From assembly GCA_001899635.1 (NCBI GenBank), contig MKVQ01000023.1, positions 1-64,000 on the forward strand: a stretch of 64,000 bases of DNA, given 5' to 3'. This DNA comes from Myxococcales bacterium 68-20. Its GTDB lineage: Bacteria > Myxococcota_A > Polyangia > Polyangiales > Polyangiaceae. The notes under the pieces were generated by a model, which was not told the origin of the DNA, did no database searches, and saw only the letters and a list, made by a program, of their open reading frames with translations. Shown piece after piece: positions 1 to 64,000 of this stretch. Position numbers and translations under genes: made by a program. How positions within the stretch are numbered: position 1 is the first letter of the stretch; each line of letters starts with the position of its first letter.

Positions 1-74
1 CCTACGACCTCACGACTTGAGCCGGTCACTTCATGTAACTAGCGAGAGGTCCGCCATCGAGATCGGCTTGCGGC

Positions 75-938
75 TCATGATGCCGACCTCGGCGTCCAGA
101 ACTTCGGGGCGATCCCCAGCTCGTGGATCTCGTGAATGAGGCACGCGAGGTTGTGACAGTGGACCTTCGCCAGGACCTCGTTGAACTGCGCCCGCTCGTT
201 CTTCGCCCGGACGGCGCCGCCGAACTTCCGCTTGATGGCCGAGAAGGACGACTCTGAGTTCGAGCGCTGATGATACCGATCGAGGAAGTCGTTTCGATGG
301 GCGTGGAAGTAGTGCCAGAGCCGCTTCCACGCCTCGCCGTTGCCGTCGGGCCGGGAGTTCAGCTTGAACGGGATGTACGGGATGGCGCCGAGCGCCTCGA
401 CCGCCTCAAGGTTCTCGTTCGAGAGATACGCCTTGTCCGCCGAGACTTCCTTTATGTTGAAGCGCGTTGCCGTTGCCTTCAGGAGACCGACAAATTCCGG
501 TGACTCGCCCCGAGCGCCTTCGGTGACCTCCACGCCGATCATCACGTTCGTCCTCGCGCCGACCATCGCGTGGAGGTGGACCCACTTCTGGTACTTCTTG
601 TCCTTGCCGTGCTTGTGATCGAACCACCGAGCGTACGTACTGGTGTGAAAGCCCGTGCCGTCCGCCGCGAAGCGCGACTCCACCGGGGCGAGCGGCGAAG
701 CCGCCTCCTCAATCACCGGCCTGAAGAGCGGCGTCAGCTCCGGCTTGTCGAGGTAGCGAAGGATCGTGTTGTAGTGCGGGTCCGCGTCGATAAGCCCCTT
801 CTCCGCGCACGCCCGGATGTCCGACGACGCACGGCGGCCGGACATGCCCGAGTACACCTTCATCGTGGCGCCGTAGATCGCGTCGGAGATGGCCCCGATC
901 GGCCCGGGCCACCTCGAGGCGTTCGCTTCCCATCGAGA
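75..938 (-). pseudogene. Truncated DDE transposase (IS5/IS1182-like)
   Basis: The open frame encodes the C-terminal two thirds of a DDE transposase. The catalytic positions are visible: Asp in DGTGF, Asp in SADKAYLS and Glu in RSNSESSFSAIKRKFG, and the family ending ELGIAPKFW is present. The frame is closed upstream by a stop at 939-941. Family homology begins only around 900, with RWPGPIGAISDAIYGATMKVY resembling the segment that in full-length members follows about 150 N-terminal residues. The first Met (863) lies inside the conserved fold, so it is not a natural start. I read this as a 5'-truncated, immobile IS remnant. I see no terminal inverted repeats; the left end may lie outside the window. 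Confidence 0.8.
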
Positions 939-1063
939 TCATTAGGGATCGATCGCGGCATGGATCTCGGAAGAGGCTGCCGCATGCACCTCCACACGAT
1001 GTCGCCACGGCAACATTTGGCACCAATGTCGGACTTCGCCTTGCATCTCCACCGGGGGGTTCT

Positions 1064-2032
1064 ATGAATCGCCAACAGATGAGCCTCTCCCGAACCTTCG
1101 CCCCGGTCGCTTCGCTCCTCCTCATCGCCGTCGCGACGCTCTCGGGCTGCGCGGTCACGCCCGACGAGGAAGTCGCGCAGAGCGAAGACGGCCTCACGTC
1201 GTACGACGACCTGTTCAGCACGCTCGAGGGCAACGATCTCGATCGTTGGGTCACGGTCCGCTCCGCGCTGAAGTCCGGCTTCGATCGGATCTGCGGCGAC
1301 ACGATCTGCGGCGGCGACTACTCGAACCTCAGCACCGTCCGCATCGCCTGCTCCTCGACGTCCAAGGCGCGGAAGATGAAGGACTGCGCGTGGGTGCTCG
1401 GCGGGAGCATCGAGCACGTCGACGGCCGGACCGGCAAGATCACGTCCGCCCCGCGCGTCTTCACGTGCAAGATCCCCGTCGCCGGCTCCGCGAAGGCGAT
1501 GCTCTCCACGCTCGAGGCCGCGGGCGACGACGCGCTCAACACGCCGCTCCCCGGCACCGGCAAGTCGTTCTACGACGGCCTCGTCGACTGCTTCGACGGT
1601 GTCGTCGGCGGGCCGCTGCCTCCCGAGCCGGCCAAGACGTTCTACGCCGAGCTCGGCGACTGGTCCTGGGAGCACGAGGACGGCCTTGCCTGGGCGCAGA
1701 CGACGCGACGCCTCGCCGAAGGCTTCGACGATATCTGCGGCGACAGCTTCTGCGAGGGCGACTACCCCGACATCACGCCGCTCCGCTTCGCGTGCTCCGT
1801 GAACCTGAACACGAAGCGAGTCTCGCGCTGCACCTGGAGCTTCGCGGCCGCGGAGCTCTCGGTCGGCGCCGGCGGGAAAATCGACGCGCGCACCACGACG
1901 AAGCGCTGCACCGTCGAGATCGGCGCACAGGCCAGCGACCTCGCGAGCGCGCTCTCGGGCTCCGATCCGCTGAACGCGACGCTGCCCGGCAAGACGACCT
2001 CGATCTACGACGCGCTCATCGGCTGCCTCTGA
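1064..2032 (+). CDS. Secreted lipoprotein with duplicated Cys domain
   Basis: 322 aa, function unknown. The N-terminus is a lipoprotein signal (hydrophobic stretch ending LSGC, Cys about residue 29), so it should be lipid-anchored outside the inner membrane. The mature part is two copies of one domain of about 110-120 residues. Copy 1 carries FDRICGDTICGGDY, a CAWVLGG strand and a T.LPGTGKSFYDGLVDCF ending. Copy 2 carries FDDICGDSFCEGDY, CTWSFAA and LPGKTTSIYDALIGCL. Each copy has six Cys at matching spacing, suggesting disulfides. The ATG at 1064 follows a GGGGGG stretch; an internal ATG at 1079 is less likely. It stands alone, upstream of 2120 on the same strand. Confidence 0.75.
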   Translation: MNRQQMSLSRTFAPVASLLLIAVATLSGCAVTPDEEVAQSEDGLTSYDDLFSTLEGNDLDRWVTVRSALKSGFDRICGDTICGGDYSNLSTVRIACSSTSKARKMKDCAWVLGGSIEHVDGRTGKITSAPRVFTCKIPVAGSAKAMLSTLEAAGDDALNTPLPGTGKSFYDGLVDCFDGVVGGPLPPEPAKTFYAELGDWSWEHEDGLAWAQTTRRLAEGFDDICGDSFCEGDYPDITPLRFACSVNLNTKRVSRCTWSFAAAELSVGAGGKIDARTTTKRCTVEIGAQASDLASALSGSDPLNATLPGKTTSIYDALIGCL

Positions 2033-2119
2033 TCGCGTCGCGTCGCGTCGCCTCGCGTCTCGCCGGGTCTTGCCGCGCGCCCGGCTCGACCCGCCCGCGA
2101 GTCGTGGTAGGAAGGCGCG

Positions 2120-3079
2120 ATGATCCGTCGCCGCGTCGCCACCCTGCTCGCGATCGCCGCCGCATCGGCCGTCGCCCCGCGCGTGGCGACGGCGGCGCCG
2201 CTCACCGACGAGCAGGTAGCGCAGTCGCTCTTCGAGACCGCACGCGCGCTGATGGAGCGAGGCGACTACGCAAAGGCGTGCCCGATGCTGGTGGAGAGCC
2301 AGCGGCTCGACCCGGGAGGCGGCACGCTCTTGAACGTCGCCCTCTGCCACGAGGGTGAAGGCAAGCTCGCCACCGCCTACTTCGAGCTCAATCAGGCGGC
2401 GACGCAGGCAGTGAAGGACGGACGCAAGGATCGCGAAGAGATCGCGCGCCAGCACATCGCCGCGCTCGCGCCGAAGCTTCCGCGGCTCCTCGTTCGCGTG
2501 TCCGAGCCGCGGCCGGACGGGCTCGCCATCCGGATCGACGGCGCGCCCGCGAACGTCGCGATCCTCGACGTCCCTACCCCGGTCGATCCGGGCAAACACG
2601 TCGTCGAGGTGAGCGCGCCGGGCTACACGACCTCGCACTGGGAGGGCGAGAGCACGCCGAGCGTGACGTCCGAGGTGACGGTCGTCCTCACGCCGGCGGC
2701 GGCGGCCGACGCGGGCACCATGCCGTCGAAGGACGTCGAGCGGCCCAAGCGCGGGACGAGCACGCGCACGTACCTCCTTTTGGGCGCCGGCGGGCTCACC
2801 GTCGGATCGATCGTCTTCTTCGCGCTGTCGACCACGGCTCGCAGCGCCGCGCTCGAGAAGTGCATCCCCGACCGCAACTTCTGCTCCGATGCCGATGGAG
2901 TCGACGCGGTCGGCCGCGCACGCGCCTTCGCGTGGGTGAGCGTCGGCATGCTCGCCTCGGCCGCCGCGATGGGCGGCGTCAGTCTCTTCATGGGGGACGG
3001 CTCGAGCGCGCGCACGGCCACGCTTTCAGCGCGGCCGATCGCCGGCGGCGGCGCGCTCTCGTTCGAGCGTCGCTTCTGA
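2120..3079 (+). CDS. TPR/PEGA-like membrane protein
   Basis: 319 aa. It has a cleavable signal peptide (residues 1-26, ending ATAAP). A TPR-like helical segment follows (about 35-100; ARALMERGDYAKACPMLVESQRL and LATAYFELNQAA pattern). Next is a beta domain with the PEGA-like sequence 'VDPGKHVVEVSAPGY' (about 105-190), a Pro/Lys linker, and two hydrophobic segments (about 213-233 and 272-292). The arrangement of TPR-like region, PEGA and C-terminal TM pair is common in uncharacterised envelope proteins of Polyangia. Exact function unknown; scaffold or surface-interaction role is inference. It sits 87 bp after the duplicated-domain lipoprotein, same strand, and converges on 3135. Confidence 0.7.
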   Translation: MIRRRVATLLAIAAASAVAPRVATAAPLTDEQVAQSLFETARALMERGDYAKACPMLVESQRLDPGGGTLLNVALCHEGEGKLATAYFELNQAATQAVKDGRKDREEIARQHIAALAPKLPRLLVRVSEPRPDGLAIRIDGAPANVAILDVPTPVDPGKHVVEVSAPGYTTSHWEGESTPSVTSEVTVVLTPAAAADAGTMPSKDVERPKRGTSTRTYLLLGAGGLTVGSIVFFALSTTARSAALEKCIPDRNFCSDADGVDAVGRARAFAWVSVGMLASAAAMGGVSLFMGDGSSARTATLSARPIAGGGALSFERRF

Positions 3080-3134
3080 GCGACTCGAGACCGTTCGGTG
3101 CGCGAGCCGTCCTAGGCCCGTCGAAGCGGCGTCG

Positions 3135-3971
3135 TCACTTCGCCGAGCAACTCGCGACGGTGCGCCGGCCTCTCCCGCAGACGACGCTCTCGGCGTTGCA
3201 CTGGTCGACGATCGTGTCGTCGGAGCCGCACGAGCTGCCGCACGTGCAGCTCCCATCGTAGGCCGAGATGCAGCATGTCCCTCGCGCGCAGGCGTTCACG
3301 CCCTCGCTCGTCGAAGACGCCACCTTGCAGTAGCACTGGTCCCCTGCCGTGAGACAGCTGACGGTGACGCACCGGCACGTCGACGCCGGCGCGGGCCAGT
3401 CGTCCGACGCGCAGCAGACGCTGGACGGGATCGTCTTCGTCGAGCATCGCACCGAGTTCGGGCTAGTGGGCGCGCCCTCGGTGGTCGCCGGGATCGTGCA
3501 CTCGCACGAAGGCGGCGAGTAGCTCGTCCCGGCCTTGACCTCGCAGCTCGACTCCTCGGGACGAAGGGTCGACTTCCGCCAGAGATCGCAGGAGCCCTGA
3601 CAGGACGTCTGGATGCATGCCGCGATGTCCTTCGCGCGGGGGTCGGCCTCGAGGGCCTGACAGCTCCCGCCCTGGGCACACGTGTCGAGGCGCTTCAGCG
3701 CGCCCGGATCGCCGTAGGACGACGAGACCCCGAACGCGGAGTCGTCCGGCATCTTGCGGCACGTCTCGTTCGCGCAGCACGCGTCCACCGGCGCCTGACA
3801 GTTCGCCGCGATGCACTGGCCGCAGGCGTGGTCCGTACGGCCGGAGAAGCCGCATGTCGTCGCGTATTCCTCACCGTTGAACGTAGCGAGCGCGCAGGCG
3901 GCGAGCGGAGCCGTGAAGACGAGGAGCGCGCCGGTGAGGACGAAGCTGTGACGTCGGGCCGGGGGCGCCAT
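3135..3971 (-). CDS. Cysteine-rich lipoprotein
   Basis: 278 aa with 33 Cys (12%). The N-terminus has basic residues, a hydrophobic core and the lipobox LAAC (Cys26), so it is a predicted lipoprotein. The Cys are clustered. A pattern CC-x-S-x(n)-C-x-C-x(2-3)-C occurs twice in the C-terminal half (around residues 180-205 and 235-255), implying an internal repeat. Spacing suggests many disulfides rather than metal clusters, fitting an exported protein. Family unknown to me; similar Cys-rich lipoproteins of unknown role are frequent in myxobacteria. The gene converges with 2120-3079 (55 bp gap) and diverges from the DsbA-like gene at 4133, a thiol oxidoreductase that could act on such substrates (inference). 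Confidence 0.7.
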   Translation of the reverse strand: MAPPARRHSFVLTGALLVFTAPLAACALATFNGEEYATTCGFSGRTDHACGQCIAANCQAPVDACCANETCRKMPDDSAFGVSSSYGDPGALKRLDTCAQGGSCQALEADPRAKDIAACIQTSCQGSCDLWRKSTLRPEESSCEVKAGTSYSPPSCECTIPATTEGAPTSPNSVRCSTKTIPSSVCCASDDWPAPASTCRCVTVSCLTAGDQCYCKVASSTSEGVNACARGTCCISAYDGSCTCGSSCGSDDTIVDQCNAESVVCGRGRRTVASCSAK

Positions 3972-4132
3972 TCCGCGGACCTAACATCGGTCCTCCGCGC
4001 GCGCAAACCCATCAACACGGGGGGTACGCGAGGGGCTGGAGCGCGGTAAGCTCCGTCGCACCCCTCGGAACGTCCCGGAGAAAGCGCCTCGGTCACAACG
4101 AGGGGCACGCGACGAGCATCCCAGAGACCGCC

Positions 4133-4768
4133 GTGACCTTCCCCTCGATCGAGCTCATCTCCGATGTGATCTGCCCCTGGTGCTTCATCGGCCTCCGCCG
4201 TCTCGAAGACGCGCTCGCCGAAGAGGGCGCTGCCTCGGCGCCCATCACGTTCCATCCGTACCAGCTCGATCCGTCGACGCCTCCCGAGGGCGCGGACCTA
4301 CGCGAGCGGCTCGCTGCCAAATACGGAGGCGATCCGGAGGCGATGTTCCAGCGCGTGGAGCAGGCCGCGCGTGAGAGCGGGATCCCGCTCGACTTCTCGA
4401 AGGTGCGCCGGACGCCGAACACGCTCAAGGCCCACACGCTGATCGCGCGCGCGGGCGCAAGCGACAAGGGCACCCAGCACGCGCTCGCGAAGGCCCTCTT
4501 CGAGGCGTACTTCCTCGAGGGCAAGGACATCGGCGCCGACGCCGTCCTCGTCGAGATCGCGTCCGCGCACGGGTTCGACCGCGCCGAGGCCCAGGCACTC
4601 CTCGAAGACCGCGCCGCGCTCGACTCCACCCGCGCGGAGGCCGAGGCCATGTCGCGCCGCGGGATCCGCGGGGTCCCCTTCACGATCTTCGGCGGCTCGC
4701 TCGCGGTATCGGGCGCGCAGCCGGTCGACATCTTCTGCCAGGCCTTCCGCCGCGCGCGCGGCACCTGA
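4133..4768 (+). CDS. DsbA-family oxidoreductase (FrnE-like)
   Basis: 211 aa thioredoxin-fold protein of the FrnE/2-hydroxychromene-2-carboxylate isomerase branch of DsbA proteins. The redox motif CPWC is at residues 14-17 in the typical context ISDVICPWCFIG; the middle is a helical insertion (about 60-150); and the cis-Pro loop is RGVPFTIFGG near residue 180. There is no signal peptide, so it is probably cytoplasmic, as FrnE proteins are. The start is GTG at 4133; the CPWC motif lies so close to the N-terminus that a later start is excluded. Single gene between a divergent Cys-rich lipoprotein and a convergent GH15 gene. Family assignment is secure; substrate unknown. Confidence 0.9.
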   Translation: MTFPSIELISDVICPWCFIGLRRLEDALAEEGAASAPITFHPYQLDPSTPPEGADLRERLAAKYGGDPEAMFQRVEQAARESGIPLDFSKVRRTPNTLKAHTLIARAGASDKGTQHALAKALFEAYFLEGKDIGADAVLVEIASAHGFDRAEAQALLEDRAALDSTRAEAEAMSRRGIRGVPFTIFGGSLAVSGAQPVDIFCQAFRRARGT

Positions 4769-4880
4769 CCGACGTCCGACGAACCGCAGGCATCTTGCAC
4801 TAGGCGCGCCGGACCTTCGCGAGAGACGAGCACTTCGTGCGCTCGCCTCCGCCGAGTGACGGCGTTCGCGCCGCCGGAGC

Positions 4881-6668
4881 TCAGTAGAACTCCGGATAGT
4901 CGATCTTGCTCGTGATACGCAGGACGGCGTTGATCAGCCCGACGTGGCTGTAGGTCTGAGGGAAGTTCCCCCACTGGCTGCCGGTGCTCGGGTCGACGTC
5001 CTCGCTGAACAGACCGAGCTGGTTGGAGTAGCCGAGGAGCGTCTCGAGCTCCCGGAGCGCCCTCTCGATCCGCCCCATCGCCGCGAGCGTCTCGACATAC
5101 CAGAACGAACAGATGAGGAACGCCGACGCCGGCACTCCGAAGTCGTCGGCGTGGGTGTACCGATGCATGAGCCCGCCGCCTGCCATGAGGCGCTCCTCGA
5201 GCACGGCGAGGTGGCGGATCGCCCGCTCGGACCTCGGATCGAGGTAGTTCAGGATGATGAGCTGGAGCGAGCTCGCATCGACGTCGTTGCTGCCGGGCTC
5301 CTGCATGTAGGCGCCCTTCGCTGCGTCGTAGCAGGCTTCGATCAAACGTTCCGCCCGCGCCGTCAAGCGCGTCGCCGCTCGGCGCATCTCCCGATCGTCG
5401 AGCTCCCGCGCGATCTTCTGCGCCGATTTGGCCCCGACCCAGTGGCAGAGCGACGTGTAGCAATGGAGTCGTTTCAGCTCGCGGAACTCCCATAGACTCG
5501 CATCCGGCTCCTCCAGGCAGCGCTCGATGATGCGGAGGATCGTGGCGATGAGCCGCTTCGAGGTCGCCCTCGGCTCGTGCGGGAAGCGCTCGTCGACATA
5601 GAGCTTCAGGAGCGCGTAGATGATCTGCCCGTAGATGTCGTTCTGCACCTGCGAAGCGGCGTCGTTCCCGATGCGGACCATGCCCGTCCCGTCGTAGCCC
5701 CGGAGCGGAATCGTCGACTCTTCGAGGCACCGATCGCCATCGATCCGCACGACCGGCTGATAGGCGCCCCCTGTCGCGGCGGCGGCGATGTTCTCGATGA
5801 ACTGCGCGAAGCGCTTCATCTCCTCGAACTGACCGATCCCGTTGAAGGCCGTCAGCGTGAAGTGCGCATCGCGGAGCCAGCAGAAGCGGTAGTCCCAGTT
5901 CCGGCCACTCGCCGGGTACTCCGGCAAGCTCGTCGTCGCGGAGGCGATGATGGCGCCCGTGTCCTCGAACTGGTGAAGCTTGAGGACCAGCGCCGAACGG
6001 ATGACCTGCTGCTGGTAGAAGCGCCCGATGGCGCACTTCTCGACCCACTTCCGCCAGTACTCGACGGTGCGACGGATGTACTCCTCCGCCGTGTCCTCGA
6101 GCGGACGCTCCAGCGGCGCGCCCCACGTGAGGATCAGGTACTTCTTCTCGCTGAGGACGAACTCGGTCTCTCCGTTCACGTAGCTGAGCGGAACGTTCGT
6201 GTTGAGGCGGACGATGTCGACGCCGAAGTCGTAACGCAGGTGGTTGCTCTGGATGTAGATGCGAGGCTCGACGCTCCCGTAGCCCCCGCGAGGCCGGCAC
6301 ACGATCCGGATTCGCGGAGTCCCCGCGACCGGCTCGAGCTTCCGGACGAACATGAGCGGCTTGAACGCGCGTCCGAACTGGCGGAACCGCGGCGCGCAGT
6401 CGGTCACGCGAAACGTCCCGTCGGAAGCGACGATCGTCGTCACGAGGACGTTCGTGTTCCACACGTAGTCCTGCCGGCACTCCTTCGCGGGCTCGGCGCT
6501 CTCGACCGCGAGCTGTCCTCCCTTCTCTCGGTCGAGCAGGTACCCGAAGACGGAGCTGCTGTCGAAGCGCGGCAGACACATCCAGACGACGCGCGCGCTC
6601 GTGTCGATGTGCGCGACGTAAGCGCAATTGCCCACGATGCCCATGTCGTAGCGATGACGGAGGGTCAC
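4881..6668 (-). CDS. GH15 glucoamylase/trehalase-type hydrolase
   Basis: 595 aa glycoside hydrolase family 15. An N-terminal beta-sandwich (about 1-220) is followed by an alpha/alpha-barrel (about 230-595). Family signatures include ASATTSLPE followed by GRNWDYRFCWLRDA near residue 265, the catalytic acid region SLWEFRELKRLHCY, and the catalytic base region SEDVDPSTGSQWGNFPQTYSH near the C-terminus. Family members cleave terminal alpha-glucosidic bonds in glucans or trehalose; which substrate cannot be told here. There is no signal peptide, so cytoplasmic use of storage glucan or trehalose is likely. The GTG start at 6668 overlaps the stop of the upstream receiver gene by four bases (GTGA), implying translational coupling. 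An open extension upstream to 7259 is only read-through of another frame. Confidence 0.92.
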   Translation of the reverse strand: MTLRHRYDMGIVGNCAYVAHIDTSARVVWMCLPRFDSSSVFGYLLDREKGGQLAVESAEPAKECRQDYVWNTNVLVTTIVASDGTFRVTDCAPRFRQFGRAFKPLMFVRKLEPVAGTPRIRIVCRPRGGYGSVEPRIYIQSNHLRYDFGVDIVRLNTNVPLSYVNGETEFVLSEKKYLILTWGAPLERPLEDTAEEYIRRTVEYWRKWVEKCAIGRFYQQQVIRSALVLKLHQFEDTGAIIASATTSLPEYPASGRNWDYRFCWLRDAHFTLTAFNGIGQFEEMKRFAQFIENIAAAATGGAYQPVVRIDGDRCLEESTIPLRGYDGTGMVRIGNDAASQVQNDIYGQIIYALLKLYVDERFPHEPRATSKRLIATILRIIERCLEEPDASLWEFRELKRLHCYTSLCHWVGAKSAQKIARELDDREMRRAATRLTARAERLIEACYDAAKGAYMQEPGSNDVDASSLQLIILNYLDPRSERAIRHLAVLEERLMAGGGLMHRYTHADDFGVPASAFLICSFWYVETLAAMGRIERALRELETLLGYSNQLGLFSEDVDPSTGSQWGNFPQTYSHVGLINAVLRITSKIDYPEFY

Positions 6669-7081
6669 GACAGTCCCTCGCTCTCTCGGATCACGAGGTC
6701 GTCGACGACGTCGTAGAGCTGCTCGAGCGTGAAGGGCTTGCCCAGCTCCCCCTCCGCCCCGAGCTCGTCCGCTCGGAGCTGCGAGTCCTCGACGGCGGTG
6801 ATCACGACGATCGGGATGCCCCTCCCGTAGCGTTCGTGGAGCGCTCGCGCGAACGTCCACCCGTCCATCACGGGCATCGTCATGTCCAGGAGGATGAGCT
6901 GCGGACGCTCCTGCTCGACGCGCTCGAGTGCTTCCTTGCCGTTCGCCGCCGTGGCGACCCTGTACTCCTTGAGCGTGAGCGCCTCCACGAGGACGTTGAC
7001 CAGCTCGGGATCGTCGTCGGCGACCAGGATCAACGGCCGCGAGCCCTTCACCTCGTCTGTCTGGCCGTGGGGGATTGCCAT
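6665..7081 (-). CDS. Single-domain response regulator
   Basis: 138 aa, essentially one CheY-like receiver domain (residues 16-135) with no output domain. Visible are the acidic pair in VADDDPE, the phospho-acceptor Asp66 in ILLDMTMPVMDG, the Thr/Ala switch region VVITAVED, and the Lys of the GKPF turn. It therefore acts through protein contacts. Its stop overlaps the GTG of the GH15 gene, so it is probably co-transcribed with glucan/trehalose breakdown. No kinase is adjacent; hybrid kinase 58488-60059 is far off. Start ATG 7081; a few residues earlier or later cannot be excluded. Confidence 0.88.
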   Translation of the reverse strand: MAIPHGQTDEVKGSRPLILVADDDPELVNVLVEALTLKEYRVATAANGKEALERVEQERPQLILLDMTMPVMDGWTFARALHERYGRGIPIVVITAVEDSQLRADELGAEGELGKPFTLEQLYDVVDDLVIRESEGLS

Positions 7082-7298
7082 GCGTCACACGCCCCCCGAC
7101 CAGCAAGCGACGATCCAGCATCGAACGCTTCGCAAGGGGGCTCGCCATCGCTTCCACGCCCGTCGGCTCTCGTCGTCGAGTTGATCGAGGGCGCCAGCGC
7201 AGCGCTCCGAGCTCCGCATCCGGTCGAGCGAGACCTCGCGAGGAGTGGCTCACGCGCACGATGCGCTCGAGGTCGGCGCCTCTTCACACTCGCGCGCC

Positions 7299-8168
7299 TC
7301 AACCTCGCGCCGAGACCCGGACACGCTTGGCACGGCCGCTCGGGGTGATGGGCTTTGCGCGCGTGCGCCCGATCGAGCGGCGAACCGCGCGCTCCGTGCC
7401 GGCGATCGCGCCGTCGATCGCGGCGTTCCGCGAGGCATCCTTCGCCTCGAAGACCACGCTCGGCATCCCGGAGAGGACCACCTTGATGCGGCAGACCTGG
7501 TCGACGCCGCCGCGCGGACCGTTCACGTCCTCGACGCGCACGCTCACGCGCTCGATCGCGTCCGCAAACTTGCCGAGCTTCATCCCGAGCTTCCGGCGGA
7601 TGTAGTCGCGATCCCCCTCCTCGAGCTCCGCGCCGAGCAGGCGCACGTGAGCGGGCACCTCCGGCCCCGCCGTGCGGCCCGCCTGCCGCTTGACCGCTCG
7701 AGGCTTCGCCGCGCCGAGCGGCGCGCGCCGAGCAGTGTCGTGCCGCCGAGGCCGAGCGCGCGCGGCCTGGATGCGTGGCCGCGACCTCCGACTCGCAGCC
7801 GCGCTCTCTCGTCCGAGCTCGTCCAGGACGTCGGTCGCCGTCACGATGCCGACCACGCGGGCGCCTTCGAGCACGGGCAGGCACCCGCTCTGCGCCTCCT
7901 TCATCGAGTCCGCGGCCTGATCGAGCGTCATGTCGGGCCTGACGCCCTTCACGCGCGCGGTCATGAGGTCCTCGACGATGCCTTCACGGACCGCCGAGCT
8001 CCCAGGGAGCAGCACGTCGCGAGCGGAGAGCACGCCGACGAGGCGCCCGTCGTCGAGGACGACGAGGTGCCGGATGTGCTCGCGCTGCATGCGGCGCCGA
8101 GCGACGCTCGCCGTCTCGTCGGGTCCGATGGTGACGACCTTCGTGCTCATGATCTCGCGAAGCCGCAT
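7299..8168 (-). CDS. CBS-pair / HPF (RaiA) fusion protein
   Basis: 289 aa fusion. Residues 1-120 are two CBS motifs (MSTKVVTIGPDETASVARRRM, then DLMTARVKGVRPDMTLDQAAD with VVGIVTATDVLDELG). Residues 121-172 are an Arg-rich linker. Residues 173-270 match the N-terminal domain of HPF/RaiA ribosome-hibernation factors: VRLLGAELEEGDRDYIRRKL, a basic helix, VSVRVEDVNGPRGGVDQVCRIKVVL, FEAKDASRNAAIDGAIAGTERAVRR. The long-HPF dimerisation domain is absent. CBS pairs usually bind adenine nucleotides, so a nucleotide-controlled ribosome-binding protein is inferred. The ATG at 8168 is preceded by GGAAGGAAGGAG at good spacing; an open extension upstream to 8315 lacks family similarity. Gene stands alone. 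Confidence 0.88.
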   Translation of the reverse strand: MRLREIMSTKVVTIGPDETASVARRRMQREHIRHLVVLDDGRLVGVLSARDVLLPGSSAVREGIVEDLMTARVKGVRPDMTLDQAADSMKEAQSGCLPVLEGARVVGIVTATDVLDELGRESAAASRRSRPRIQAARARPRRHDTARRAPLGAAKPRAVKRQAGRTAGPEVPAHVRLLGAELEEGDRDYIRRKLGMKLGKFADAIERVSVRVEDVNGPRGGVDQVCRIKVVLSGMPSVVFEAKDASRNAAIDGAIAGTERAVRRSIGRTRAKPITPSGRAKRVRVSARG

Positions 8169-8648
8169 GAGACTGCTCCTTCCTTCCACGTGTCGGGTGC
8201 CGGCGCGCCGCGTCGACGCTCGAGCTCTCGTCGTCCGATGAGCCAGGCGTCTGCAAGGCGGGAGCCGTCCGCTCACCGGAGCATCGAGGTCGGCGCACCC
8301 GAGCAAGACGGACACGTCGCGCGGGCTCGGGCTACCGATGAGACAAGGGGCCGAGGAGCGCGATCGTCACGGGGATGAAGCGCGACGCTGGGTCGTTCGG
8401 ACACGGTCGACGCGCGCGTCGCACCCGAGGCATTCGGCGCAGTCCCCCCGCGTCCCTGGCGTTCTTGAAGGCTCGGCCACTCCGGCCAGCTTCGCCGCTC
8501 CGCATCTTGCCCGGGCACGACGGGGCGCCAGGCAGCCTCGCACCGCGCGAACGCCGGTGGCGACGGCGCTCGCCTCGCCGACCGCGCGCCTGACCGAGGG
8601 CTGTCGGCCGGCATCCGGCGCGTGAGCGCCGGCGCTCGGCCTGGTGAC
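8169..8648. other. Intergenic region, no gene recognised
   Basis: 480 bases between the CBS-HPF start and the antiporter stop. The last bases before 8168 hold the purine-rich ribosome binding site of the CBS-HPF gene. Short open frames exist on both strands (for example about 8338-8625 forward and 8273-8614 reverse), but they are Arg-rich translations of GC-rich DNA without domain similarity or convincing ribosome binding sites. The promoter of the CBS-HPF gene must lie here; I cannot place it. Confidence 0.6.
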
Positions 8649-10337
8649 TCAGCCTTCTGCCGGCCCCTCTTCGTAGAGCCGGCGGCGCATGGCTTCGCGC
8701 TTCGCGGACGCGAGGCTCTCGGAGTCCTCCGCCGACTTGAGCACCTCGGCGAGGGCGATCGCGACCTCGGCCTCCGCCGCGACCACCTTCGCGCCGGCGT
8801 TGCGGAGCTTGGGTGCCTCGCGAAGGTGCGCGCACCGGGCGAGCACGCGCACCGAGGGGTTCGCGACGCGGGCCTGCCGGATCAGCTCGGCGGCGTCCTC
8901 GATCTCCACGCTGAGGATCAAGCTCCCCGCGGTCGCGATGCCAGCCTCCTCGAGGGTGCCCGGCCGAAGCACGTCTCCGTAGAGGGCCTTGTGCCCTTCC
9001 GCGCGCAGGCGGCGGACGGTCTCGAGATTGAGCTCGATGACGGTCACGTCGGCGTCATATTCGACGAGGAGCCGTCGCACCGTCCTTCCGACCGGCCCGT
9101 ATCCGACGAGGATGCAGCGCCGCGGATCGACGGGCGGCCGCTCGTCGCTTGCAGGGGTGAGCGCTCCCGCGCCTCCCGACAGCTTGCGCGCGAAGCGATA
9201 GACGGTCGGGTTGAGCGCGATCGAGATGATCGACGCGCCGATGAGGGCATTCCATCCGTCGTCGTTGATCACACCGAGGTTCTTCGCGGCGGTCCCGAGG
9301 ATGAAGCTGAACTCGCCCACCTGAGAGAGGGCCGCGCCGACGGCCACTGCCGTGGACATCGGCCTGCCCAAGACGCGCACGACGAGCATCGCCGCGAGCG
9401 GCTTTCCGAGCAGCACGACGGCGAGCACGATCACCACCAGGAGCGGTGAGCGCAACAGGCTGCGCGGATCACACAGCATGCCGACGGAGACGAAGAAGAG
9501 AACCGCGAAGGCATCGCGCATCGGGAGAGCGTCGTTCGCCGCACGAGCGGCGAACTCGGAGCGACCGACCGCAAGACCGGCGAGGAACGCTCCGAGCGCC
9601 ATCGACACGCCGAACAGCTTGGCCGAGCCGACGGCGATCCCGAGCGCGATCACCAGGACGGAGAGGGTGAACAGCTCACGCGACCGCGCAGCTGCGATCT
9701 GTCCGAGCGCCCACGGGATGACCCACTTGCCGAGGACCACGACGACCACGACCAGCGCAACGATCTTGAGCGCGGCCTGCCCGAGCGCCGCCGCCACCCC
9801 CGGGCTGCCGGAGGCGCCTTCACCGAGGAACATCGGCAGGAGGAGCAGCGCCGTGACGGTGAGGAGATCCTCGACGACCGTCCAGCCGATCGCGATGTGC
9901 CCGATCGGCGCATGGAGGTCGTGCCGGTCCGCAAGGACGAGAGCCATCACGACGGTACTGGCGACCGAGATCGAGATGCCGAGGACGATCCCGGACGTCC
10001 AATCCCAACCGACGAGGCGGAGGAGGCCCGCTAACGCGAAGGTCGAGATCGCGCTTTGGAACAACGCCCCCGGAATGGCGATCCGCCAGACGGCGATGAG
10101 CTCGTCCAGATGGAACTTCAGCCCGATGCCGAAGAGGAGCAGGATGACGCCGATCTCGGCGAACTGATCCGCCACGTGTTGATCGGCGACGTAGCCGCCC
10201 GTGAACGGCCCGACCGCGATACCGGCGATCAGGTAGCCCACGATCGGTGAGACGCTGAGGCGCTTCGCGAGGAAGCCAAGGAGGAGGGCCATGGCGAGGC
10301 CCCCCGTGAATGTCATCAATACCGTGAGCTCGTGCAT
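8649..10337 (-). CDS. KefB-type cation:proton antiporter with TrkA-N domain
   Basis: 562 aa monovalent cation:proton antiporter-2 (CPA2) family. Residues 1-375 form about 11-12 membrane segments, with typical stretches SPIVGYLIAGIAVGP, FGIGLKFHLDEL, SISVASTVVMALVLADR and AIGWTVVEDLLTV. A cytoplasmic Rossmann domain of the TrkA-N type follows (about 400-530; CILVGYGPVGRTVRRLL with the acidic end VIELN for NAD(H)). Members exchange K+ or Na+ for H+ and are gated by nucleotides or glutathione adducts. The start is ATG 10337 because the family N-terminus is MHELTVLM; 54 further upstream codons are open but not conserved. Single gene; I infer a role in pH/K+ homeostasis. Confidence 0.93.
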   Translation of the reverse strand: MHELTVLMTFTGGLAMALLLGFLAKRLSVSPIVGYLIAGIAVGPFTGGYVADQHVADQFAEIGVILLLFGIGLKFHLDELIAVWRIAIPGALFQSAISTFALAGLLRLVGWDWTSGIVLGISISVASTVVMALVLADRHDLHAPIGHIAIGWTVVEDLLTVTALLLLPMFLGEGASGSPGVAAALGQAALKIVALVVVVVVLGKWVIPWALGQIAAARSRELFTLSVLVIALGIAVGSAKLFGVSMALGAFLAGLAVGRSEFAARAANDALPMRDAFAVLFFVSVGMLCDPRSLLRSPLLVVIVLAVVLLGKPLAAMLVVRVLGRPMSTAVAVGAALSQVGEFSFILGTAAKNLGVINDDGWNALIGASIISIALNPTVYRFARKLSGGAGALTPASDERPPVDPRRCILVGYGPVGRTVRRLLVEYDADVTVIELNLETVRRLRAEGHKALYGDVLRPGTLEEAGIATAGSLILSVEIEDAAELIRQARVANPSVRVLARCAHLREAPKLRNAGAKVVAAEAEVAIALAEVLKSAEDSESLASAKREAMRRRLYEEGPAEG

Positions 10338-10568
10338 GACCGGCGTTCGCTGCTCAGCGCTTATATCCCAGTTCGCTCGCCGATCGGACCTGCCCGTGCC
10401 GGACGACTCCAGCTCGCCCGTTACGCTCGACGAAGCCCGGATGGGCTCACGGAGGCGCGACCGGCCTGTCGAATGCTGCAACGTCGTCTTTCGCCGCAAA
10501 TTCCCGCAGCAATGACCTCGACGCCCGCGCGCCGACCGTCCGCGAGGGCGCGGCCCGATCAGCGGGGA

Positions 10569-10642
10569 GGCTCGACGTGTGCGCTCGCGTCCAGCATCAA
10601 TGACGGCGCGGGACCGCGGCGGGCTCGACGTGTGCGCTCGCG
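10569..10642. repeat. 21-bp direct repeat pair at 3' end of slipin gene
   Basis: A 21-base sequence beginning GGCTCGACGTGTGCGCTC occurs identically at 10569-10589 and 10622-10642. The second copy lies inside the slipin gene (encoding the Ser-Ala-His-Val-Glu-Pro segment near its C-terminus), the first just past its stop. It looks like a short local duplication and not a regulatory array. Confidence 0.7.
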
Positions 10643-11502
10643 CCTGCGAGATGCTCGACGAAGGGACGCATCAAGCTCGACAGCTCGAGAGGCACCACAA
10701 GCTTCGTCGCCGGGTTCGCGCCGAGCGACTTGAGCATGTCGAGGTACTGGAGGCTCATCGTCTTGTCGTCGAGCGTGCGCGCGACGGCGAAGATCGCATC
10801 GAGCGCCGCAGCGAAGCCCTGCGCCTTCAGAATGGCTGCCTGCCGAGCTCCCTCGGCTTCGAGGATCGTGGCCTGCTTCTGCCCCTCGGCGACGCGGATC
10901 GTCGCCTCGCGCCGGCCGTCGGCCTCGGTAACCATCGCGCGGCGGGACCGCTCCGCCGACATCTGCCGTGTCATCGCCTCCTGGATCTCGCGCGGCGGTG
11001 AGATCTCGCGGATCTCGACCGCGGTGACCTTGATCCCCCAGCGGTTGGTCACCTCGTCGAGCTTGCCGCGAAGGACGTCGTTGATCGCCTCGCGCTTCGC
11101 GAGCACCTCGTCGAGGAGCATGCTGCCGACCACCGCGCGGAGCGTGGTGATCGCGATGCCACGCGAAGCGCCCTCGTACCGCTCGACATTGAGGACGCTC
11201 GACATCGCATCGACGATCTTCGAATACACGAGGAAATCGATCGAGAGGTAGGCGTTGTCGGCGGTGATCGTCGTCTGTGGCTGCACGTCGAAGAAGCGCT
11301 CTCGCAGGTCGACGATGACGCCGCGATCGACGATGGGAATGAGGAGCACGAGCCCGGGCCCCTTCGCGCCGAGCACGCGGCCGAGCCGGAAGACGACGAT
11401 CCGCTGATACTCGGGGACGATGCGGATGGCCTTGGCGAGTAGCGTGACGGCCACCACCAAGACGAGCGCGATCACGCCGATGTTGGCGACGTACGGTTCC
11501 AT
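10597..11502 (-). CDS. Slipin (SPFH/band-7 stomatin-like) protein
   Basis: 301 aa. One N-terminal membrane segment (about 8-28) is followed by a band-7 domain: IRIVPEYQRIVVFRLGRVLGAKGPGLVLLIPIVDRGVIVDLRERFFDVQPQ, then TTLRAVVGSMLLDEVLAKRE. A coiled, Ala/Glu-rich helix follows (AMTRQMSAERSRRAMVTEADGRREATIRVAEGQKQ). This is the bacterial slipin branch of SPFH proteins, which assemble on membranes. The start (ATG 11502) lies 31 bp inside the end of the NfeD gene; the NfeD-slipin gene pair is conserved across bacteria and archaea, and the protease is known to act on the stomatin partner in Pyrococcus. A 21-bp direct repeat straddles the 3' end (10569 and 10622). Confidence 0.94.
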   Translation of the reverse strand: MEPYVANIGVIALVLVVAVTLLAKAIRIVPEYQRIVVFRLGRVLGAKGPGLVLLIPIVDRGVIVDLRERFFDVQPQTTITADNAYLSIDFLVYSKIVDAMSSVLNVERYEGASRGIAITTLRAVVGSMLLDEVLAKREAINDVLRGKLDEVTNRWGIKVTAVEIREISPPREIQEAMTRQMSAERSRRAMVTEADGRREATIRVAEGQKQATILEAEGARQAAILKAQGFAAALDAIFAVARTLDDKTMSLQYLDMLKSLGANPATKLVVPLELSSLMRPFVEHLAGASAHVEPAAVPRRH

Positions 11503-12836
11503 GGGGATTCTCCTTCTTCCGACCGCCTGACGCGCAGCATGACGCCGGCCGCGCCGGTGACCTCGACGCGTTCCCCGGCGTGGATCGTTCCGCTCTCCGA
11601 CTCCGCGCTCCAGAGCTCGCTATCGACGCGCACGGTGCCGCCCGGCGCGAGCTCCGAGGTGGCAACGCCGACCTGACCGACGAGGACCGGAATGCCGGTG
11701 CGCACCGCGAGCCTGCGTGCGCGCAATGTCGCTCGGACGACGAGGAGGAAGAACGACGCGACCGCTGCCGACATCAGCGCGACGATCCACGGGCTCACCC
11801 GCACGTCCGGCCACGACGCGGTCGGCTCGAGCGGCCCGTAGAGCAAGAGCGACCCCACGATGAAAGCGGCGAGCGCGACCACGGCGAGGGCCCCGACGCC
11901 CGTGTGGAGCTCGCCTATGAACAACCCGACGGCGAGCAGGATGAGCAGCACGCCCGCCCAGCTGATCGGGAGGTTGCCGAACGCGACGAGGGCGAGGACG
12001 AGCGCGATCGTGCCGACGGTCCCCGGGACGAAGGTCCCCGGGTGATAGAGCTCCGCGGTGATGCCGAGCAGCCCGATGAGGAACAGCAGGTAGGCGATGT
12101 TCGGATCGCTCACGACACGGACGATGCGTTCGCTGACGAGCATCGAGCGCTCGTCGAGACGAATGTCGGCGGTGTGGACGATGCGATCGCCGGCGGCCGT
12201 CGCGACGCTGCGCCCGTCGAGCTTCCGGAGCAGATCGGACAGGTCCTCGGCGCCGAGGTCGATCACTCCCTCGCGTAGAGCTTCGGTGCTGGTGAGCGAC
12301 ACGCTCTCGCGCACGGCGCGCTCGGGCCACACGGCGTTTCGGTGCCGAGTCTCCGCGATCGTTCGGGCGAATGCCGCCGCGTCGTGGACGACCTTGGCCT
12401 CCATCGCGGAGTCCGCTCGGTCACCGCCGAGCCTCACCGGATGGGCCGCACCGATCTCGGTGCCCGGTGCCATCGCCGCCACGCCCGCCGCCAGCGTGAC
12501 GAACATCCCCGCCGACGCCGCTCGTGCCCCCGCAGGAGCGACGTAGACCACGAGCGGCGCGCGCGTGGCGAGCAGCGCCTGGACGATCGCCCGCATCGAC
12601 GAGTCGAGACCTCCCGGCGTGTCGAGCTCGATGATGACGAGCTCCGCTCCGTCCGCCTCTGCGCGTCCAACCTCGCGTTCGACGTATCGCGCAGTCACCG
12701 GATCGATCGCGCCTCGCACCGACAGGAGCCGCGCTACGGCCGACGGATGACGCTCGTCCCCGTGTGCCGACTGCGGCACGAGCATGAGCACGAGCCCGAG
12801 CAGGAGAGCGGCCGCGAGCCAGCGAAGGCATGCCAC
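11472..12836 (-). CDS. NfeD-family membrane-bound ClpP-class serine protease
   Basis: 454 aa. A signal peptide (1-26) is followed by a ClpP-like protease domain (about 35-230) with Ser108 in ARAASAGMFV and Lys148 in SAMEAKVV, matching the Ser/Lys dyad of the Pyrococcus PH1510 protease. Four to five TM segments follow (about 255-375), then a C-terminal OB-fold NfeD domain (about 385-445; GQVGVATSELAPGGTVRVDSELW). It cleaves membrane-associated substrates outside the cytoplasm, including its stomatin partner in characterised pairs. It is the first gene of a two-gene operon with the slipin, overlapping by 31 bp. Full-length form with protease domain, not the short NfeD. Confidence 0.93.
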   Translation of the reverse strand: MACLRWLAAALLLGLVLMLVPQSAHGDERHPSAVARLLSVRGAIDPVTARYVEREVGRAEADGAELVIIELDTPGGLDSSMRAIVQALLATRAPLVVYVAPAGARAASAGMFVTLAAGVAAMAPGTEIGAAHPVRLGGDRADSAMEAKVVHDAAAFARTIAETRHRNAVWPERAVRESVSLTSTEALREGVIDLGAEDLSDLLRKLDGRSVATAAGDRIVHTADIRLDERSMLVSERIVRVVSDPNIAYLLFLIGLLGITAELYHPGTFVPGTVGTIALVLALVAFGNLPISWAGVLLILLAVGLFIGELHTGVGALAVVALAAFIVGSLLLYGPLEPTASWPDVRVSPWIVALMSAAVASFFLLVVRATLRARRLAVRTGIPVLVGQVGVATSELAPGGTVRVDSELWSAESESGTIHAGERVEVTGAAGVMLRVRRSEEGESPWNRTSPTSA

Positions 12837-13090
12837 GACGACGCAACGGATCCTGCGAGAACCGTTCCGTGCACGCGCTGGGGTCCATCCATCTCACTCA
12901 CGTCGCTTCGGCGAGAGCGCGAACGCGGCGCCCTTCGAGACGGCGTGGGCGATCGCGAAGCTCGATCGACCAGGGCGGTGTTCGCGGGCTGGCTCCACAC
13001 GGAAGAGCTATCGGGCACGCGCTCTCGTGACGCTGCGGCTCGCAATCGTCTTTCGAGCCGCGGACGGTCGATGTTAGACGCGAGCGAACG

Positions 13091-13720
13091 ATGACCCCCA
13101 TTTCACGCCGACTCATGCTCTCGCTCGCCGCCTCCACCGTCGCCCTTGGCGCGACCGGTTGCTTCGGGAGCTTCGCTGCAACCAACAAGCTCTGGAAGTT
13201 CAACGACGGTATCTCCGACAACAAGTGGCTCAAGTGGCTGCTGTTCCTTGGACTCATCATCGTCCCCGTCTACAGCCTGTTCATCCTCGGCGACGCGCTG
13301 ATCTTCAACACCATCGAGTTCTTCACGGGCTCGAACGTGCTCTCGAGCTCCACGCGCGACCTCGGCAACGGCAACATGGTCGCCTTCGAACGTGACAAGG
13401 ACGATCCGGAGCTCGTGCGCGTCGAGCATCGTCGTGACGGCAAGGTCGTCGGGATCTTCTACGTGAAGAAGTCGGGCGATCAATTCCGCCTCCTCGATCA
13501 GCAGCGCACCGTGATAGCCGAGACCCGCGAGGAGAACGGCGTCGTCACGCTCCTCGACAAGGACGGCCGCGTCCTCGTTCGCCTCGAGCAGGACGACCTC
13601 CGCAAGGTGTCGCTGCGCGCACAGGAGATGGGGTCGCCCGAGCGCGCCCTCGGCGAGGTCCTCGACGATCGTACAGCGCCCGTCCTCGTCGCCGGCCGGT
13701 CCGCGACGTCGACTCTCTGA
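13091..13720 (+). CDS. DUF3332 lipoprotein
   Basis: 209 aa with a lipoprotein signal (LGATGCFGSF, Cys about 24) followed by the DUF3332 core: FAATNKLWKFNDGISDNKW, then a TM helix (about 52-72; WLLFLGLIIVPVYSLFILGDALIFN) and EFFTGSN. The remainder is a beta-rich extracytoplasmic domain (about 90-190). DUF3332 proteins occur in spirochaetes, Bacteroidetes and myxobacteria; function unknown. The gene is divergent from the NfeD-slipin operon, with 254 bp between them. A stem-loop follows at 13740-13771. Confidence 0.85.
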   Translation: MTPISRRLMLSLAASTVALGATGCFGSFAATNKLWKFNDGISDNKWLKWLLFLGLIIVPVYSLFILGDALIFNTIEFFTGSNVLSSSTRDLGNGNMVAFERDKDDPELVRVEHRRDGKVVGIFYVKKSGDQFRLLDQQRTVIAETREENGVVTLLDKDGRVLVRLEQDDLRKVSLRAQEMGSPERALGEVLDDRTAPVLVAGRSATSTL

Positions 13721-13739
13721 ACCACCTCTCTCTCGCCCC

Positions 13740-13771
13740 GCGCGGGACGGACGCCCTTCGTCGTCCCGCGC
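13740..13771 (+). terminator. Stem-loop after DUF3332 gene
   Basis: A perfect 10-bp inverted repeat (GCGCGGGACG / CGTCCCGCGC) with a 12-base loop lies 20 bases after the stop at 13720. There is no T-run, so it is either a weak intrinsic terminator or an RNA 3'-end stabiliser. Confidence 0.55.
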
Positions 13772-13980
13772 ACGGCGAGCCGCTCATGAAGGGCCGTGAA
13801 CGGACGCGGCCCCTCGTCGCTGCTGGTGGGCGGGCGCTCGCAAAAAGGTCCCGACTCTGAAGTTTTTGCGCAAGGAGCGCCATGTTTCCTTCGTGCTTTC
13901 GTGCACGAAGTCTGGCGCGAATGCTGCCTTGCCGCCGCCTGGGTCCGGGGGGGCTCCCGGAGATGCTCGGGGGAGGGACG

Positions 13981-16689
13981 ATGGGCGGGCGTTTCGTGGT
14001 GCCGTTTGGCGTCGTCGCGCTCCTGATCGCAATCGGCGCGTCGTGTGGAACGGAGCGGTCGGGGGTTGGCAGCAGCGGCGGGGCGAGCTCCAGCGGCGGT
14101 GGTGACGCATGCGGGGTTCCCCGTCCAGGTTGCCCCTGCGCGCCTTCGCAGACCGGCGACGTCGACGAGTGTGGGAAGGTCCTGGAGCACTCGGGCGACT
14201 ACGTCCTCTGCTCGCGCGGGATCACGACCTGCGACGGAACGAAGTGGGGTGACTGCACGAGCGCGACGCTCGCCACCCGTCACATCCCGACCCTGCCGGG
14301 GCCGGCGACGCAATCGGTCCGGACGCTCGCGTTCGGGACCGCCGCGCCATGCCCGACCGCGGACGCCAACGATCCGCTCTCGAACGTCTGCGATCCCTAC
14401 TGCCATCAGTACATCGACGACCCCGCCGGGATCCCTCTCGGCGACTCGGGGCTGACCGTCTCCGACGGTGGGCTCACGATCGGCGCCGTGACGGGTGACG
14501 GAGGCGCCTCGAACGTCTCGTTCCAGACGGCGTCGAATGGAGAGTCGGCGTGTCCAGGAGGCACGAACCTCCGTACCAATCCCTGCGACGCGACGAACCA
14601 GTACACCCGCTGCCAGCAGGACTTCCGCTGCGACACCGCCACGAGCGCATGCGTGTGGAACGGCGGCGAGGGCTACTTCGATCCTGCCGCCGGCGGTGTG
14701 GACCTCACGATCGGCGCTGCGTGCGCCGCGAGCGGGCAGGAGCTCGTCCCGGTCTGCAATCGAGGCTCGACCTCGGTCCCCCCGAACACGGTCGTCAACG
14801 TGCACATCGGCGGCCCCTCGCCTACCGCGGACAGCTGCGCGCCGACCGCGCCCGTGTCGTGCTTCCGCAACGTCGGTCCCGGCGGTCTCCTCCCCGGAAA
14901 GTGCATGAGCATCCCGTGCTTCATCTCGGGAAACAGCTACGCGACCGTCTCCGGCGCCACCGAAGCGCCCGGACGCTGCGCGAACAACCAGGCCTACGTG
15001 AAGGTCGACGGCTCCGGCTGCGCGACGTGCTCGACCTGCACCACGCGCCTCACCGGGACGATCCGCGACCCGCGTGGAGTCAACCCGCTCCCGGGCGCGC
15101 TCGTCTACGTCCCATCGACGACGCCTTCGCCGATGCCGGCGACGATCGGCTGCGACACGTGCACGAGCCTCGCGACCGGAGCCCCGGTTTCGGTCGCGGT
15201 CACGAGCTACGACGGGACCTTCACGCTCGACAACGTCCCGTCGGGCACGCCGTTCAACCTCGTCATCCTCGTGGGTCGATGGCGCCGCCAGGTCACGGTG
15301 CCCGCGATCGCTCCCTGCACCAGCGCGACGCTGTCACCGACCCTCGCTCGCCTCCCGAGGAACAAGGCCGAAGGCGACATCCCGAGGGTGGCGATCGTGA
15401 TGGCGGCCGGCGACCATACGGAGTGTCTGATGCGCCAGATCGGCGTCGACGACGCCGAGTTCACCAACGCCGCCGGAAACGGCCGGATCCACCTCTACTC
15501 GAGCAACGGACACACGATCGCGGGAGCGACCAACGGCATCAACAACCTGATCGGCAATGCCACGACCCTGAGCTCGTACTCGGCGGTGATGATGCCCTGC
15601 GACAACTCGATCGGCAGCTTGCCCACGCAGCCAAGCGCAACGCCGCCCACCCACGCGACGAACGCAGCGCAGCAAGCGAACATGAAGAGCTACCTCGACG
15701 CAGGCGGGAGGCTCTTCGCCAGCCACTGGTTCTCGGTCGACTTCGTCCACCAGCCCTACCCGACCGCCGCGAACCACGTCTACAGCACGCGCACCGACAA
15801 CGACCGCGAGCCGCCTGCGTTCGCCTTCAACATCGACACCACTCACGTCGCGGGGCAGACGTTCGCCAACTGGGCGAACCTCGTCGGCGCCTCGCCAGGC
15901 GGATACGGCACCGTCACGTTCGACAGCTGGCGGCACGTCACGGAGACCGTGCCGCCGTCGACGGTCCGCTTCGCCTACGGAGATTCGCGCAGCCCGCCGA
16001 TCAGCCGCTCGCAGACGCCCGCGCCTTCGACGAGCGTCTGGGGCGGACCGATCGTCAGCATCTTCGGCTTCGACACGCCCGTCGGCGGGCCCGCGTGCGG
16101 CCGCGTCATGCTCCCGATGAGCCATGTCACGCCGGGCAACAACGGCACGTTCCCGGGAGCCTGCGGCTCCGCCGCGACGGCCATGACCGCGCAGCAAAAG
16201 GCATTCGAGTTCCTCGTCTTCTACTCTCAGGCTTGCCTCGGACCTCCGCCGACGCCGGTCATTCCGCCGCCGCCACCAGCGCTTCCCGCCGTCCGGTTCT
16301 ATCGCGACTTCGAGGGCGTCTGTCCGCCCGGCGCGTTCCCGAAGTGGGGCTACTTCTACTGGCAGTCCCAGACGCCCCCCGGCACGAGCATCGACTTCCG
16401 CGCCGCGACGGCGGACGATCAAGCGTCGTTGCCGCCCTCCCCCCCCGGCCCCGCGCCGGCGACCGTGCCGATCGGACAGGCCGCGACTCCAGCCGTCGTC
16501 GCTGCGCCGAACTGGGCGTGGGACACGGGCCCCGCGCCGGCGGGCACCGTCGACTACCACCTCCAGACGGACGGAAACACGAAGTCGCGGCGGTGGCTGC
16601 GCGTGTACATGCAGTTCAACCCCGTCGGCCCCATCGGTCCCGTGCTCAACGCTTGGCGCCAGCAGTTCAGCTGCGAGCCGAAGGAGTAG
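13981..16689 (+). CDS. Large secreted lipoprotein with carboxypeptidase-regulatory-like domain
   Basis: 902 aa. ATG 13981 gives a signal ending AIGASC (lipobox) and follows GGGGGAGGG; open codons upstream to 13882 would bury the signal. After a Ser/Gly linker comes a Cys-rich region beginning CGVPRPGCPCAPSQTGDVDECGKVLEHSGDYVLCS. Next is a segment with CATCSTCTTRLTGTIRDPRGVNPLPGALVYVPS, i.e. a carboxypeptidase-regulatory-like beta sandwich (about 345-460, with SYDGTFTLDNVPSG). A domain of about 230 residues follows, including PRVAIVMAAGDHTECLMRQ and YLDAGGRLFASHW (a flavodoxin/ThuA-like glimpse, unproven), and finally a Pro-rich tail. Surface-exposed; function unknown. Followed 5 bp later by another lipoprotein gene. 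Confidence 0.75.
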   Translation: MGGRFVVPFGVVALLIAIGASCGTERSGVGSSGGASSSGGGDACGVPRPGCPCAPSQTGDVDECGKVLEHSGDYVLCSRGITTCDGTKWGDCTSATLATRHIPTLPGPATQSVRTLAFGTAAPCPTADANDPLSNVCDPYCHQYIDDPAGIPLGDSGLTVSDGGLTIGAVTGDGGASNVSFQTASNGESACPGGTNLRTNPCDATNQYTRCQQDFRCDTATSACVWNGGEGYFDPAAGGVDLTIGAACAASGQELVPVCNRGSTSVPPNTVVNVHIGGPSPTADSCAPTAPVSCFRNVGPGGLLPGKCMSIPCFISGNSYATVSGATEAPGRCANNQAYVKVDGSGCATCSTCTTRLTGTIRDPRGVNPLPGALVYVPSTTPSPMPATIGCDTCTSLATGAPVSVAVTSYDGTFTLDNVPSGTPFNLVILVGRWRRQVTVPAIAPCTSATLSPTLARLPRNKAEGDIPRVAIVMAAGDHTECLMRQIGVDDAEFTNAAGNGRIHLYSSNGHTIAGATNGINNLIGNATTLSSYSAVMMPCDNSIGSLPTQPSATPPTHATNAAQQANMKSYLDAGGRLFASHWFSVDFVHQPYPTAANHVYSTRTDNDREPPAFAFNIDTTHVAGQTFANWANLVGASPGGYGTVTFDSWRHVTETVPPSTVRFAYGDSRSPPISRSQTPAPSTSVWGGPIVSIFGFDTPVGGPACGRVMLPMSHVTPGNNGTFPGACGSAATAMTAQQKAFEFLVFYSQACLGPPPTPVIPPPPPALPAVRFYRDFEGVCPPGAFPKWGYFYWQSQTPPGTSIDFRAATADDQASLPPSPPGPAPATVPIGQAATPAVVAAPNWAWDTGPAPAGTVDYHLQTDGNTKSRRWLRVYMQFNPVGPIGPVLNAWRQQFSCEPKE

Positions 16690-16694
16690 AGGCG

Positions 16695-17336
16695 ATGCGT
16701 CGATTCTCGGTATCCGTGGTCCTCGTGCTCGGTGCGATCGGTGTCGGCCTCGCCTGCTCCGACGACGCTCGCCCCGGCGTCACCGAAGATGGAACGGCGA
16801 GCTCGACATCGTCGTCCTCGTCGAGCGGCGGTCCTCTGACCGACGACGGCGGCGGCGGCATCGATGGTGATGCAGAGCCGGACGAAATCATCGGCCCCGG
16901 CCTCTGCGAGAACGTGGTTCAAGCCTCGCAGGTCGTCGGCGAATGGAACTCGAACGCGCTCGCGAAGAAGCCTGCTGGGGGCGCGATCACGCGCGGTATG
17001 TACGTCCTCAACGAGATCCTCGCGCTCGGTTGGATCGGGGACATGAATGCCGCGGATCCTCCGGCCCCCGGCCCGACCGGGAGCTACGCGCGCTCCACCA
17101 TCTACGTCGGTCCGAAGGCGATGCGCTTCACCGAGTCGAGCGGCACGGACGCGGACAACCTGCCCGCCGACACCGTCCACGCGGCCTCCTACAGCACCGC
17201 GGGGTCGAACCTCGTCCTCACGAACGCGTGCCCCTCCGCGCAAGGGTCGAGCACGATCGCATACACCGCGACGCCGAACCTCCTCACGTTCCATCTCGCC
17301 GACGACAAGGTCCACATCTATCGCCTGGTTCCCTGA
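16695..17336 (+). CDS. Lipoprotein, unknown function
   Basis: 213 aa. Lipoprotein signal with lipobox GLAC (Cys20), then an Asp/Ser/Gly-rich low-complexity linker (about 20-65), and a C-terminal domain (about 70-213; CENVVQASQVVGEWNSNALAKKP through NLLTFHLADDKVHIYRLVP) that reads like a lipocalin-type beta fold with two Cys. The start ATG 16695 is only 5 bp after the preceding large lipoprotein, so the two are almost certainly one operon and may form a surface complex. Other frames across 14550-16694 remain open but are not this gene. Confidence 0.7.
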   Translation: MRRFSVSVVLVLGAIGVGLACSDDARPGVTEDGTASSTSSSSSSGGPLTDDGGGGIDGDAEPDEIIGPGLCENVVQASQVVGEWNSNALAKKPAGGAITRGMYVLNEILALGWIGDMNAADPPAPGPTGSYARSTIYVGPKAMRFTESSGTDADNLPADTVHAASYSTAGSNLVLTNACPSAQGSSTIAYTATPNLLTFHLADDKVHIYRLVP

Positions 17337-17425
17337 ACCCGATCGAACCGGTCGGTGCGCTGCGACAGGTGAAGGGCGGCGCGGCACCCGATTGACGATG
17401 ACCGGAGCGGACCTACCGCGATGGC

Positions 17426-19747
17426 ATGAACGACGAAGCATCGCCGGCGAGCGCGCGTGGTCTACTCGTCGCGCGCGGCTGGGTACAAGTGACCCTGCTC
17501 GTGCTGCTCGCCGGCTTCTTCGTGCTCGGCCTGCTCGCATACCGCACGTACGCGGCGAGCCCGCCGATCCCGGACGCGGTCGTCGACCCCAGCGGACGCG
17601 TCGTCTTCACCGGCGCCGACGTGCGCGAGGGGCAGGCCGTCTTCCTCCGCAACGGGCTCATGTCCTACGGCTCGGTCCTCGGTCATGGCGCCTATCTCGG
17701 GCCCGACTTCACGGCCGACTACCTCCGGCGCGCGGCCGATCACGTCCTCGATCATCACGGCGGCGCACTCGAGGGCGCGGAGCGCACGGCGCGCGACTTC
17801 CAGGAGAACCGCTACGACGAGCGAACAGGGAAGCTGGAGACGAGCGAGGCCCAAGCCCGCGCCTTCGAGCACGTGCGCGCTCACTACGGGACGTTCTTCG
17901 GCGAACCGACCACGCGCTGGGGCCTCCGGCCGGGCGCGATCACGGATCCGGCAGAGATCCATCAGCTCACTGCCTTCTTCGCGTGGACGGCATGGGCTGC
18001 CTCGGCGCGCCGTCCGGGCGAGTCCTACTCGTACACGAACAACTGGCCCCCCGAGCCGCGCGTCGGCAACCAGCCGACGGCGCCGATGGTCCTGTGGAGC
18101 ATGCTCTCGCTCGCCGCGCTGCTCGGCGGGATCGGTCTGCTCTTCGCAGCGTACGGCCGGTGGGGTGAGCGGCTCGGATGGCGCGCACGCGATCACGCGC
18201 GCCTCACGTTCCGTGACGAGGTCGAGCTCACGCCGTCACAGCGCGCGACCACCTGGTTCTTCGTCACGATGGCCGCGCTGTTCGTCGTACAGACGCTCGT
18301 CGGTGGTGCCAGCCAGCACTACCGCGCCGAGCTCACGGGCTTCTTCGGGCTCGACCTCGCGCGGGTCTTGCCGTTCAACCTCGCTCGCACGTGGCATCTC
18401 CAGCTCGCCATCTTGTGGGTGGCCACCTCGTACCTCGCGGCCGGCATCTTCATCGCCCCGCTGATCGCGCGCGGCGAACCGCGCGGTCAGGGACCGTTCG
18501 TCTTCGCGCTGCTCGGCGCGCTCGTCGTCGTGGTCACTGGCAGCCTCGCAGGCGAGCTCGCGGGCATCCATGGTTGGACCACGAGCACATGGCTGGGCAA
18601 CCAGGGCTTCGAGTACCTCGAGCTCGGACGCGTATGGCAGGTGCTGCTCGTCCTGGGGCTCACGTTCTGGGTCGGGCTGCTCTACCGCACGCTGCGACCG
18701 CGGTTGGGGCGCGAGCACGCGGGCAACATGCCATGGCTGTTCTTCTTCTCGGCCCTCGCGATCCCCGCGTTCTACGCGGTCGGCCTGCTCGTGCACCACG
18801 AGGCAAGCTTCACCGCGAACGACTTCTGGCGCTTCTGGGTCGTCCACCTCTGGGTCGAGGACTTCCTCGAGATCTTCACCACGGTGGTGGTCGCGTACAT
18901 GTTCGTGCTGCTCGGCGTGGTCGCGGAACGCGTGGCGATGCTCGTCGTCTACCTGCACGTGATCCTGTACTCGGTCGGCGGCGTCATCGGGACGATGCAC
19001 CATCTCTACTTCTCCGGCGCACCCGTCGAGCACATGGCCCTCGGCGCCTTCTTCTCCGCCGCCGAGGTCCTGCCGCTCACGTTCCTGACGGTCGAGGCGT
19101 GGTCGTTTCTCCGCCTCGGCGCCACGCAGGAGGGGTCGACGAGCCAGCCGTTCCTCCATCGCTGGGCCGTGATGTGCCTCGTCGCCGTGGGGTTCTGGAA
19201 CTTCCTCGGGGCGGGCATCTTCGGCTTCCTGATCAACCTCCCCATCGTCAGCTACTACGAGATCGGGACCGCGCTCACGTCGAACCACGGCCACGCATCC
19301 ATGATGGGTGTGTACGGGATGCTCGCCGTCGGGCTCGCGCTGTTCGCGCTCCGCTACCTGACGCAGCGCGAGCGCTGGTCGGACCGCCTCGCGGCGCTGA
19401 CCTTCTGGTCGCTCAACGTCGGGCTGGCGTGGATGGTGTTCGCCACGCTCTTCCCGCTCGGCCTGCTGCAGCTTCACCAATCGGTGGAGCACGGCTACTT
19501 CGAGGCGCGCGCCCTCACGGCAGCGACGAGCGAGACGCGCGCTCTCGTCGAGTGGCTCCGGCTCCCCGGGGATGCCGTGTTCATCGCGGGCGGAGCGATC
19601 CCGCTCCTCCTCCTCGCCGTTCGGGCGGCGCGCTTTCCCTCGCGTGGCACGACGACGGAGCTCCCCGACGTGCTCTTCACCGAGCTCGACCCGGCCGCCA
19701 GTGAACACGAGGCGAGCGCGGAGAGCGAACCGCCGGGCACGACATGA
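17426..19747 (+). CDS. norB: Quinol-dependent nitric oxide reductase (qNOR)
   Basis: 773 aa single-subunit nitric oxide reductase that reduces 2 NO to N2O with quinol electrons, in the inner membrane. The first TM (about 20-45) is followed by a periplasmic cytochrome-c-like domain lacking any CxxCH haem motif (diagnostic of qNOR rather than cNOR), with typical VFTGADVREGQAVFLRNGLMSYGS. The 12-TM haem-copper oxidase core follows. Ligand regions: RTWHLQLAILW (about 323), the FeB motif HLWVEDFLEIF with its conserved Glu (about 473), the MHH pair before LYFSG (about 525), and NHGHASMMGVYG (about 620). No norD/norQ neighbours, as usual for detoxifying qNOR. The stop overlaps the next gene by ATGA. 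Confidence 0.96.
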   Translation: MNDEASPASARGLLVARGWVQVTLLVLLAGFFVLGLLAYRTYAASPPIPDAVVDPSGRVVFTGADVREGQAVFLRNGLMSYGSVLGHGAYLGPDFTADYLRRAADHVLDHHGGALEGAERTARDFQENRYDERTGKLETSEAQARAFEHVRAHYGTFFGEPTTRWGLRPGAITDPAEIHQLTAFFAWTAWAASARRPGESYSYTNNWPPEPRVGNQPTAPMVLWSMLSLAALLGGIGLLFAAYGRWGERLGWRARDHARLTFRDEVELTPSQRATTWFFVTMAALFVVQTLVGGASQHYRAELTGFFGLDLARVLPFNLARTWHLQLAILWVATSYLAAGIFIAPLIARGEPRGQGPFVFALLGALVVVVTGSLAGELAGIHGWTTSTWLGNQGFEYLELGRVWQVLLVLGLTFWVGLLYRTLRPRLGREHAGNMPWLFFFSALAIPAFYAVGLLVHHEASFTANDFWRFWVVHLWVEDFLEIFTTVVVAYMFVLLGVVAERVAMLVVYLHVILYSVGGVIGTMHHLYFSGAPVEHMALGAFFSAAEVLPLTFLTVEAWSFLRLGATQEGSTSQPFLHRWAVMCLVAVGFWNFLGAGIFGFLINLPIVSYYEIGTALTSNHGHASMMGVYGMLAVGLALFALRYLTQRERWSDRLAALTFWSLNVGLAWMVFATLFPLGLLQLHQSVEHGYFEARALTAATSETRALVEWLRLPGDAVFIAGGAIPLLLLAVRAARFPSRGTTTELPDVLFTELDPAASEHEASAESEPPGTT

Positions 19748-20022
19748 GCAACCTCCCGCTCCTTGCATCCGCCTATGCCGTGTTCCTCGCGCTCGTAGCG
19801 GCGCTCTTCACGGTGGTCTCTCGGTGGCAGCGCCCGACCGCGGCCTGGCCACACACCGAGCTCCCGAGGTTTCGCGCCGTGCTCGCGCGAACGCTCCTCG
19901 TCCTCGCCGGGCTCGTCCTCTTCGTCACCGCACTCCGGCACGGAACGGAGCCGACGTCGCTCGCGAGCCTCGGCGCCGCCGCGCTGGTCGTCGCGGCCGT
20001 CGCGTGGCGCGTAGCGGGCTAG
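19744..20022 (+). CDS. Small 2-TM membrane protein coupled to qNOR
   Basis: 92 aa with two to three hydrophobic segments (about 6-26, 47-65 and 72-90). Its ATG overlaps the qNOR stop (ATGA), so translation is coupled and the product should accumulate with the reductase. I do not recognise a named family. By context it may be an accessory or assembly factor for the reductase (inference). Codon use resembles its neighbours. Confidence 0.7.
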   Translation: MSNLPLLASAYAVFLALVAALFTVVSRWQRPTAAWPHTELPRFRAVLARTLLVLAGLVLFVTALRHGTEPTSLASLGAAALVVAAVAWRVAG

Positions 20023-20275
20023 ACGCGAGGCCGTTCGCGAACGATTCGCTCGCCACGCCGCTGGCAGGCGCGGCGCTGACGGAACGAACCTCCAAGGAAC
20101 GCAGCACGGCATGAGCTCCGAGCTCGTGTCGATAGGGTCGCGATCGCTACAGCGCGAGGAGCACGATTCCGAGCCGGAACGGTACGCGCCCACTCATGCC
20201 GCGATCCTACGCCCCGCGAGCAGTCGAGCGTGAGCTCGATCTTCGCGCGCAAGGCCGGGGCCGCTCAGCGCTCGG

Positions 20276-20800
20276 TCAGCGCGCCCTGGTCGCCTTCGAA
20301 GCTCGCGCGCGCGGCCGTGCTCCTTCCTTCGCTGCACGCGAGGTGGCGCGCGTACGCGCGACGCCGCCGAGGGTATGGTGGCCAGCCGGTGCTCGGCGGA
20401 CGCGACGCTCGGCACGGACCGTCGGTCGCGTCGACCCGCGACCGAGCTGATCGAGGATGTCGGTCGTCGTCACGATGCCGACGACTCGCCCGTCCTCGAG
20501 CACGGGGAGACAACCGATGGTGCGGCCGCGCATGAGGTTCGCTGCCTGCCGGATCGTCGTCGTAGGCTCGGCGGCCACCACCTGCCGCGTCATCAGCTCG
20601 GCGACCGTTCGTCCCTTGCGCACCGTGACGCCGCCTCGCCCGCCGAGATCGCGATCCGACAGGACGCCTACGACGCGCTTACCCTCCATCACCACGAGGT
20701 GGCGCAGGCGCCTCGTCCGCATCACGGACCATGCGCGGTCTGCGTCTTCACTGGGGGACGTCATGATCACTCGGGTATTCATGATCTCGGAGACTCGCAT
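20276..20800 (-). CDS. CBS-pair protein with basic tail
   Basis: 174 aa. ATG 20800 (MRVSEIMNTRVIMTSP) begins exactly at the first CBS motif; 34 upstream open codons are not conserved. Two CBS motifs span residues 1-123 (MRTRRLRHLVVMEGKRVVGVLSDRD; ELMTRQVVAAEPTTTIRQAANLM; VVGIVTTTDILDQLG). The tail (124-174) is strongly basic and similar in position and composition to the linker that joins CBS to HPF in 7299-8168, but there is no HPF domain here. Probably an adenine-nucleotide sensor. Divergent from D-lactate dehydrogenase (104 bp between starts), so they may share control. Confidence 0.88.
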   Translation of the reverse strand: MRVSEIMNTRVIMTSPSEDADRAWSVMRTRRLRHLVVMEGKRVVGVLSDRDLGGRGGVTVRKGRTVAELMTRQVVAAEPTTTIRQAANLMRGRTIGCLPVLEDGRVVGIVTTTDILDQLGRGSTRPTVRAERRVRRAPAGHHTLGGVARTRATSRAAKEGARPRARASKATRAR

Positions 20801-20904
20801 GCGCGCGGGACCTGCAGGGCCGATGCCATCGCGATCGCGCAGTCGGGATCGCCGCGGACGCGCCGCGCCCGCGGTCATGGCGTGCTCCATGCCTGTCGCC
20901 ACGC

Positions 20905-21924
20905 GTGCGGATCGCCGTCTTCGACGCCCATCGATTCGAGCGCGAGTACTTCGAGCGCGCCAATCACGTCCACGGTCACGAGCTCGTATACTTCGATGCG
21001 CGCCTCACCAGCGCGACGGCGGAGCTCGCACACGGCTCGCCCTGCGCCTGCTGCTTCGTGAACGATCGTCTCGATGCGGACGCGATCGCGACGCTCGCGC
21101 ACGGGACGACACGCCTCATCGCGCTGCGCTCGGCCGGTTACAACAACGTCGACGTCGAAGCCGCCGACCGGCACGGGCTCACGGTCGTGCGCGTGCCGGA
21201 ATATTCGCCCCATGCGGTCGCCGAGCACACTGTGGCGCTGGTGCTTGCGCTCGACCGAAAGATCCATCGCGCTCATGCACGTGTGCGCGAAGGCAACTTC
21301 TCCCTCGACGGCCTCGTCGGTTTCGACCTCTACGGCAAGACGGTCGGGCTCATCGGCACGGGAAAGATCGGGAGCGCCGCCGCCGCGATCTTCCGCGGCT
21401 TCGGATGCATCGTGCTCGCACACGACCTCGTGCCCGACCTGGATCTCGTGCGCCGTCACGGCGTCCGCTACGTCCCGCTCGCCGAGCTCTATGCGAAGTC
21501 GGACATCGTCTCGCTCCACGTCCCGCTCACCCCGGCGACGCGCCACATCATCGACGCAAATGCGCTCGATCGAATGAAGCCCGGCGTGATGCTCGTCAAC
21601 ACCAGCCGCGGTGCGCTCGTCGACAGCCGCGCGCTGATCGACGGACTCAAGAGCGGGCGCATCGGCAACGCCGGCCTCGACGTCTACGAGGAGGAGGCGG
21701 GCGTCTTCTTCCAGGACCTCTCCGACCAGGTCATCCAGGACGACGTGCTCGCGCGCTTGCTCACGTTTCCGAACGTGCTCATCACGGCTCACCAGGCCTT
21801 CCTGACGCGGGAGGCGCTCACTGGCATCGCGGAGGTCACGCTGGAGAACGTGAGCGCATTCGAGCACGGCCGCACGCTCGTCAACCGCGTCAGCGCGCCG
21901 GCGCGCGCGCCGACTCCCGCGTGA
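20905..21924 (+). CDS. ldhA: D-lactate dehydrogenase (D-2-hydroxyacid dehydrogenase)
   Basis: 339 aa, family length. It reduces pyruvate to D-lactate with NADH, closing fermentation redox balance. The NAD site GLIGTGKIGSAAAAIFRGFG is near residue 150, catalytic Arg is in NTSRGALVDS (about 236), Glu in LDVYEEEAG, and His in LITAHQAFLT (about 296). The insert FFQDLSDQVIQDDVLARLLTFPNVL is characteristic of bacterial LdhA rather than generic hydroxyacid dehydrogenases. GTG start at 20905 (MRIAVFDAHRFERE). Divergent from a CBS protein; convergent with DUF2252. Confidence 0.94.
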   Translation: MRIAVFDAHRFEREYFERANHVHGHELVYFDARLTSATAELAHGSPCACCFVNDRLDADAIATLAHGTTRLIALRSAGYNNVDVEAADRHGLTVVRVPEYSPHAVAEHTVALVLALDRKIHRAHARVREGNFSLDGLVGFDLYGKTVGLIGTGKIGSAAAAIFRGFGCIVLAHDLVPDLDLVRRHGVRYVPLAELYAKSDIVSLHVPLTPATRHIIDANALDRMKPGVMLVNTSRGALVDSRALIDGLKSGRIGNAGLDVYEEEAGVFFQDLSDQVIQDDVLARLLTFPNVLITAHQAFLTREALTGIAEVTLENVSAFEHGRTLVNRVSAPARAPTPA

Positions 21925-21946
21925 GCCGGCCTCCGACGGCGACGGC

Positions 21947-23326
21947 TCAGACGCCCAGCTGTGCCGCGACGCGCCCGCTCGCGATCGCTTCGAGCAGTCT
22001 CGCGTGGTCCTGCTCGTTGGTGAGCGCATAGCGAGCCGAGAACGCGGTGACGGCGCGATCGAACTTGTCCGTTGGACCGAGGTAGCCGGCGATCTGGACC
22101 GCATCTCCGGTGCGCGCATGCCCTCGCGCGAGCGCGAGCCCGCAGAGCGCCCCGTAGAAGCTCAACTGCCCGAAGTCCATCTTCGTGAGGTCGCTCTGCC
22201 CCTTCACGTCCCAGAGCTGGCGCACGTAATACTGAGCTCCCGTCCGCGGCGTTTCGCACCAGCCGAGGAACACGTCGCTGGCCGCCTGGGTCAGCCGCTG
22301 ACCGGCGACGACGCGCAGCCCGTGGTGCCCGAGCAGGGACGGTCCGACGTACGGCTCGAGCACGGACGCTTCTGCCTGCTTGATCTGGAGCACGAGCCGA
22401 TCGCCGGCGGGATGCTCCGGCCCCTCGAGGAGCGCGATCCAGCAACGCGTACCCACGCTCCCCACTCCGACGACCTTGCGCGCCACGTCGACGACGTGGA
22501 ACCGATCGAACAGGTTGCGGCGGTCGTTGGTGAGGCTCAGTCGATAGCTCGCCTCCATCGACGCCACATCGTCGAGGTCGTGCTCCGTGGCCGTGATGTG
22601 GACGACCAGCGGAGGGTCCTCGAGGAACATCACGTCGCCGTGCACCGTCTGGGTCAGCTTCGCGATCGCGCGCCGGTGATCTTTCCGCCGCGCGCGCTTG
22701 ATGTCACGCCTCACCAGCCCTTGGTAGCGCGGCGGGAAGTGGGCGATGACCTCCTTGACGTGGATCCGGTCGTACCAGAGGTCGAGCGTACGGAGCGCGG
22801 TCGACTCGAGGAGGCGCTCGCGATAGCTGCGTGCCGCCGCGGCCACCACCTCTTCACACTGGGCCGACGGGAAGCCGTGTCCGCGAGCGACGATGTAGAG
22901 GCTGGCGCAGAGCCGCTTGACGTCCCACTCCCACGGCCCCGGGAGCGTCTCGTCGAAGTCGTTGACGTCGAAGACGACGTTGCGCTCGGGCGTGGCGAAC
23001 TTCCCGAAGTTGCCGGCGTGCGCATCACCGCAAGCCTGGACCGACAGTCCCGTGACCGGGGTGGTGGCGAGATCCATCGCCATGATCGCGGCCGCTCCCC
23101 GGAAGAACGCGAAGGGAGACTCGGCCATTCGCCCGTATCGGATCGGCACGAGCTCGGGGACGCGGGTCGCCGCTTGAGCCTCGAGCACGGCGATGGGATC
23201 GCGGCGCGACGCCGCCGGGCTCCACTCGGCGTGCGCCGACCGGGCGACGACTCGGCGCAGCGAGCGGCCAGCCTCGTGCCGCGCGTCGCGCGTGTCGCTC
23301 GTCTCGGCGGTGGGTGCTGCCGTCAT
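21947..23326 (-). CDS. DUF2252 family protein
   Basis: 459 aa DUF2252 protein, full length. Signature stretches: VPIRYGRMAESPFAFFRGAAAIMAMDLA, QACGDAHAGNFG (an aminoglycoside-phosphotransferase-like HxN loop), FDVNDFDETLPGPWEWDVKRL (a DFD-type metal motif) and CWIALLEG. The fold belongs to the protein-kinase-like/aminoglycoside phosphotransferase superfamily, so an ATP-dependent phosphotransferase is plausible, but no substrate is established. ATG 23326. No partner gene in an operon; the lipoprotein gene upstream starts 217 bp away from this gene's start. Confidence 0.92.
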   Translation of the reverse strand: MTAAPTAETSDTRDARHEAGRSLRRVVARSAHAEWSPAASRRDPIAVLEAQAATRVPELVPIRYGRMAESPFAFFRGAAAIMAMDLATTPVTGLSVQACGDAHAGNFGKFATPERNVVFDVNDFDETLPGPWEWDVKRLCASLYIVARGHGFPSAQCEEVVAAAARSYRERLLESTALRTLDLWYDRIHVKEVIAHFPPRYQGLVRRDIKRARRKDHRRAIAKLTQTVHGDVMFLEDPPLVVHITATEHDLDDVASMEASYRLSLTNDRRNLFDRFHVVDVARKVVGVGSVGTRCWIALLEGPEHPAGDRLVLQIKQAEASVLEPYVGPSLLGHHGLRVVAGQRLTQAASDVFLGWCETPRTGAQYYVRQLWDVKGQSDLTKMDFGQLSFYGALCGLALARGHARTGDAVQIAGYLGPTDKFDRAVTAFSARYALTNEQDHARLLEAIASGRVAAQLGV

Positions 23327-23542
23327 CGCTCTACCTTCTCGCTCCTAGCTCCGCGCTCCTCGCTGCGTCGCGGTCGATCGGATACGGAGCGGCGCGACCG
23401 CGCCCTCAACGTAAGGCGGCGGCGGCGCCTTCGGGCAACCATCGACGGCGGCTCCGGAACAGCTTCGAGCGAGCGCTACCGGAGAGTCGAGAGCTCCTTC
23501 ACGGACAGGCGAGGCCGAGCCATCCCTTCCCTGCCCGACAGC

Positions 23543-24148
23543 TCAACGCGTCCCGCGAAGCTCCTCGATGCGCGAGATGCCGAGCATGAGCGAGGTGACG
23601 TACAGCGGGTCACGCGTGAAGCGCACGTCGATGTCTCCCACGAGGGCGAGCGTGAGGAGCACGCGGCTCCGGATGGTCGACCTCGGAGTCGACAGGTCCG
23701 CGTTCGGCATCGGCCACGGCTCCGCCTCCGGCCCCCAGGGGTTCAGAGGTGAGTAGGGCTCGACGATCTCGGCGAGCACGAACCCCGTCCCGAGCCTCGC
23801 CTGTGCCACCGCCTCGAAGAAGAGCGTACTGGAGAAGTGCTCGAGGCCCGGCCCGAGGTTCAACGCTCCCCAGATCGGCGCGCGCGGACCGACCCACTCG
23901 AGCTGCGAGACGCCGACCAGCCCCGCGAGCTGCTGCCGGGTCGGACCTACGAGCGCACGAGCACGAGCCTCGGTGAAGAGAGTCCGGCGGTCACTCGACG
24001 ATCCTGACCCCTCCGCCACCTCGACGCTGAGGGCCGGAGCGAGACGACCATCACCGATCGTGAGGGATTCCCCGACCGCGAGCGCATCGTAGTGAGCGCA
24101 TCCCGTCAGCGACGCGAGCGCGACGGCGAGGAGGAGGAGGCTCCGCAT
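23543..24148 (-). CDS. Lipoprotein, unknown function
   Basis: 201 aa. N-terminal lipoprotein signal with lipobox LTGC (Cys17). The mature part is beta-rich (VEVAEGSG, ALNLGPGLEHFSSTLFFEAVAQARLGTGFVLAEIVEPYSP, SRVLLTLALVGDIDVRF). This pattern of alternating amphipathic strands is reminiscent of outer-membrane-associated proteins, but I recognise no family. Divergent from 24358 (209 bp). Confidence 0.6.
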   Translation of the reverse strand: MRSLLLLAVALASLTGCAHYDALAVGESLTIGDGRLAPALSVEVAEGSGSSSDRRTLFTEARARALVGPTRQQLAGLVGVSQLEWVGPRAPIWGALNLGPGLEHFSSTLFFEAVAQARLGTGFVLAEIVEPYSPLNPWGPEAEPWPMPNADLSTPRSTIRSRVLLTLALVGDIDVRFTRDPLYVTSLMLGISRIEELRGTR

Positions 24149-24357
24149 CTGCTGATGTCATGGACGCGGACGAGCCGCTCCGATTCAGTGTGCCGGCTCG
24201 ATGCGTCGCCGTCGACGGCGACGTGATGACGACGGCAACGGCCCGAGCCACGAGCCACGAGCCACCAAGCGCGAGGTGCGACGTCGGGGCCAGGCGGGCC
24301 GGGGCAGCAGCGAGTCCCGCATGCCCTGCCCGCCTTTCCCGTGCTACTTTCGGTGCC

Positions 24358-25065
24358 GTGGATCGCGCCGCTCTCTCAGGGAAGTTCGACCGCCTCCTCG
24401 CTCTCCGCGGGGATCCAGTCAAAGGACTCCCCGCAACCGATTGGGCTTCGGCCCTCGAGACCGTCCCGCAGGACGTCCTCATCCGTGCCGCCATCGAGAT
24501 GGTCCGAGCGCTCATCCTCGAGGAATGGGCCGATCGACGGAAGGACGACCTCCGCCCGCAGAAGGCGCTCGAAGCGACGGAGGCCTGGCTCGCGTCCCCC
24601 ACCGCCGAGACGCTCAAGGTGGTGAAGGGCACAGCGAAAGACTGCACCGCCGCGCGCAACGAGACGTTCGGCGACGGACACCGCGTTCCTCAGGCTGCGC
24701 GTCACGTCGCGTGGACGTGCGGGGCTGACACCTCCGAGGGCATCTTCGACGCGATCCAGAGCGTCGAGGAAGAGCTCCTCGCGCGCATCGCGCTGATGTC
24801 CGAGTATCACCGCGGTCCGGAGCAGCGACGCGCGATCGCGGAGGTCCTCAAGAAGTTCGTCCTTCCACCGGAGCCCGCTGCGCCGACGCCGGAGTCGCGC
24901 GCCGCCCAGGGACCGGTGCCGTACAACGCCGACAGTCACTTCGAGCTTGGGCAGCGCCTGACGCACAAGAAGTTCGGCGAGATCCTCGTCACCAGCGTCG
25001 GAGAGACCTGGATCGAGGTCGAGCTTCCGGACGCGAGCAAGAAGCGCCTCGCCCACAAGCCCTGA
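24358..25065 (+). CDS. Hypothetical protein with helical domain and C-terminal beta module
   Basis: 235 aa from GTG 24358; the frame stays open upstream to 24160, but that stretch is Ala/Arg low-complexity and ends at the natural start VDRAALSGKFDRLLALRG. Residues 1-165 are helical, with EMVRALILEEWADRR and an Ala-rich segment ATEAWLASPTAETLKVVK, faintly like Imm5-type immunity domains (weak). The C-terminal 45 residues (FELGQRLTHKKFGEILVTSV, then WIEVELPDASKKRLAHKP) match a small beta module often seen at the ends of myxobacterial proteins: hydrophilic-Gly-Gln, H-x-x-FG, then a strand with 'K.L.H'. Cytoplasmic; function unknown. Confidence 0.65.
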   Translation: MDRAALSGKFDRLLALRGDPVKGLPATDWASALETVPQDVLIRAAIEMVRALILEEWADRRKDDLRPQKALEATEAWLASPTAETLKVVKGTAKDCTAARNETFGDGHRVPQAARHVAWTCGADTSEGIFDAIQSVEEELLARIALMSEYHRGPEQRRAIAEVLKKFVLPPEPAAPTPESRAAQGPVPYNADSHFELGQRLTHKKFGEILVTSVGETWIEVELPDASKKRLAHKP

Positions 25066-25183
25066 GCGCAAGGGCGGGCTCGTTCGCTTCGCGCTCGCCG
25101 CGAGCTCATCAGTCGGCGGCGCTCGAAGACGCCTCGGCAAGCTCGCACGCACGCGCCAGCGAACCGGAGCTACACTCGCTCGG

Positions 25184-26221
25184 GTGACGTCCAACGACAC
25201 GATCCTCGAGATGCGTCCCCTGGGCTTTCCCTGGGAGACCGCAGACCCTTTCCTCTTCTGCGTTCACCACGACGACGCTTATCCCGCCGGGAACGATCAG
25301 CTCGGTCCGCCGACCGAGTCGCTCCGTGGCCGCAACATCGGTCAGGACTTCGAGAAGAGGGACGGCTGGCGGATGTACCACGGCGACGTCGTCCCGGGCT
25401 TCCCGCAGCATCCGCATCGCGGCTTCGAGACCGTCACGATCATGCGGAGCGGCTACGTCGATCACTCCGACTCGCTCGGCGCCGCTGCGCGCTTCGGTCC
25501 CGGCGACGTGCAGTGGCTCACCGCGGGCGAGGGCATCGTGCACTGCGAGATGTTCCCGCTCCTCGAAAAGGACCAGCCGAACCCGCTCGAGCTGTTCCAG
25601 ATCTGGCTGAACCTGCCGAAGGAGGACAAGCTCGTCGCGCCGCACTTCGCGATGCTCTGGAACCGTGACATCCCGCGCGTCTCGTTCACGGACGACGCCG
25701 GGCGCAACACCGAGGTCACGGTCATCGCCGGCCGGCTCGACGACAAGACGGCGCCGCCGCCGCCGCCGCCGCCACGCTCGTGGGCCTCGCGCCCCGACAC
25801 GCAGGTCGCGATCTGGACGTTGAAGATGGATCCGAAGGCGACCTGGACGCTCCCGCCGACTCAGGATGCGAAGATCACGCGGACGATCTACTTCTTCCGC
25901 GGCTCGTCGCTCTCGGTCGAAGGCGAGGTCGTCCGCTCGCACTCGGCCATCGTCGTCCGGAGCGATCGTGCGGTGACGCTCGAGGCTGGCGACGAGCCGG
26001 TCGACATCCTCGTCCTCCAGGGTCGGCCGATCGGGCAGCCGGTGGTCCAGTACGGCCCGTTCGTCATGAACACGCGCGCCGAGATCCAGCAGGCAGTGCT
26101 CGACTACCAGCGCACGCGCTTCGGCGGCTGGCCGTGGCCGAGCGATGCGCCGGTGCACGACCGCGACGAGGGCCGGTTCGCGAAGCACGCCGACGGCAAG
26201 GTCGAGCGCCACGATCGCTGA
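25184..26221 (+). CDS. Pirin-family protein
   Basis: 345 aa bicupin. The N-terminal cupin holds the pirin metal motif: PGFPQHPHRGFETVTIM (His pair near residue 69), followed by HSDSLGAAARFGPGDVQWLTAGEGIVHCEM (His and Glu ligands). The second cupin (about 215-310; FVMN, GDEPVDILVLQGRPIGQPVVQYGPFVM) follows an insertion with seven consecutive Pro encoded by a CCG run near 25752. Some pirins are quercetinases, others are redox-responsive regulators; this cannot be decided. GTG start at 25184. A strong hairpin lies after the gene. Confidence 0.92.
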   Translation: MTSNDTILEMRPLGFPWETADPFLFCVHHDDAYPAGNDQLGPPTESLRGRNIGQDFEKRDGWRMYHGDVVPGFPQHPHRGFETVTIMRSGYVDHSDSLGAAARFGPGDVQWLTAGEGIVHCEMFPLLEKDQPNPLELFQIWLNLPKEDKLVAPHFAMLWNRDIPRVSFTDDAGRNTEVTVIAGRLDDKTAPPPPPPPRSWASRPDTQVAIWTLKMDPKATWTLPPTQDAKITRTIYFFRGSSLSVEGEVVRSHSAIVVRSDRAVTLEAGDEPVDILVLQGRPIGQPVVQYGPFVMNTRAEIQQAVLDYQRTRFGGWPWPSDAPVHDRDEGRFAKHADGKVERHDR

Positions 26222-26256
26222 CGCGGACCCGACGATCGATCCCTAGACGCGACGAA

Positions 26257-26290
26257 GCCCGCGCTCTCGGCTGAACCGAGGAACGCGGGC
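26257..26290. terminator. Bidirectional hairpin terminator
   Basis: Between the convergent pirin (ends 26221) and lipoprotein (ends 26321) genes: outer stem GCCCGCG/CGCGGGC (26257-26263, 26284-26290) and inner stem CTCGG/CCGAG around CTGAA. No T-run is needed for a high-GC organism; a shared terminator for both genes is likely. Confidence 0.75.
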
Positions 26291-26320
26291 AGGGTCGAAT
26301 CGCCGATCAGCGACGCCGGT

Positions 26321-27094
26321 TCAGGCGTCGCACTCGGTCACGAGGCTGTAGAGCTGCGGCACGTTCGTGCCCGTCGCCGGAACGAGGGTGAAGACGGGCG
26401 CGTCCTTGTACTGCCAGGCGTTCTCGACCGCGAGCGTGAACGTCTCGGTCACGCCACCGTGAACGACCTTGATCGTGCGCTTGCCCTTCGCGCCGGCCGT
26501 CTTCGTGATCGTGTACGTCGCCGGCTCCGTGCGGAACGTGATGTCGTCGGTGGCCTTGTCGTGGTGGAGATAGCCCCAGGTCGCCTTCCCGCCGGCCGCG
26601 AACTCGATCCTCACCGGGGGACCGTACGCGCCCTGCGCATGCGCCCAGAACGTGAGCCCCTTCTCGAAGTGCGCCTCGGTTCCCGTCCAGTTCTGGAACG
26701 ACGAGTCCTTGATGACCGCCAGCTCGCCGGTCAGGCTCCGCAGCGTGAGCGACGGCGCGAGCACGGTGCGCACGGGCGCCGCCCACGGGCTCGTCTTGAT
26801 CGTCTCGCGGAACGCCCCGCACGTCATGACCGCCCGCGACGCTTCGTTCGCGATCTCCCAGAAGAAGCCGTTCTCGGAGTTGCAGACGCCGTTCGCGAGA
26901 CGGTCCTTCGACCACGCGACCGCGTTCTTGTAGTGCGCGAGCGCCTCGTTGTAGCTCGCGCTCCCGCACGAGACGAGGGCGGCCTCGTTGCTCTCGACCG
27001 CCTCGTCGGAGTCCGGTGCGGAGCAGCCGGCGGCGGCGACGACGGAGAAGGACGCGAAGAAGAGGAGGGTGGCGGCGGAGAGAGTGGTTTTCAT
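26321..27094 (-). CDS. Lipoprotein, unknown function
   Basis: 257 aa. ATG 27094 starts a lipoprotein signal ending AAAGC (Cys24), then an acidic linker (SAPDSDEAVESNEAAL). The mature domain has conserved-looking Cys (VSCGSASYNEAL, NGVCNSENGF, VMTCGAFRET, VTECDA; four Cys, perhaps two disulfides), a helical first half and a beta second half. No family recognised. Upstream of 27094 the frame stays open to 28087, antisense to the receiver-kinase gene, and is not part of this gene. Diverges from that gene (27287). Confidence 0.7.
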   Translation of the reverse strand: MKTTLSAATLLFFASFSVVAAAGCSAPDSDEAVESNEAALVSCGSASYNEALAHYKNAVAWSKDRLANGVCNSENGFFWEIANEASRAVMTCGAFRETIKTSPWAAPVRTVLAPSLTLRSLTGELAVIKDSSFQNWTGTEAHFEKGLTFWAHAQGAYGPPVRIEFAAGGKATWGYLHHDKATDDITFRTEPATYTITKTAGAKGKRTIKVVHGGVTETFTLAVENAWQYKDAPVFTLVPATGTNVPQLYSLVTECDA

Positions 27095-27286
27095 GACTAC
27101 AGGTCGGCACGTTGTAATCCAGATTCGAGGTCCGTCAACCCTCGGAAACCCGCAAAAGTCGTCATTCAGATGCGGCGCGCACCCACGCCTGAAGATCCGC
27201 GCCTCCCGGCCGTAAGGTGAAGGTGAGGAAAAACAGGGGCGTCGACGATCGCGGCGGACGTCCTCTCCACGTGGGGTTGCCGAAAC

Positions 27287-28801
27287 ATGCGCGTCCTTGC
27301 AGCAGATGACGACAAGGGAATCCTCTCCGTCCTCGAGCGCTCGCTGCGAACGTGGGGCTACGACCTCGTCACCGCGCACGACGGCATCGAGGCGTGGCGC
27401 ATCCTGAGGAGCGAAGGCGCGCCGCGCATCGTCGTCATCGACTGGGACATGCCGGGGCTCTCCGGGCTGGAGGTTTGCCGGCTCGTCCGCTCGGCGCCAC
27501 ACGGCGAAGAGGTCTACGTCCTCATGCTCACGGGGCGGCAAGAGAAGTCCGATCTCATCGAGGCGCTCGAGGCCGGTGCGGACGACTTCCTCTCGAAGCC
27601 GTTCCATCCGCGCGAGCTGCAGCTCCGGCTCGCCAAGGGCGTCACCTTCCACACGAGCCGCATCGCCTCCCACGGCACCAGCCGGGGCGCACCGCCGAGC
27701 GGCACGACCCTCGGCGGCAAGTACCGCCTGGAGAGGGAGATCGCCGAGGGCGGCATGGCGAACGTCTGGCTCGGCGTGCATCTGTCGCTCGGGATCAACG
27801 TCGCGATCAAGTTCATGAAGCCGGGCGTCGCGGAAGGGCCCGACTACGCGAGCTTCGAGCGAGAAGCCCGCGCCGCAGCGCAGCTCCGCACCGAGCACAT
27901 CGTCCGAATCTACGATCATGGCATCGCGCACGACGGCGCCCCCTACCTCGTGATGGAGTACCTCGCCGGCGAGTCGGTCGGCGATCGGATCGATCGGATC
28001 GGTCCCCTCCCGCCCGCCGAGGTCGCTGCGCTCGTCGACCAGATCGCTCGCGCGCTGACGGAGGCGCATACGCGCGGCATCATCCATCGCGACGTCAAGC
28101 CGGAGAACATCCTCCTCGTCGAAGATCCGGATCGCCCATACGGCTGCGCCAAGCTCGTCGACTTCGGGCTCGCGCGCTCACGAAAGAACATCGCCACGAC
28201 CGAGGGCGGGCTCATCTCGGGAACTCCGAGCTACATGACGCCGGAGCACCTCCGCGCCCAGGTGCCACCGAACCCGGCGCTCGATCTCTGGGGCCTCGCC
28301 GCCACCGCATTCACCGCGCTCACGGGCAGCGTCCCATTCGACGGCGATACGCTCTCCGAGATCATGAAGAGCGTCTGCGGCGCTCCCCTCCCCGTGCCTT
28401 CCTCCGTGAACCCTGCCCTGCCGCCCGAGATCGACGCCTGGTTCGCTCGCGCGTGCGCTCGATCTCCGAATGACCGATACCAGACGCCCGCCGAGTTGGC
28501 CGCCTCGTTCGCCACAGCATGCGCCGCGGCGCGCCCGAGGCCGAGCACCGGCACCGGCACCCCGAAGCGTGTGCGCGACGTCACGCCGACGGAGCCCGAT
28601 TCATCGCGGCCGAGCGCGATCGCCACCGAGCCGGAACAGGGCCCGGGGTCCGCACCGCGAGGCCCGAACAGCTCCAGCGGACAAGCGATCGCCTGCAGCC
28701 GGTCCGCCCCCGAGGCGTCCCCGACGATGCCACCGAGCCGCGCCACGGCGAGCGGTCCGATGCAGCATCAACAGCAAGCGCGCGAGGCCTGCTCAGCGTA
28801 G
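27287..28801 (+). CDS. Receiver-Ser/Thr protein kinase fusion
   Basis: 504 aa. Residues 1-120 are a CheY-like receiver with acidic pocket (AADDDKG), phospho-acceptor Asp52 (VIDWDMPGLSG), Thr in MLTGRQ and the KPF Lys. Residues about 143-415 are a eukaryote-like (Hanks) kinase: glycine loop IAEGGMANVWLG, VAIKFMKP Lys, HRDVKPENILL, DFGLAR, activation segment ISGTPSYMTPEHL and GLAATAFTALTGSVPF. All catalytic residues are present. The tail (420-504) is disordered, Ala/Pro/Ser-rich. It would link a histidine-kinase phosphorelay to Ser/Thr phosphorylation; cytoplasmic, no TM. The start follows the divergent region with 26321-27094. Confidence 0.93.
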   Translation: MRVLAADDDKGILSVLERSLRTWGYDLVTAHDGIEAWRILRSEGAPRIVVIDWDMPGLSGLEVCRLVRSAPHGEEVYVLMLTGRQEKSDLIEALEAGADDFLSKPFHPRELQLRLAKGVTFHTSRIASHGTSRGAPPSGTTLGGKYRLEREIAEGGMANVWLGVHLSLGINVAIKFMKPGVAEGPDYASFEREARAAAQLRTEHIVRIYDHGIAHDGAPYLVMEYLAGESVGDRIDRIGPLPPAEVAALVDQIARALTEAHTRGIIHRDVKPENILLVEDPDRPYGCAKLVDFGLARSRKNIATTEGGLISGTPSYMTPEHLRAQVPPNPALDLWGLAATAFTALTGSVPFDGDTLSEIMKSVCGAPLPVPSSVNPALPPEIDAWFARACARSPNDRYQTPAELAASFATACAAARPRPSTGTGTPKRVRDVTPTEPDSSRPSAIATEPEQGPGSAPRGPNSSSGQAIACSRSAPEASPTMPPSRATASGPMQHQQQAREACSA

Positions 28802-28921
28802 CCGCCCGCCACACGCCGCTGCCGCCGCCAGGATCCCGGGCGCGCGTTTCGTCCGCGCGCGCCGGCGGCTCGGCCATTGCACGCCGTGCGACTTTGTCTT
28901 TCGGCGAGGCGGAGGTCGATG

Positions 28922-29935
28922 ATGAACAAGCTCGAAGGAGCGGTGGTCGTGCTCACGGGGGCATCGAGCGGCATCGGCCGTGTCACGGCGAGGATGTTCG
29001 CTCGGCGACAAGCCAAGCTCGTGCTCGCGGCGCGCTCTCCGGAGGCGCTGCAGGAGGTGGCACGCCGCTGCATCGAGCTCGGCGGCGAAACGATCGCTGT
29101 GCCGACGGACGTCCGCGACGAATCACAGGTCCTCGCGCTGCGCGATGCCGCGATCGCGCGCTTCGGGCGAATCGACATCTGGGTGAACGACGCCGCCTCC
29201 TATCTCCTCGGCAACCTCGAGGAGGTTCCTTCGGAGCTGGTCCGCGGCCTCATGGAGACCAACGTGCTCGGCACCTTCCACGGCGCTAAAGCTGCGGTCA
29301 CGCAGTTCCGCAAGCAAGGACACGGCACGCTCATCTCCATCGGCTCGATCGCGGGGACGGCGCCGTACGCCAAGGCGTCGGCCTACTGCGCGAGCAAACA
29401 CGCGGTGCACGCGATGAACGCGGCGCTCCGACAGGAGCTCGTCGGGACGAACATCGAGGCGTGCATCGTCGCGCCCGCGAGCATCGACACGCCGTTATTC
29501 GATCACGCCGCGAACTACACCGGCGTCGAGATGCGGGTGATGCCGCCGATCTACTCTCCTGGCCGCGTCGCGCGTGCCATCCTCCGCTGCGCAGAGCGAC
29601 CTCGACGCCTCGTGTTCGTCGGTGGAGCACCGCTCCTGACTACGCTGCTCCACCTCCTCCTTCCCCGGGTGTACGAGCGGCTGCAGCCGCAGCTCGTTGC
29701 CGAGAGGCACGTCGGTCCCAGGACGGCACCGAAGATCCCGGGCAACATCCCGGAGACGCTCCCGCCGTACGACGACGAGGCCGGGTGGCGGCGCGGGCGC
29801 GCGAGCGTGCTCGAGCCGCCTCCTCCTGAAGAGGCCACGCTCGTTGCCCGAGCCCGGCGCCGGCGCCGAGTTGCGCTCCGGCTCGCTCGTCGCCAGAGCG
29901 AGGCCGCTATCGGCTTCCGCTCGCGCCCACTATAG
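28922..29935 (+). CDS. Short-chain dehydrogenase/reductase
   Basis: 337 aa from ATG 28922 (an ATG at 28919 is adjacent; GGAGG at 28911-28915 fits 28922 better). Classical SDR: VVLTGASSGIGRVTARMFA (cofactor site), WVNDAASY at the NNAG position, catalytic Ser in ISIGSIAG and YCASKHA (Y-x-x-x-K). The C-terminal 100 residues carry a hydrophobic helix (APLLTTLLHLLLPRVYERL), suggesting membrane association, and a basic tail. Substrate unknown. NAD(P) dependence by Arg in ARRQAKLVLAAR suggests NADP (inference). It follows the kinase by about 120 bp on the same strand. Confidence 0.88.
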   Translation: MNKLEGAVVVLTGASSGIGRVTARMFARRQAKLVLAARSPEALQEVARRCIELGGETIAVPTDVRDESQVLALRDAAIARFGRIDIWVNDAASYLLGNLEEVPSELVRGLMETNVLGTFHGAKAAVTQFRKQGHGTLISIGSIAGTAPYAKASAYCASKHAVHAMNAALRQELVGTNIEACIVAPASIDTPLFDHAANYTGVEMRVMPPIYSPGRVARAILRCAERPRRLVFVGGAPLLTTLLHLLLPRVYERLQPQLVAERHVGPRTAPKIPGNIPETLPPYDDEAGWRRGRASVLEPPPPEEATLVARARRRRRVALRLARRQSEAAIGFRSRPL

Positions 29936-29990
29936 CGGTGCTCGCTCGCATGGACCGAGCTGAGCACTCGCGTTCCCTTCTTCTTCAATC

Positions 29991-30009
29991 AGCGCAACTG
30001 AGTTGCGCT
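29991..30009. promoter_or_regulatory. Perfect dyad at start of DTW-protein gene
   Basis: AGCGCAACTGAGTTGCGCT: 9-bp arms around one central G, ending 2 bases before the first ATG (30012). It is followed by TATGAT (30011-30016), an acceptable -10 hexamer. A repressor site, or a hairpin covering the ribosome binding site, would both fit. If the -10 is real, transcription would start near the in-frame ATG at 30024, giving a leaderless message. Confidence 0.45.
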
Positions 30010-30011
30010 GT

Positions 30012-31310
30012 ATGATGCGCGCGATGTTTGCGAGCGCGGTCGAGCAGAACCGGGAGAAGAATCGACTCTGCAGTGGACGGGAGGTCTGTTCGCGCTGTCG
30101 CCGGCCGACCGAAGGCTGCTACTGCGCCCATGTCACGCCAATCGACACGCGGACGCGGCTCGTTCTCCTCCAGCACCCTCGCGAGCGGTACGTCGCCATC
30201 GGCACCGCCCACATGGCGAGCCTGTGCCTCGTGAACTCCGAGCTGCACGTCGGTATCGACTGGAGCCAATCCGAGCCGCTCGCGCGGGCGCTCGCGAACC
30301 CCGAGCGCCCGCCGATCCTCCTCTATCCCGGCGAGGACTCGATCGACATCGTGAAGTCACCTCCCCCCGGCCCCGTGACGCTCGTCGTCGTCGATGGCAC
30401 GTGGGCGCAGACGAAGAAGGTGGTGCGGACGAATCCGTTGCTCTCAGCGCTCCCGCGTTATGCATTCGTCCCGCCCCGACCGAGCGAATACCGGATCCGC
30501 AAGGAGCCGGACGACGCGTCCGTCGCGACGATCGAAGCGCTCGTCCACGCGCTCACCGCCCTCGAGGGTGACGAGGCACGGTTCGCCACGCTCCTTGCGC
30601 CATTCCGGGCGATGATCGATTTCCAGATCGAATGCCAGGCGCGCTTCCGCGGCGCACGCAATCGCCACGCGAAGCACCGTGCGCGCATCCGGCGCTTCCG
30701 GGTCCCGCGCGTACTCAGTGAGCGCCTGAACGACGTCGTGTGCGTCGCCGCCGAAGCGAACGCGTTCCCGTACACGGTCCGCGCCCAGCGCCCCGGCTAT
30801 CAGGACGAGCTCGTGCAGTGGGCAGCCTACCGTCCCGCTACCGGAGAGACGATGGAGTTCGTCGTCGCGCCGCGCGGCGAGATCGCTCCCGGCACGACCA
30901 TCCATACGCGCCTCGACGAGGCCATGCTCCGCGGAGGCGGCACGCTCGACGAGCTCCACACCCGATGGCGAGCCTTCGTCCGCGACACGGACGTCGTCTG
31001 TTCCTGGGGGCGATACGAGACCAACCTCTTCGCGACCGCGGGCGGCTGGCTCCCTCGCGAGCACCTCGACCTTCGCCATGTCGCCCGGGACGTGGCCCGC
31101 ACCAACGTCGGCTCACTGGCGGAGTACAAGGAGAGCCTCGCCTCCGAGCTCTCGGCCGAGCACCACCTCCCCGGGCCGGATCTCCTCGCGAGCGTCCCCG
31201 GACGCGCCGGGCACAAGCTCCGCGCCATCCGTGACGTCATCGCGTCGTTCAGCGCCCTGCACGCTGCTGCGGCCGCGGGCGGCGCCGCGGAAGCACCGGA
31301 CGCGCCCTGA
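30012..31310 (+). CDS. DTW-domain protein (tRNA acp3U-transferase type) with C-terminal extension
   Basis: 432 aa. N-terminal DTW domain (about 20-215): zinc-type Cys set CSRCRRPTEGCYC, RLVLLQHPRERYVAIGTA, and the diagnostic VVVDGTWAQTKKV. DTW proteins (TapT/TuaA) transfer 3-amino-3-carboxypropyl from SAM to tRNA uridine. Typical members are 200-250 aa; here about 215 further residues follow. That extension (from RVPRVLSERLNDVVCVAAEANAF) reads like a DnaQ/DEDD exonuclease fold (DELVQWAAYRP, VVAPRGEIAPGTTIHTRL, CSWGRYETNLF, LDLRHVARD), but with key acidic residues replaced, so catalysis is doubtful. Start ATG 30012 chosen; 30015 and 30024 are possible. Confidence 0.85.
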   Translation: MMRAMFASAVEQNREKNRLCSGREVCSRCRRPTEGCYCAHVTPIDTRTRLVLLQHPRERYVAIGTAHMASLCLVNSELHVGIDWSQSEPLARALANPERPPILLYPGEDSIDIVKSPPPGPVTLVVVDGTWAQTKKVVRTNPLLSALPRYAFVPPRPSEYRIRKEPDDASVATIEALVHALTALEGDEARFATLLAPFRAMIDFQIECQARFRGARNRHAKHRARIRRFRVPRVLSERLNDVVCVAAEANAFPYTVRAQRPGYQDELVQWAAYRPATGETMEFVVAPRGEIAPGTTIHTRLDEAMLRGGGTLDELHTRWRAFVRDTDVVCSWGRYETNLFATAGGWLPREHLDLRHVARDVARTNVGSLAEYKESLASELSAEHHLPGPDLLASVPGRAGHKLRAIRDVIASFSALHAAAAAGGAAEAPDAP

Positions 31311-31365
31311 CCTCGAGTACGGCGCCCATCACGACTCGCGCAAACGGCTGCGCTGGGAGCAGCGC

Positions 31366-31419
31366 GCCTCCGGCTGTCAACGACCGCGAATGGCAGCCGC
31401 GCTGACCTGAGCCGGAGGC
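31366..31419. terminator. Inverted repeat between convergent genes
   Basis: GCCTCCGGCT (31366-31375) and its exact complement AGCCGGAGGC (31410-31419) flank a 34-base loop in the 181-bp gap between the DTW gene and the HdeD gene. Could be a bidirectional terminator; loop length makes this moderate. Confidence 0.4.
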
Positions 31420-31491
31420 TTGGACGCAGGAGTGTGGCGCGCACACCGAGCGCGCCGTCTCGTCTCGTCTCGTCCCGCGACCCGCTTCGCT

Positions 31492-32067
31492 TCAAGCTGG
31501 TGCGGGGGTCGGGATGCCGTGGGGCACGCGTCGCATGCGGAACGCCAGCGCGAGCAGCACGATCCCGAACGCGAACGCGTAGCCCCCGAGCATCAGGACG
31601 AGCACGAGCGCGGTGAGCTGGGGAACGACGAACGCGAGGACGCCGAGCACGAGAGACGCCAGGCCGGCGAGCCCATAGAGCACGGGGGTGTGAAGCTCGC
31701 GATGAAGCCGGATCGCAGCGGCGATCTGGAACGCGCCCATGATGATGAAGCGGATGCCGATGATCAGCACGAGCGCGAGGAGCGTGATCCCCGGCCAGAA
31801 AAGCGTGACGATGCCTGCGCCGATGCCGAAGAGACCGTCGACGACGAGGAGCCACCGATTCGGATGGGCTCCACGCTGGACGGCCACGACGAGCGCGGTG
31901 ACACCGTCGACGAATGCATAGGCGCCGAAGAGCAACGCCAGCGCTGTGAGGGTGATCCCCGGCCACGCGAACGCGAGGATGCCGAATACGATGCTCGCGA
32001 GTCCGCGGAACGCGAGCGAGCTCCACCTCGGTAGGTGGAGCGATTCTCTCCCCATCGTCGTTTCCAT
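31492..32067 (-). CDS. HdeD-family membrane protein
   Basis: 191 aa, six predicted TM helices, HdeD (DUF308) family: repeated two-helix unit with FGILAFAWPGITLTALALLFGAYAFVDGV, GIGAGIVTLFWPGITLLALVLIIGIRFIIMG and LVLGVLAFVVPQLTALVLVLMLGGYAF. In E. coli, HdeD contributes to acid resistance at high cell density; the biochemical mechanism is unknown. ATG 32067 lies 6 bases after GGAGG; the open extension upstream to 32145 lacks similarity. Oriented like the Hsp20 gene (stop 32294), 226 bp downstream of it. Confidence 0.9.
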   Translation of the reverse strand: METTMGRESLHLPRWSSLAFRGLASIVFGILAFAWPGITLTALALLFGAYAFVDGVTALVVAVQRGAHPNRWLLVVDGLFGIGAGIVTLFWPGITLLALVLIIGIRFIIMGAFQIAAAIRLHRELHTPVLYGLAGLASLVLGVLAFVVPQLTALVLVLMLGGYAFAFGIVLLALAFRMRRVPHGIPTPAPA

Positions 32068-32293
32068 GTCTTCCTCCGGGACGTTCAGCGAGCTCCCCTG
32101 CAGAGGCGAAGGCAGGCGCCCATCGTGGAAGGCGGATGACCGCATGCGCCGTGCCGACCATGGCCGTGCTCGGTTGAGCTCGACCTCGCATTGCGCTCGC
32201 CCTGACGGACGAGGCGAGCGCCATGCGAGGTCTCTGCCACGGATCCGATCAGGTCCATCTACCTCGTCAGGATCGGCGCAACAGAGCTGCGCG

Positions 32294-32854
32294 TCAGATC
32301 TTCGATGCCTTCGTCGTCTGCGCCTCGCCCGTCGGCTTCAGCTCCTCCTTCGAGGACGCTTCCTCGACCGGGTGCGCTTCCCGCGAGACGACCGCGATCT
32401 TCTTCGGCTGGGTCTCGGGCTTCTTCGGCACGATGACCCGAAGCACACCACTGGCGAGCGTCGCTGAGACGTGCTCGGGGTCGACGCCATCCGGCAGGGT
32501 GAACGTGCGGACGAAGCTCCCGTAGAGACGTTCCGTCGCGAAGTAGCGATCGGTCTTGTCCTCCGTCTCGGCCACGCGCTCTCCGGAGATGGTGAGACGA
32601 TTGCCGGTCACGGTGATCTCGATGTCGCTCTCGGGCACGCCCGGGACGTCGGCGCGGAACTCGTAGGCATCCTTCGTCTCCTTCACCTCGAACGCCGGAG
32701 TGAAGGTCAGCCCGGCCTCCTCGGCCTGGACGAAGGGCGCCATCTGCTGGAACGGATCCCACCCGAGCAGACGCCGCATCGCGCGAAGCGGACCAAGCGC
32801 CTCCACTCCGGGCAACGCCTCCAATCCGTGCTTCTTCACTGAAAGGTTGCTCAT
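32294..32854 (-). CDS. Hsp20 small heat-shock protein
   Basis: 186 aa. Alpha-crystallin domain (about 50-150) with [60 protein letters not shown] and [12 protein letters not shown]-terminal tail carries an acidic, Lys/Glu-rich extension. ATP-independent chaperone holding unfolded proteins. ATG 32854 is preceded by GAGGAGTGAGG. N-terminal arm includes WDPFQQM, as in class A Hsp20. No CIRCE element or recognisable heat-shock promoter seen upstream. Followed by HdeD on the same strand. Confidence 0.94.
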
Positions 32855-33253
32855 GACCTCACTCCTCCTCGCTCTTGGCGCTTTGGCCTCTGGCCTTGCG
32901 CAGGCCCGCGCACAGTCCACCGCTCGTCGACGCCACGTCGTTCGCCCCCGGGAAACGCCCATCCCAGCAACGGCTTGCCGCGATCACACGACGCATGGGG
33001 CACGGCGCACAGGGCCAACGAGCGAGGACGAGCAGCCGGCGTGCCACGCGCCGGCGCCACGATACCCACGTATTCACCTGATAATGTCGCACTGACACCG
33101 AAAACTCGGTGCGCTTATCGCATTGCCCTTGTGATAACCCGGAAGCTCGGAGCCGGGAGGGAAGCCAGGAGATGCGCGACCGCGACGAGTCACCACGACG
33201 GCTTTTTCGCACGACGGCACGTTCCGCGCGAACATGAGCTCGGAGGGGGGCAA
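32855..33253. other. Divergent intergenic region: Hsp20 / sigma-54 activator
   Basis: 399 bases without a gene, containing both promoters. Visible elements: a small dyad ACCGA-N4-TCGGT (about 33098-33111), and immediately after it an imperfect dyad TTATCGC-N9-GTGATAA (about 33114-33136), plus GGAGGGGGG at 33242-33250, which is the ribosome binding site for the GTG at 33254. A GATAAT-like -10 lies near 33081. I found no -24/-12 (GG-N10-GC) promoter. Confidence 0.5.
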
Positions 33254-34855
33254 GTGAACGACACATCGAAGGACGAGGAGCTCGTCCCAATCCTCAAGGC
33301 GTGCATACGCGATCTCGCTGCACTCAGCGCGCTGCCATCCCTCTGGGTGGGTCGCGAGCCACCGCAGGTCATCGACAGCTTTCTCGACATCCTGTCGGCC
33401 GCGCTACGACTCGACCTCGCCTACTCGCGCATCGAGGATCCGCGCGGAGGTGACACGGTCGAGGCGGCACGCGCCAACGGTGTCGGGCAACAGCTCTCTC
33501 GGACGCGCCTGCAAGAGCTCGCCGCTCGTCTGACTCCGCTGATCGGCTCCGCGACGTCGACGGAGATCAGGAGCCCGCTCGACAGCACGACGTTGCGCGT
33601 CGCGGTGCTCCCGATGCCGACCGGCGAGGGCGCCGTCTTTGCGGCATCGCGGAGGCCCGACTTCCCGACGCCGCTCGAGTCGATGGTGCTCAGCGCAGCG
33701 CTCAACCAGCTCACGCTCTGGCTGCGGCTCACACGCTTGCTCGTGGACACGCGCCGCGTCGAGGCGAAGCTCGCCGAGCGCGAGAGCAGCCACCTGCAGC
33801 TGGAGGACGAGAACGCGTACCTGCGCGAGGAGGTCGAGGTCGCCCTCGCGTTCGGAGGCATCGTCGGTCAGAGCCAGGCGCTGCGCGACATCCTCGCCGA
33901 GGTCGAGCTCGTCGCGCCGACGGATGCGACCGTCCTCATCCTCGGCGAGTCGGGCACCGGCAAGGAGCTCCTCGCGCGCGAGATCCACGAGCGCAGCCGG
34001 CGCGCGGGGCGGCCGCTGATCAAGGTGAACTGCAGCGCGATCCCGCGGGAGATGTTCGAGAGTGAGTTCTTCGGTCACATTCGCGGCGCATTCACCGGCG
34101 CCGTACGTGATCGGCCGGGCCGCTTCAAGCTTGCCGAGAAGGGAACGATCTTCCTCGACGAGGTCGGCGACCTTCCGCTCGACCTCCAGCCGAAGCTGCT
34201 CCGCGTGCTGCAGGAAGGGCAATACGAGCGGGTCGGCGACGACACGACACGCTCGATCGACGTGCGCGTGATCGCCGCGACGAATCGCGACCTCGCCCTC
34301 GACGTGAGCAAGGGGCGGTTTCGCGAGGACCTCTACTACCGCCTGAGCGTGTTCCCGATCCGCATCCCGGCACTGCGCGATCGCAAGGAAGACATCGCTC
34401 CACTCGCGGCTCACTTCATCGCGCTCGTCTCCAAGGAGATCGGCGCGCCGACACCGCAGGTCCTGGACCACCAGGCCGCGGCGCTCCGCGCGTACGACTG
34501 GCCCGGGAACGTGCGGGAGCTACAGAACGTCATCGAGCGCGCCGTCATCCTCGGGCGCGGCGGTGACATGCGCCTCGACCAGGTCCTCGGCACCCGCGGA
34601 GAGTATCGCCGCCCGACGTCGTCGTCACCGCCACCGCCTCAGCAGCAGCAGCAGCAGCAGCGGCAGATCCTCGAGGAGGTCGTCTCCGATGAGGAGTGGC
34701 GCCGACGTGAGCGCGCGAACCTCATCGCAGCGCTCACCCGCAGCGCCGGGCGAATCTACGGCAGCGGCGGGGCCGCGGAGCTGCTCGGCGTGAAGCCGTC
34801 GACGCTCCAGTCGCGACTTCGCGCGCTCGGCATCCGCGCGCGCGAGCGCGTCTGA
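33254..34855 (+). CDS. Sigma-54-dependent transcriptional activator
   Basis: 533 aa from GTG 33254, 3 bases after GGAGGGGGG. Residues 1-175 are a GAF-like sensory region without receiver motifs; a helix/coiled coil (about 180-205) leads to an AAA+ domain (about 205-440): Walker A GESGTGKE (about 230), GAFTGA loop contacting sigma-54 (about 278), Walker [11 protein letters not shown] (about 300), NRDL, and [15 protein letters not shown]. The C-terminus has a Fis-type helix-turn-helix ([27 protein letters not shown], about 505-530). Between AAA+ and Fis lies a Pro/Gln tract from a CAG run. Binds enhancers, activates EBP-dependent promoters. Directly upstream of YbaK-DsbA-DJ-1 genes. Confidence 0.94.
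34640..34660 (+). repeat. (CAG)7 tract in sigma-54 activator gene
   Basis: Seven CAG codons encode a poly-Gln run in the linker between AAA+ and DNA-binding domains. Trinucleotide tracts can slip; length variation would change the linker in frame. Confidence 0.85.
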
Positions 34856-34977
34856 TTCGAACGACGAGCCGATGAACGGTGTCGGGGAGGATCCCGAGGT
34901 CGACCACGCGCTGGCGAGGCGCTTGCAGCAGCCCCGAGCGAACCGCGCCGGCGCACGGCCTTGAAGGGGTTTGTCTC

Positions 34978-35481
34978 ATGCTCGACATGATCGTTCGGTA
35001 CCTGCACGAATCGCTGATCCCGTTCCGCCTCTCGAGCTACCCGAGCCTGGAGCACTTGCCGAAAGCGGCTCAGCCAATCCCGAAGTACGCCGTGCTCGTC
35101 GATACACAGCTCGCGGTGGTCGCCGACAAGCTCACCATCCTCTGCTTCGTCGCGACGGACCACGTCGACCTCTCCGCCCTTGCGAACGAGCTCGACGCAG
35201 GAGTGGTCGACGCGACGGCGGACGACCTGCCCGACGCGCTCAAGCGCTACGAGGGACCACCGCCGCCGCTCGGCCAGCTCTTCGGGATCCCCGTGATCGT
35301 CGACGAACGGGTGACGCACTGGACGAGCCTCGTCTGCCAACCCTTCGGCGAGAGCGACTACGTCGAGATCCCATACGACGATTTTGCGCGCCAGGAGCAG
35401 CCGCGCATCTCGTCCTTCGCGCGCGCCGGAGAGCTACCCGCGCACGCAGGTGCGGCGGCCGCCGCATCGACTGCCGGCTGA
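34978..35481 (+). CDS. YbaK/ProX-type aminoacyl-tRNA deacylase-like protein
   Basis: 167 aa. Residues about 20-135 match the YbaK/prolyl-tRNA synthetase-associated domain (ILCFVATDHVDLSALANEL, DDLPDALKRYEGPPPPLGQLFGIPVIVDERV, a variant of the LFGlpvivDer pattern). Domain members hydrolyse mischarged tRNA or bind non-canonical ligands; the catalytic Lys normally near the first strand is not evident, so activity is uncertain. The tail (140-167) is Ala-rich. ATG 34978 chosen after GAAGGGG; ATG 34987 possible. 122 bp after the sigma-54 activator, same strand. Confidence 0.82.
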   Translation: MLDMIVRYLHESLIPFRLSSYPSLEHLPKAAQPIPKYAVLVDTQLAVVADKLTILCFVATDHVDLSALANELDAGVVDATADDLPDALKRYEGPPPPLGQLFGIPVIVDERVTHWTSLVCQPFGESDYVEIPYDDFARQEQPRISSFARAGELPAHAGAAAAASTAG

Positions 35482-35582
35482 CCCGACCCGACGAGCCTCG
35501 TCGATCGAGGTCGGGCTTGCGCTCGAAGCCATACCGCCCGGTGGCATCCGCGATGCACCGGAGTGATCCGACGAGGTGCACG

Positions 35583-36155
35583 ATGAGTCGACTCACTGAG
35601 CCGCTCGGCCCGCAGGATCACGTGCTCGGTAGACCAGGCGCCCCGGCCCAGATCGTGGAGTACGGCGACTACGAGTGCCCCTTCTGCGCGCGAGCGCACC
35701 ACGAGATGGCCGAGGTCCTGCGCTGCGCCGGCAAGGACGTCTGCTACGCCTTCCGTCACTTCCCGCTCGCGCAGATCCATCCACATGCCTTGCTCGCCGC
35801 GCAGGCCGCGGAGGCGGCTGGAGCGCAAGGCCGCTTCTGGATGATGCACTCGATGCTCTTCGAGAACCCGGACGCGCTCGGCCCCAGCGACCTCATGGTC
35901 TACGCGGAGACGCTCGGCCTCGACGTGCGCCGCTTCGCCCGCGAGCTCCGTAACGGCGCGCACCTCCCGAAGGTCGAGAGCGACTTTCGGACCGGCGTCC
36001 GGAGCGCCGTCAACGGAACGCCGACGTTCTTCATCGATGGCGTTCGCCACGACCGCGGCTGGCACGCCGAGAGCCTCACGACGGCCGTCCGGGAGGCGAC
36101 GGAGCGAGCAGCAGCGGTCCTCTCTCCCCCGTATCCGTCGTCCCTCCACCGGTAG
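35583..36155 (+). CDS. DsbA-like thioredoxin-domain protein
   Basis: 190 aa. CPFC redox motif at residues 32-35 (EYGDYECPFCARAHHEM), helical insertion with YAFRHFPLAQIHPHALLAAQAAEAA, and cis-Pro loop GTPTFFIDGVRH. This is the DsbA-type 'thioredoxin_4' group, often found beside antiporters or stress genes. No signal peptide: cytoplasmic. Start ATG 35583 follows a GAGG at about 8 bp; an open extension upstream to 34971 belongs to another frame. 101 bp after the YbaK gene and 35 bp before DJ-1; probably one operon. Confidence 0.92.
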   Translation: MSRLTEPLGPQDHVLGRPGAPAQIVEYGDYECPFCARAHHEMAEVLRCAGKDVCYAFRHFPLAQIHPHALLAAQAAEAAGAQGRFWMMHSMLFENPDALGPSDLMVYAETLGLDVRRFARELRNGAHLPKVESDFRTGVRSAVNGTPTFFIDGVRHDRGWHAESLTTAVREATERAAAVLSPPYPSSLHR

Positions 36156-36190
36156 AGCAACGGGCCCGGACCCGAGCGGAGGACCATGAC

Positions 36191-36946
36191 ATGAGGTCGG
36201 AGTGGCAGAAACTGCGCGGCAAGAGGATCGCGATCCTTGCAGGCGACGGCTTCGAATACGTCGAGCTCGTCGTCCCGAAGAAGGCTCTGGAGCGCGCAGG
36301 CGCGGACACGGAGGTCGTCTCGCTGCACGAGGGCAAGATCCGCGGGATGAACATCACCGAGCCGACGAGAGCGGTGCGGGTCGACTGCACCCTCGAGGCC
36401 GCCGATCCGGACCGCTACGACGCGCTCCTCATCCCTGGTGGCTTCATCGGCCCCGACTTCATTCGCCAGAGCGGGAAGGCGCGAAGCTTCGTCCGGGCGT
36501 TCGACGCGGCGGGCAAGCCGATTGCCACGCTCTGCCATGGTCCCTGGCTGCTCGTGTCGGCGGAGCTGGTACGCGGACGCGTCCTCGCGTCGTGGCCCGG
36601 GGTCCGCGATGACATCGTCCACGCAGGGGGCGTCTGGCGCGACGAGCCGGTGGTCATCGATGGGAACTGGGTCTCGAGCCGAGGTCCCGCAGACCTCCAT
36701 GTCTTCGTCCCCGTCATGATCGCGCTGTTCACCGGCCCGGCCGAGGAGCAAGCGCCCAGCCCTCCCGAGGAGGCCGCTCCGCGCCCCGACGTCTCGTCGC
36801 CGCAATACGACCGCCCCGTCCCGGCGGCCGTGGAGGCGGCGACCCACCTCCACCGCTCCTCGGCATGGACGATCTTCGGCCTAACCCTGGCCGTCGGGCT
36901 CGTCGTCAGCCTCACCTCCCTCGTGCGCCGCCGTTTGCTCGGCTGA
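36191..36946 (+). CDS. DJ-1/PfpI protein with C-terminal membrane anchor
   Basis: 251 aa. DJ-1/PfpI domain 10-185: GFEYVELVVPKKALERAGA (Glu of the active site near 22), YDALLIPGG, and nucleophile Cys115 in ATLCHGPWLL. Resembles YhbO/PfpI proteases or deglycases. Unlike usual 170-190 aa members, a Pro/Ser linker (190-220) and a TM helix (TIFGLTLAVGLVVSLTSLV, about 228-246) with Arg-rich tail follow, so it should be anchored facing the cytoplasm. Follows DsbA-like gene by 35 bp. Converges with 36997. Confidence 0.9.
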   Translation: MRSEWQKLRGKRIAILAGDGFEYVELVVPKKALERAGADTEVVSLHEGKIRGMNITEPTRAVRVDCTLEAADPDRYDALLIPGGFIGPDFIRQSGKARSFVRAFDAAGKPIATLCHGPWLLVSAELVRGRVLASWPGVRDDIVHAGGVWRDEPVVIDGNWVSSRGPADLHVFVPVMIALFTGPAEEQAPSPPEEAAPRPDVSSPQYDRPVPAAVEAATHLHRSSAWTIFGLTLAVGLVVSLTSLVRRRLLG

Positions 36947-36996
36947 ATCGAGACGTCGGAGCACGAGGCCGTGCGGGTTGGCGCGGGCGGCTTCGC

Positions 36997-39465
36997 TCAG
37001 GCTTTGACCTTCTCGTTCGCAGCGTCGTAGAGCGGCCGGATCGAGGCGACTGCGGGGTAGCTCTTGCCCGCGATCTCGACCTCCCAGGTGCCCGCATCGA
37101 GGTACTTCTGATCGATCGGCACGCCCGCGTCGATCATCGCGAGGCCCACCGCGCCGCCGATGGTGAAGCCGTAGGAGGCCGCGCGGATGTAGCCGAGCGC
37201 CTTGCCGTTCCGCTTCACGATCTCGGCGTGGAACATCAACGGCTCGGGATCCTTCAGGAGGATCTGGACGATGCGTCGAACGAGCGGGCCCGCGTTCTTC
37301 TTCGCGAGCACCGCCTCCTTGCCGAGGAAGCCGCCGGGCTTCTTGAGGTCGAGCGCGAAGCCGAGACCGGCTTCGATCACCGAATCGGTGTTGTCGATGT
37401 CGTGACCGTAGTCGCGATAGCCCTTCTCCATGCGGAGGCTCGCGAGCGCCTTGAGGCCGGCATGCCGGAGACCGAAGCGCTCCCCCGCCGCAACCAGCTG
37501 ATCGTAGACGTGCGTCGCCTGCTCCGTCGGGATGTAGAGCTCGTAGCCGAGCTCTCCGAGGTAGGTGATGCGCAGGCAGAGCGCGCGGGCGAAGCCGATG
37601 TCGATCTCGCGAGCGTCGCGGAACGCGAACGCCTCGTTCGACATGTCCGTCGTCGTGATCGACTGGAGGAGCTCGCGCGAGCGCGGCCCCTGCACGTTGA
37701 TCTGGGCATACGCCGAGGTCACGTCCGTCACGAACGCATGCGCATCCTCCGGGAAGTGCCTGCGCATCCACGTCTCGACGTGCCGATGCGCAGTGTCGGA
37801 GGCGACGACCATGAAGCGCTCGTCATCGAGCTTCGTGACGGTGAGGTCCGCCTCGAGCGTGCCGCCCTCGTTGAGCCACTGGGTGTACGTGACGCGCCCC
37901 GCGTCGCCGTCGACGTTGCCGCCGGAGAGCCAGTTCAGGAGACGCCCCGCGTCGCGGCCCTGGACGAGGAACTTCGCCATGAAGGACATGTCCATCAGGA
38001 TCACGCCTTCCCGCGCGGCCTTGTGCTCCGCCGCCCACTGCGGGAACCAGCTCGGCCTGCCCCACGAGAGCGGACCAGGATCCGGAGTCGTCCCTTCCGG
38101 TGCGAACCAGTCGGCGCCCTCCCATCCGCTCACGTCGCGGAAGTATGCGCCGCGAGCGGCGAGCCGATCGTGAATCGCCGACTTCTTCGCGCCGCGCGCG
38201 GTCATCATCGAGCGGGTCGGATAGTGGCACTGGTAGACCATGCCGAGCGACTCGACCGTACGCGTGCGGCGGTACTCCGGGTTCGACTGGTAGCTGTGGA
38301 GCCGATCGATGTTGAAGCCGGTGATGTCGACGTCCGCGCGACCGTTGATGATCCAGTGCGCGAGCACGCGCCCGAGCCCGCCGCCGGTGAGGATGCCGAT
38401 CGAGTTCAGGCCCGCCGCGACGAAGTAGTTCTTCATCTCGGGGGCCTCGCCGACGCACGGACGGAGGTCGGGCGTGAAGCTCTCCGGTCCGCAGAAGAAC
38501 TTCTTCACGCCGACCTCGAGCGTGGCGGGGACGCGCTGCATCGCCTTCTCGACGTACGGCCCCATGCGCTCCCAGTCGGGCGTGATCTCGCCGAACGAGA
38601 AGTCGTCGGGCACGCCCTCGATCTTCCACGGCGCGCAGATCGGCTCGAAGAGGCCGACCATGAGACCGTCGACCTCGCGGCGGATGTAGCCGTAGGAGCC
38701 GGGGTCCTCCAAGACGGGCCAGTTGCCGATGCCCGGGATCTTGTCGGTGATGAGGTAGTAGTGCTCGGCCGACTGGAGCGGGACGTTCACCCCCGACCTC
38801 GCGCCGAGCTGCCTGGCCCACATGCCGGCGCAGTTGACGACGTAATCGGCCTCGATGTGTCCGTGCGTCGTGTCGACGCCGGTCACGCGCCTGTGCCCGC
38901 CGAGGCCCTTCGCCGTGACGTTCGTCACCGCGACTCCTTCGAGGATGGTGGCGCCCTGCATCTTCGCGCCCTTCGCGAGCGCCATCGTGACGTCGACCGG
39001 GTTGGCGACGCCGTCTTCCTTCACGTAGAACCCGGCCAGGATGTCGTCGACCTTCGCCAGCGGGAAGAGCTCCTTCACCTGAGCCGGCGAGATCTCGTGG
39101 ACGTCCACCGCGCAGTGACGGTTGAACGCCGACACGCGACGGTACTCCTCGAGGCGGTCCTTCTCGCACGCCACCTCGATGAAGCCGACCGGCTTGAACC
39201 CCGAATCGAGCCCCGTCTCCGCCTCGAGACGGCCATAGAGGTCGCGGGTGTACTTGCGCATCTCGGTCGACGTCTCGGAGGTGGAGCCGAACGTCACCAT
39301 GAGGCCGGCGGCGTGCCAGGTGGTTCCCGACGTCAGGCGGTCCCGCTCGAGGAGCACCACGTCTTTCCACCCCATGTGGGCCAGGTGATACGCGACGGAG
39401 CATCCGATGATTCCGCCACCGATGACCACCACGCGCGCGTGCTTCGGCAAGACCTTCTCGGACAT
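36997..39465 (-). CDS. Dimethylglycine/sarcosine dehydrogenase-like flavoenzyme
   Basis: 822 aa. N-terminal FAD domain (10-400): VVVIGGGIIGCSVAYHLAHMG, the covalent-FAD His in SGTTWHAAGL, and substrate-loop QLGARSGVNVPLQSAEHYYL. C-terminal GcvT-type folate domain (430-820): DMSFMAKFLVQGRDA, GKDL-type MEKGYRDYGHDIDNTDSVIEAGL. Oxidatively demethylates dimethylglycine or sarcosine, passing C1 units to tetrahydrofolate. ATG 39465 chosen (MSEKVLPKHARVVVIGGG); the open extension upstream to 39546 lacks similarity. No soxB/soxD subunits nearby, consistent with single-chain enzymes. Links to glycine-betaine catabolism (inference). Confidence 0.93.
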   Translation of the reverse strand: MSEKVLPKHARVVVIGGGIIGCSVAYHLAHMGWKDVVLLERDRLTSGTTWHAAGLMVTFGSTSETSTEMRKYTRDLYGRLEAETGLDSGFKPVGFIEVACEKDRLEEYRRVSAFNRHCAVDVHEISPAQVKELFPLAKVDDILAGFYVKEDGVANPVDVTMALAKGAKMQGATILEGVAVTNVTAKGLGGHRRVTGVDTTHGHIEADYVVNCAGMWARQLGARSGVNVPLQSAEHYYLITDKIPGIGNWPVLEDPGSYGYIRREVDGLMVGLFEPICAPWKIEGVPDDFSFGEITPDWERMGPYVEKAMQRVPATLEVGVKKFFCGPESFTPDLRPCVGEAPEMKNYFVAAGLNSIGILTGGGLGRVLAHWIINGRADVDITGFNIDRLHSYQSNPEYRRTRTVESLGMVYQCHYPTRSMMTARGAKKSAIHDRLAARGAYFRDVSGWEGADWFAPEGTTPDPGPLSWGRPSWFPQWAAEHKAAREGVILMDMSFMAKFLVQGRDAGRLLNWLSGGNVDGDAGRVTYTQWLNEGGTLEADLTVTKLDDERFMVVASDTAHRHVETWMRRHFPEDAHAFVTDVTSAYAQINVQGPRSRELLQSITTTDMSNEAFAFRDAREIDIGFARALCLRITYLGELGYELYIPTEQATHVYDQLVAAGERFGLRHAGLKALASLRMEKGYRDYGHDIDNTDSVIEAGLGFALDLKKPGGFLGKEAVLAKKNAGPLVRRIVQILLKDPEPLMFHAEIVKRNGKALGYIRAASYGFTIGGAVGLAMIDAGVPIDQKYLDAGTWEVEIAGKSYPAVASIRPLYDAANEKVKA

Positions 39466-39748
39466 TGGCCCACCATACTCGCTCGCGTTCGGGCCGGCGT
39501 CGAGCACGAGTCTCCCCGCTCGACTCCCCCGCCAGGAGGGTCCCATCCTGCCGCCGGCACGCGGGACGCCGACGAGAGGCCCGCCTCAGCCGGGCGATCC
39601 GACACGCAACAGCTCGCGTGTGAACGCTCGACCTCGATGGCGGCGCACCGGCGGAGCCGGACCCGGCCCGCACGGCCGTTCCGTGGTCGAGGTGGCGCTC
39701 GAGGCCGGCGCCTTGCACGGCCGGGCGGACTCCGAAGGAGCAACCGCG

Positions 39749-40717
39749 ATGAAGAGCAAGCTTATGAGCGCCGCGATCGCGGCGACAATCTTCGCCTCGA
39801 GCTCGGTGGTGACCGCACGAGAGAGCTCGGAGACGGACACCGAGCAGGCTCGGAGCGAAGAGAAGGCGTCCCCGGCCGAGGCAGCCCGAAGCCGCGGGGC
39901 CAAGCCTGCGAAGCGAAAGGCTGGCGAAAAGGCAGACCCGAAGGCCGGCAAGAAGGGCAAGACCGGCGAGCCCGCCTCCGAGCGGCTCGAGCGCGAGACC
40001 GACGAGGCAACGGAGCCGACAGCGAAGGGGCAGGACGTCGCCGGGAAGAACCAGCGGGACGAGGCCGAGCTGAAGGCGCAGGACGCACGCGAGCGAGAGG
40101 CCCAGGACAGGAAGGACGCGCAGGACGCCGGCGAGGCTGTCGGCCGAGCGACGACGACCGCGGCGATCGCCATCGTCCAGGCCGAGCGGGACGTCACACG
40201 CGCGCTGGATCAGCCAGGCAAGTACAACGCCGTCGCGGCCACATGGAACCCGCTCGGGATGATCGTCGGCGGACGCGTGAGCTTCAACGTCGAATACGCG
40301 CCGCTGACCCACCACGTGATCATCGTGAGCCCGCATTTCGCCAGTCCGAGCCAGCGGATGAGCGACGGCACCGACAGCACGTACGAATATCGATTCACCG
40401 GCGTGGGCGGGGAGATCGGCTACCGCTATTACACCGGGCACCGGGGCATGAACGGCATCTTCATCGGGCCTTCGCTCATCGGCGGCATGTACGACGCGAA
40501 GCTCGGTGAGAGCAGCACGCTCTTCACCAACATCGGCCTCGCCGCCGACCTCGGCATCCAGCAGATCTTCTTCGATCACCTCGCGCTCGGCGCGGGCGCC
40601 GGCATCGAATACCTGTACGTGAGCAAGGTCTTCGGCGAGCTCACCACCAGCCCCAGCACGATCGCCGTCTCCGGACTGAAGCCACGCCTCCTGGCCCAAG
40701 CCGGCTACGCGTTCTGA
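39749..40717 (+). CDS. Outer-membrane beta-barrel protein with charged N-terminal linker
   Basis: 322 aa. Signal peptide 1-23 (IFASSSVVTA/RE). Residues 25-130 are a Lys/Glu/Ala/Asp-rich, low-complexity helical linker (KAGEKADPKAGKKGKTGEPA, QDAREREAQDRKDAQDAGEA) that could span the periplasm. Residues 160-322 form an 8-strand barrel-like domain (TWNPLGMIVGGRVSFNVEYAPL, YEYRFTGVGGEIGYRYYTGHRGMNGIFIGPS, KPRLLAQAGYAF ending in aromatic Phe as barrels do). Related to DUF3575-type barrels. ATG 39749 after GAAGGAG. Divergent from the dehydrogenase. Confidence 0.78.
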   Translation: MKSKLMSAAIAATIFASSSVVTARESSETDTEQARSEEKASPAEAARSRGAKPAKRKAGEKADPKAGKKGKTGEPASERLERETDEATEPTAKGQDVAGKNQRDEAELKAQDAREREAQDRKDAQDAGEAVGRATTTAAIAIVQAERDVTRALDQPGKYNAVAATWNPLGMIVGGRVSFNVEYAPLTHHVIIVSPHFASPSQRMSDGTDSTYEYRFTGVGGEIGYRYYTGHRGMNGIFIGPSLIGGMYDAKLGESSTLFTNIGLAADLGIQQIFFDHLALGAGAGIEYLYVSKVFGELTTSPSTIAVSGLKPRLLAQAGYAF

Positions 40718-41309
40718 GACGAGCCGCCGGATCGCGAGACCGGATGCAGGCATCGAACGGCAACGGACCGCACGACAGCGGTGTTCGTCGAGCGTGCTCG
40801 GCACGAGGCTGCCCGACGTCCGCGCTCACGCTCCGCGCTGTGACGATGGTGGTCGTGGCGGACGTGTAGCCGGGGACAGGATCGCTCCAAGCTCGGCGCG
40901 TCTTCCGTGAGACGCGAGCGTCGACATCCGCCTCGGTGTCGTCGAAGGACCGCGGCGAGCGTGACGCCGGCCGCCATGCCGCCTCCCCCCTGCCCTTCGC
41001 CGTAGGCCTCGCGTCGACCGCGACGGCCGGCGGGGGGCCCGCACCCGCGATGGCGGCATCGACTGGTGGAACGCCGGATGCTTCGCGGGCGGGGGCGCAC
41101 CAGCCACACACCATCCCTGCCGGATCGCACGAGACGAGGAAGATGAGCGCACACATGAATGCGCCTGGCTCACGAGCCGCGTGAGCCGATCGCCGCGGCG
41201 GCGGGAGCGTCAGAACGACTGCATCGACTTCGACACGCGGGCCGGATGCGAGCAGCGCTGGTGTTGCTCCTGAACGCCGGTGTCGAAACTGAAAACGGAG
41301 GTTCGAGAC
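40718..41309. other. Intergenic region with one doubtful lipoprotein-like frame
   Basis: 592 bases between the barrel gene and the BON gene. On the minus strand a frame from ATG 41156 to a stop at 40641 starts MCALIFLVSC, a plausible lipobox, and continues as DPAGMVCGWC and an Ala/Pro/Asp-rich tail. It lacks a Shine-Dalgarno, has no known domain and runs 77 bp antisense into the barrel gene, so I do not call it. The hairpin at 41167-41187 and GGAGG (41297-41301) before the BON gene also lie here. Otherwise nothing recognised. Confidence 0.5.
41167..41187 (+). promoter_or_regulatory. Hairpin upstream of BON gene
   Basis: GGCTCACG-N5-CGTGAGCC, perfect 8-bp stem, 123 bases before the ATG at 41310. 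Could be a terminator of an unseen transcript, or a leader structure; no T-run. Confidence 0.35.
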
Positions 41310-42005
41310 ATGAGGAAAGCCATCGTAGTTCTGCTCGGGGCGCTGAGCGTCGTCGCCTGTTCGAGGGAGAAGCAGCCGCTCGAGTCCCCCGGCATCACGT
41401 CGGTACGCGGCGCCGAACAGGGTCAACGGACGGCCACCGTCGAAGAGGTGAGGACGCGTCTTCTGGAGAAGCGCCCGGGCTCGGCCGAGGAGATCAAGAG
41501 GCTGACCATCGCCAGCCAGGGCGGCATCATCACCTTGACCGGCAAGGTGCAGGACGAAGCGACGCACTCCGATCTCATCAACGACGTGCGCGCCATGCCG
41601 AACGTCCGTGGCGTGAGGGACGAGATCCACGTGGGCAAGAAGGTCGCGGCCGGGCATCCGGAGCACGGTGGCCAGTACGGCACGACGACGACGACCGGCG
41701 GAGCGATGCCCCCGCCGCAACAGCAGCCGATCCCGCAGCAACAGCAGCAGCAGCAGCAGCAGCAGGCCCACGAGCAGAAGGACTCGAAGAGCGACGCCGT
41801 GCGTAAGTCACTCGAGAAGGCCCACCCGAAGTCCGAGTCGGTCATCCACGGGCTGACGATCACCGACGACGGTGAGAACGTGACGCTCAGCGGCAAGGTC
41901 CCCGACGAGGCCACGCACCGTTCGCTGGTGAAGACCGCGAAGGAGACGCCGGGCGTGAAAAGCATCAAGGACGACCTGAAGGTCGAGCATCATCACAAGA
42001 AGTGA
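41310..42005 (+). CDS. Double BON-domain lipoprotein
   Basis: 231 aa. Lipobox VVAC (Cys17), linker, then BON domain 1 (about 45-110: IKRLTIASQGGIITLTGKVQDEATHSDLINDVRAMPNVRGVRDEI), a Gly/Pro/Gln linker with ten Gln, and BON domain 2 (about 160-225: VIHGLTITDDGENVTLSGKVPDEATHRSLVKTAKETPGVKSIKDDL) ending in a His/Lys-rich tail. BON proteins (OsmY, BON1) bind phospholipid in the periplasm and are osmotically/stress induced. Start ATG 41310 follows GGAGG at 8 bp spacing; open codons upstream to 41280 are not part. Confidence 0.9.
   Translation: MRKAIVVLLGALSVVACSREKQPLESPGITSVRGAEQGQRTATVEEVRTRLLEKRPGSAEEIKRLTIASQGGIITLTGKVQDEATHSDLINDVRAMPNVRGVRDEIHVGKKVAAGHPEHGGQYGTTTTTGGAMPPPQQQPIPQQQQQQQQQQAHEQKDSKSDAVRKSLEKAHPKSESVIHGLTITDDGENVTLSGKVPDEATHRSLVKTAKETPGVKSIKDDLKVEHHHKK
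41736..41765 (+). repeat. Gln-codon tract (CAG-CAA-CAG8)
   Basis: Ten consecutive Gln codons in the linker between the two BON domains, eight of them CAG in a row. Slippage here would change linker length without frameshift. Confidence 0.85.
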
Positions 42006-42082
42006 GCATGACGCTCCGGCGCACGCGCGAGCCGGCGCGGTCCTCGTCGGATCGCGACCGGCTCGCCGCGCTGGGAGCGACC

Positions 42083-42856
42083 TCATACGCGCTGCGAAGC
42101 GCCCGCGATGGCCCGCGTCGCACGCGTCTTGGGCGAGCGCAACTCCCTCTCGTTGCGCCGCGCCTGATTGCTGTCGCGCTTCGATCGGTTCGCGCTCTTG
42201 CGCGTCGATTTGCGCGACGGGCGCTCCGCGGCCGAGAGCTCGCGCGCAGAAGTGGCTCGCGCCTGACGCTGCGTCTTGTGGATGTGACGGCCACGCAGCG
42301 GATGGGCGGTCTTGACCGAACGCGGGGTCAGGTGCCGTTCCTTGGCGGCTTCACGGTCGCGCTCCGCGAGCTCCGCCTCCGTCTCGCCCCCTCCGAGCGC
42401 TTGCGTTCGCCGGACCTCGAGGAGCCTCGGAGCCCCCTCGGCCTTCCGTCGCGCGACCTTGGGCTTGCGTGCGCGATCGCGGCGCCGTTCGGCCTCCTCG
42501 ACCTCGCGTCGTACCGCATCGAGGATGGCGTCACCCGCGAGCGCGACGGCCTCTTGCTCGGTCCTCGCGCGAGCCTCGACGTAGAACTTCGGTGCATCGA
42601 CGACCTTGACCAGCGTGACCTCGACCCGACACGCCCAGTGGAGCTTCCCCGGCGCGCTGATGATCTGGTCCAAGCGAATGCCGACCCGACGGATGTGCTT
42701 GCCGTACCCCTCGAGCCCCGAACGGACGACACCGACGGCGTGCTCTTCGGCCGTCGTCGGGCGCATGGCGCGTGGATAGAGCCGGATCTCGAGCTCGGGG
42801 GGCGCACCCCAGCCGCCGGCCGCGACGGGCCGTCGGCTCGCATTGAGTTGTTCCAT
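42083..42856 (-). CDS. HPF/RaiA-like protein with long basic tail
   Basis: 257 aa. Residues about 20-125 resemble the HPF/RaiA domain: VEVTLVKVVDAPKFYVEARARTEQEAVALAGDAILDAVRREV matches the strand and helix alternation of S30AE proteins. Residues 126-257 are Arg/Lys/Glu-rich, without the long-HPF C-terminal domain, and end in a strongly basic, probably disordered tail (RKSTRKSANRSKRDSNQARR). Likely binds ribosomes; the tail may contact RNA. Converges with the BON gene (78 bp gap), diverges from the sirtuin gene (86 bp). Confidence 0.75.
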   Translation of the reverse strand: MEQLNASRRPVAAGGWGAPPELEIRLYPRAMRPTTAEEHAVGVVRSGLEGYGKHIRRVGIRLDQIISAPGKLHWACRVEVTLVKVVDAPKFYVEARARTEQEAVALAGDAILDAVRREVEEAERRRDRARKPKVARRKAEGAPRLLEVRRTQALGGGETEAELAERDREAAKERHLTPRSVKTAHPLRGRHIHKTQRQARATSARELSAAERPSRKSTRKSANRSKRDSNQARRNERELRSPKTRATRAIAGASQRV

Positions 42857-42942
42857 GCTCGAAGCGCTGCATGCGGCGTTCCGGTGCCGGGACGAGCTCT
42901 CCCACGCACCGCCACCGGGCCCGAGGCGCTACACTCTCTCTC

Positions 42943-43764
42943 GTGTCCGCCGGCATCGAGGAGCTCGTCGATTGTTTGCGCGGACGCCGCGTCGTCGTCC
43001 TCACCGGCGCAGGCGTCAGCACCGAATCCGGCATCCCCGACTACCGTAGCCCCGAGGCTCTCGCGCGCGTGCGCCGCCCGATCCAGGGTCCCGAGTTCGT
43101 TCGCAGCGCCGCCCTTCGCCGGCGCTACTGGGCGCGCGCCATGGTCGGCTGGGAGCGGTTCCAGGAGGCCCGCCCGTGCTCTGCCCACCTGGCGATCGCC
43201 CGCCTGGAGGCGGCTGGCGTCGTGATCGGGCTGATCACCCAGAACGTCGACCGCCTGCACCACGCCGCGGGGAGCCGCCAGGTCATCGAGCTCCACGGCG
43301 CGCTCGCCGAGACGGTCTGCCTTGATTGCGGCGCCATCGAGGCACGCAATCCCCTCCAGGCCCGGATGCGCGCCCTCAACCCATCGTGGATCGACGGGCC
43401 CTCGCCGATGGCTCCCGACGGCGATGCGGACTTGCCCGACGAGCTCGTCGAGCATTTCGTCACCCCAGCGTGCCTCCATTGCGACGGCGTGCTGAAGCCG
43501 AACGTCGTCTTCTTCGGACACAACGTCGCCCGGGAGGTCGTCGATCAGGCCTTCGCCAAGGTCGACGATGCCCAGGCCCTCCTCGTCGCCGGCACCTCTC
43601 TCGCGGTCTTCTCGGGCTACCGCTTCCTCCTCCGTGCGGCCGGCCGAAACATCCCGATCGCGATCGTGAACCGAGGTCCGGTAAGAGGTGAAGAGCGCGC
43701 GACGCTCAAGGTCGAAGCCGGCACCGGCGATACCCTCGCGGAGCTCGCGCGATGCCTCACATGA
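42943..43764 (+). CDS. Sir2-family NAD-dependent deacylase
   Basis: 273 aa sirtuin. NAD motif GAGVSTESGIPDYRS (about 22), TQNVDRLHH, catalytic His in ELHGALAETVCLDC, and four zinc Cys (CLDC and CLHC). Also GTSLAVFSGYRFLLRAA. Class III deacylase removing acyl groups from Lys with NAD consumption. The sequence RRPIQGPEF and RRRYWARAMVGWERF resembles the class II (SIRT4-like) group. GTG start at 42943; codons upstream to 42871 are read-through. Followed 25 bp later by a methyltransferase gene. Confidence 0.95.
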   Translation: MSAGIEELVDCLRGRRVVVLTGAGVSTESGIPDYRSPEALARVRRPIQGPEFVRSAALRRRYWARAMVGWERFQEARPCSAHLAIARLEAAGVVIGLITQNVDRLHHAAGSRQVIELHGALAETVCLDCGAIEARNPLQARMRALNPSWIDGPSPMAPDGDADLPDELVEHFVTPACLHCDGVLKPNVVFFGHNVAREVVDQAFAKVDDAQALLVAGTSLAVFSGYRFLLRAAGRNIPIAIVNRGPVRGEERATLKVEAGTGDTLAELARCLT

Positions 43765-43789
43765 CGGCAATGCCACCCGGTGAAGTGAG

Positions 43790-44347
43790 ATGAAGGGCAT
43801 CGAAGGCTGGTTCTCCGAGGATGAAGGGCGCTGGTACGCGCGTTTCGCGCGCGCCCTCCGCGGCGGCATCTTCGTGGAGGTTGGATCGTGGAAGGGCCGG
43901 AGCACGTCCTTCATCGGCCGCATCTGCAACGAGAACGGCACACGCCTGGTGTGCGTGGACCACTGGAACGGTTCGCGCGACGTGCTCGCGAATCGCTACC
44001 TGACGGCGCTCGCGGCCGAGGACGTGGAGGCGACCTTCCGCGCCAACATGATGGCCCTCGGGATCAGCGTCGAGGTCATCGTCGAGCCCTCGACCATCGC
44101 TGCCGCCCGGTTCGAGCCCCACAGCATCGACCGCGTGTTCCTCGACGGGAGCCACGACGGCGCGAGCGTCGCGGAGGATCTCGTCGCCTGGAGCGAACGT
44201 CTCCGCCCCGACGGCATCCTCGCCGGTCACGACTACTCGTTCAGGCACCCCGAGCTCTGCGCCGCCGTCGACGCGTTCGCTTCGGAGCGTGGCCTCGTCG
44301 TACGGCGAGGCCCGCGAGACATCTACTGGCTCGAGCGCTCGGGATAG
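43790..44347 (+). CDS. Class I SAM methyltransferase
   Basis: 185 aa, Methyltransf_24-type Rossmann methyltransferase: FVEVGSWKGRSTSFIGR (SAM site), VCVDHWNGSR (acidic loop end), and FLDGSHDGASVAEDLVAWSERLRPDGILAGHDYSF (motif II-III with the HDY signature of O-methyltransferase-like and sugar-modifying enzymes). Cytoplasmic. Substrate unknown. It is 25 bp downstream of the sirtuin and converges with the VWA gene (10 bp). Confidence 0.9.
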   Translation: MKGIEGWFSEDEGRWYARFARALRGGIFVEVGSWKGRSTSFIGRICNENGTRLVCVDHWNGSRDVLANRYLTALAAEDVEATFRANMMALGISVEVIVEPSTIAAARFEPHSIDRVFLDGSHDGASVAEDLVAWSERLRPDGILAGHDYSFRHPELCAAVDAFASERGLVVRRGPRDIYWLERSG

Positions 44348-44357
44348 CGTGCACGGG

Positions 44358-46850
44358 CTACGGTGGTCGTGGCCCGTCGACCGCTGCACGGACCGCACGA
44401 AGTGAATTCGCCACGGCGGCGGGGAACTCGCGGAGGACGGCGCGGTAGCGCGCCGGGGTGAGGGCGGCGTCGGGCAGGAGGCGCTCCAGGAGCTCGATCG
44501 CGTCCGCCTGGCGCGCGATCGGCGAGCCGCCGAGGAGGACGACGACCTCCGCGACCGACGCGAGCGCGCAGCACGCGGCGTCGACGTCGTCACGCTCCTT
44601 CGTTCCGGGCCGCGGCAGCTGCTCCGGAGAGGGCGCCGGGGGCGGCTCGGGGAACCAGCGCGCATATCGAGCCGCGAGCGCCACACGATCCTTCCGGAGC
44701 GCCTCGTGGCGCGCCCGCTCGCCGTCGCCGTGATCGTCCGTGAGGCCGACCTCGCGTCGTGCCTGCGCCTCCTCCTCGAGCCGCTCGAGCGCCGCGACGT
44801 CGCGCCCCCGGTCGATCGACTCGAGCTCGTCCAGCAGGCCGGCGACCTCGTCGTCGAGCGCGCGTGCGAGCTTCTGCGGGTCCCTCGTGAGCTCGGTCCA
44901 TCGGTCCGGCGGGTGGAGCGCCAGATCCCCCGTGAGAGCCCCCTCCGTGATCTCACGAAGCTCTTCGTCGTCGAGGAAGTGGTAGAAGGCCGCCTCGCCC
45001 TTCGCTCGCTGGCGCGAGACCAGGCCGCGGAGCGCAGGATTCTCCATCCCGAGCGCGATCACGCTGACGCCGATCGGTAGACCTGCAAGCGCGTTGCGCG
45101 CCGCGATGATCGACTCCTCGTCGACGTCCGACTCCCCATCCGTGACGAGCACGATCTGCGCGCTCGCGAGGTCGGGATCGAGCGCCCGCGCTTCGGCGAT
45201 CTGCGCGAGACTTCCGAGCAGGGCGAGCTGGATGTCGGTCCCCCCCGTGCGCCGGGTCGTGACGACGTCGCGAATGGCGTCGCGGGCGCCCGCCACGCTG
45301 TCGATCCGTGACACGATGCCGAGCGCTTCGTCGAAGTAGCGATAGAAGAGCGTGCAGCGGGTATCGCCCGGCTCCTCGAGCCGGCGCGTCAGCGTCGAGA
45401 GCTCCGCGACCAGGATCGCGTCGCGCACGCGAGCCCGCGCCCCGAGCATCGAGCCGGAGCCGTCGAGCACGTAGACCCGCACCTCTCCGCGCATCACCAC
45501 GCGCGTCCGTCGCTCGACCTCCTCGCGCACGAAGCGGCGCGCGAACAGGCGGCCGGTCGCGAGGTCGAGGAGGATGCTGCGCGGATCGCCGATGACGGCG
45601 TCGCGGAGGTCGTTCACGTCCTCGGCCGGCATCAAGACGAGGTCCTGGGTCGGGTGGCGAACCATCCGGAGGATGCGTCGTTCCTCGGCGAGCCGCACCG
45701 GAGCGAGCGCACCGCCGACCTCGAAGAGACCGTCGGCGGCGACGGCGGCCCGGAGAATCGCCCTGTCGGAGTGCTCGGGCAGGTAATCGAGAAACGCTTC
45801 GGCCGCCATGCGCTCGCTCGGTAGGCCGCCGAGACCGAGCCGCGCGAGGGCGTCGCCGCGCGCGCCGTCGACGGCGGACTTCACCGCCACCGCGGCAGCG
45901 CCGAGGACCTCGTTCGCCGAGCGATCGAGCGACGCCGCCGCTGCGTCCGGCGCGCCGCCGGACCAGATCCGCGCGAGTGCGCGGCTCGTCCGCCGAGCGA
46001 CGTCGCGATCCCCTGCGGAGAGCGCACTCGCATCGAGCGCCGAGATCGCCGCGTAGAGACGTGCCGGGTCGCGACGCGCCAGCGCCTGACGCGCCTGATG
46101 GACGAGCGACACGGACACATCGACCCCTGCCGCCTCGAGTCGATCGATACGCGTGATCTCGCGCGCGATGTAGCCGGTGCGCTCGCGCACTCCCTCGCGA
46201 ACGAGCGGGAGCGCCGCCGATGCCTCGAGGAGGCGCTGCCGCGCGGCGACGAGAAGGCGCCGCTTTCGGCCGAGCACGAGGGTCTCCGCGCGAGCGGCCG
46301 CCATCAGATGATCGATCGCGGCAAGCTCGAGATCGACGAGCCGGGCGTCCTCGACGTCGGGATGCTGGTCGATGGGCACCTCGAGCGGCGTCCGGCCCTC
46401 GCGCCGAAGGACGAGCGGCGGGAGGAGCGCGCTGGAATCGGTCTTCGCAACCACGCGCGCGAGCGCCTCGTCGGGTCGCTTCTCGAGCGCCAGATCGATC
46501 GCCGCTTCGGCGATCTCGAGCACGCCGAAGACGCGCCGCAGCCAGAGCGCGTGCGCGACGGGCGCCCGCTTCTTCACGATCGCCACGCGCTCGACAGCGA
46601 GGACGTTCCGCTCCAGCTCGTCGATGGCGGCGCCGAGCTTGACCTTCGCTCCCGCCGGATCGCTCGTCGTCTCGTCCGCGCGCAGAGCGGCGATCAGCGT
46701 CTCGAGCGCCGTCGCGTCGATGCTGGCGCGCCACTTCGCGATCGCGAGCAGCGGGCGCGCCACCCGGAAGAGGAGCTGCGACTCGATCGCATCCGGGCCG
46801 CGCACCACCCGCTCGAGGCGCTCACCGATCGCGCCGAGCCGCTCGCTCAC
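44358..46850 (-). CDS. Large VWA-domain protein (ViaA-like partner of MoxR ATPase)
   Basis: 830 aa, GTG 46850 overlaps the stop of the ATPase gene (GTGA). Residues 1-450 are helical, unlike known domains. A VWA domain sits at about 455-645 with an intact MIDAS: DGSGS (YVLDGSGSMLGARARV), the Thr in RRTGGTDIQLAL, and the Asp in LVTDGESDVD. The remainder (650-830) is helical with Arg/Glu-rich stretches. Partners of MoxR/RavA ATPases use such VWA domains to bind Mg2+ and client proteins (E. coli ViaA is 483 aa). Longer than usual members. Codon use normal. Confidence 0.9.
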   Translation of the reverse strand: MSERLGAIGERLERVVRGPDAIESQLLFRVARPLLAIAKWRASIDATALETLIAALRADETTSDPAGAKVKLGAAIDELERNVLAVERVAIVKKRAPVAHALWLRRVFGVLEIAEAAIDLALEKRPDEALARVVAKTDSSALLPPLVLRREGRTPLEVPIDQHPDVEDARLVDLELAAIDHLMAAARAETLVLGRKRRLLVAARQRLLEASAALPLVREGVRERTGYIAREITRIDRLEAAGVDVSVSLVHQARQALARRDPARLYAAISALDASALSAGDRDVARRTSRALARIWSGGAPDAAAASLDRSANEVLGAAAVAVKSAVDGARGDALARLGLGGLPSERMAAEAFLDYLPEHSDRAILRAAVAADGLFEVGGALAPVRLAEERRILRMVRHPTQDLVLMPAEDVNDLRDAVIGDPRSILLDLATGRLFARRFVREEVERRTRVVMRGEVRVYVLDGSGSMLGARARVRDAILVAELSTLTRRLEEPGDTRCTLFYRYFDEALGIVSRIDSVAGARDAIRDVVTTRRTGGTDIQLALLGSLAQIAEARALDPDLASAQIVLVTDGESDVDEESIIAARNALAGLPIGVSVIALGMENPALRGLVSRQRAKGEAAFYHFLDDEELREITEGALTGDLALHPPDRWTELTRDPQKLARALDDEVAGLLDELESIDRGRDVAALERLEEEAQARREVGLTDDHGDGERARHEALRKDRVALAARYARWFPEPPPAPSPEQLPRPGTKERDDVDAACCALASVAEVVVLLGGSPIARQADAIELLERLLPDAALTPARYRAVLREFPAAVANSLRAVRAAVDGPRPP

Positions 46851-49501
46851 GACTTCGCCGGTCTCGCGGCGGCCGGGCCGAGGAGCTCCGACCACGCAGC
46901 GTCCGCTCGGCCGCGCCGGAGCGCGCTCAACGCACGGCTCGACTCGGCCTCGACCGCATCGATGCGAGACCGCATCGACGCGACCCGCTCACCTGCGTCG
47001 GGGAAGACATCCCCGACGACGCGACTCTCGAGCGCGAAGCGGAGAAGCGCGCCCTCGTCACGCGTGACGTGGAAGAACTTGCTCTCTGCAAGCGAGGTGA
47101 CCGCGGCCTCCACGCGCGAGATCTGCCCCGAGTCTGCGGCCTCGACGGCGTCCTTCGCGAGCCTTCGCCACCACGCCTCGACGAGAGACACGGCGCGGTC
47201 GATGCGCGCGAGGTCGAGCTCGACGATCTCGCCCCGGAGATCGTCCGGCAGCGCACCGATGAACGTCGCGATGCCCCCGACGAGCTCCTCGGCCGATCCG
47301 CTCGCCACCGGCTTCTCGGGAGCGATCCGGAGCGCGAGCTCCACGGTCGTGTACGCCAGCGAGACCCGCTGCTCCGCCGCGCGGAGGTCGCGATACGCCG
47401 CGAAGTCCGCGCGCTCCGGCCGCCTCGCCGACGGGAGCTTCTTCTCTCCGCGAGCGAGCGCCGTCACCGCGAAGCGAAGCACGGTCGCCTTCGGGATGAC
47501 GTTCTGGAGACCTGCCTCCCGGAGGTGTTCGACGAGGCCCCCGACCTGCGCGACGAGCTCGACGCGATCCGCCGTGTCGACGCGCTCGAACGCCGCTCGA
47601 ACGAGCGGCTCGATCCGCGGAGCGACGACCCGCGACTTGAGCGAGTCTGCGCGCCCGCCCAGCACCGCGAGGCGGGCGCCCGTCGCATCGATGTGCGTGA
47701 GCACGGGCTCGAGCGTGGCCAGGAGCACGCCGAACCGCTCCGGTCCGAGGCGCTCGAGCCCGCGGGCGACGGCTTCACGAAAGGCCCGATCCCAGATCTC
47801 GACGAGCTCGTCCTCGACCCTCGCGACCGCGAGACCGATCGCGCGATCGAACGTGTCCGCCATCGGCTCCTCGGCGCCGGCGGCGCGGAGCCTCGCGCAT
47901 GTCTCGAGGAGTCGTTCGAGACCGTCGAGCCCGCGCGTGGCACGCGATGGCGCTCCGTCGACCGATCGTCCGACGCCGTCACGCTCGTCGAGCGATGCCC
48001 CGACCGCGGCGCTCGCAAGCGCCGCGGAGTCGAGCAGGATCCGGATCGCCCTCCCCCGCAGCCAGCGCGCGACGGGCCGTGTGGTACCGCTCGCCTTCTC
48101 GAGCCCGTCGGCGAGCTGGGCGAGCTCCGCGACGACGTCCTCGGTCGCTGCGTGCGGCCCTGCACCTGCAGTCGCGCCGACGCGAAGCGCGCGTTCGGCG
48201 AGATGTGCGAGCGTGGTGTCGAGAAGGCTCGCGGCCTGGAGCGCGCCGGCGCCGCCGCTGTCACTCACTTGCGCGAGCTTCACCGCCGTCTCGATCAGCG
48301 CGGCCGGGGCCGGTCGACCACCGCCTGCGCCTGCCTCGGATGCGAGCGTCTTTTCGACCTCGCGCTCGAGCGCCCCGATGTCGGCGACCTCCCGGGGCGC
48401 ACTACGCGCGGTCTTCGGAACGCGCGCCAGAGCGCGTTCGAAGATCTCCCGCTCGGTCCGGAGGATCGAAAGCTGACGACGCTCCCGCGGATCGGTCTCC
48501 TTCTCGAGCAGCCGCCCGACCTTCTCGTGAGCGGGGCCCGAGAGGAGGAGGCTCAGGCGGAGCATCGCCAGATCGCGGTGCTCGACCTCGAAGGATCGCG
48601 CTCCGTCGTTCATGATCGCGTCATAGACGCAGATCGCCCGCAGGATCCGCCCGAGGCGCACCGCAGTGCGGGTCGAGAGGTAACGCGTCGGGAGGAACGT
48701 CGGGTCGTGCTTCGCCGCGGTCGCGAGGTCCGCGTCGACGAGCTCGCAGAGCGTGCACAGCGCCGAGCAGATCTCGTCGGGTACGACCACCCGGTCGACC
48801 GCTGCTTGCAGCGCGTCGAGGTCCTGGATCGTGAGCAGCGAGACGAGCGAACGCGGGCGCGTGCCGCCGAGCTGCGAGCGCACGACGCGCCCGAGGCTCG
48901 ACGGGTCGCCGAAGCCCTTCGGAACGAACGAGACGAAGGCGATCCGGTCGACGAACGCGAGCAGCGTCTCGCGGGAGCCCTCGAGGACTTCGGCGAGATA
49001 CCGGTTCGTCGTCATGAGCGCGCACTCGATCTCTCCGGACGTCGTCTTCGTGCCCTGCTTGAGCTCGCGCTCGTGGAGCACGTTGAGCGTCGTCCGGAGG
49101 AGCATGTCGCGTCCGTCGAGCACCTCGTCGAGGAACGCATGCACCGCGCCGAGCATGCCCTCGTCCGTGAAGTGCTCGGTGCGCCCCGTCTGCATCAACG
49201 TCTTGAAGTCGATCGGACCGACGAGGTCCGTCTGGACGGTGCTCTCGGTGAACTGGCGCGCGAAGACGCTCGGCTTCCCCGTCCGCGCGTCGACGATGCG
49301 CCCGAGCACCGCCGCCGCGATCCCGCTCTTCGCGGTCCCCGGCGGCCCGGTCATGAGGACGTGCTCGCGGGCAAGCAACGCGAGCGCCACCTGCGCGAGG
49401 AGGTCGTCACGCTCGACGAACGTCCGTCCGAGCTCGTTGAAGAACCCCCGAAAGCGCTCCGAGGCAGCACGGAGCTCCGCGGTCGACGTCGCAATGCTCA
49501 T
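46847..49501 (-). CDS. MoxR/RavA-type AAA+ ATPase with long C-terminal region
   Basis: 884 aa from ATG 49501 (MSIATSTAEL); the frame stays open to 49687 without similarity. AAA+ core 20-330: Walker A MTGPPGTAKSG, Walker B AFLDEVLDG, sensor-1 ALMTTNR, and the MoxR-typical TDLVGPIDFKTLMQTGR. Then about 550 residues of mostly helical sequence, too long for classical MoxR (320-340 aa) and longer than E. coli RavA (498 aa). Forms hexamers acting with the adjacent VWA protein on metalloprotein or complex assembly (family knowledge). Translationally coupled to that gene by a 4-base overlap. Confidence 0.92.
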   Translation of the reverse strand: MSIATSTAELRAASERFRGFFNELGRTFVERDDLLAQVALALLAREHVLMTGPPGTAKSGIAAAVLGRIVDARTGKPSVFARQFTESTVQTDLVGPIDFKTLMQTGRTEHFTDEGMLGAVHAFLDEVLDGRDMLLRTTLNVLHERELKQGTKTTSGEIECALMTTNRYLAEVLEGSRETLLAFVDRIAFVSFVPKGFGDPSSLGRVVRSQLGGTRPRSLVSLLTIQDLDALQAAVDRVVVPDEICSALCTLCELVDADLATAAKHDPTFLPTRYLSTRTAVRLGRILRAICVYDAIMNDGARSFEVEHRDLAMLRLSLLLSGPAHEKVGRLLEKETDPRERRQLSILRTEREIFERALARVPKTARSAPREVADIGALEREVEKTLASEAGAGGGRPAPAALIETAVKLAQVSDSGGAGALQAASLLDTTLAHLAERALRVGATAGAGPHAATEDVVAELAQLADGLEKASGTTRPVARWLRGRAIRILLDSAALASAAVGASLDERDGVGRSVDGAPSRATRGLDGLERLLETCARLRAAGAEEPMADTFDRAIGLAVARVEDELVEIWDRAFREAVARGLERLGPERFGVLLATLEPVLTHIDATGARLAVLGGRADSLKSRVVAPRIEPLVRAAFERVDTADRVELVAQVGGLVEHLREAGLQNVIPKATVLRFAVTALARGEKKLPSARRPERADFAAYRDLRAAEQRVSLAYTTVELALRIAPEKPVASGSAEELVGGIATFIGALPDDLRGEIVELDLARIDRAVSLVEAWWRRLAKDAVEAADSGQISRVEAAVTSLAESKFFHVTRDEGALLRFALESRVVGDVFPDAGERVASMRSRIDAVEAESSRALSALRRGRADAAWSELLGPAAARPAKS

Positions 49502-49768
49502 CAGGAGCGAGCGTAGAACATTCTCGACCTCGCCGTCGCACCGGTCGAGAGCGTTACGTCGCAGGGCAGCCGTCCGGCGCCCCGCTCCTCGGCCCCGCGT
49601 GAGGCGGCCGGCGGGTGCGAGCGCTTGCGATGGTCGCACGAGGCGAGTCGCGACGGCGAGAGGCACGCCAGCACGGGCGCGCGACACCTCGTCATGGTCT
49701 CCGCGAAGCGCTTGCCCAGGATGGCGACTAGACGCCCGCCCCGCGTGGCCAAGTGCTCGACAACGCCA

Positions 49769-49789
49769 TCACGCATGCAGCTTGCGTGA
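49769..49789. promoter_or_regulatory. Inverted repeat, candidate operator
   Basis: TCACGCA-N7-TGCGTGA, perfect 7-bp arms, 43 bases before the ATG at 49832. Size and spacing fit a dimeric regulator site, but no consensus is known to me. Confidence 0.4.
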
Positions 49790-49818
49790 CTCTTCAGGCC
49801 GAGATGCATGTGCGTCTC

Positions 49819-49828
49819 AAGGAGGTGA
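49819..49828 (+). promoter_or_regulatory. Ten-base perfect Shine-Dalgarno
   Basis: AAGGAGGTGA matches the full anti-Shine-Dalgarno of bacterial 16S rRNA over ten bases. Spacing from GGAGG to ATG 49832 is six bases. It decides the ATG start over the adjacent GTG (49829) and predicts strong translation. Confidence 0.9.
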
Positions 49829-49831
49829 GTG

Positions 49832-50227
49832 ATGGACCGACGCGCGTTCCTGAAAGACGCAGCAGTCACGCTGCTCGTCCTGCCGTTCGGGACCTTCCTC
49901 GTCCATTGCGGCAATGACAAGAAGGCCGCGACCGAGGAGGACGACACGCCCCCCGATGCCCCGCCGCGCAAGGAGGGCTCGAACGGCCGCTACACGTCGA
50001 GCGAGACGGACGGCCACTCGCACAGCATCATGGTCCCGCTCGCGGCGTTCAAGGAGGAGGCGCCGGTGGGAGGCATCACCGGCCTGACGACCGAGGCGCA
50101 GAGCCACCAGCATCGCTTCACGATCGACCAGGAGGCGCTGCGACGCGTCGGAGAAGGTGAGATCGCGAAGATCGAGACCGACATCCAGGCCGAGCACACG
50201 CACGTCTTCACGATCGTGAAGCTCTAG
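49832..50227 (+). CDS. HxH-repeat lipoprotein
   Basis: 131 aa. Lipobox LVHC (Cys26) with a twin-arginine-like start (MDRRAFLKDAAVTLLVLPFG). The mature part has three strand-like segments each with a His-x-His pair: DGHSHSI (about 61), QSHQHRF (about 90) and AEHTHVF (about 122). The alternating pattern would place the imidazoles on one face, a probable divalent-metal site. Related small lipoproteins with H-x-H strands occur in myxobacteria; function unknown. Followed by a hairpin terminator. High-quality ribosome binding site, so probably abundant. Confidence 0.8.
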   Translation: MDRRAFLKDAAVTLLVLPFGTFLVHCGNDKKAATEEDDTPPDAPPRKEGSNGRYTSSETDGHSHSIMVPLAAFKEEAPVGGITGLTTEAQSHQHRFTIDQEALRRVGEGEIAKIETDIQAEHTHVFTIVKL

Positions 50228-50251
50228 GCCGCGTGCAGGTTCGCACGCGGC
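50228..50251. terminator. Hairpin after HxH-lipoprotein gene
   Basis: GCCGCGTGC-N6-GCACGCGGC, perfect 9-bp stem, directly after the TAG at 50225-50227 and before the convergent RlmN gene (ends 50271). Confidence 0.75.
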
Positions 50252-50270
50252 ACACACGCGCTACGCGCTC

Positions 50271-51335
50271 CTAGCGAACGACGAGCGTCCCACAGGCCGC
50301 GCGCGCATCGCGTCCGCGCGAGCGCCGCACCTTGACGAGACAGCCGTGGCTGCGCAGCCGCGCGACGAACGCCTCGACGCGCTCGCTCGCGGGCTCGCGG
50401 TAAGGAGACGGTACATCGCCCCACTCGTTGAACGGGATCACGTTGAGGACGTGCCTCAGGTCGCCGGTCCAGTCGGCAAGGCGATCGGCGCTCTCGTCGT
50501 CGTCGTTCACGCCAGCCAGGAGCACGTACTCGAGGGTGATCTTCTGGTGGGGGCGCCGCGGCCAGCGATCGAGCGCTGCACGGAGCTCGGCGAGGGGCCA
50601 TCGCTTGCCGATCGGCATGAGGCTCCGCCGCACCTGATCGGTCGCACCGTTCACGCTCACCGCGAGCTCCGGGACCCAGCGGGAGCGTGCGAGCCGTTCG
50701 AGGCCGGGCACGTGCCCCGCCGTCGACACCGTGATGCGGGTCGGCGGCACGGCGAGGCCAGCTGGGTCGCAGAGGATCTCCAGCGCTCGGATCAGCGCCT
50801 CCACGTTGTGGAGCGGCTCGCCCATGCCCATGAACACGAGGTTGAGCTTCTGCGCGGAGAGCGGGCCGTAGCGATGGAGGACCGCAAGGAGCTGACCGAC
50901 GATCTCATGGGACGCGAGGTTGCGCACGAGGCCCATCTTCGCGGTCGCGCAGAAGGTGCATCCCATCGCGCAGCCGACCTGACTCGAGAGGCACACGGTG
51001 ACGCGCGGGCGAACGACGGCGCGCGGCATGTGCACCGCCTCGATCCGAGCACCGTCCTCGAGCGCCAGCACTAGGCGCGTCGCACCGTCCGCCGAGGGCC
51101 GCTCTTCCACGATCGTCGGGAGATCGAGCCGAAGCGAACGAGCCACGAGCGCTCGTCCAAGACGCGAGAGCACGGGCCCCGACGCATCCCAGGTCGCGAC
51201 CCGCTGCAATCGGCCGAAGAGATGCCGCGGGTCGCGCTCGTAGCCGAGCCCCTCGAGATCGGACGGCGTGCGATCCCACGCGGGCAGGCGCGCGAACGAC
51301 GCAAGGTCCTGACAGGGCTGTTCGCTCTGGCTCAT
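50271..51335 (-). CDS. rlmN: RlmN-type 23S rRNA A2503 methyltransferase
   Basis: 354 aa radical-SAM enzyme. The 4Fe-4S motif CAMGCTFC (residues about 123-130) and the C-terminal catalytic Cys in DARAACGTLVV (about 348) are present, both needed for the RlmN/Cfr mechanism, as are SSQVGC, FMGMGEPLHN, TVSTAGHVPGLERLA and YVLLAGVND. RlmN methylates A2503 of 23S rRNA and tRNA A37; Cfr methylates C8 of A2503. N-terminal domain is short and divergent, which may reflect a second RlmN-like paralogue. Cytoplasmic. Convergent with 49832. Confidence 0.93.
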   Translation of the reverse strand: MSQSEQPCQDLASFARLPAWDRTPSDLEGLGYERDPRHLFGRLQRVATWDASGPVLSRLGRALVARSLRLDLPTIVEERPSADGATRLVLALEDGARIEAVHMPRAVVRPRVTVCLSSQVGCAMGCTFCATAKMGLVRNLASHEIVGQLLAVLHRYGPLSAQKLNLVFMGMGEPLHNVEALIRALEILCDPAGLAVPPTRITVSTAGHVPGLERLARSRWVPELAVSVNGATDQVRRSLMPIGKRWPLAELRAALDRWPRRPHQKITLEYVLLAGVNDDDESADRLADWTGDLRHVLNVIPFNEWGDVPSPYREPASERVEAFVARLRSHGCLVKVRRSRGRDARAACGTLVVR

Positions 51336-51919
51336 ACGTGACCTCGCTACCTTCGCGCCTCGGGGACAGGGCCGTCAACGGGATCGCGCGCCGGCTCGCG
51401 CCTCGGTCGCTCGCGTTCGCTCGCGTTCGCCGCTCGGGAGCGCGGCTGGCGTAGAGCCACTGCTGTTCGCTCGAGTAGGCCGGAGACCGATTCCGGATCC
51501 CGAGCTCCGATTCCGGGACCCGGATCCCGAGCTCCGATTCCGATTCCGGATTCCGAGCTCCGATTCCGGGATCCGGCCCCGAGCTCCGATTCCGATTCCG
51601 ATTCCGGATCCGGATTCCGAGCTCCGATTCCCGATCCGGATCCGGAATCGGAGCTCCGAGTCCGGGGCCGGAGCGGGACGGGACATCGTTTACAGATCAC
51701 TGGCGAGTCCACGACGCTGCATGCGAACGGCAGTCGTCGCGAGCTGTTGGGCGCCGGGCATCTCGGCCCGGCTTCACCTCGGACGCGCACATCCCGCGCC
51801 GCCGGCCTGCTGCGCGAGGTGAGCACTGAAGAGGGGTCGATTGCCGGCGTCACGGGATCTGCGCGGTGGGGTCGGCGAAGCCGGGCCGAGACGCCCGGCG
51901 CTCGCCCAAGGAGCTCGCC
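51336..51919. other. Intergenic region with minisatellite
   Basis: 584 bases holding the imperfect minisatellite at 51488-51668 and, near its end, the AAGGAG ribosome binding site for 51920. Long open frames run through the minisatellite on both strands because its unit is a multiple of three or nearly so, giving low-complexity peptides rich in Ser/Glu/Gly/Ile; I do not count them as genes. Confidence 0.7.
51488..51668. repeat. Minisatellite of 26-27-bp units
   Basis: CGAGCTCCGATTCC occurs at 51501, 51528, 51554, 51580 and 51618 (spacings 27, 26, 26 and 38). Each copy is joined by runs of ATTCCG/GGATCC-type hexamers. Imperfect, without spacers of constant length, so not CRISPR. Confidence 0.9.
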
Positions 51920-52252
51920 ATGCACCTGCATATTCTCGATGACATCGTCGAAACTGTCGGCACCATCCACCGGCTCTGTCGCATCATCTCCCGGCAGGAT
52001 CCGGACCTCAGCAGGCAGATGAAGCGCGCCGTCAACTCGGTCGGCCTCAACGCCGGAGAGGGCCTCTCGGCGCGCGGAGGGAATCGCACCGTCCGCATCG
52101 AGAGCGCCATGGCCAGCGGACGCGAGGTCATCCTCGGCCTGCGCATCGCGGGCGCCGCGGGCTACCTCGACGCAGAGCGCGTGGCGCGGCAGGTCGATTC
52201 GCTCGATCGCATCGTCGCTACGCTCTACAAGCTCGCCTATCGTCCGGCCTGA
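51920..52252 (+). CDS. Four-helix bundle (23S rRNA intervening-sequence type) protein
   Basis: 110 aa from ATG 51920 after AAGGAG. Matches the IVP/'four helix bundle protein' family: QMKRAVNSVGLNAGEGLSARGGN (a signature loop), then a second helical hairpin (GREVILGLRIAGAAGYLDAERVARQVDSLDRIVATLYKLA). Members are named after proteins encoded in 23S rRNA intervening sequences, but many are free-standing; the homologue Avd binds nucleic acid in retroelements. Here it stands alone, no rRNA nearby. Function unknown. Confidence 0.9.
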   Translation: MHLHILDDIVETVGTIHRLCRIISRQDPDLSRQMKRAVNSVGLNAGEGLSARGGNRTVRIESAMASGREVILGLRIAGAAGYLDAERVARQVDSLDRIVATLYKLAYRPA

Positions 52253-52259
52253 GCCCATC

Positions 52260-52284
52260 GGCCGCCGGCCTCACGCCGGCGGCC
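52260..52284 (+). terminator. Hairpin after four-helix bundle gene
   Basis: GGCCGCCGGC-N5-GCCGGCGGCC, perfect 10-bp stem, 7 bases after the stop codon. A probable terminator. Confidence 0.75.
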
Positions 52285-52461
52285 TCCCTAATTGCGCCTC
52301 GACGCTCGGAGGACGCGGCCCCCATGACCATGGAGTGCATGCGCTAGTCGAGCTCGACCCGTGCCACTCGAAGCCGGCCTCGACGACGCTATGAGCGTAA
52401 TGCCATCCCTCGCCGCGAGGCGTGATCGCGAATCGCGCATGGTGGTCTATAGAGTCGGCCC

Positions 52462-52956
52462 GTGCCTGCCTCCCGGCTGACGCTACCCGTCCTCGACGAG
52501 CGCATCGAGGCGCGCGCGCGCTCGACCCGTGAAGCTCACCCGTGGTGGCCGTGCGCCAACGGGTGCGACCTCTGCTGCCGGTCGTTGCCTCGCTTGCCGG
52601 AGATGACCGCAGCGGAATGGGAGCGCCTGCGCGACGCCATCGACGCGCTGCCTGCGGACGTGCGGGAAGCCATCCGAACGCGCACCGACGAAGCCCCTTT
52701 CGCCGGGCCCCTCACCTGCCCAATGCTCGATCGCGAGCGGGGCTCGTGCCTCGTCTACGAGGCACGCCCGATCGTGTGCCGGACCTACGGGTTCTACGCC
52801 GAGCGCGACGCCGGATTGCACTGCAACCAGGTGACCCTCGCGGTCGAAGACAACGACCGCGACGGCACCGTCGTCTGGGGCAATGGTGAGACGATCGCCG
52901 ATGACATGAAGCCGTTCGGTGAGGTCATCTCGCTTCGCACGTGGATGAACCGCTGA
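52462..52956 (+). CDS. YkgJ-type Cys-cluster protein
   Basis: 164 aa UPF0153/YkgJ family. Cys pattern: CANGCDLCCRSLPRLP (about 31-46), TCPMLDRERGSCLVYEARPIVCRTYGF (about 85-110) and a last Cys in LHCNQV. The family is proposed to bind a zinc or Fe-S cluster. GTG start at 52462; Cys pattern begins too early for a later start. The 3' end overlaps the convergent gene 52925-53275 by 32 bp. Role unknown. Confidence 0.9.
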   Translation: MPASRLTLPVLDERIEARARSTREAHPWWPCANGCDLCCRSLPRLPEMTAAEWERLRDAIDALPADVREAIRTRTDEAPFAGPLTCPMLDRERGSCLVYEARPIVCRTYGFYAERDAGLHCNQVTLAVEDNDRDGTVVWGNGETIADDMKPFGEVISLRTWMNR

Positions 52957-53275
52957 CTGGGCGAGCACGACCCCCGGTCGGCACGGCGTGCTCGTGTTCG
53001 TGCTCTTGCTCGCGCGCTCCGACGTCGATCGCCACGTCGATCGCCTTTCCGACGATGCGTGTGACGGCACGCACGCTCGCGTAGCTCGCGCGCGTCGACA
53101 GATCGTGGATCGTGCGGACGACGCTCGCAGGCGCCGACACGAGCGGGACCTGCTCGAGGACGTCGAACGGACGGCTCGCCACCGCGAGATGAACGCGCTC
53201 GATCGCGCTGGCGCCGTGAACCACCGCGTCGGTGGCGAGCGCCGCCAGTCCCTTCCATTGCTTCTTCGTATCCAC
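52925..53275 (-). CDS. Small protein coupled to alpha/beta hydrolase
   Basis: 116 aa. Helical, with GLAALATDAVVHGASAIERVHLAVASRPFDVLEQ and VVRTIHDLSTRASYASVRAVTRIVGKAIDVAIDV. Similar stretches form the N-terminal region of some bacterial triacylglycerol-lipase-like hydrolases (from memory), so this may be a split-off helper domain. A His/Glu patch (QEHEHEHAVP) follows. It starts 8 bp after the stop of the hydrolase gene (53284), same strand, hence one operon. The end overlaps the YkgJ gene antisense. Confidence 0.72.
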   Translation of the reverse strand: MDTKKQWKGLAALATDAVVHGASAIERVHLAVASRPFDVLEQVPLVSAPASVVRTIHDLSTRASYASVRAVTRIVGKAIDVAIDVGAREQEHEHEHAVPTGGRARPVSGSSTCEAR

Positions 53276-53283
53276 GGTTCCTC

Positions 53284-54117
53284 TCAGGCAGCCTCACACC
53301 ACGCGCGGAGCTGCTCGTAGACGTGAGGGTGATGCGCCAGGGTCATGTGCGCGACCCCCGGCAAGATCTTCACGTGATGCGGGAGCACGGCGTCCGGATC
53401 GGAGACGGCCCCGTTCGTCCCGCTTGCGAGCGGCACGAGCGCATCGCCGATGAGCCTGGCGACGTAGCGCGGCTCCACGAGCCCGGCGACGAAGTGATGG
53501 CGGATCGCCGGCAGCAGCGGAAACGGATGCGCCGGGTCGCCCAGATCCTTGATGCCGCCGCTGCGGACGTCGGCGAGCTCGGCGGCGAGCCCCGTGTACG
53601 GGTCGTCGATCCCACGGAGCAGCTCGACCAACCCGCGGCCGAGGCGCTCCCACGGCGATCCGAGGTGTGGCGTGCCGACGTAGAACGCGCGCGTGACGAG
53701 CGATAGCCAGCGCATCTTCGCGTCGGACGCGACGTGGGTCGCGCTCCGCACGACGAGGCCGCCCATACTGAAGCCGACGAGCAGGATCTCCCGAATCTCC
53801 GGGTGCTGCTCGACGAGCTGCTCGAGCAGTCGGGCAAGCTCCACCCCGCTCTCGGCGACGCGACGCCCGGTGTTGAAGCGAAGGTAGAGCGGCGAAACGA
53901 AGAGGTCGCGCTCGAGCAGCGCGCCGTAGTCGCTCCCGTCGGGGAACGACCACACGTCCTCGGTGCACATGAGGCCGTGTAGAAACACGACGACGCGCGG
54001 GCCGGGTACGCCCCGGGCCACGCTCATCTCGATCGCGAGCCCGTTGCCGGTGCCGTGAAGGTAGTCGCCGACGGCGCCGTTCAGGATTGCCAGGGCGGCG
54101 CCGAGCTTCGCTCCCAT
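53284..54117 (-). CDS. Alpha/beta hydrolase (lipase-like)
   Basis: 277 aa. Nucleophile elbow GFSMGG (Ser about 118), oxyanion strand VVVFLHGLMC, acid near IGDALVPLAS (about 226) and His in PGVAHMTLAHH (about 255). PGAP1-like/lipase group; no signal peptide, though residues 1-35 contain an amphipathic helix. Acts on ester bonds of unknown substrate. First gene of a two-gene operon with 52925-53275. An operator-like array lies just upstream (54130-54149), so expression may be repressed by a TetR-type protein (inference). Confidence 0.9.
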   Translation of the reverse strand: MGAKLGAALAILNGAVGDYLHGTGNGLAIEMSVARGVPGPRVVVFLHGLMCTEDVWSFPDGSDYGALLERDLFVSPLYLRFNTGRRVAESGVELARLLEQLVEQHPEIREILLVGFSMGGLVVRSATHVASDAKMRWLSLVTRAFYVGTPHLGSPWERLGRGLVELLRGIDDPYTGLAAELADVRSGGIKDLGDPAHPFPLLPAIRHHFVAGLVEPRYVARLIGDALVPLASGTNGAVSDPDAVLPHHVKILPGVAHMTLAHHPHVYEQLRAWCEAA

Positions 54118-54129
54118 GGCGCCACCATG

Positions 54130-54149
54130 ACTGTTACAGTCCTTACTGT
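54130..54149. promoter_or_regulatory. Triple half-site operator candidate
   Basis: ACTGT-T-ACAGT-CCTT-ACTGT: the half-site ACTGT appears three times in alternating orientation, giving two overlapping dyads (ACTGT-N1-ACAGT and ACAGT-N4-ACTGT). It lies 13 bases before the hydrolase start. On the minus strand TTGACA (54147-54152) could serve as a -35, so bound protein would block transcription. Confidence 0.5.
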
Positions 54150-54246
54150 CAAGGTCTGCCCGCCGATCTTCGGCGCGAGCCGAGGCTCATGTCTGCGGGC
54201 AGCAGCGACAGCCTCTGCGGACGGTTGGGGCGCCGCTCGTCGGGCC

Positions 54247-55604
<1,358 letters not shown>

Positions 55605-55608
<4 letters not shown>

Positions 55609-56354
55609 GTCTCCTCACGCTCCCGGTAGAACGCGCGAATGTGCTTCGTCATGAGCGTGCGGGCGCGTTCGCCGCGGCCGCCCTCGACCGCAGCGAGGAT
55701 CGCCTCGTGCTCGCGCGTGAGCCGTTTCACCGTGGCGACGGGATCGGGCTCTTGATGCAGCGCCTCGCCGAGGTGGCTCGAGACGGCGCTGCGAAGCACC
55801 CCCATGACGAGCGGAAACGCCGCGTTCCCGGACGCCAGGGCGAGGCTCCGGTGGAACAGGAGATCGGCGGAGCGGAACGCGTCCACGTCGAGCGCCTTCG
55901 CCGCCGAAACCTCCTTCATCGTCTCGACGGCCGCACGCGCCGTCTCGAGCGCCTCGTCCTCGACCAGGGCCGCGGCCTCGACGGATGCCCCTTCGATCAC
56001 GACCCGGAGCTCGACCAGATCGCCGAGCGGGACCTGCCCCAGTCGCACGGCGTTCTCCATTGCCTGCGCCGCCGCGAGGCTCAGCGTCTGGTGCGTGGAG
56101 ACGCGCGGCCGCCGCGTCGAGACGGTGTCGCCGCCGGACACGAGGCCCTGCGCCTGGAGGATGCGCAGCGCCTCGCGGATCGTCGAGCGCCCGACGCCGA
56201 GCTCTTCCGTCAGCTCCTTTTCGCTCGGGAGCTCCGTCCCGGCCGAGACGCGGCCCGACATGATCGCCTGCCGGAGCTGGCGCGACACGAGGACGCTGAG
56301 CGGTGCGCGGTCTTCGACGCGGAGCTCGAAGGGAGACGGCTTCTTCTCGGCCAC
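55605..56354 (-). CDS. FadR/LldR-type GntR regulator
   Basis: 249 aa. Winged HTH 20-85 (PLSVLVSRQLRQAIMSG, LPSEKELTEELGVGRSTIREALRILQAQGL) and FCD ligand-binding domain 95-235 (LVELRVVIEGASVEAAALV, DVDAFRSADLLFHRSLALASGN, HEAILAAVEGG). The subfamily is controlled by carboxylic acids and binds dyads of type TTGTC-N-GACAA. Such a site sits 24 bp before its own start (56378-56392). Co-translated with GlcD; likely a repressor of the operon relieved by a 2-hydroxy acid. Confidence 0.93.
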
Positions 56355-56377
56355 GCTCGGACCTTAGCAGCTTGACC

Positions 56378-56392
56378 GCTTGTCAGACAAGC
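56378..56392. promoter_or_regulatory. FadR-family operator dyad
   Basis: GCTTGTCAGACAAGC, a perfect 15-base palindrome, between the divergent GntR gene (start 56354) and the isochorismatase-fold gene (start 56464). Fits the FadR/LldR operator type, so both directions may be controlled together. Confidence 0.75.
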
Positions 56393-56463
56393 TGTCATAA
56401 CCAAGAGGTCAGCCCGAACGAGGGGCCACCTCGTCCTCTGTCGTCCGCACGAAGGAGCCAGCC

Positions 56464-57069
56464 ATGACGCTCGACCCGAAGACCACCGCGATCCTCCTCA
56501 TCGAGTACCAGAACGAGTTCACCACGAAGGGCGGCGTGCTCCACGACGCCGTCGCCGGCGTGATGGACGAGACGAAGATACTCGCCAACACGGTGAACGT
56601 CGTCGCCGCGGCCCGGAAGAAGGGCGTCACGATCATGCATGCGCCGATCACGTTCGCCGAAGGCTACGGCGAGCTCACGTCGCAGCCGTACGGCATCCTC
56701 AAAGGTGTCGTCGACGGCAAGGCGTTCATCCAGGGCTCGTGGGGCGCGAAGATCGTCGACGACCTCACGCCGGTGAAGGGCGACATCGTGATCGAAGGCA
56801 AGCGCGGGCTCGACACCTTCGCGAGCACGAACCTCGATTTCATCCTCCGGAGCAAAGGCATCAAGACGCTCATCCTCGGCGGCTTCCTGACCAACTGCTG
56901 CGTGGAGTCGACGATGCGAACCGCGTACGAGCACGGCTTCGACGTCATCACCCTGACCGACTGCGTCGCTGCGACGTCGTCGGAGGAACATCGGAATGCG
57001 ATCAAGTACGACTTCCCGATGTTCTCGAAGCCGATGCCCTCGACCGAGCTCATCAGCCACCTCGGTTGA
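56464..57069 (+). CDS. Isochorismatase-fold cysteine hydrolase
   Basis: 201 aa. Pattern of the cysteine-hydrolase family: first strand ILLIEYQNEF with Glu14 where Asp is usual, VIEGKRGLDTFASTNLDFIL with catalytic Lys (about 114), and FLTNCCVESTMRTAYEHGFDV with the nucleophile Cys (about 141). Members cleave isochorismate, nicotinamide or amides. Glu for Asp is seen in some subgroups, so activity need not be lost. ATG 56464 after GAAGGAG. Divergent from the GntR-GlcD operon and shares the dyad. Confidence 0.9.
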   Translation: MTLDPKTTAILLIEYQNEFTTKGGVLHDAVAGVMDETKILANTVNVVAAARKKGVTIMHAPITFAEGYGELTSQPYGILKGVVDGKAFIQGSWGAKIVDDLTPVKGDIVIEGKRGLDTFASTNLDFILRSKGIKTLILGGFLTNCCVESTMRTAYEHGFDVITLTDCVAATSSEEHRNAIKYDFPMFSKPMPSTELISHLG

Positions 57070-57137
57070 CTCCACGCAACCGGGATGCGAAGAGCGGCAT
57101 CGGTAGCGACGAGCTGACCTTCGATGCCCATCCCAGA

Positions 57138-57292
57138 TTGGGGCTGCGCCCCAACCACCTCAGCGGTTGCCCGAACCACCGGAGCGGACGCCCCGACCAC
57201 CTCGGCGAACGCGCCAACTACCGGTAGCGGTCGCTCCGACCACGCGCGGACGTCGGCCTTTGCCTTGCCTCACGGTTTGGGCTGCGCCCCAA
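57138..57292. repeat. 21-bp tandem repeats flanked by two hairpins
   Basis: Four to five degenerate 21-22-bp units (57149-57169, 57170-57190, 57191-57211, 57212-57233, 57234-57255) with pattern CCCC[GA]ACCACC..AGCGG. Hairpin TTGGGG-CTGCG-CCCCAA begins the array (57138-57154) and a similar TTGGG-N6-CCCAA follows it (57277-57292). Lies between 57069 and the transporter; open frames through it give a 7-residue Ala-Pro-Thr-Thr-type repeat. Confidence 0.85.
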
Positions 57293-57344
57293 CCCTCGAC
57301 GGCGTTGGCGCTGAACGCCCTCGCAGCGATGAAGCAGGTGCCGC

Positions 57345-58256
57345 GTGACGCCGACGGTGGCGACAGGCGGGGCGACCTCGGAGAACACGGGCGAGCGGCT
57401 GCGCATCGCCGGCGCGCTGTTCGCCGTATACGTGATCTGGGGATCCACCTACTACGCGATGCACGTCGCGCTCGCGTTCCTGCCGCCGTTCCTCATGGCG
57501 GGCTCTCGGTTCATCGCCGCGGGTGTGCTCCTCCTCGCTATGCTGCGCTGGCGCGGCGCGCCCCTTCCGACGGTAAAACAGTGGGCTGCCGCCGGCGTCG
57601 TCGGCGTGCTGCTCCTCGTCTGCGGAAACGGCTTCGTGGCGATGGCGCAACGGTCCGTCGACACGGGCGTGGCCGCGACCGTCGTTGCGACGATGCCGCT
57701 CTGGACAGCGGCGATCGGAGCCTTCTGGGGTGACAAGCCGACCGCCCGCGAGCTCGTCGGACTCGCCGCCGGCTTCGCGGGTGTCGCGGTGCTTCAACAC
57801 GGAGGCAGCCTCGCGTTCCATCGGCTCGACTCGCTCGTGCTCCTCCTCGCGCCGATCACCTGGGCGTTCGGCTCGCACCTGAGCCGCCGCCTCCCCGTCC
57901 CTCCCGGACCGATGGCGTCCGCCGCGCAGATGATCGTCGGCGGCGTGGTGATGATCCTCATCGCTGCGCTGCGTGGCGATCGGCCCATCGGCCCGCCCAC
58001 GTTCTCGAGCGTCGCGGCGCTCCTCTACCTCGTCTTCTTCGGATCGATCATCGCCTTCAGCGCGTACGGCTATCTCCTCCGCACGACCCGGCCGGCGATC
58101 GCGACGAGCTACGCGTACGTCAACCCGCTCGTCGCTCTTGCGCTCGGCGCCCTGCTCGCCGGCGAGCCCTTCACCGGAACGAAGCTCGTCGCCTGCCTCC
58201 TGACGATCGCCGGCGTGCTGGTCGTGAGCGCGCCGCGCCTCCGTCCTCGGACGTGA
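57345..58256 (+). CDS. EamA/DMT-family transporter (YedA-like)
   Basis: 303 aa, about 10 TM in two EamA repeats (AGALFAVYVIWGSTYYAMHVALAFLPPFLMAGSRFIAAG; PITWAFGSHLSRRLPVPPGPMASAAQMIVGG; SYAYVNPLVALALGALLAGE). Drug/metabolite exporter superfamily, probably for amino acids or metabolites. GTG start at 57345, before the first TM. Stands alone after the 21-bp repeat array; same strand as the isochorismatase gene, 275 bp away, so linkage is uncertain. Confidence 0.92.
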   Translation: MTPTVATGGATSENTGERLRIAGALFAVYVIWGSTYYAMHVALAFLPPFLMAGSRFIAAGVLLLAMLRWRGAPLPTVKQWAAAGVVGVLLLVCGNGFVAMAQRSVDTGVAATVVATMPLWTAAIGAFWGDKPTARELVGLAAGFAGVAVLQHGGSLAFHRLDSLVLLLAPITWAFGSHLSRRLPVPPGPMASAAQMIVGGVVMILIAALRGDRPIGPPTFSSVAALLYLVFFGSIIAFSAYGYLLRTTRPAIATSYAYVNPLVALALGALLAGEPFTGTKLVACLLTIAGVLVVSAPRLRPRT

Positions 58257-58487
58257 CCGAAACCGAGCTCGACCTCGGCACGCAGAACACGAGACCGACG
58301 GAAGAGGCGGACGCTCGAGCAGCGTGAGCGCGCATGGCCGCGAGCGTGACAGGCTTGCGTGCGCTACGCGATCCGCGACACCCACCCACCGTCACGTGCC
58401 GATACGAGGCGCGCCGGCGGAACGCGACGCGTGGGCCCGGGGGGTGCAGCGGCGAGGGGCACCGCGCGGGCGGGGAGAAGGGTGTCC

Positions 58488-60059
58488 ATGAGCTCGTCGA
58501 AGCAACTCGGTCCGTCCAAGGGCGACCCCGGCGTTCGGTCGACCGGCGCACTCGTGCTCGACTCCGAGGAGCGCCGACGTCGCGCCGAGGTCAACCTCGT
58601 CGGCCTGCTCGACGCTACGCCCGACGGCATCCTCATCCATCGCGAGCTCCGGTACGTCTACGCCAACCGCGCCGCCCTCGAGCTCGTCGGCCACAAGCGG
58701 GAGGACGTGATCGGGCGCTCGCCGTTCGAGCTCGTACCGCCGCGGTTCCGGATGCTCCTCGCGGAGCGCATCATGGAGGCCTACACGACGCGCGCTCGCA
58801 TGCCGGAGGTCGAGGAGCGCCTCCTCCACGCGAGCGGCGCCGAGGTGCCCGTCGAGGTCGTGACGATCCCGTTCATCTTCGAGGGCGAAGTCTCGACGCT
58901 CGTCCACATCCGGGACATCACCGCACGCCGCGAGCTCGAGATCCGGCTGCGTGCCTCGGACCGGCTCGCGAGCGCAGGTCTCGTCGCCGCGGGAGTCGCC
59001 CACGAGATCAAGAACCCGCTCACCTATGCCCTCTCGAACCTGACGCTCTTCGAGCAACGCTTCGCCAGCGAGTGCGGAGGCGCGAGCGCCGAGCTGCGTC
59101 AACTCCTCGCCACCGTCCGCGCGGGCATCGCTCACGCGGCGGATGTCGCCCGTGACGCGAAGGTGTTCTCGAGCACGCACCGCGGCAGACCGACGGTGCT
59201 GGACATCAACGACGTGCTCCACTCGACGCTCGCCTTCCTCGGGCCCGAGCTCCGGAGCCGTGCGAACGTGATCGAGCGATACGGCGCCGTCCCCAAGGTG
59301 CTCGGCAACGAGTCGCGACTGGCGCAGGTGTTCCTGAACCTGCTCACCAACGCGGTGCAGTCGCTCACCGACACGCAGCGACCGAACGACGTCGTCATCA
59401 CCACCTGGGCGAAGCGGGAGTCGGTCGTCGTCGTGGAGGTGCAGGACAGCGGGATGGGCATTCCGTCGGAGCTCCAGAGCGCGATCTTCGAGCCGCTCTT
59501 CACGACGAAGCCGGAGGGCTCCGGCCTCGGGCTCGCGCTCTGCAAGGAGCTGATCGCAAGCGAGGGCGGCGAGCTGTCGGTCGAGAGCATCCCCGGCTCC
59601 GGCACCAGATTCACGGTCGCGCTCCGAGCCGCGCCGCGGGAGGAGGTCGAGGCGGCGCGATCACCCCGAGCGCGCTCCGCAGGCAAGCGCATCCTCGTCA
59701 TCGACGACGAGCCGCGCCTCGCTGCGACGCTGAAGATGGTGCTCGCCAACCATCACACGACGATCGCGAGGAGCGGTCACGAGGCGCTTGCGCGCCTGCA
59801 CGCGGGCGAATCCTACGACCTCGTCATCTGCGACCTCCTGATGGAGAACGTCGACGGGATCGATCTGCATCGGCGCATTCGCCTGGAGTGGCCGGACCTG
59901 CTGCCCCGCATGATCTTCCTCACGGGCGACGCATTCATCTCCCGCACCCAGGAGTTCCTCGCGTCGATCCCGAACCGCCATCTCCAGAAGCCGTTCGCTC
60001 CGGAGGAGCTGCTCGACGTCGTCGACGAGGTGCTCGAGACGGTCGCGCCGAACACGTGA
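58488..60059 (+). CDS. PAS histidine kinase-receiver hybrid
   Basis: 523 aa. PAS domain 30-150 (VGLLDATPDGILIHRELRYVYANRAALELVG, VEVVTIPFIFEGEVSTLVHIRDIT), HisKA with His172 (AHEIKNPLTYALSNL), HATPase (NLLTNAVQSL, DSGMGIP, GSGLGLALCKEL), and C-terminal receiver 400-523 (VIDDEPR, Asp448 in VICDLLMENVDG, Lys in LQKPFAPEELLDVVDEV). No TM: senses a cytoplasmic cue. ATG 58488 after GGGGAGAAGGG. May donate phosphate to single receivers such as 6665-7081 or 27287 (inference). Confidence 0.94.
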   Translation: MSSSKQLGPSKGDPGVRSTGALVLDSEERRRRAEVNLVGLLDATPDGILIHRELRYVYANRAALELVGHKREDVIGRSPFELVPPRFRMLLAERIMEAYTTRARMPEVEERLLHASGAEVPVEVVTIPFIFEGEVSTLVHIRDITARRELEIRLRASDRLASAGLVAAGVAHEIKNPLTYALSNLTLFEQRFASECGGASAELRQLLATVRAGIAHAADVARDAKVFSSTHRGRPTVLDINDVLHSTLAFLGPELRSRANVIERYGAVPKVLGNESRLAQVFLNLLTNAVQSLTDTQRPNDVVITTWAKRESVVVVEVQDSGMGIPSELQSAIFEPLFTTKPEGSGLGLALCKELIASEGGELSVESIPGSGTRFTVALRAAPREEVEAARSPRARSAGKRILVIDDEPRLAATLKMVLANHHTTIARSGHEALARLHAGESYDLVICDLLMENVDGIDLHRRIRLEWPDLLPRMIFLTGDAFISRTQEFLASIPNRHLQKPFAPEELLDVVDEVLETVAPNT

Positions 60060-60158
60060 CGCGCGCGCGCGCCGCTCATCCGTCGACTCGGGCGAACACG
60101 CTCGGCGGCGGGCTCGAGTGGACCGTCGCGAACCGGTGGCGCGTCCATGGCGCGCCGT

Positions 60159-60671
60159 TCACGTGTGGTGGTGGAGGGCCGCCTGCTCGGCCAGCGACGG
60201 CCGCTCGTGGAGACGCTCGGCGAACGACTGGTACTCGCCTCCCGGCTCCCGCACCGTCAGCACCGGACAGGGGGCGTTGCGCACGACCCCTTCCGCGACG
60301 CTGCCGAGCAGCATGTGAAGTCGACCGACACGTCCGTGCGTTCCCATGACGATGAGCTCGTAGCCCCCTTCGCTCGCGATCTCGATGATCCGTCGAAGGG
60401 GATCGCCGGGCACCGTTCGCCGCGTCACCCGCTCGCCGAGCCGCGCCTCGGCTCCTGCAAGCGCACAGTCCATCTCGCGTCGGATCTCCTCACGAGCGCT
60501 CGGTGCAAGCTCGGTCATCGACCCCGTCTCGAACTCGTCGGGAGCCTCGACGTGGAGGACGTCGACCCTCGTCGAAGTGCTCTCCGCCGCGAGCGCGACC
60601 GCATGTTCGAGCGCCGCCCTCGAGGGTGGGGAGCCGTCGATCGGGACGAGGATGGTTCGAATGGAGGCCAT
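60159..60671 (-). CDS. UspA universal stress protein
   Basis: 170 aa. Usp fold with TILVPIDGSPPSRAALEHAVALA, VDVLHVEAPDE and ATP motif GTHGRVGRLHMLLGSVAEGVV followed by NAPCPVLTV (G-x2-G-x9-G-S type, ATP-binding class). C-terminal 25 residues extend the family end (AERLHERPSLAEQAALHHHT), including a His-rich tip. Cytoplasmic, stress survival. Convergent with the hybrid kinase; divergent from pyrophosphatase (139 bp). Confidence 0.94.
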   Translation of the reverse strand: MASIRTILVPIDGSPPSRAALEHAVALAAESTSTRVDVLHVEAPDEFETGSMTELAPSAREEIRREMDCALAGAEARLGERVTRRTVPGDPLRRIIEIASEGGYELIVMGTHGRVGRLHMLLGSVAEGVVRNAPCPVLTVREPGGEYQSFAERLHERPSLAEQAALHHHT

Positions 60672-60810
60672 GCGCCCCGCGGGTGCAATCGACGTACCCG
60701 AGCGCTCCTCGCGCTGAGTCTCGCCCCGGGTCGAGCTCGCCGGCCACCAGCACGCTCACGGGGGAGCTCACGGATGCGCACGCGCGATGCATCGACCGTG
60801 GCGGTGCTCC

Positions 60811-62958
60811 ATGACGGCGGCCTCTGCATGGATCGGCTTCGTCCTGGCAGCAGGAGCGATGGCGCTCGCCGCGACGGTCGCCTTTGCGCGCGAGGTCCTC
60901 CGAGCCGGCGCCGGTACGGAGAAGATGGCCTCCGTCGCCGATGCGGTCCGGGAAGGAGCGGACGCGTTCCAGAGGCGCCAGTACCGAACCGTCGGCCTCT
61001 ACGCGATCGTCGCCGCCGTCGCCGTGTTCGTCGTCCATCGCGCGAGCGCGGGCAGCGACTCCGCATGGCGCGCGGCGATCGCCTTCGTCGTCGGCGCCGC
61101 GTGCTCGGCCGCAGCGGGATGGTGGGGGATGTTCGTCTCGCTCCGTGCGAACGTGCGCGTCGCGAACGCCGCGAGGGACAGCGTCGCCGCGGCTCTCCGG
61201 CTCGCTCTCCGCGGCGGCGCTGCTGCAGGCCTTCCCGTCGTCGCGGGCTCGCTCCTCGGCGTCCTCGGCCTGTTCTTGCTGTTCGGCGGGACGGAGGCTC
61301 CGACCGCGGTGCCCCATCACGTCGTCGGCTTCGCGTTCGGTGCGAGCTTCGTCGCCCTCTTCGCTCAGCTCGGAGGCGGCATCTACACGAAGGCCGCGGA
61401 CATCGGCGCCGACCTCGTCGGGAAGGTCGAGGTCGGGATCCCCGAGGACGATCCGCGCAACCCGGCGATCATCGCCGACCTGGTCGGCGACAACGTGGGC
61501 GATTGCGCCGGGCGCGGGGCGGACATCTTCGAGTCGGCGGCGGCCGAGAACATCGGCGCGATGATCCTCGGCGTCGCTCTGTTCCCACTCTTCGGCATCG
61601 CCGGGATCCTCTTCCCGCTCGTGACGGGCGCGGTCGGGCTCCTGGCATCGATCGTCGGCGTCCTCGTCGTGAGAACGAAGAGCGAGGCCGAGGACCCGAT
61701 GGCGGCGATGACGCGCGGTCAACTCGTCACGCTGCTGCTCGCGACCGCCGGCATGTGGGCAGCGGTCCGTCACCTCCTCCACGCCAACGTTTGGCTCTTC
61801 GCGGCAGGCGCGATCGGCCTCGCGGCGAGCTTCGCCACCGCCGTGATCGCGCGCTACTACACGGGCACGAGCCATGGGCCGGTCCGCTGGATCGCGAAGA
61901 GCTCGGTCACCGGGCCGTCGACGAACGTGATCGCCGGCCTGTCCGTCGCGCTCGAGTCACCGGCCTTGCCCGTCGTGACCATCTGCGTGGCGCTCTTCGG
62001 CGCGTACGCGTGCGGCGTGCACGGGCTGCCGGGAGTCGCCGGCGCTGGCCTCTACGGCACCGCGATCGCGACCGCGGGCATGCTCGCGAGCGTCGCCTAC
62101 GTCCTCTCGATGGACATGTACGGTCCCATCACCGACAACGCCGGTGGGATCGTCGAGATGTCCGGCGAGGACGAAGCCGTCCGCGCGCGCACCGACCGCC
62201 TCGATGCCGCGGGGAACACGACCAAGGCGACGACGAAGGGCTATGCCATGGGCTCGGCGGCGCTCGCGGCGTTCCTTCTCTTCTCCGCGTACCTCGAGCA
62301 GATCACGGACCTCGCGCGCGCGAAGCTCGAACGGCTCTCCGCACCGCAATGGGAGTCGTTCCGCTTCGACCACGTCGACCTCGCCAAGGTGCCGGTATTC
62401 ACCGCGGCCCTCATCGGCGGCGCGATCGTCTTCCTCTTCGCCGGTCTCGCGATCCGCGCCGTGGTGCGCGATGCGCATGCCGTGATCGAGGAGGTCCGGC
62501 GGCAGTTCCACGAGGACCCGGGGATCATGGCTCGCACCTCGAAGCCCGACTACGGGCGCTGCGTCGACATCGTCACCCGCGGCGCGCTCCACGGAATGAT
62601 CGCCCCCGGGCTCGTCGCGGTCGCGGGCCCGGTTGGGGCGGGCCTGCTCTTCAAGCTCGCAGCGACGGCGGACGATCCGCTGCTCGGCGCCGAGGCCGTC
62701 GCTGCTGCGCTGATGAGCGGGACGATCGCGGGCGTGCTCCTCGCGTCGGGGATGAACACCGGCGGCGCAGCCTGGGACAACGCGAAGAAGCTGATCGAGA
62801 CCGGCGCCCTCGGCGGCCCCGGCTCCGCGGTGCACAAGGCCGCCGTCGTCGGGGACGCGGTCGGCGATCCGCTCAAGGACACCGCCGGTCCCTCGCTCCA
62901 CATCCTCATCAAGCTGCTCGGCACGATCGCGCTCGTGACCGCGCCGCTGTTCGTGTGA
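60811..62958 (+). CDS. hppA: Membrane-bound H+-translocating pyrophosphatase (K+-independent)
   Basis: 715 aa from ATG 60811 (an ATG at 60787 in frame would add 8 residues). About 16 TM. PPi-binding motifs: KAADIGADLVGKVE, PEDDPRNPAIIADLVGD and NVGDCAG, MDMYGPITDNAGGI, and KAAVVGDAVGDPLKDTAGPS. The K+ specificity site reads GNTTKATTKG: Lys at the position that is Ala in K+-dependent forms, and Thr three residues later, the K+-independent signature. K+-independent enzymes pump H+. Couples cytoplasmic PPi hydrolysis to membrane energisation. Confidence 0.95.
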   Translation: MTAASAWIGFVLAAGAMALAATVAFAREVLRAGAGTEKMASVADAVREGADAFQRRQYRTVGLYAIVAAVAVFVVHRASAGSDSAWRAAIAFVVGAACSAAAGWWGMFVSLRANVRVANAARDSVAAALRLALRGGAAAGLPVVAGSLLGVLGLFLLFGGTEAPTAVPHHVVGFAFGASFVALFAQLGGGIYTKAADIGADLVGKVEVGIPEDDPRNPAIIADLVGDNVGDCAGRGADIFESAAAENIGAMILGVALFPLFGIAGILFPLVTGAVGLLASIVGVLVVRTKSEAEDPMAAMTRGQLVTLLLATAGMWAAVRHLLHANVWLFAAGAIGLAASFATAVIARYYTGTSHGPVRWIAKSSVTGPSTNVIAGLSVALESPALPVVTICVALFGAYACGVHGLPGVAGAGLYGTAIATAGMLASVAYVLSMDMYGPITDNAGGIVEMSGEDEAVRARTDRLDAAGNTTKATTKGYAMGSAALAAFLLFSAYLEQITDLARAKLERLSAPQWESFRFDHVDLAKVPVFTAALIGGAIVFLFAGLAIRAVVRDAHAVIEEVRRQFHEDPGIMARTSKPDYGRCVDIVTRGALHGMIAPGLVAVAGPVGAGLLFKLAATADDPLLGAEAVAAALMSGTIAGVLLASGMNTGGAAWDNAKKLIETGALGGPGSAVHKAAVVGDAVGDPLKDTAGPSLHILIKLLGTIALVTAPLFV

Positions 62959-62961
62959 CGA

Positions 62962-63222
62962 TCAGTCCATCATCGTGAGGACGCTGTGCCGGACGACCCG
63001 ATGACGCCGGCGAAGCTCGACCGCCTCGGCCCGGATCTCGCGGGCCATCGCGACCAGCTCGACCGCTTCGAACTGCGCCTCCGGCCTGGAGCGCAACAGC
63101 ATCGAGGCGGTCGCGACGAGGTCCACGCGCGCCCGGAGCGCCTTCGCGCCGTACGCACGGGCGTTCTCCAGCTCGGTGACGACGCTGCAGGTGTCTCTGA
63201 GGGCGTCCGGTAGGTCCAACAT
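62962..63222 (-). CDS. Hypothetical small helical protein
   Basis: 86 aa from ATG 63222 (MLDLPDALRDTCSVVTELENA). Wholly helical with Arg/Glu patches and no known family. The upstream frame remains open to 63369 but lacks a better start. Ends 3 bases after the convergent pyrophosphatase gene. Codon use suggests coding, but it could be spurious. Confidence 0.5.
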   Translation of the reverse strand: MLDLPDALRDTCSVVTELENARAYGAKALRARVDLVATASMLLRSRPEAQFEAVELVAMAREIRAEAVELRRRHRVVRHSVLTMMD

Positions 63223-63430
63223 GAGTCGCCATCCTGCCTGCCCCATGCATCGGGGTGGCGCGGTTCTTGGAACGGAAATGTGAACTTCGCCGCCAAGCGT
63301 CGCCGGCATACCGGCCACAAGCGGTCGGTGGGGCCCGCGAACGGTCGGCCGTCCGAGGCTCACGGGCATGAGCGCTCACGTCGGAGGCGCCGCTCGGCGG
63401 AAACGCTCGGTCCGCAAGGCGTTCGGCGCT

Positions 63431-64000
63431 CTAGTGGGACCGCGGGGGCGCGTTCACGTAGCGCGACTTCGGCCGGATCAAGCGCCCGACCGCGCGTTGC
63501 TCCTCGATGTGCGCGCACCAACCGGCGGACCGCGCGACCGCGAACGTCGGCGTGAAGTGCGTGCGCGGAAGCCCGACCGCCTCGAGCAGCACGGCGGTGT
63601 AGAACTCCACGTTGGCCCGAAGTACGCGCTCCGGATGGCGAGCCGTCAGCAAGGCCTCGGCCTCGTGCTCCACCGCGCGTGCGAGGCGCAAGCGCTCCCC
63701 CGTTCGTGACGCGCTCGTGGTCGCGTCGTCGACGCTCCCGGAGCCGGCCGCGGCGCTCGCCTCGCGCGCCGCCTCGAGGCGCGCAATGGCGCGTTCGAGG
63801 ACGAAGGCTCGGGGATCCCGCACGCGATACACGCGATGGCCCATCCCCATGATCCGCTCGCCGCGCGCGAGGGAGCGCTCGAGCCATCCGCGTGCGGCGG
63901 ACGGCGTCCCGATCGCATCGAGCATGTCGAGGACCGGCCCAGGGGCTCCGCCGTGAAGCTTCCCCTTGAGCGCGCCGATCGCTGCCACGACCGCAGACAC
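63431..64000 (-). CDS. Citrate synthase (C-terminal part; runs off the window)
   Basis: The C-terminal 189 residues, 5' end beyond 64000. Citrate synthase signatures: GALKGKLHGGAP (first His), MGMGHRVYRVRDPRA (second His), and RANVEFYTAVLLEAVGLP-RTHFTPTFAVARSAGWCAHIEEQ at the end. The Glu in NVEFY sits where E. coli GltA has catalytic Asp (NVDFYSG); this Glu is known to me from several short citrate synthases, so function is likely kept. An insertion of about 20 residues (AAGSGSVDDATTSASRTG) separates two helices. Condenses acetyl-CoA and oxaloacetate. Confidence 0.9.
   Translation of the reverse strand: MSAVVAAIGALKGKLHGGAPGPVLDMLDAIGTPSAARGWLERSLARGERIMGMGHRVYRVRDPRAFVLERAIARLEAAREASAAAGSGSVDDATTSASRTGERLRLARAVEHEAEALLTARHPERVLRANVEFYTAVLLEAVGLPRTHFTPTFAVARSAGWCAHIEEQRAVGRLIRPKSRYVNAPPRSH

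Follow-up and report, generated by a model that had tools for sequence, protein, structure and literature searches.

The window analysed here, a stretch of 64,000 nucleotides from Myxococcales bacterium 68-20, encodes a protein in which a pair of CBS motifs is joined through an arginine-rich linker to a domain of the HPF/RaiA type, and which, judging from sequence comparisons, is most likely a convergent bacterial CBS2-HPF factor. As regards its function, the protein probably plugs the 30S channel with its HPF-type domain and carries a dimerising, adenylate-binding CBS module, which would reach the 50S subunit or rRNA by means of a basic tether. The general idea, including the binding of adenylate by a CBS-HPF chain, is already in print for archaea. 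New here is a bacterial form with half the number of CBS motifs, a long disordered basic linker, an HPF domain of a bacterial branch and bacterial CBS sisters.

The coding sequence (8168..7299, minus strand, 289 aa) runs from an ATG at 8168 to a stop codon at 7299, and a likely Shine-Dalgarno sequence, AAGGAG (8176..8181, minus strand), lies 7 bases upstream of the start. A different open frame on the plus strand of the same interval, 7299..8168, was discarded, the fusion protein being encoded on the minus strand. The chain, all of it on that strand, consists of a CBS pair or Bateman module (aa 1-120, 7809..8168), an Arg-rich linker with 13 R, 2 K and 3 D+E that is mostly disordered by prediction (aa 121-172, 7653..7808), an HPF/RaiA (Ribosomal_S30AE) domain carrying the motif D-NGPRGG-D--C (aa 173-270, 7359..7652) and a basic C-terminal tail with 6 R/K and no D/E (aa 271-289, 7299..7358 including the stop). 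Pfam recognises both domains within the one chain: CBS (PF00571) in two stretches, with an E value of 1.2e-27 and 96.5 bits, and Ribosomal_S30AE (PF02482) over residues 181-268, with an E value of 3.2e-7 and 31.4 bits against a cut-off of 23.7. With E values of up to 1 allowed, Pfam finds no HPF dimerisation domain, PF16321, in the chain. The initial annotation had described the same layout and domain bounds, which Pfam and the predicted model bear out, as well as the lack of the usual dimerisation domain, with which the PF16321 search agrees; its reservation that S30AE homology might be missing in an HMM search is removed by the PF02482 score.

Overall, eight full-length CBS-HPF fusions are found, including that of the window. 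Searches with tblastn over genome contigs yielded five relatives with 44-54% identity, out of 72 candidate stretches, all of them from metagenome-assembled genomes (MAGs) assigned to Bryobacterales/Bryobacteraceae (three), Phycisphaerales (one) and Proteobacteria (one), and profile searches contributed two further fusions (G376 and G1640). The frame is open at the CBS-to-HPF junction in all eight, with the same domain order and no internal stop, and the end of the linker is partly conserved across them. That a frameshift, sequencing error or misassembly merged two genes, a doubt also raised initially, is a thought encouraged by the fact that all five fusions from named organisms other than the window's come from MAGs, but the eight independent open copies rule it out and leave it a negligible probability. 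Purifying selection on the CBS and HPF domains is seen between the three close Bryobacterales copies, where dN/dS is 0.11-0.14 in the CBS part and 0.09-0.21 in the HPF part, with 0.03-0.36 in the linker. In four more distant pairs, most of them close to saturation with a dS around or over 1, the values are 0.21-0.31 (CBS), 0.60-0.80 (linker) and 0.17-0.55 (HPF), and the linker is only loosely constrained. Four of the seven other fusions pass the Pfam cut-off for S30AE (31.3-37.9 bits), two score under it (L106, 20.3 bits; L115, 18.9 bits) and one, L041, whose HPF part is the most diverged relative to that of the window, has no S30AE match in Pfam at E 0.01; in these last three the HPF domain is assigned by alignment to the other fusions.

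A mobile or viral origin of the fusion was considered and rejected. The fusion protein has no tblastn match in the phage collection, the single matching record of the plasmid collection, 4.9 Mb long, matches in the CBS part only, none of the 12 candidate stretches of the viral_contigs profile scan was confirmed, and no PHROGs family matches it.

In every group sampled, the fusion is rare and patchy. Within the phylum of the window, it is present at full length in one of 282 genomes, namely the window's own, which is also the only carrier in its family among the matches listed for 98 genomes. The remaining surveys were centred on known carriers, and their rates are therefore not unbiased: the fusion was recovered at full length in 2/297 genomes of the phylum of G358 (G358 and G376), in 1/294 of that of G360 (G360 itself, where the match ends beyond the gene's stop codon) and in 1/398 of that of G362 (G362 itself), as well as in 2/130 genomes of the order of G358, both already known, 1/131 of the order of G360 (G360 itself) and 2/120 of the order of G376 (G376 and G1640). 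The profile searches, made with alignment A1, scored 6-20 candidates per genome at E cut-offs from 1e-22 to 1e-55, at which misses are possible.

The predicted model of the protein has a mean pLDDT of 71.5, from an alignment of only six sequences, and a pTM of 0.40, its interdomain arrangement not being interpretable. The CBS part ends in the model at about residue 128 and is followed by a disordered stretch of roughly 40 residues (129-170), about which structure alignments say little. The C-terminal part is predicted to have the HPF fold: with VIA-align, residues 167-276 match chain y of 5mmj, presumably pY/PSRP1, in the chloroplast small subunit (Z 15.2, rmsd 2.1, 110 aligned), and the C-terminal part also matches chain y of 28lu, the chlororibosome with factor pY (Z 15.1, rmsd 1.8, 105 aligned). 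In a PDB sequence search, the best solved relative of the HPF part is chain v of 7m4z (E 4.2e-5); the two agree at 24 of 78 aligned positions, NG-GG-D-C among them. This entry is the hpf-bound 70S ribosome of A. baumannii, in which HPF was fitted as a homology model (PMC8263017); the density could therefore belong to another paralogue. The sequence relationship thus supports ribosome binding by this S30AE branch, with some caution, because the authors fitted a homology model. A role in ribosome hibernation is the likeliest for the fusion, given the predicted HPF fold and a closest solved relative that is itself the HPF in an hpf-bound 70S.

The HPF core is strongly conserved in the alignment of the fusions, and the HPF parts resemble unfused HPF proteins in relatives of the window's genome, with which they have the motif D-NGP(R/K)GG-D--C in common. 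Eight such unfused S30AE proteins (L009-L014, L046 and L047) bear a different C-terminal domain instead, of the S(L/F)(I/V)GRRVG...PSRKSTRKS type or close variants of it. From short HPF, RaiA and pY, the fusion differs in that the 7m4z chain, with its 116 residues, is too short for a CBS pair. Long HPF is similar in having a second module besides the HPF core, which in this case is the PF16321 dimerisation domain, located at the C-terminus and absent from the fusion. The genome of the window (11.9 Mb, 69% G+C, 98.4% complete) is also devoid of PF16321 matches (0/1, with a control search positive in 8/14 named genomes), so that it has no canonical long HPF, and long HPF was rejected as the identity of the fusion on the basis of both absences.

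Within the CBS pair, the (S/T)xxD signature, through which CBS motifs contact ribose/phosphate, is kept in both copies (S48-D51 and T110-D113), as it is in all six fusions of alignment A1 and in the two added later. The CBS fold of the model matches AMP-bound AcuB (9s52) with a Z of 17.1 (VIA-align), and many CBS folds with other ligands match too. Nucleotide binding by the CBS pair is plausible because the signature is kept and AMP-bound CBS folds are among the best structure matches. According to a tree built from the 70 CBS stretches found, after exclusion of 16 at <=85 bits, the CBS pairs of the eight fusions group with 13 CBS-only proteins, in which the HPF profile found nothing, in a single 21-row clade (support 99/94). 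All of these sisters except one, whose tail has 7 residues, end in a basic tail 24-53 residues long that contains 6-16 Arg/Lys and 0-5 Asp/Glu. One CBS-only paralogue of this clade, without HPF and with 16 R/K in a 53-residue tail, is encoded in the window itself (20276..20800, minus strand).

Neither the CBS tree nor the HPF tree (26 rows, short, poorly supported and with long branches) puts the fusions alone on one side of a branch. Each needs three label changes, and supported branches force two of the CBS tree's changes and one of the HPF tree's; this pattern may correspond to several fusion events or to one gain followed by losses. We infer a bacterial origin of the fusion, separate from that of the archaeal factor HibA, with a CBS protein already bearing a basic tail as its precursor. 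An unfused arrangement is present in G151 (L113 5712-7398), where a CBS-DUF2267 gene begins 58 bases past the stop of a free HPF gene and reads in the same direction.

HibA is an archaeal ribosome hibernation factor described in Nat Commun in April 2026 (PMC13324472; PDB 9SR9, 9SRA-9SRF and 9T7H), and the following features are taken from the sections of that report covered here. It is a four-CBS and HPF chain present in 47% of archaeal genomes, and has been observed on ribosomes in three positions, with its N-terminal CBS module located on the 50S subunit (PMC13324472). This module binds AMP best (Kd of 12 μM for AMP, 65 for ADP and 113 for ATP); AMP and ATP are without clear effect on ribosome binding, and one additional, weakly populated state is seen when ATP is present (PMC13324472). 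In both HibA and the fusion, the CBS part is N-terminal and the HPF/RaiA domain C-terminal within a single chain. They differ in the number of CBS motifs, four in HibA (1-269) and two here, and in the basic linker of about 50 residues, a feature of the bacterial fusion. HibA has a PTC loop and, in its HPF domain, two archaeal insertions; the HPF domain of the fusion appears to be of the bacterial type. Comparing lengths only, the HPF part has 98 residues in the fusion and 118 (270-387) modelled in HibA. Among PDB sequences, this fast-evolving domain finds six matches at E up to 10, none of them a HibA chain, and the stretch of HibA that best matches profile A1 falls in its CBS part. It is the number of CBS motifs, the bacterial CBS clade and the PDB matches that make convergence the most likely history.

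Other archaeal proteins bring CBS modules to ribosomes. Dri of Pyrobaculum is described, in the same report, in terms of CBS modules only (PMC13324472), and SriA-D, likewise CBS modules on ribosomes, are named in the titles of the Methanosarcina 70S entries 9znf and 9zni. Also archaeal is HVO_2384 of Haloferax, a 42.5 kDa protein with tandem CBS and a C-terminal hibernation-factor domain, which was reported from a co-purification and for which a link to energy status has been proposed, as stated in the sections covered here (PMC12607858). No bacterial CBS-HPF protein was found described in the literature searched, and the HibA authors, who looked in bacteria for HPF proteins with further domains attached, mention none with CBS in the sections of their report covered here (PMC13324472). 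The initial statement that this fusion was not known as a characterised protein thus holds for bacteria within that literature, and has been overtaken in archaea by the four-CBS HibA.

In the reading considered probable here, the C-terminal HPF domain would occupy the mRNA/tRNA channel of the 30S subunit, in the manner of short HPF, RaiA and pY, and idle the ribosome. The N-terminal CBS pair would bind an adenylate, most likely AMP, and would probably homodimerise, since with two CBS motifs per chain a CBS disk like the four-CBS one of HibA takes two chains. The basic linker, being flexible, may bring rRNA or unoccupied 50S/tRNA sites within range of the CBS module, which would stabilise or time the idle state. 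HibA provides a precedent for a CBS-HPF chain on ribosomes. Against this reading stand the rarity of the fusion, the modest Pfam score of its HPF domain, with none in L041, the dN/dS of distant pairs, of up to 0.80 in the linker and 0.55 in HPF, and the five other Pfam-visible HPF places of the genome, next to which the fusion may be specialised or dispensable.

The main alternative, which we regard as unlikely, is that the HPF domain has drifted into a nucleic-acid or RNA-binding tail of a CBS regulator and no longer plugs the decoding centre. The plain basic tails of 12 of the 13 sister CBS-only proteins, the mixing of fused and unfused forms in the trees and the three relatives with a low or no S30AE score would fit such a drift, but the HPF core is strongly conserved across the fusions, its predicted fold is close to that of ribosome-bound factors and 7m4z is a sequence relative. 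Other proposals concern what the CBS pair does, and could be refinements compatible with the plug-and-tether reading. The initial annotation proposed a direct energy switch, with AMP or ATP on the CBS pair deciding whether the protein binds ribosomes. The conserved CBS signature and the nucleotide preference of the HibA module (AMP > ADP > ATP; PMC13324472) argue for it; the absence of a clear AMP/ATP effect on ribosome binding by HibA in the sections covered, where ATP only added a weakly populated state, and the disordered stretch of residues 129-170, which makes tight allosteric coupling less natural, argue against it, and such a switch is possible and rather doubtful. A further proposal is that the CBS pair stands in for the dimerisation domain of long HPF, such that a dimer with two HPF heads joins two ribosomes in a geometry set by adenylate. 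CBS pairs commonly dimerise, the genome lacks PF16321 and the linker is predicted to be long and flexible, but the CBS pair is N-terminal here, as in HibA, where the module sits on the 50S, whereas the dimerisation domain of long HPF is C-terminal, and bridging is quite unlikely. The same slim chance is given to the combined picture of a bacterial CBS-HPF protein, evolved apart from archaea, in which a CBS dimer with two HPF heads would let adenylate control the pairing or release of ribosomes in a lineage without long HPF.

If the plug-and-tether reading is true, a CBS module on HPF has been reached in bacteria and archaea alike, which would argue for a benefit in coupling the idling of ribosomes to the sensing of nucleotides, and the bacterial protein, with two CBS motifs and a flexible linker, would lend itself more simply than HibA to studying whether adenylates affect hibernation. 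A coupling of HPF domains to small-ligand sensors may extend further, as suggested by a full-length HPF-basic linker-TrkA_N fusion in 3 out of 121 genomes (L081 1468-2379 in G360:C58, from which the Pfam domain calls were taken, G1489:C12 and G1546:C38). TrkA_N is an NAD-binding type of domain, and no description of such a fusion was found in the literature searched. G360 holds both this and a CBS-HPF fusion. If the reading as a CBS dimer with two heads were true, the two architectures would form a wider class of ligand-sensing hibernation factors. In the window, the neighbouring gene (8649..10346, minus strand) encodes a Na/H exchanger with TrkA_N, the domain type fused to HPF elsewhere.

The genome has seven known HPF-type places, six of them Pfam-visible S30AE and the seventh a Pfam-invisible protein in the window, at 42.1-42.9 kb. 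One S30AE domain (L003; G000:C42:234281-234580) is fused to a cold-shock domain, PF00313. The Pfam-invisible protein (42083..42856, minus strand, 257 aa) has no match at E 0.01, and its single-sequence model (pLDDT 63) retrieves HPF/pY-type ribosome chains as top Foldseek rows (5mmj_y, E 3.6e-4), with dsRNA-binding domains ranking next; its basic C-terminal tail carries the PSRKSTRKSANR motif of the HPF proteins of relatives. Elsewhere in the window, a 23S_rRNA_IVP-like protein (51866..52249, plus strand) scores 33.6 bits against a Pfam cut-off of 33.8. Genes for a NorB-type nitric oxide reductase (17426..19747, plus strand), a DJ-1/PfpI protein (36191..36946, plus strand) and a universal stress protein (60159..60671, minus strand) possibly make up a stress-related setting.
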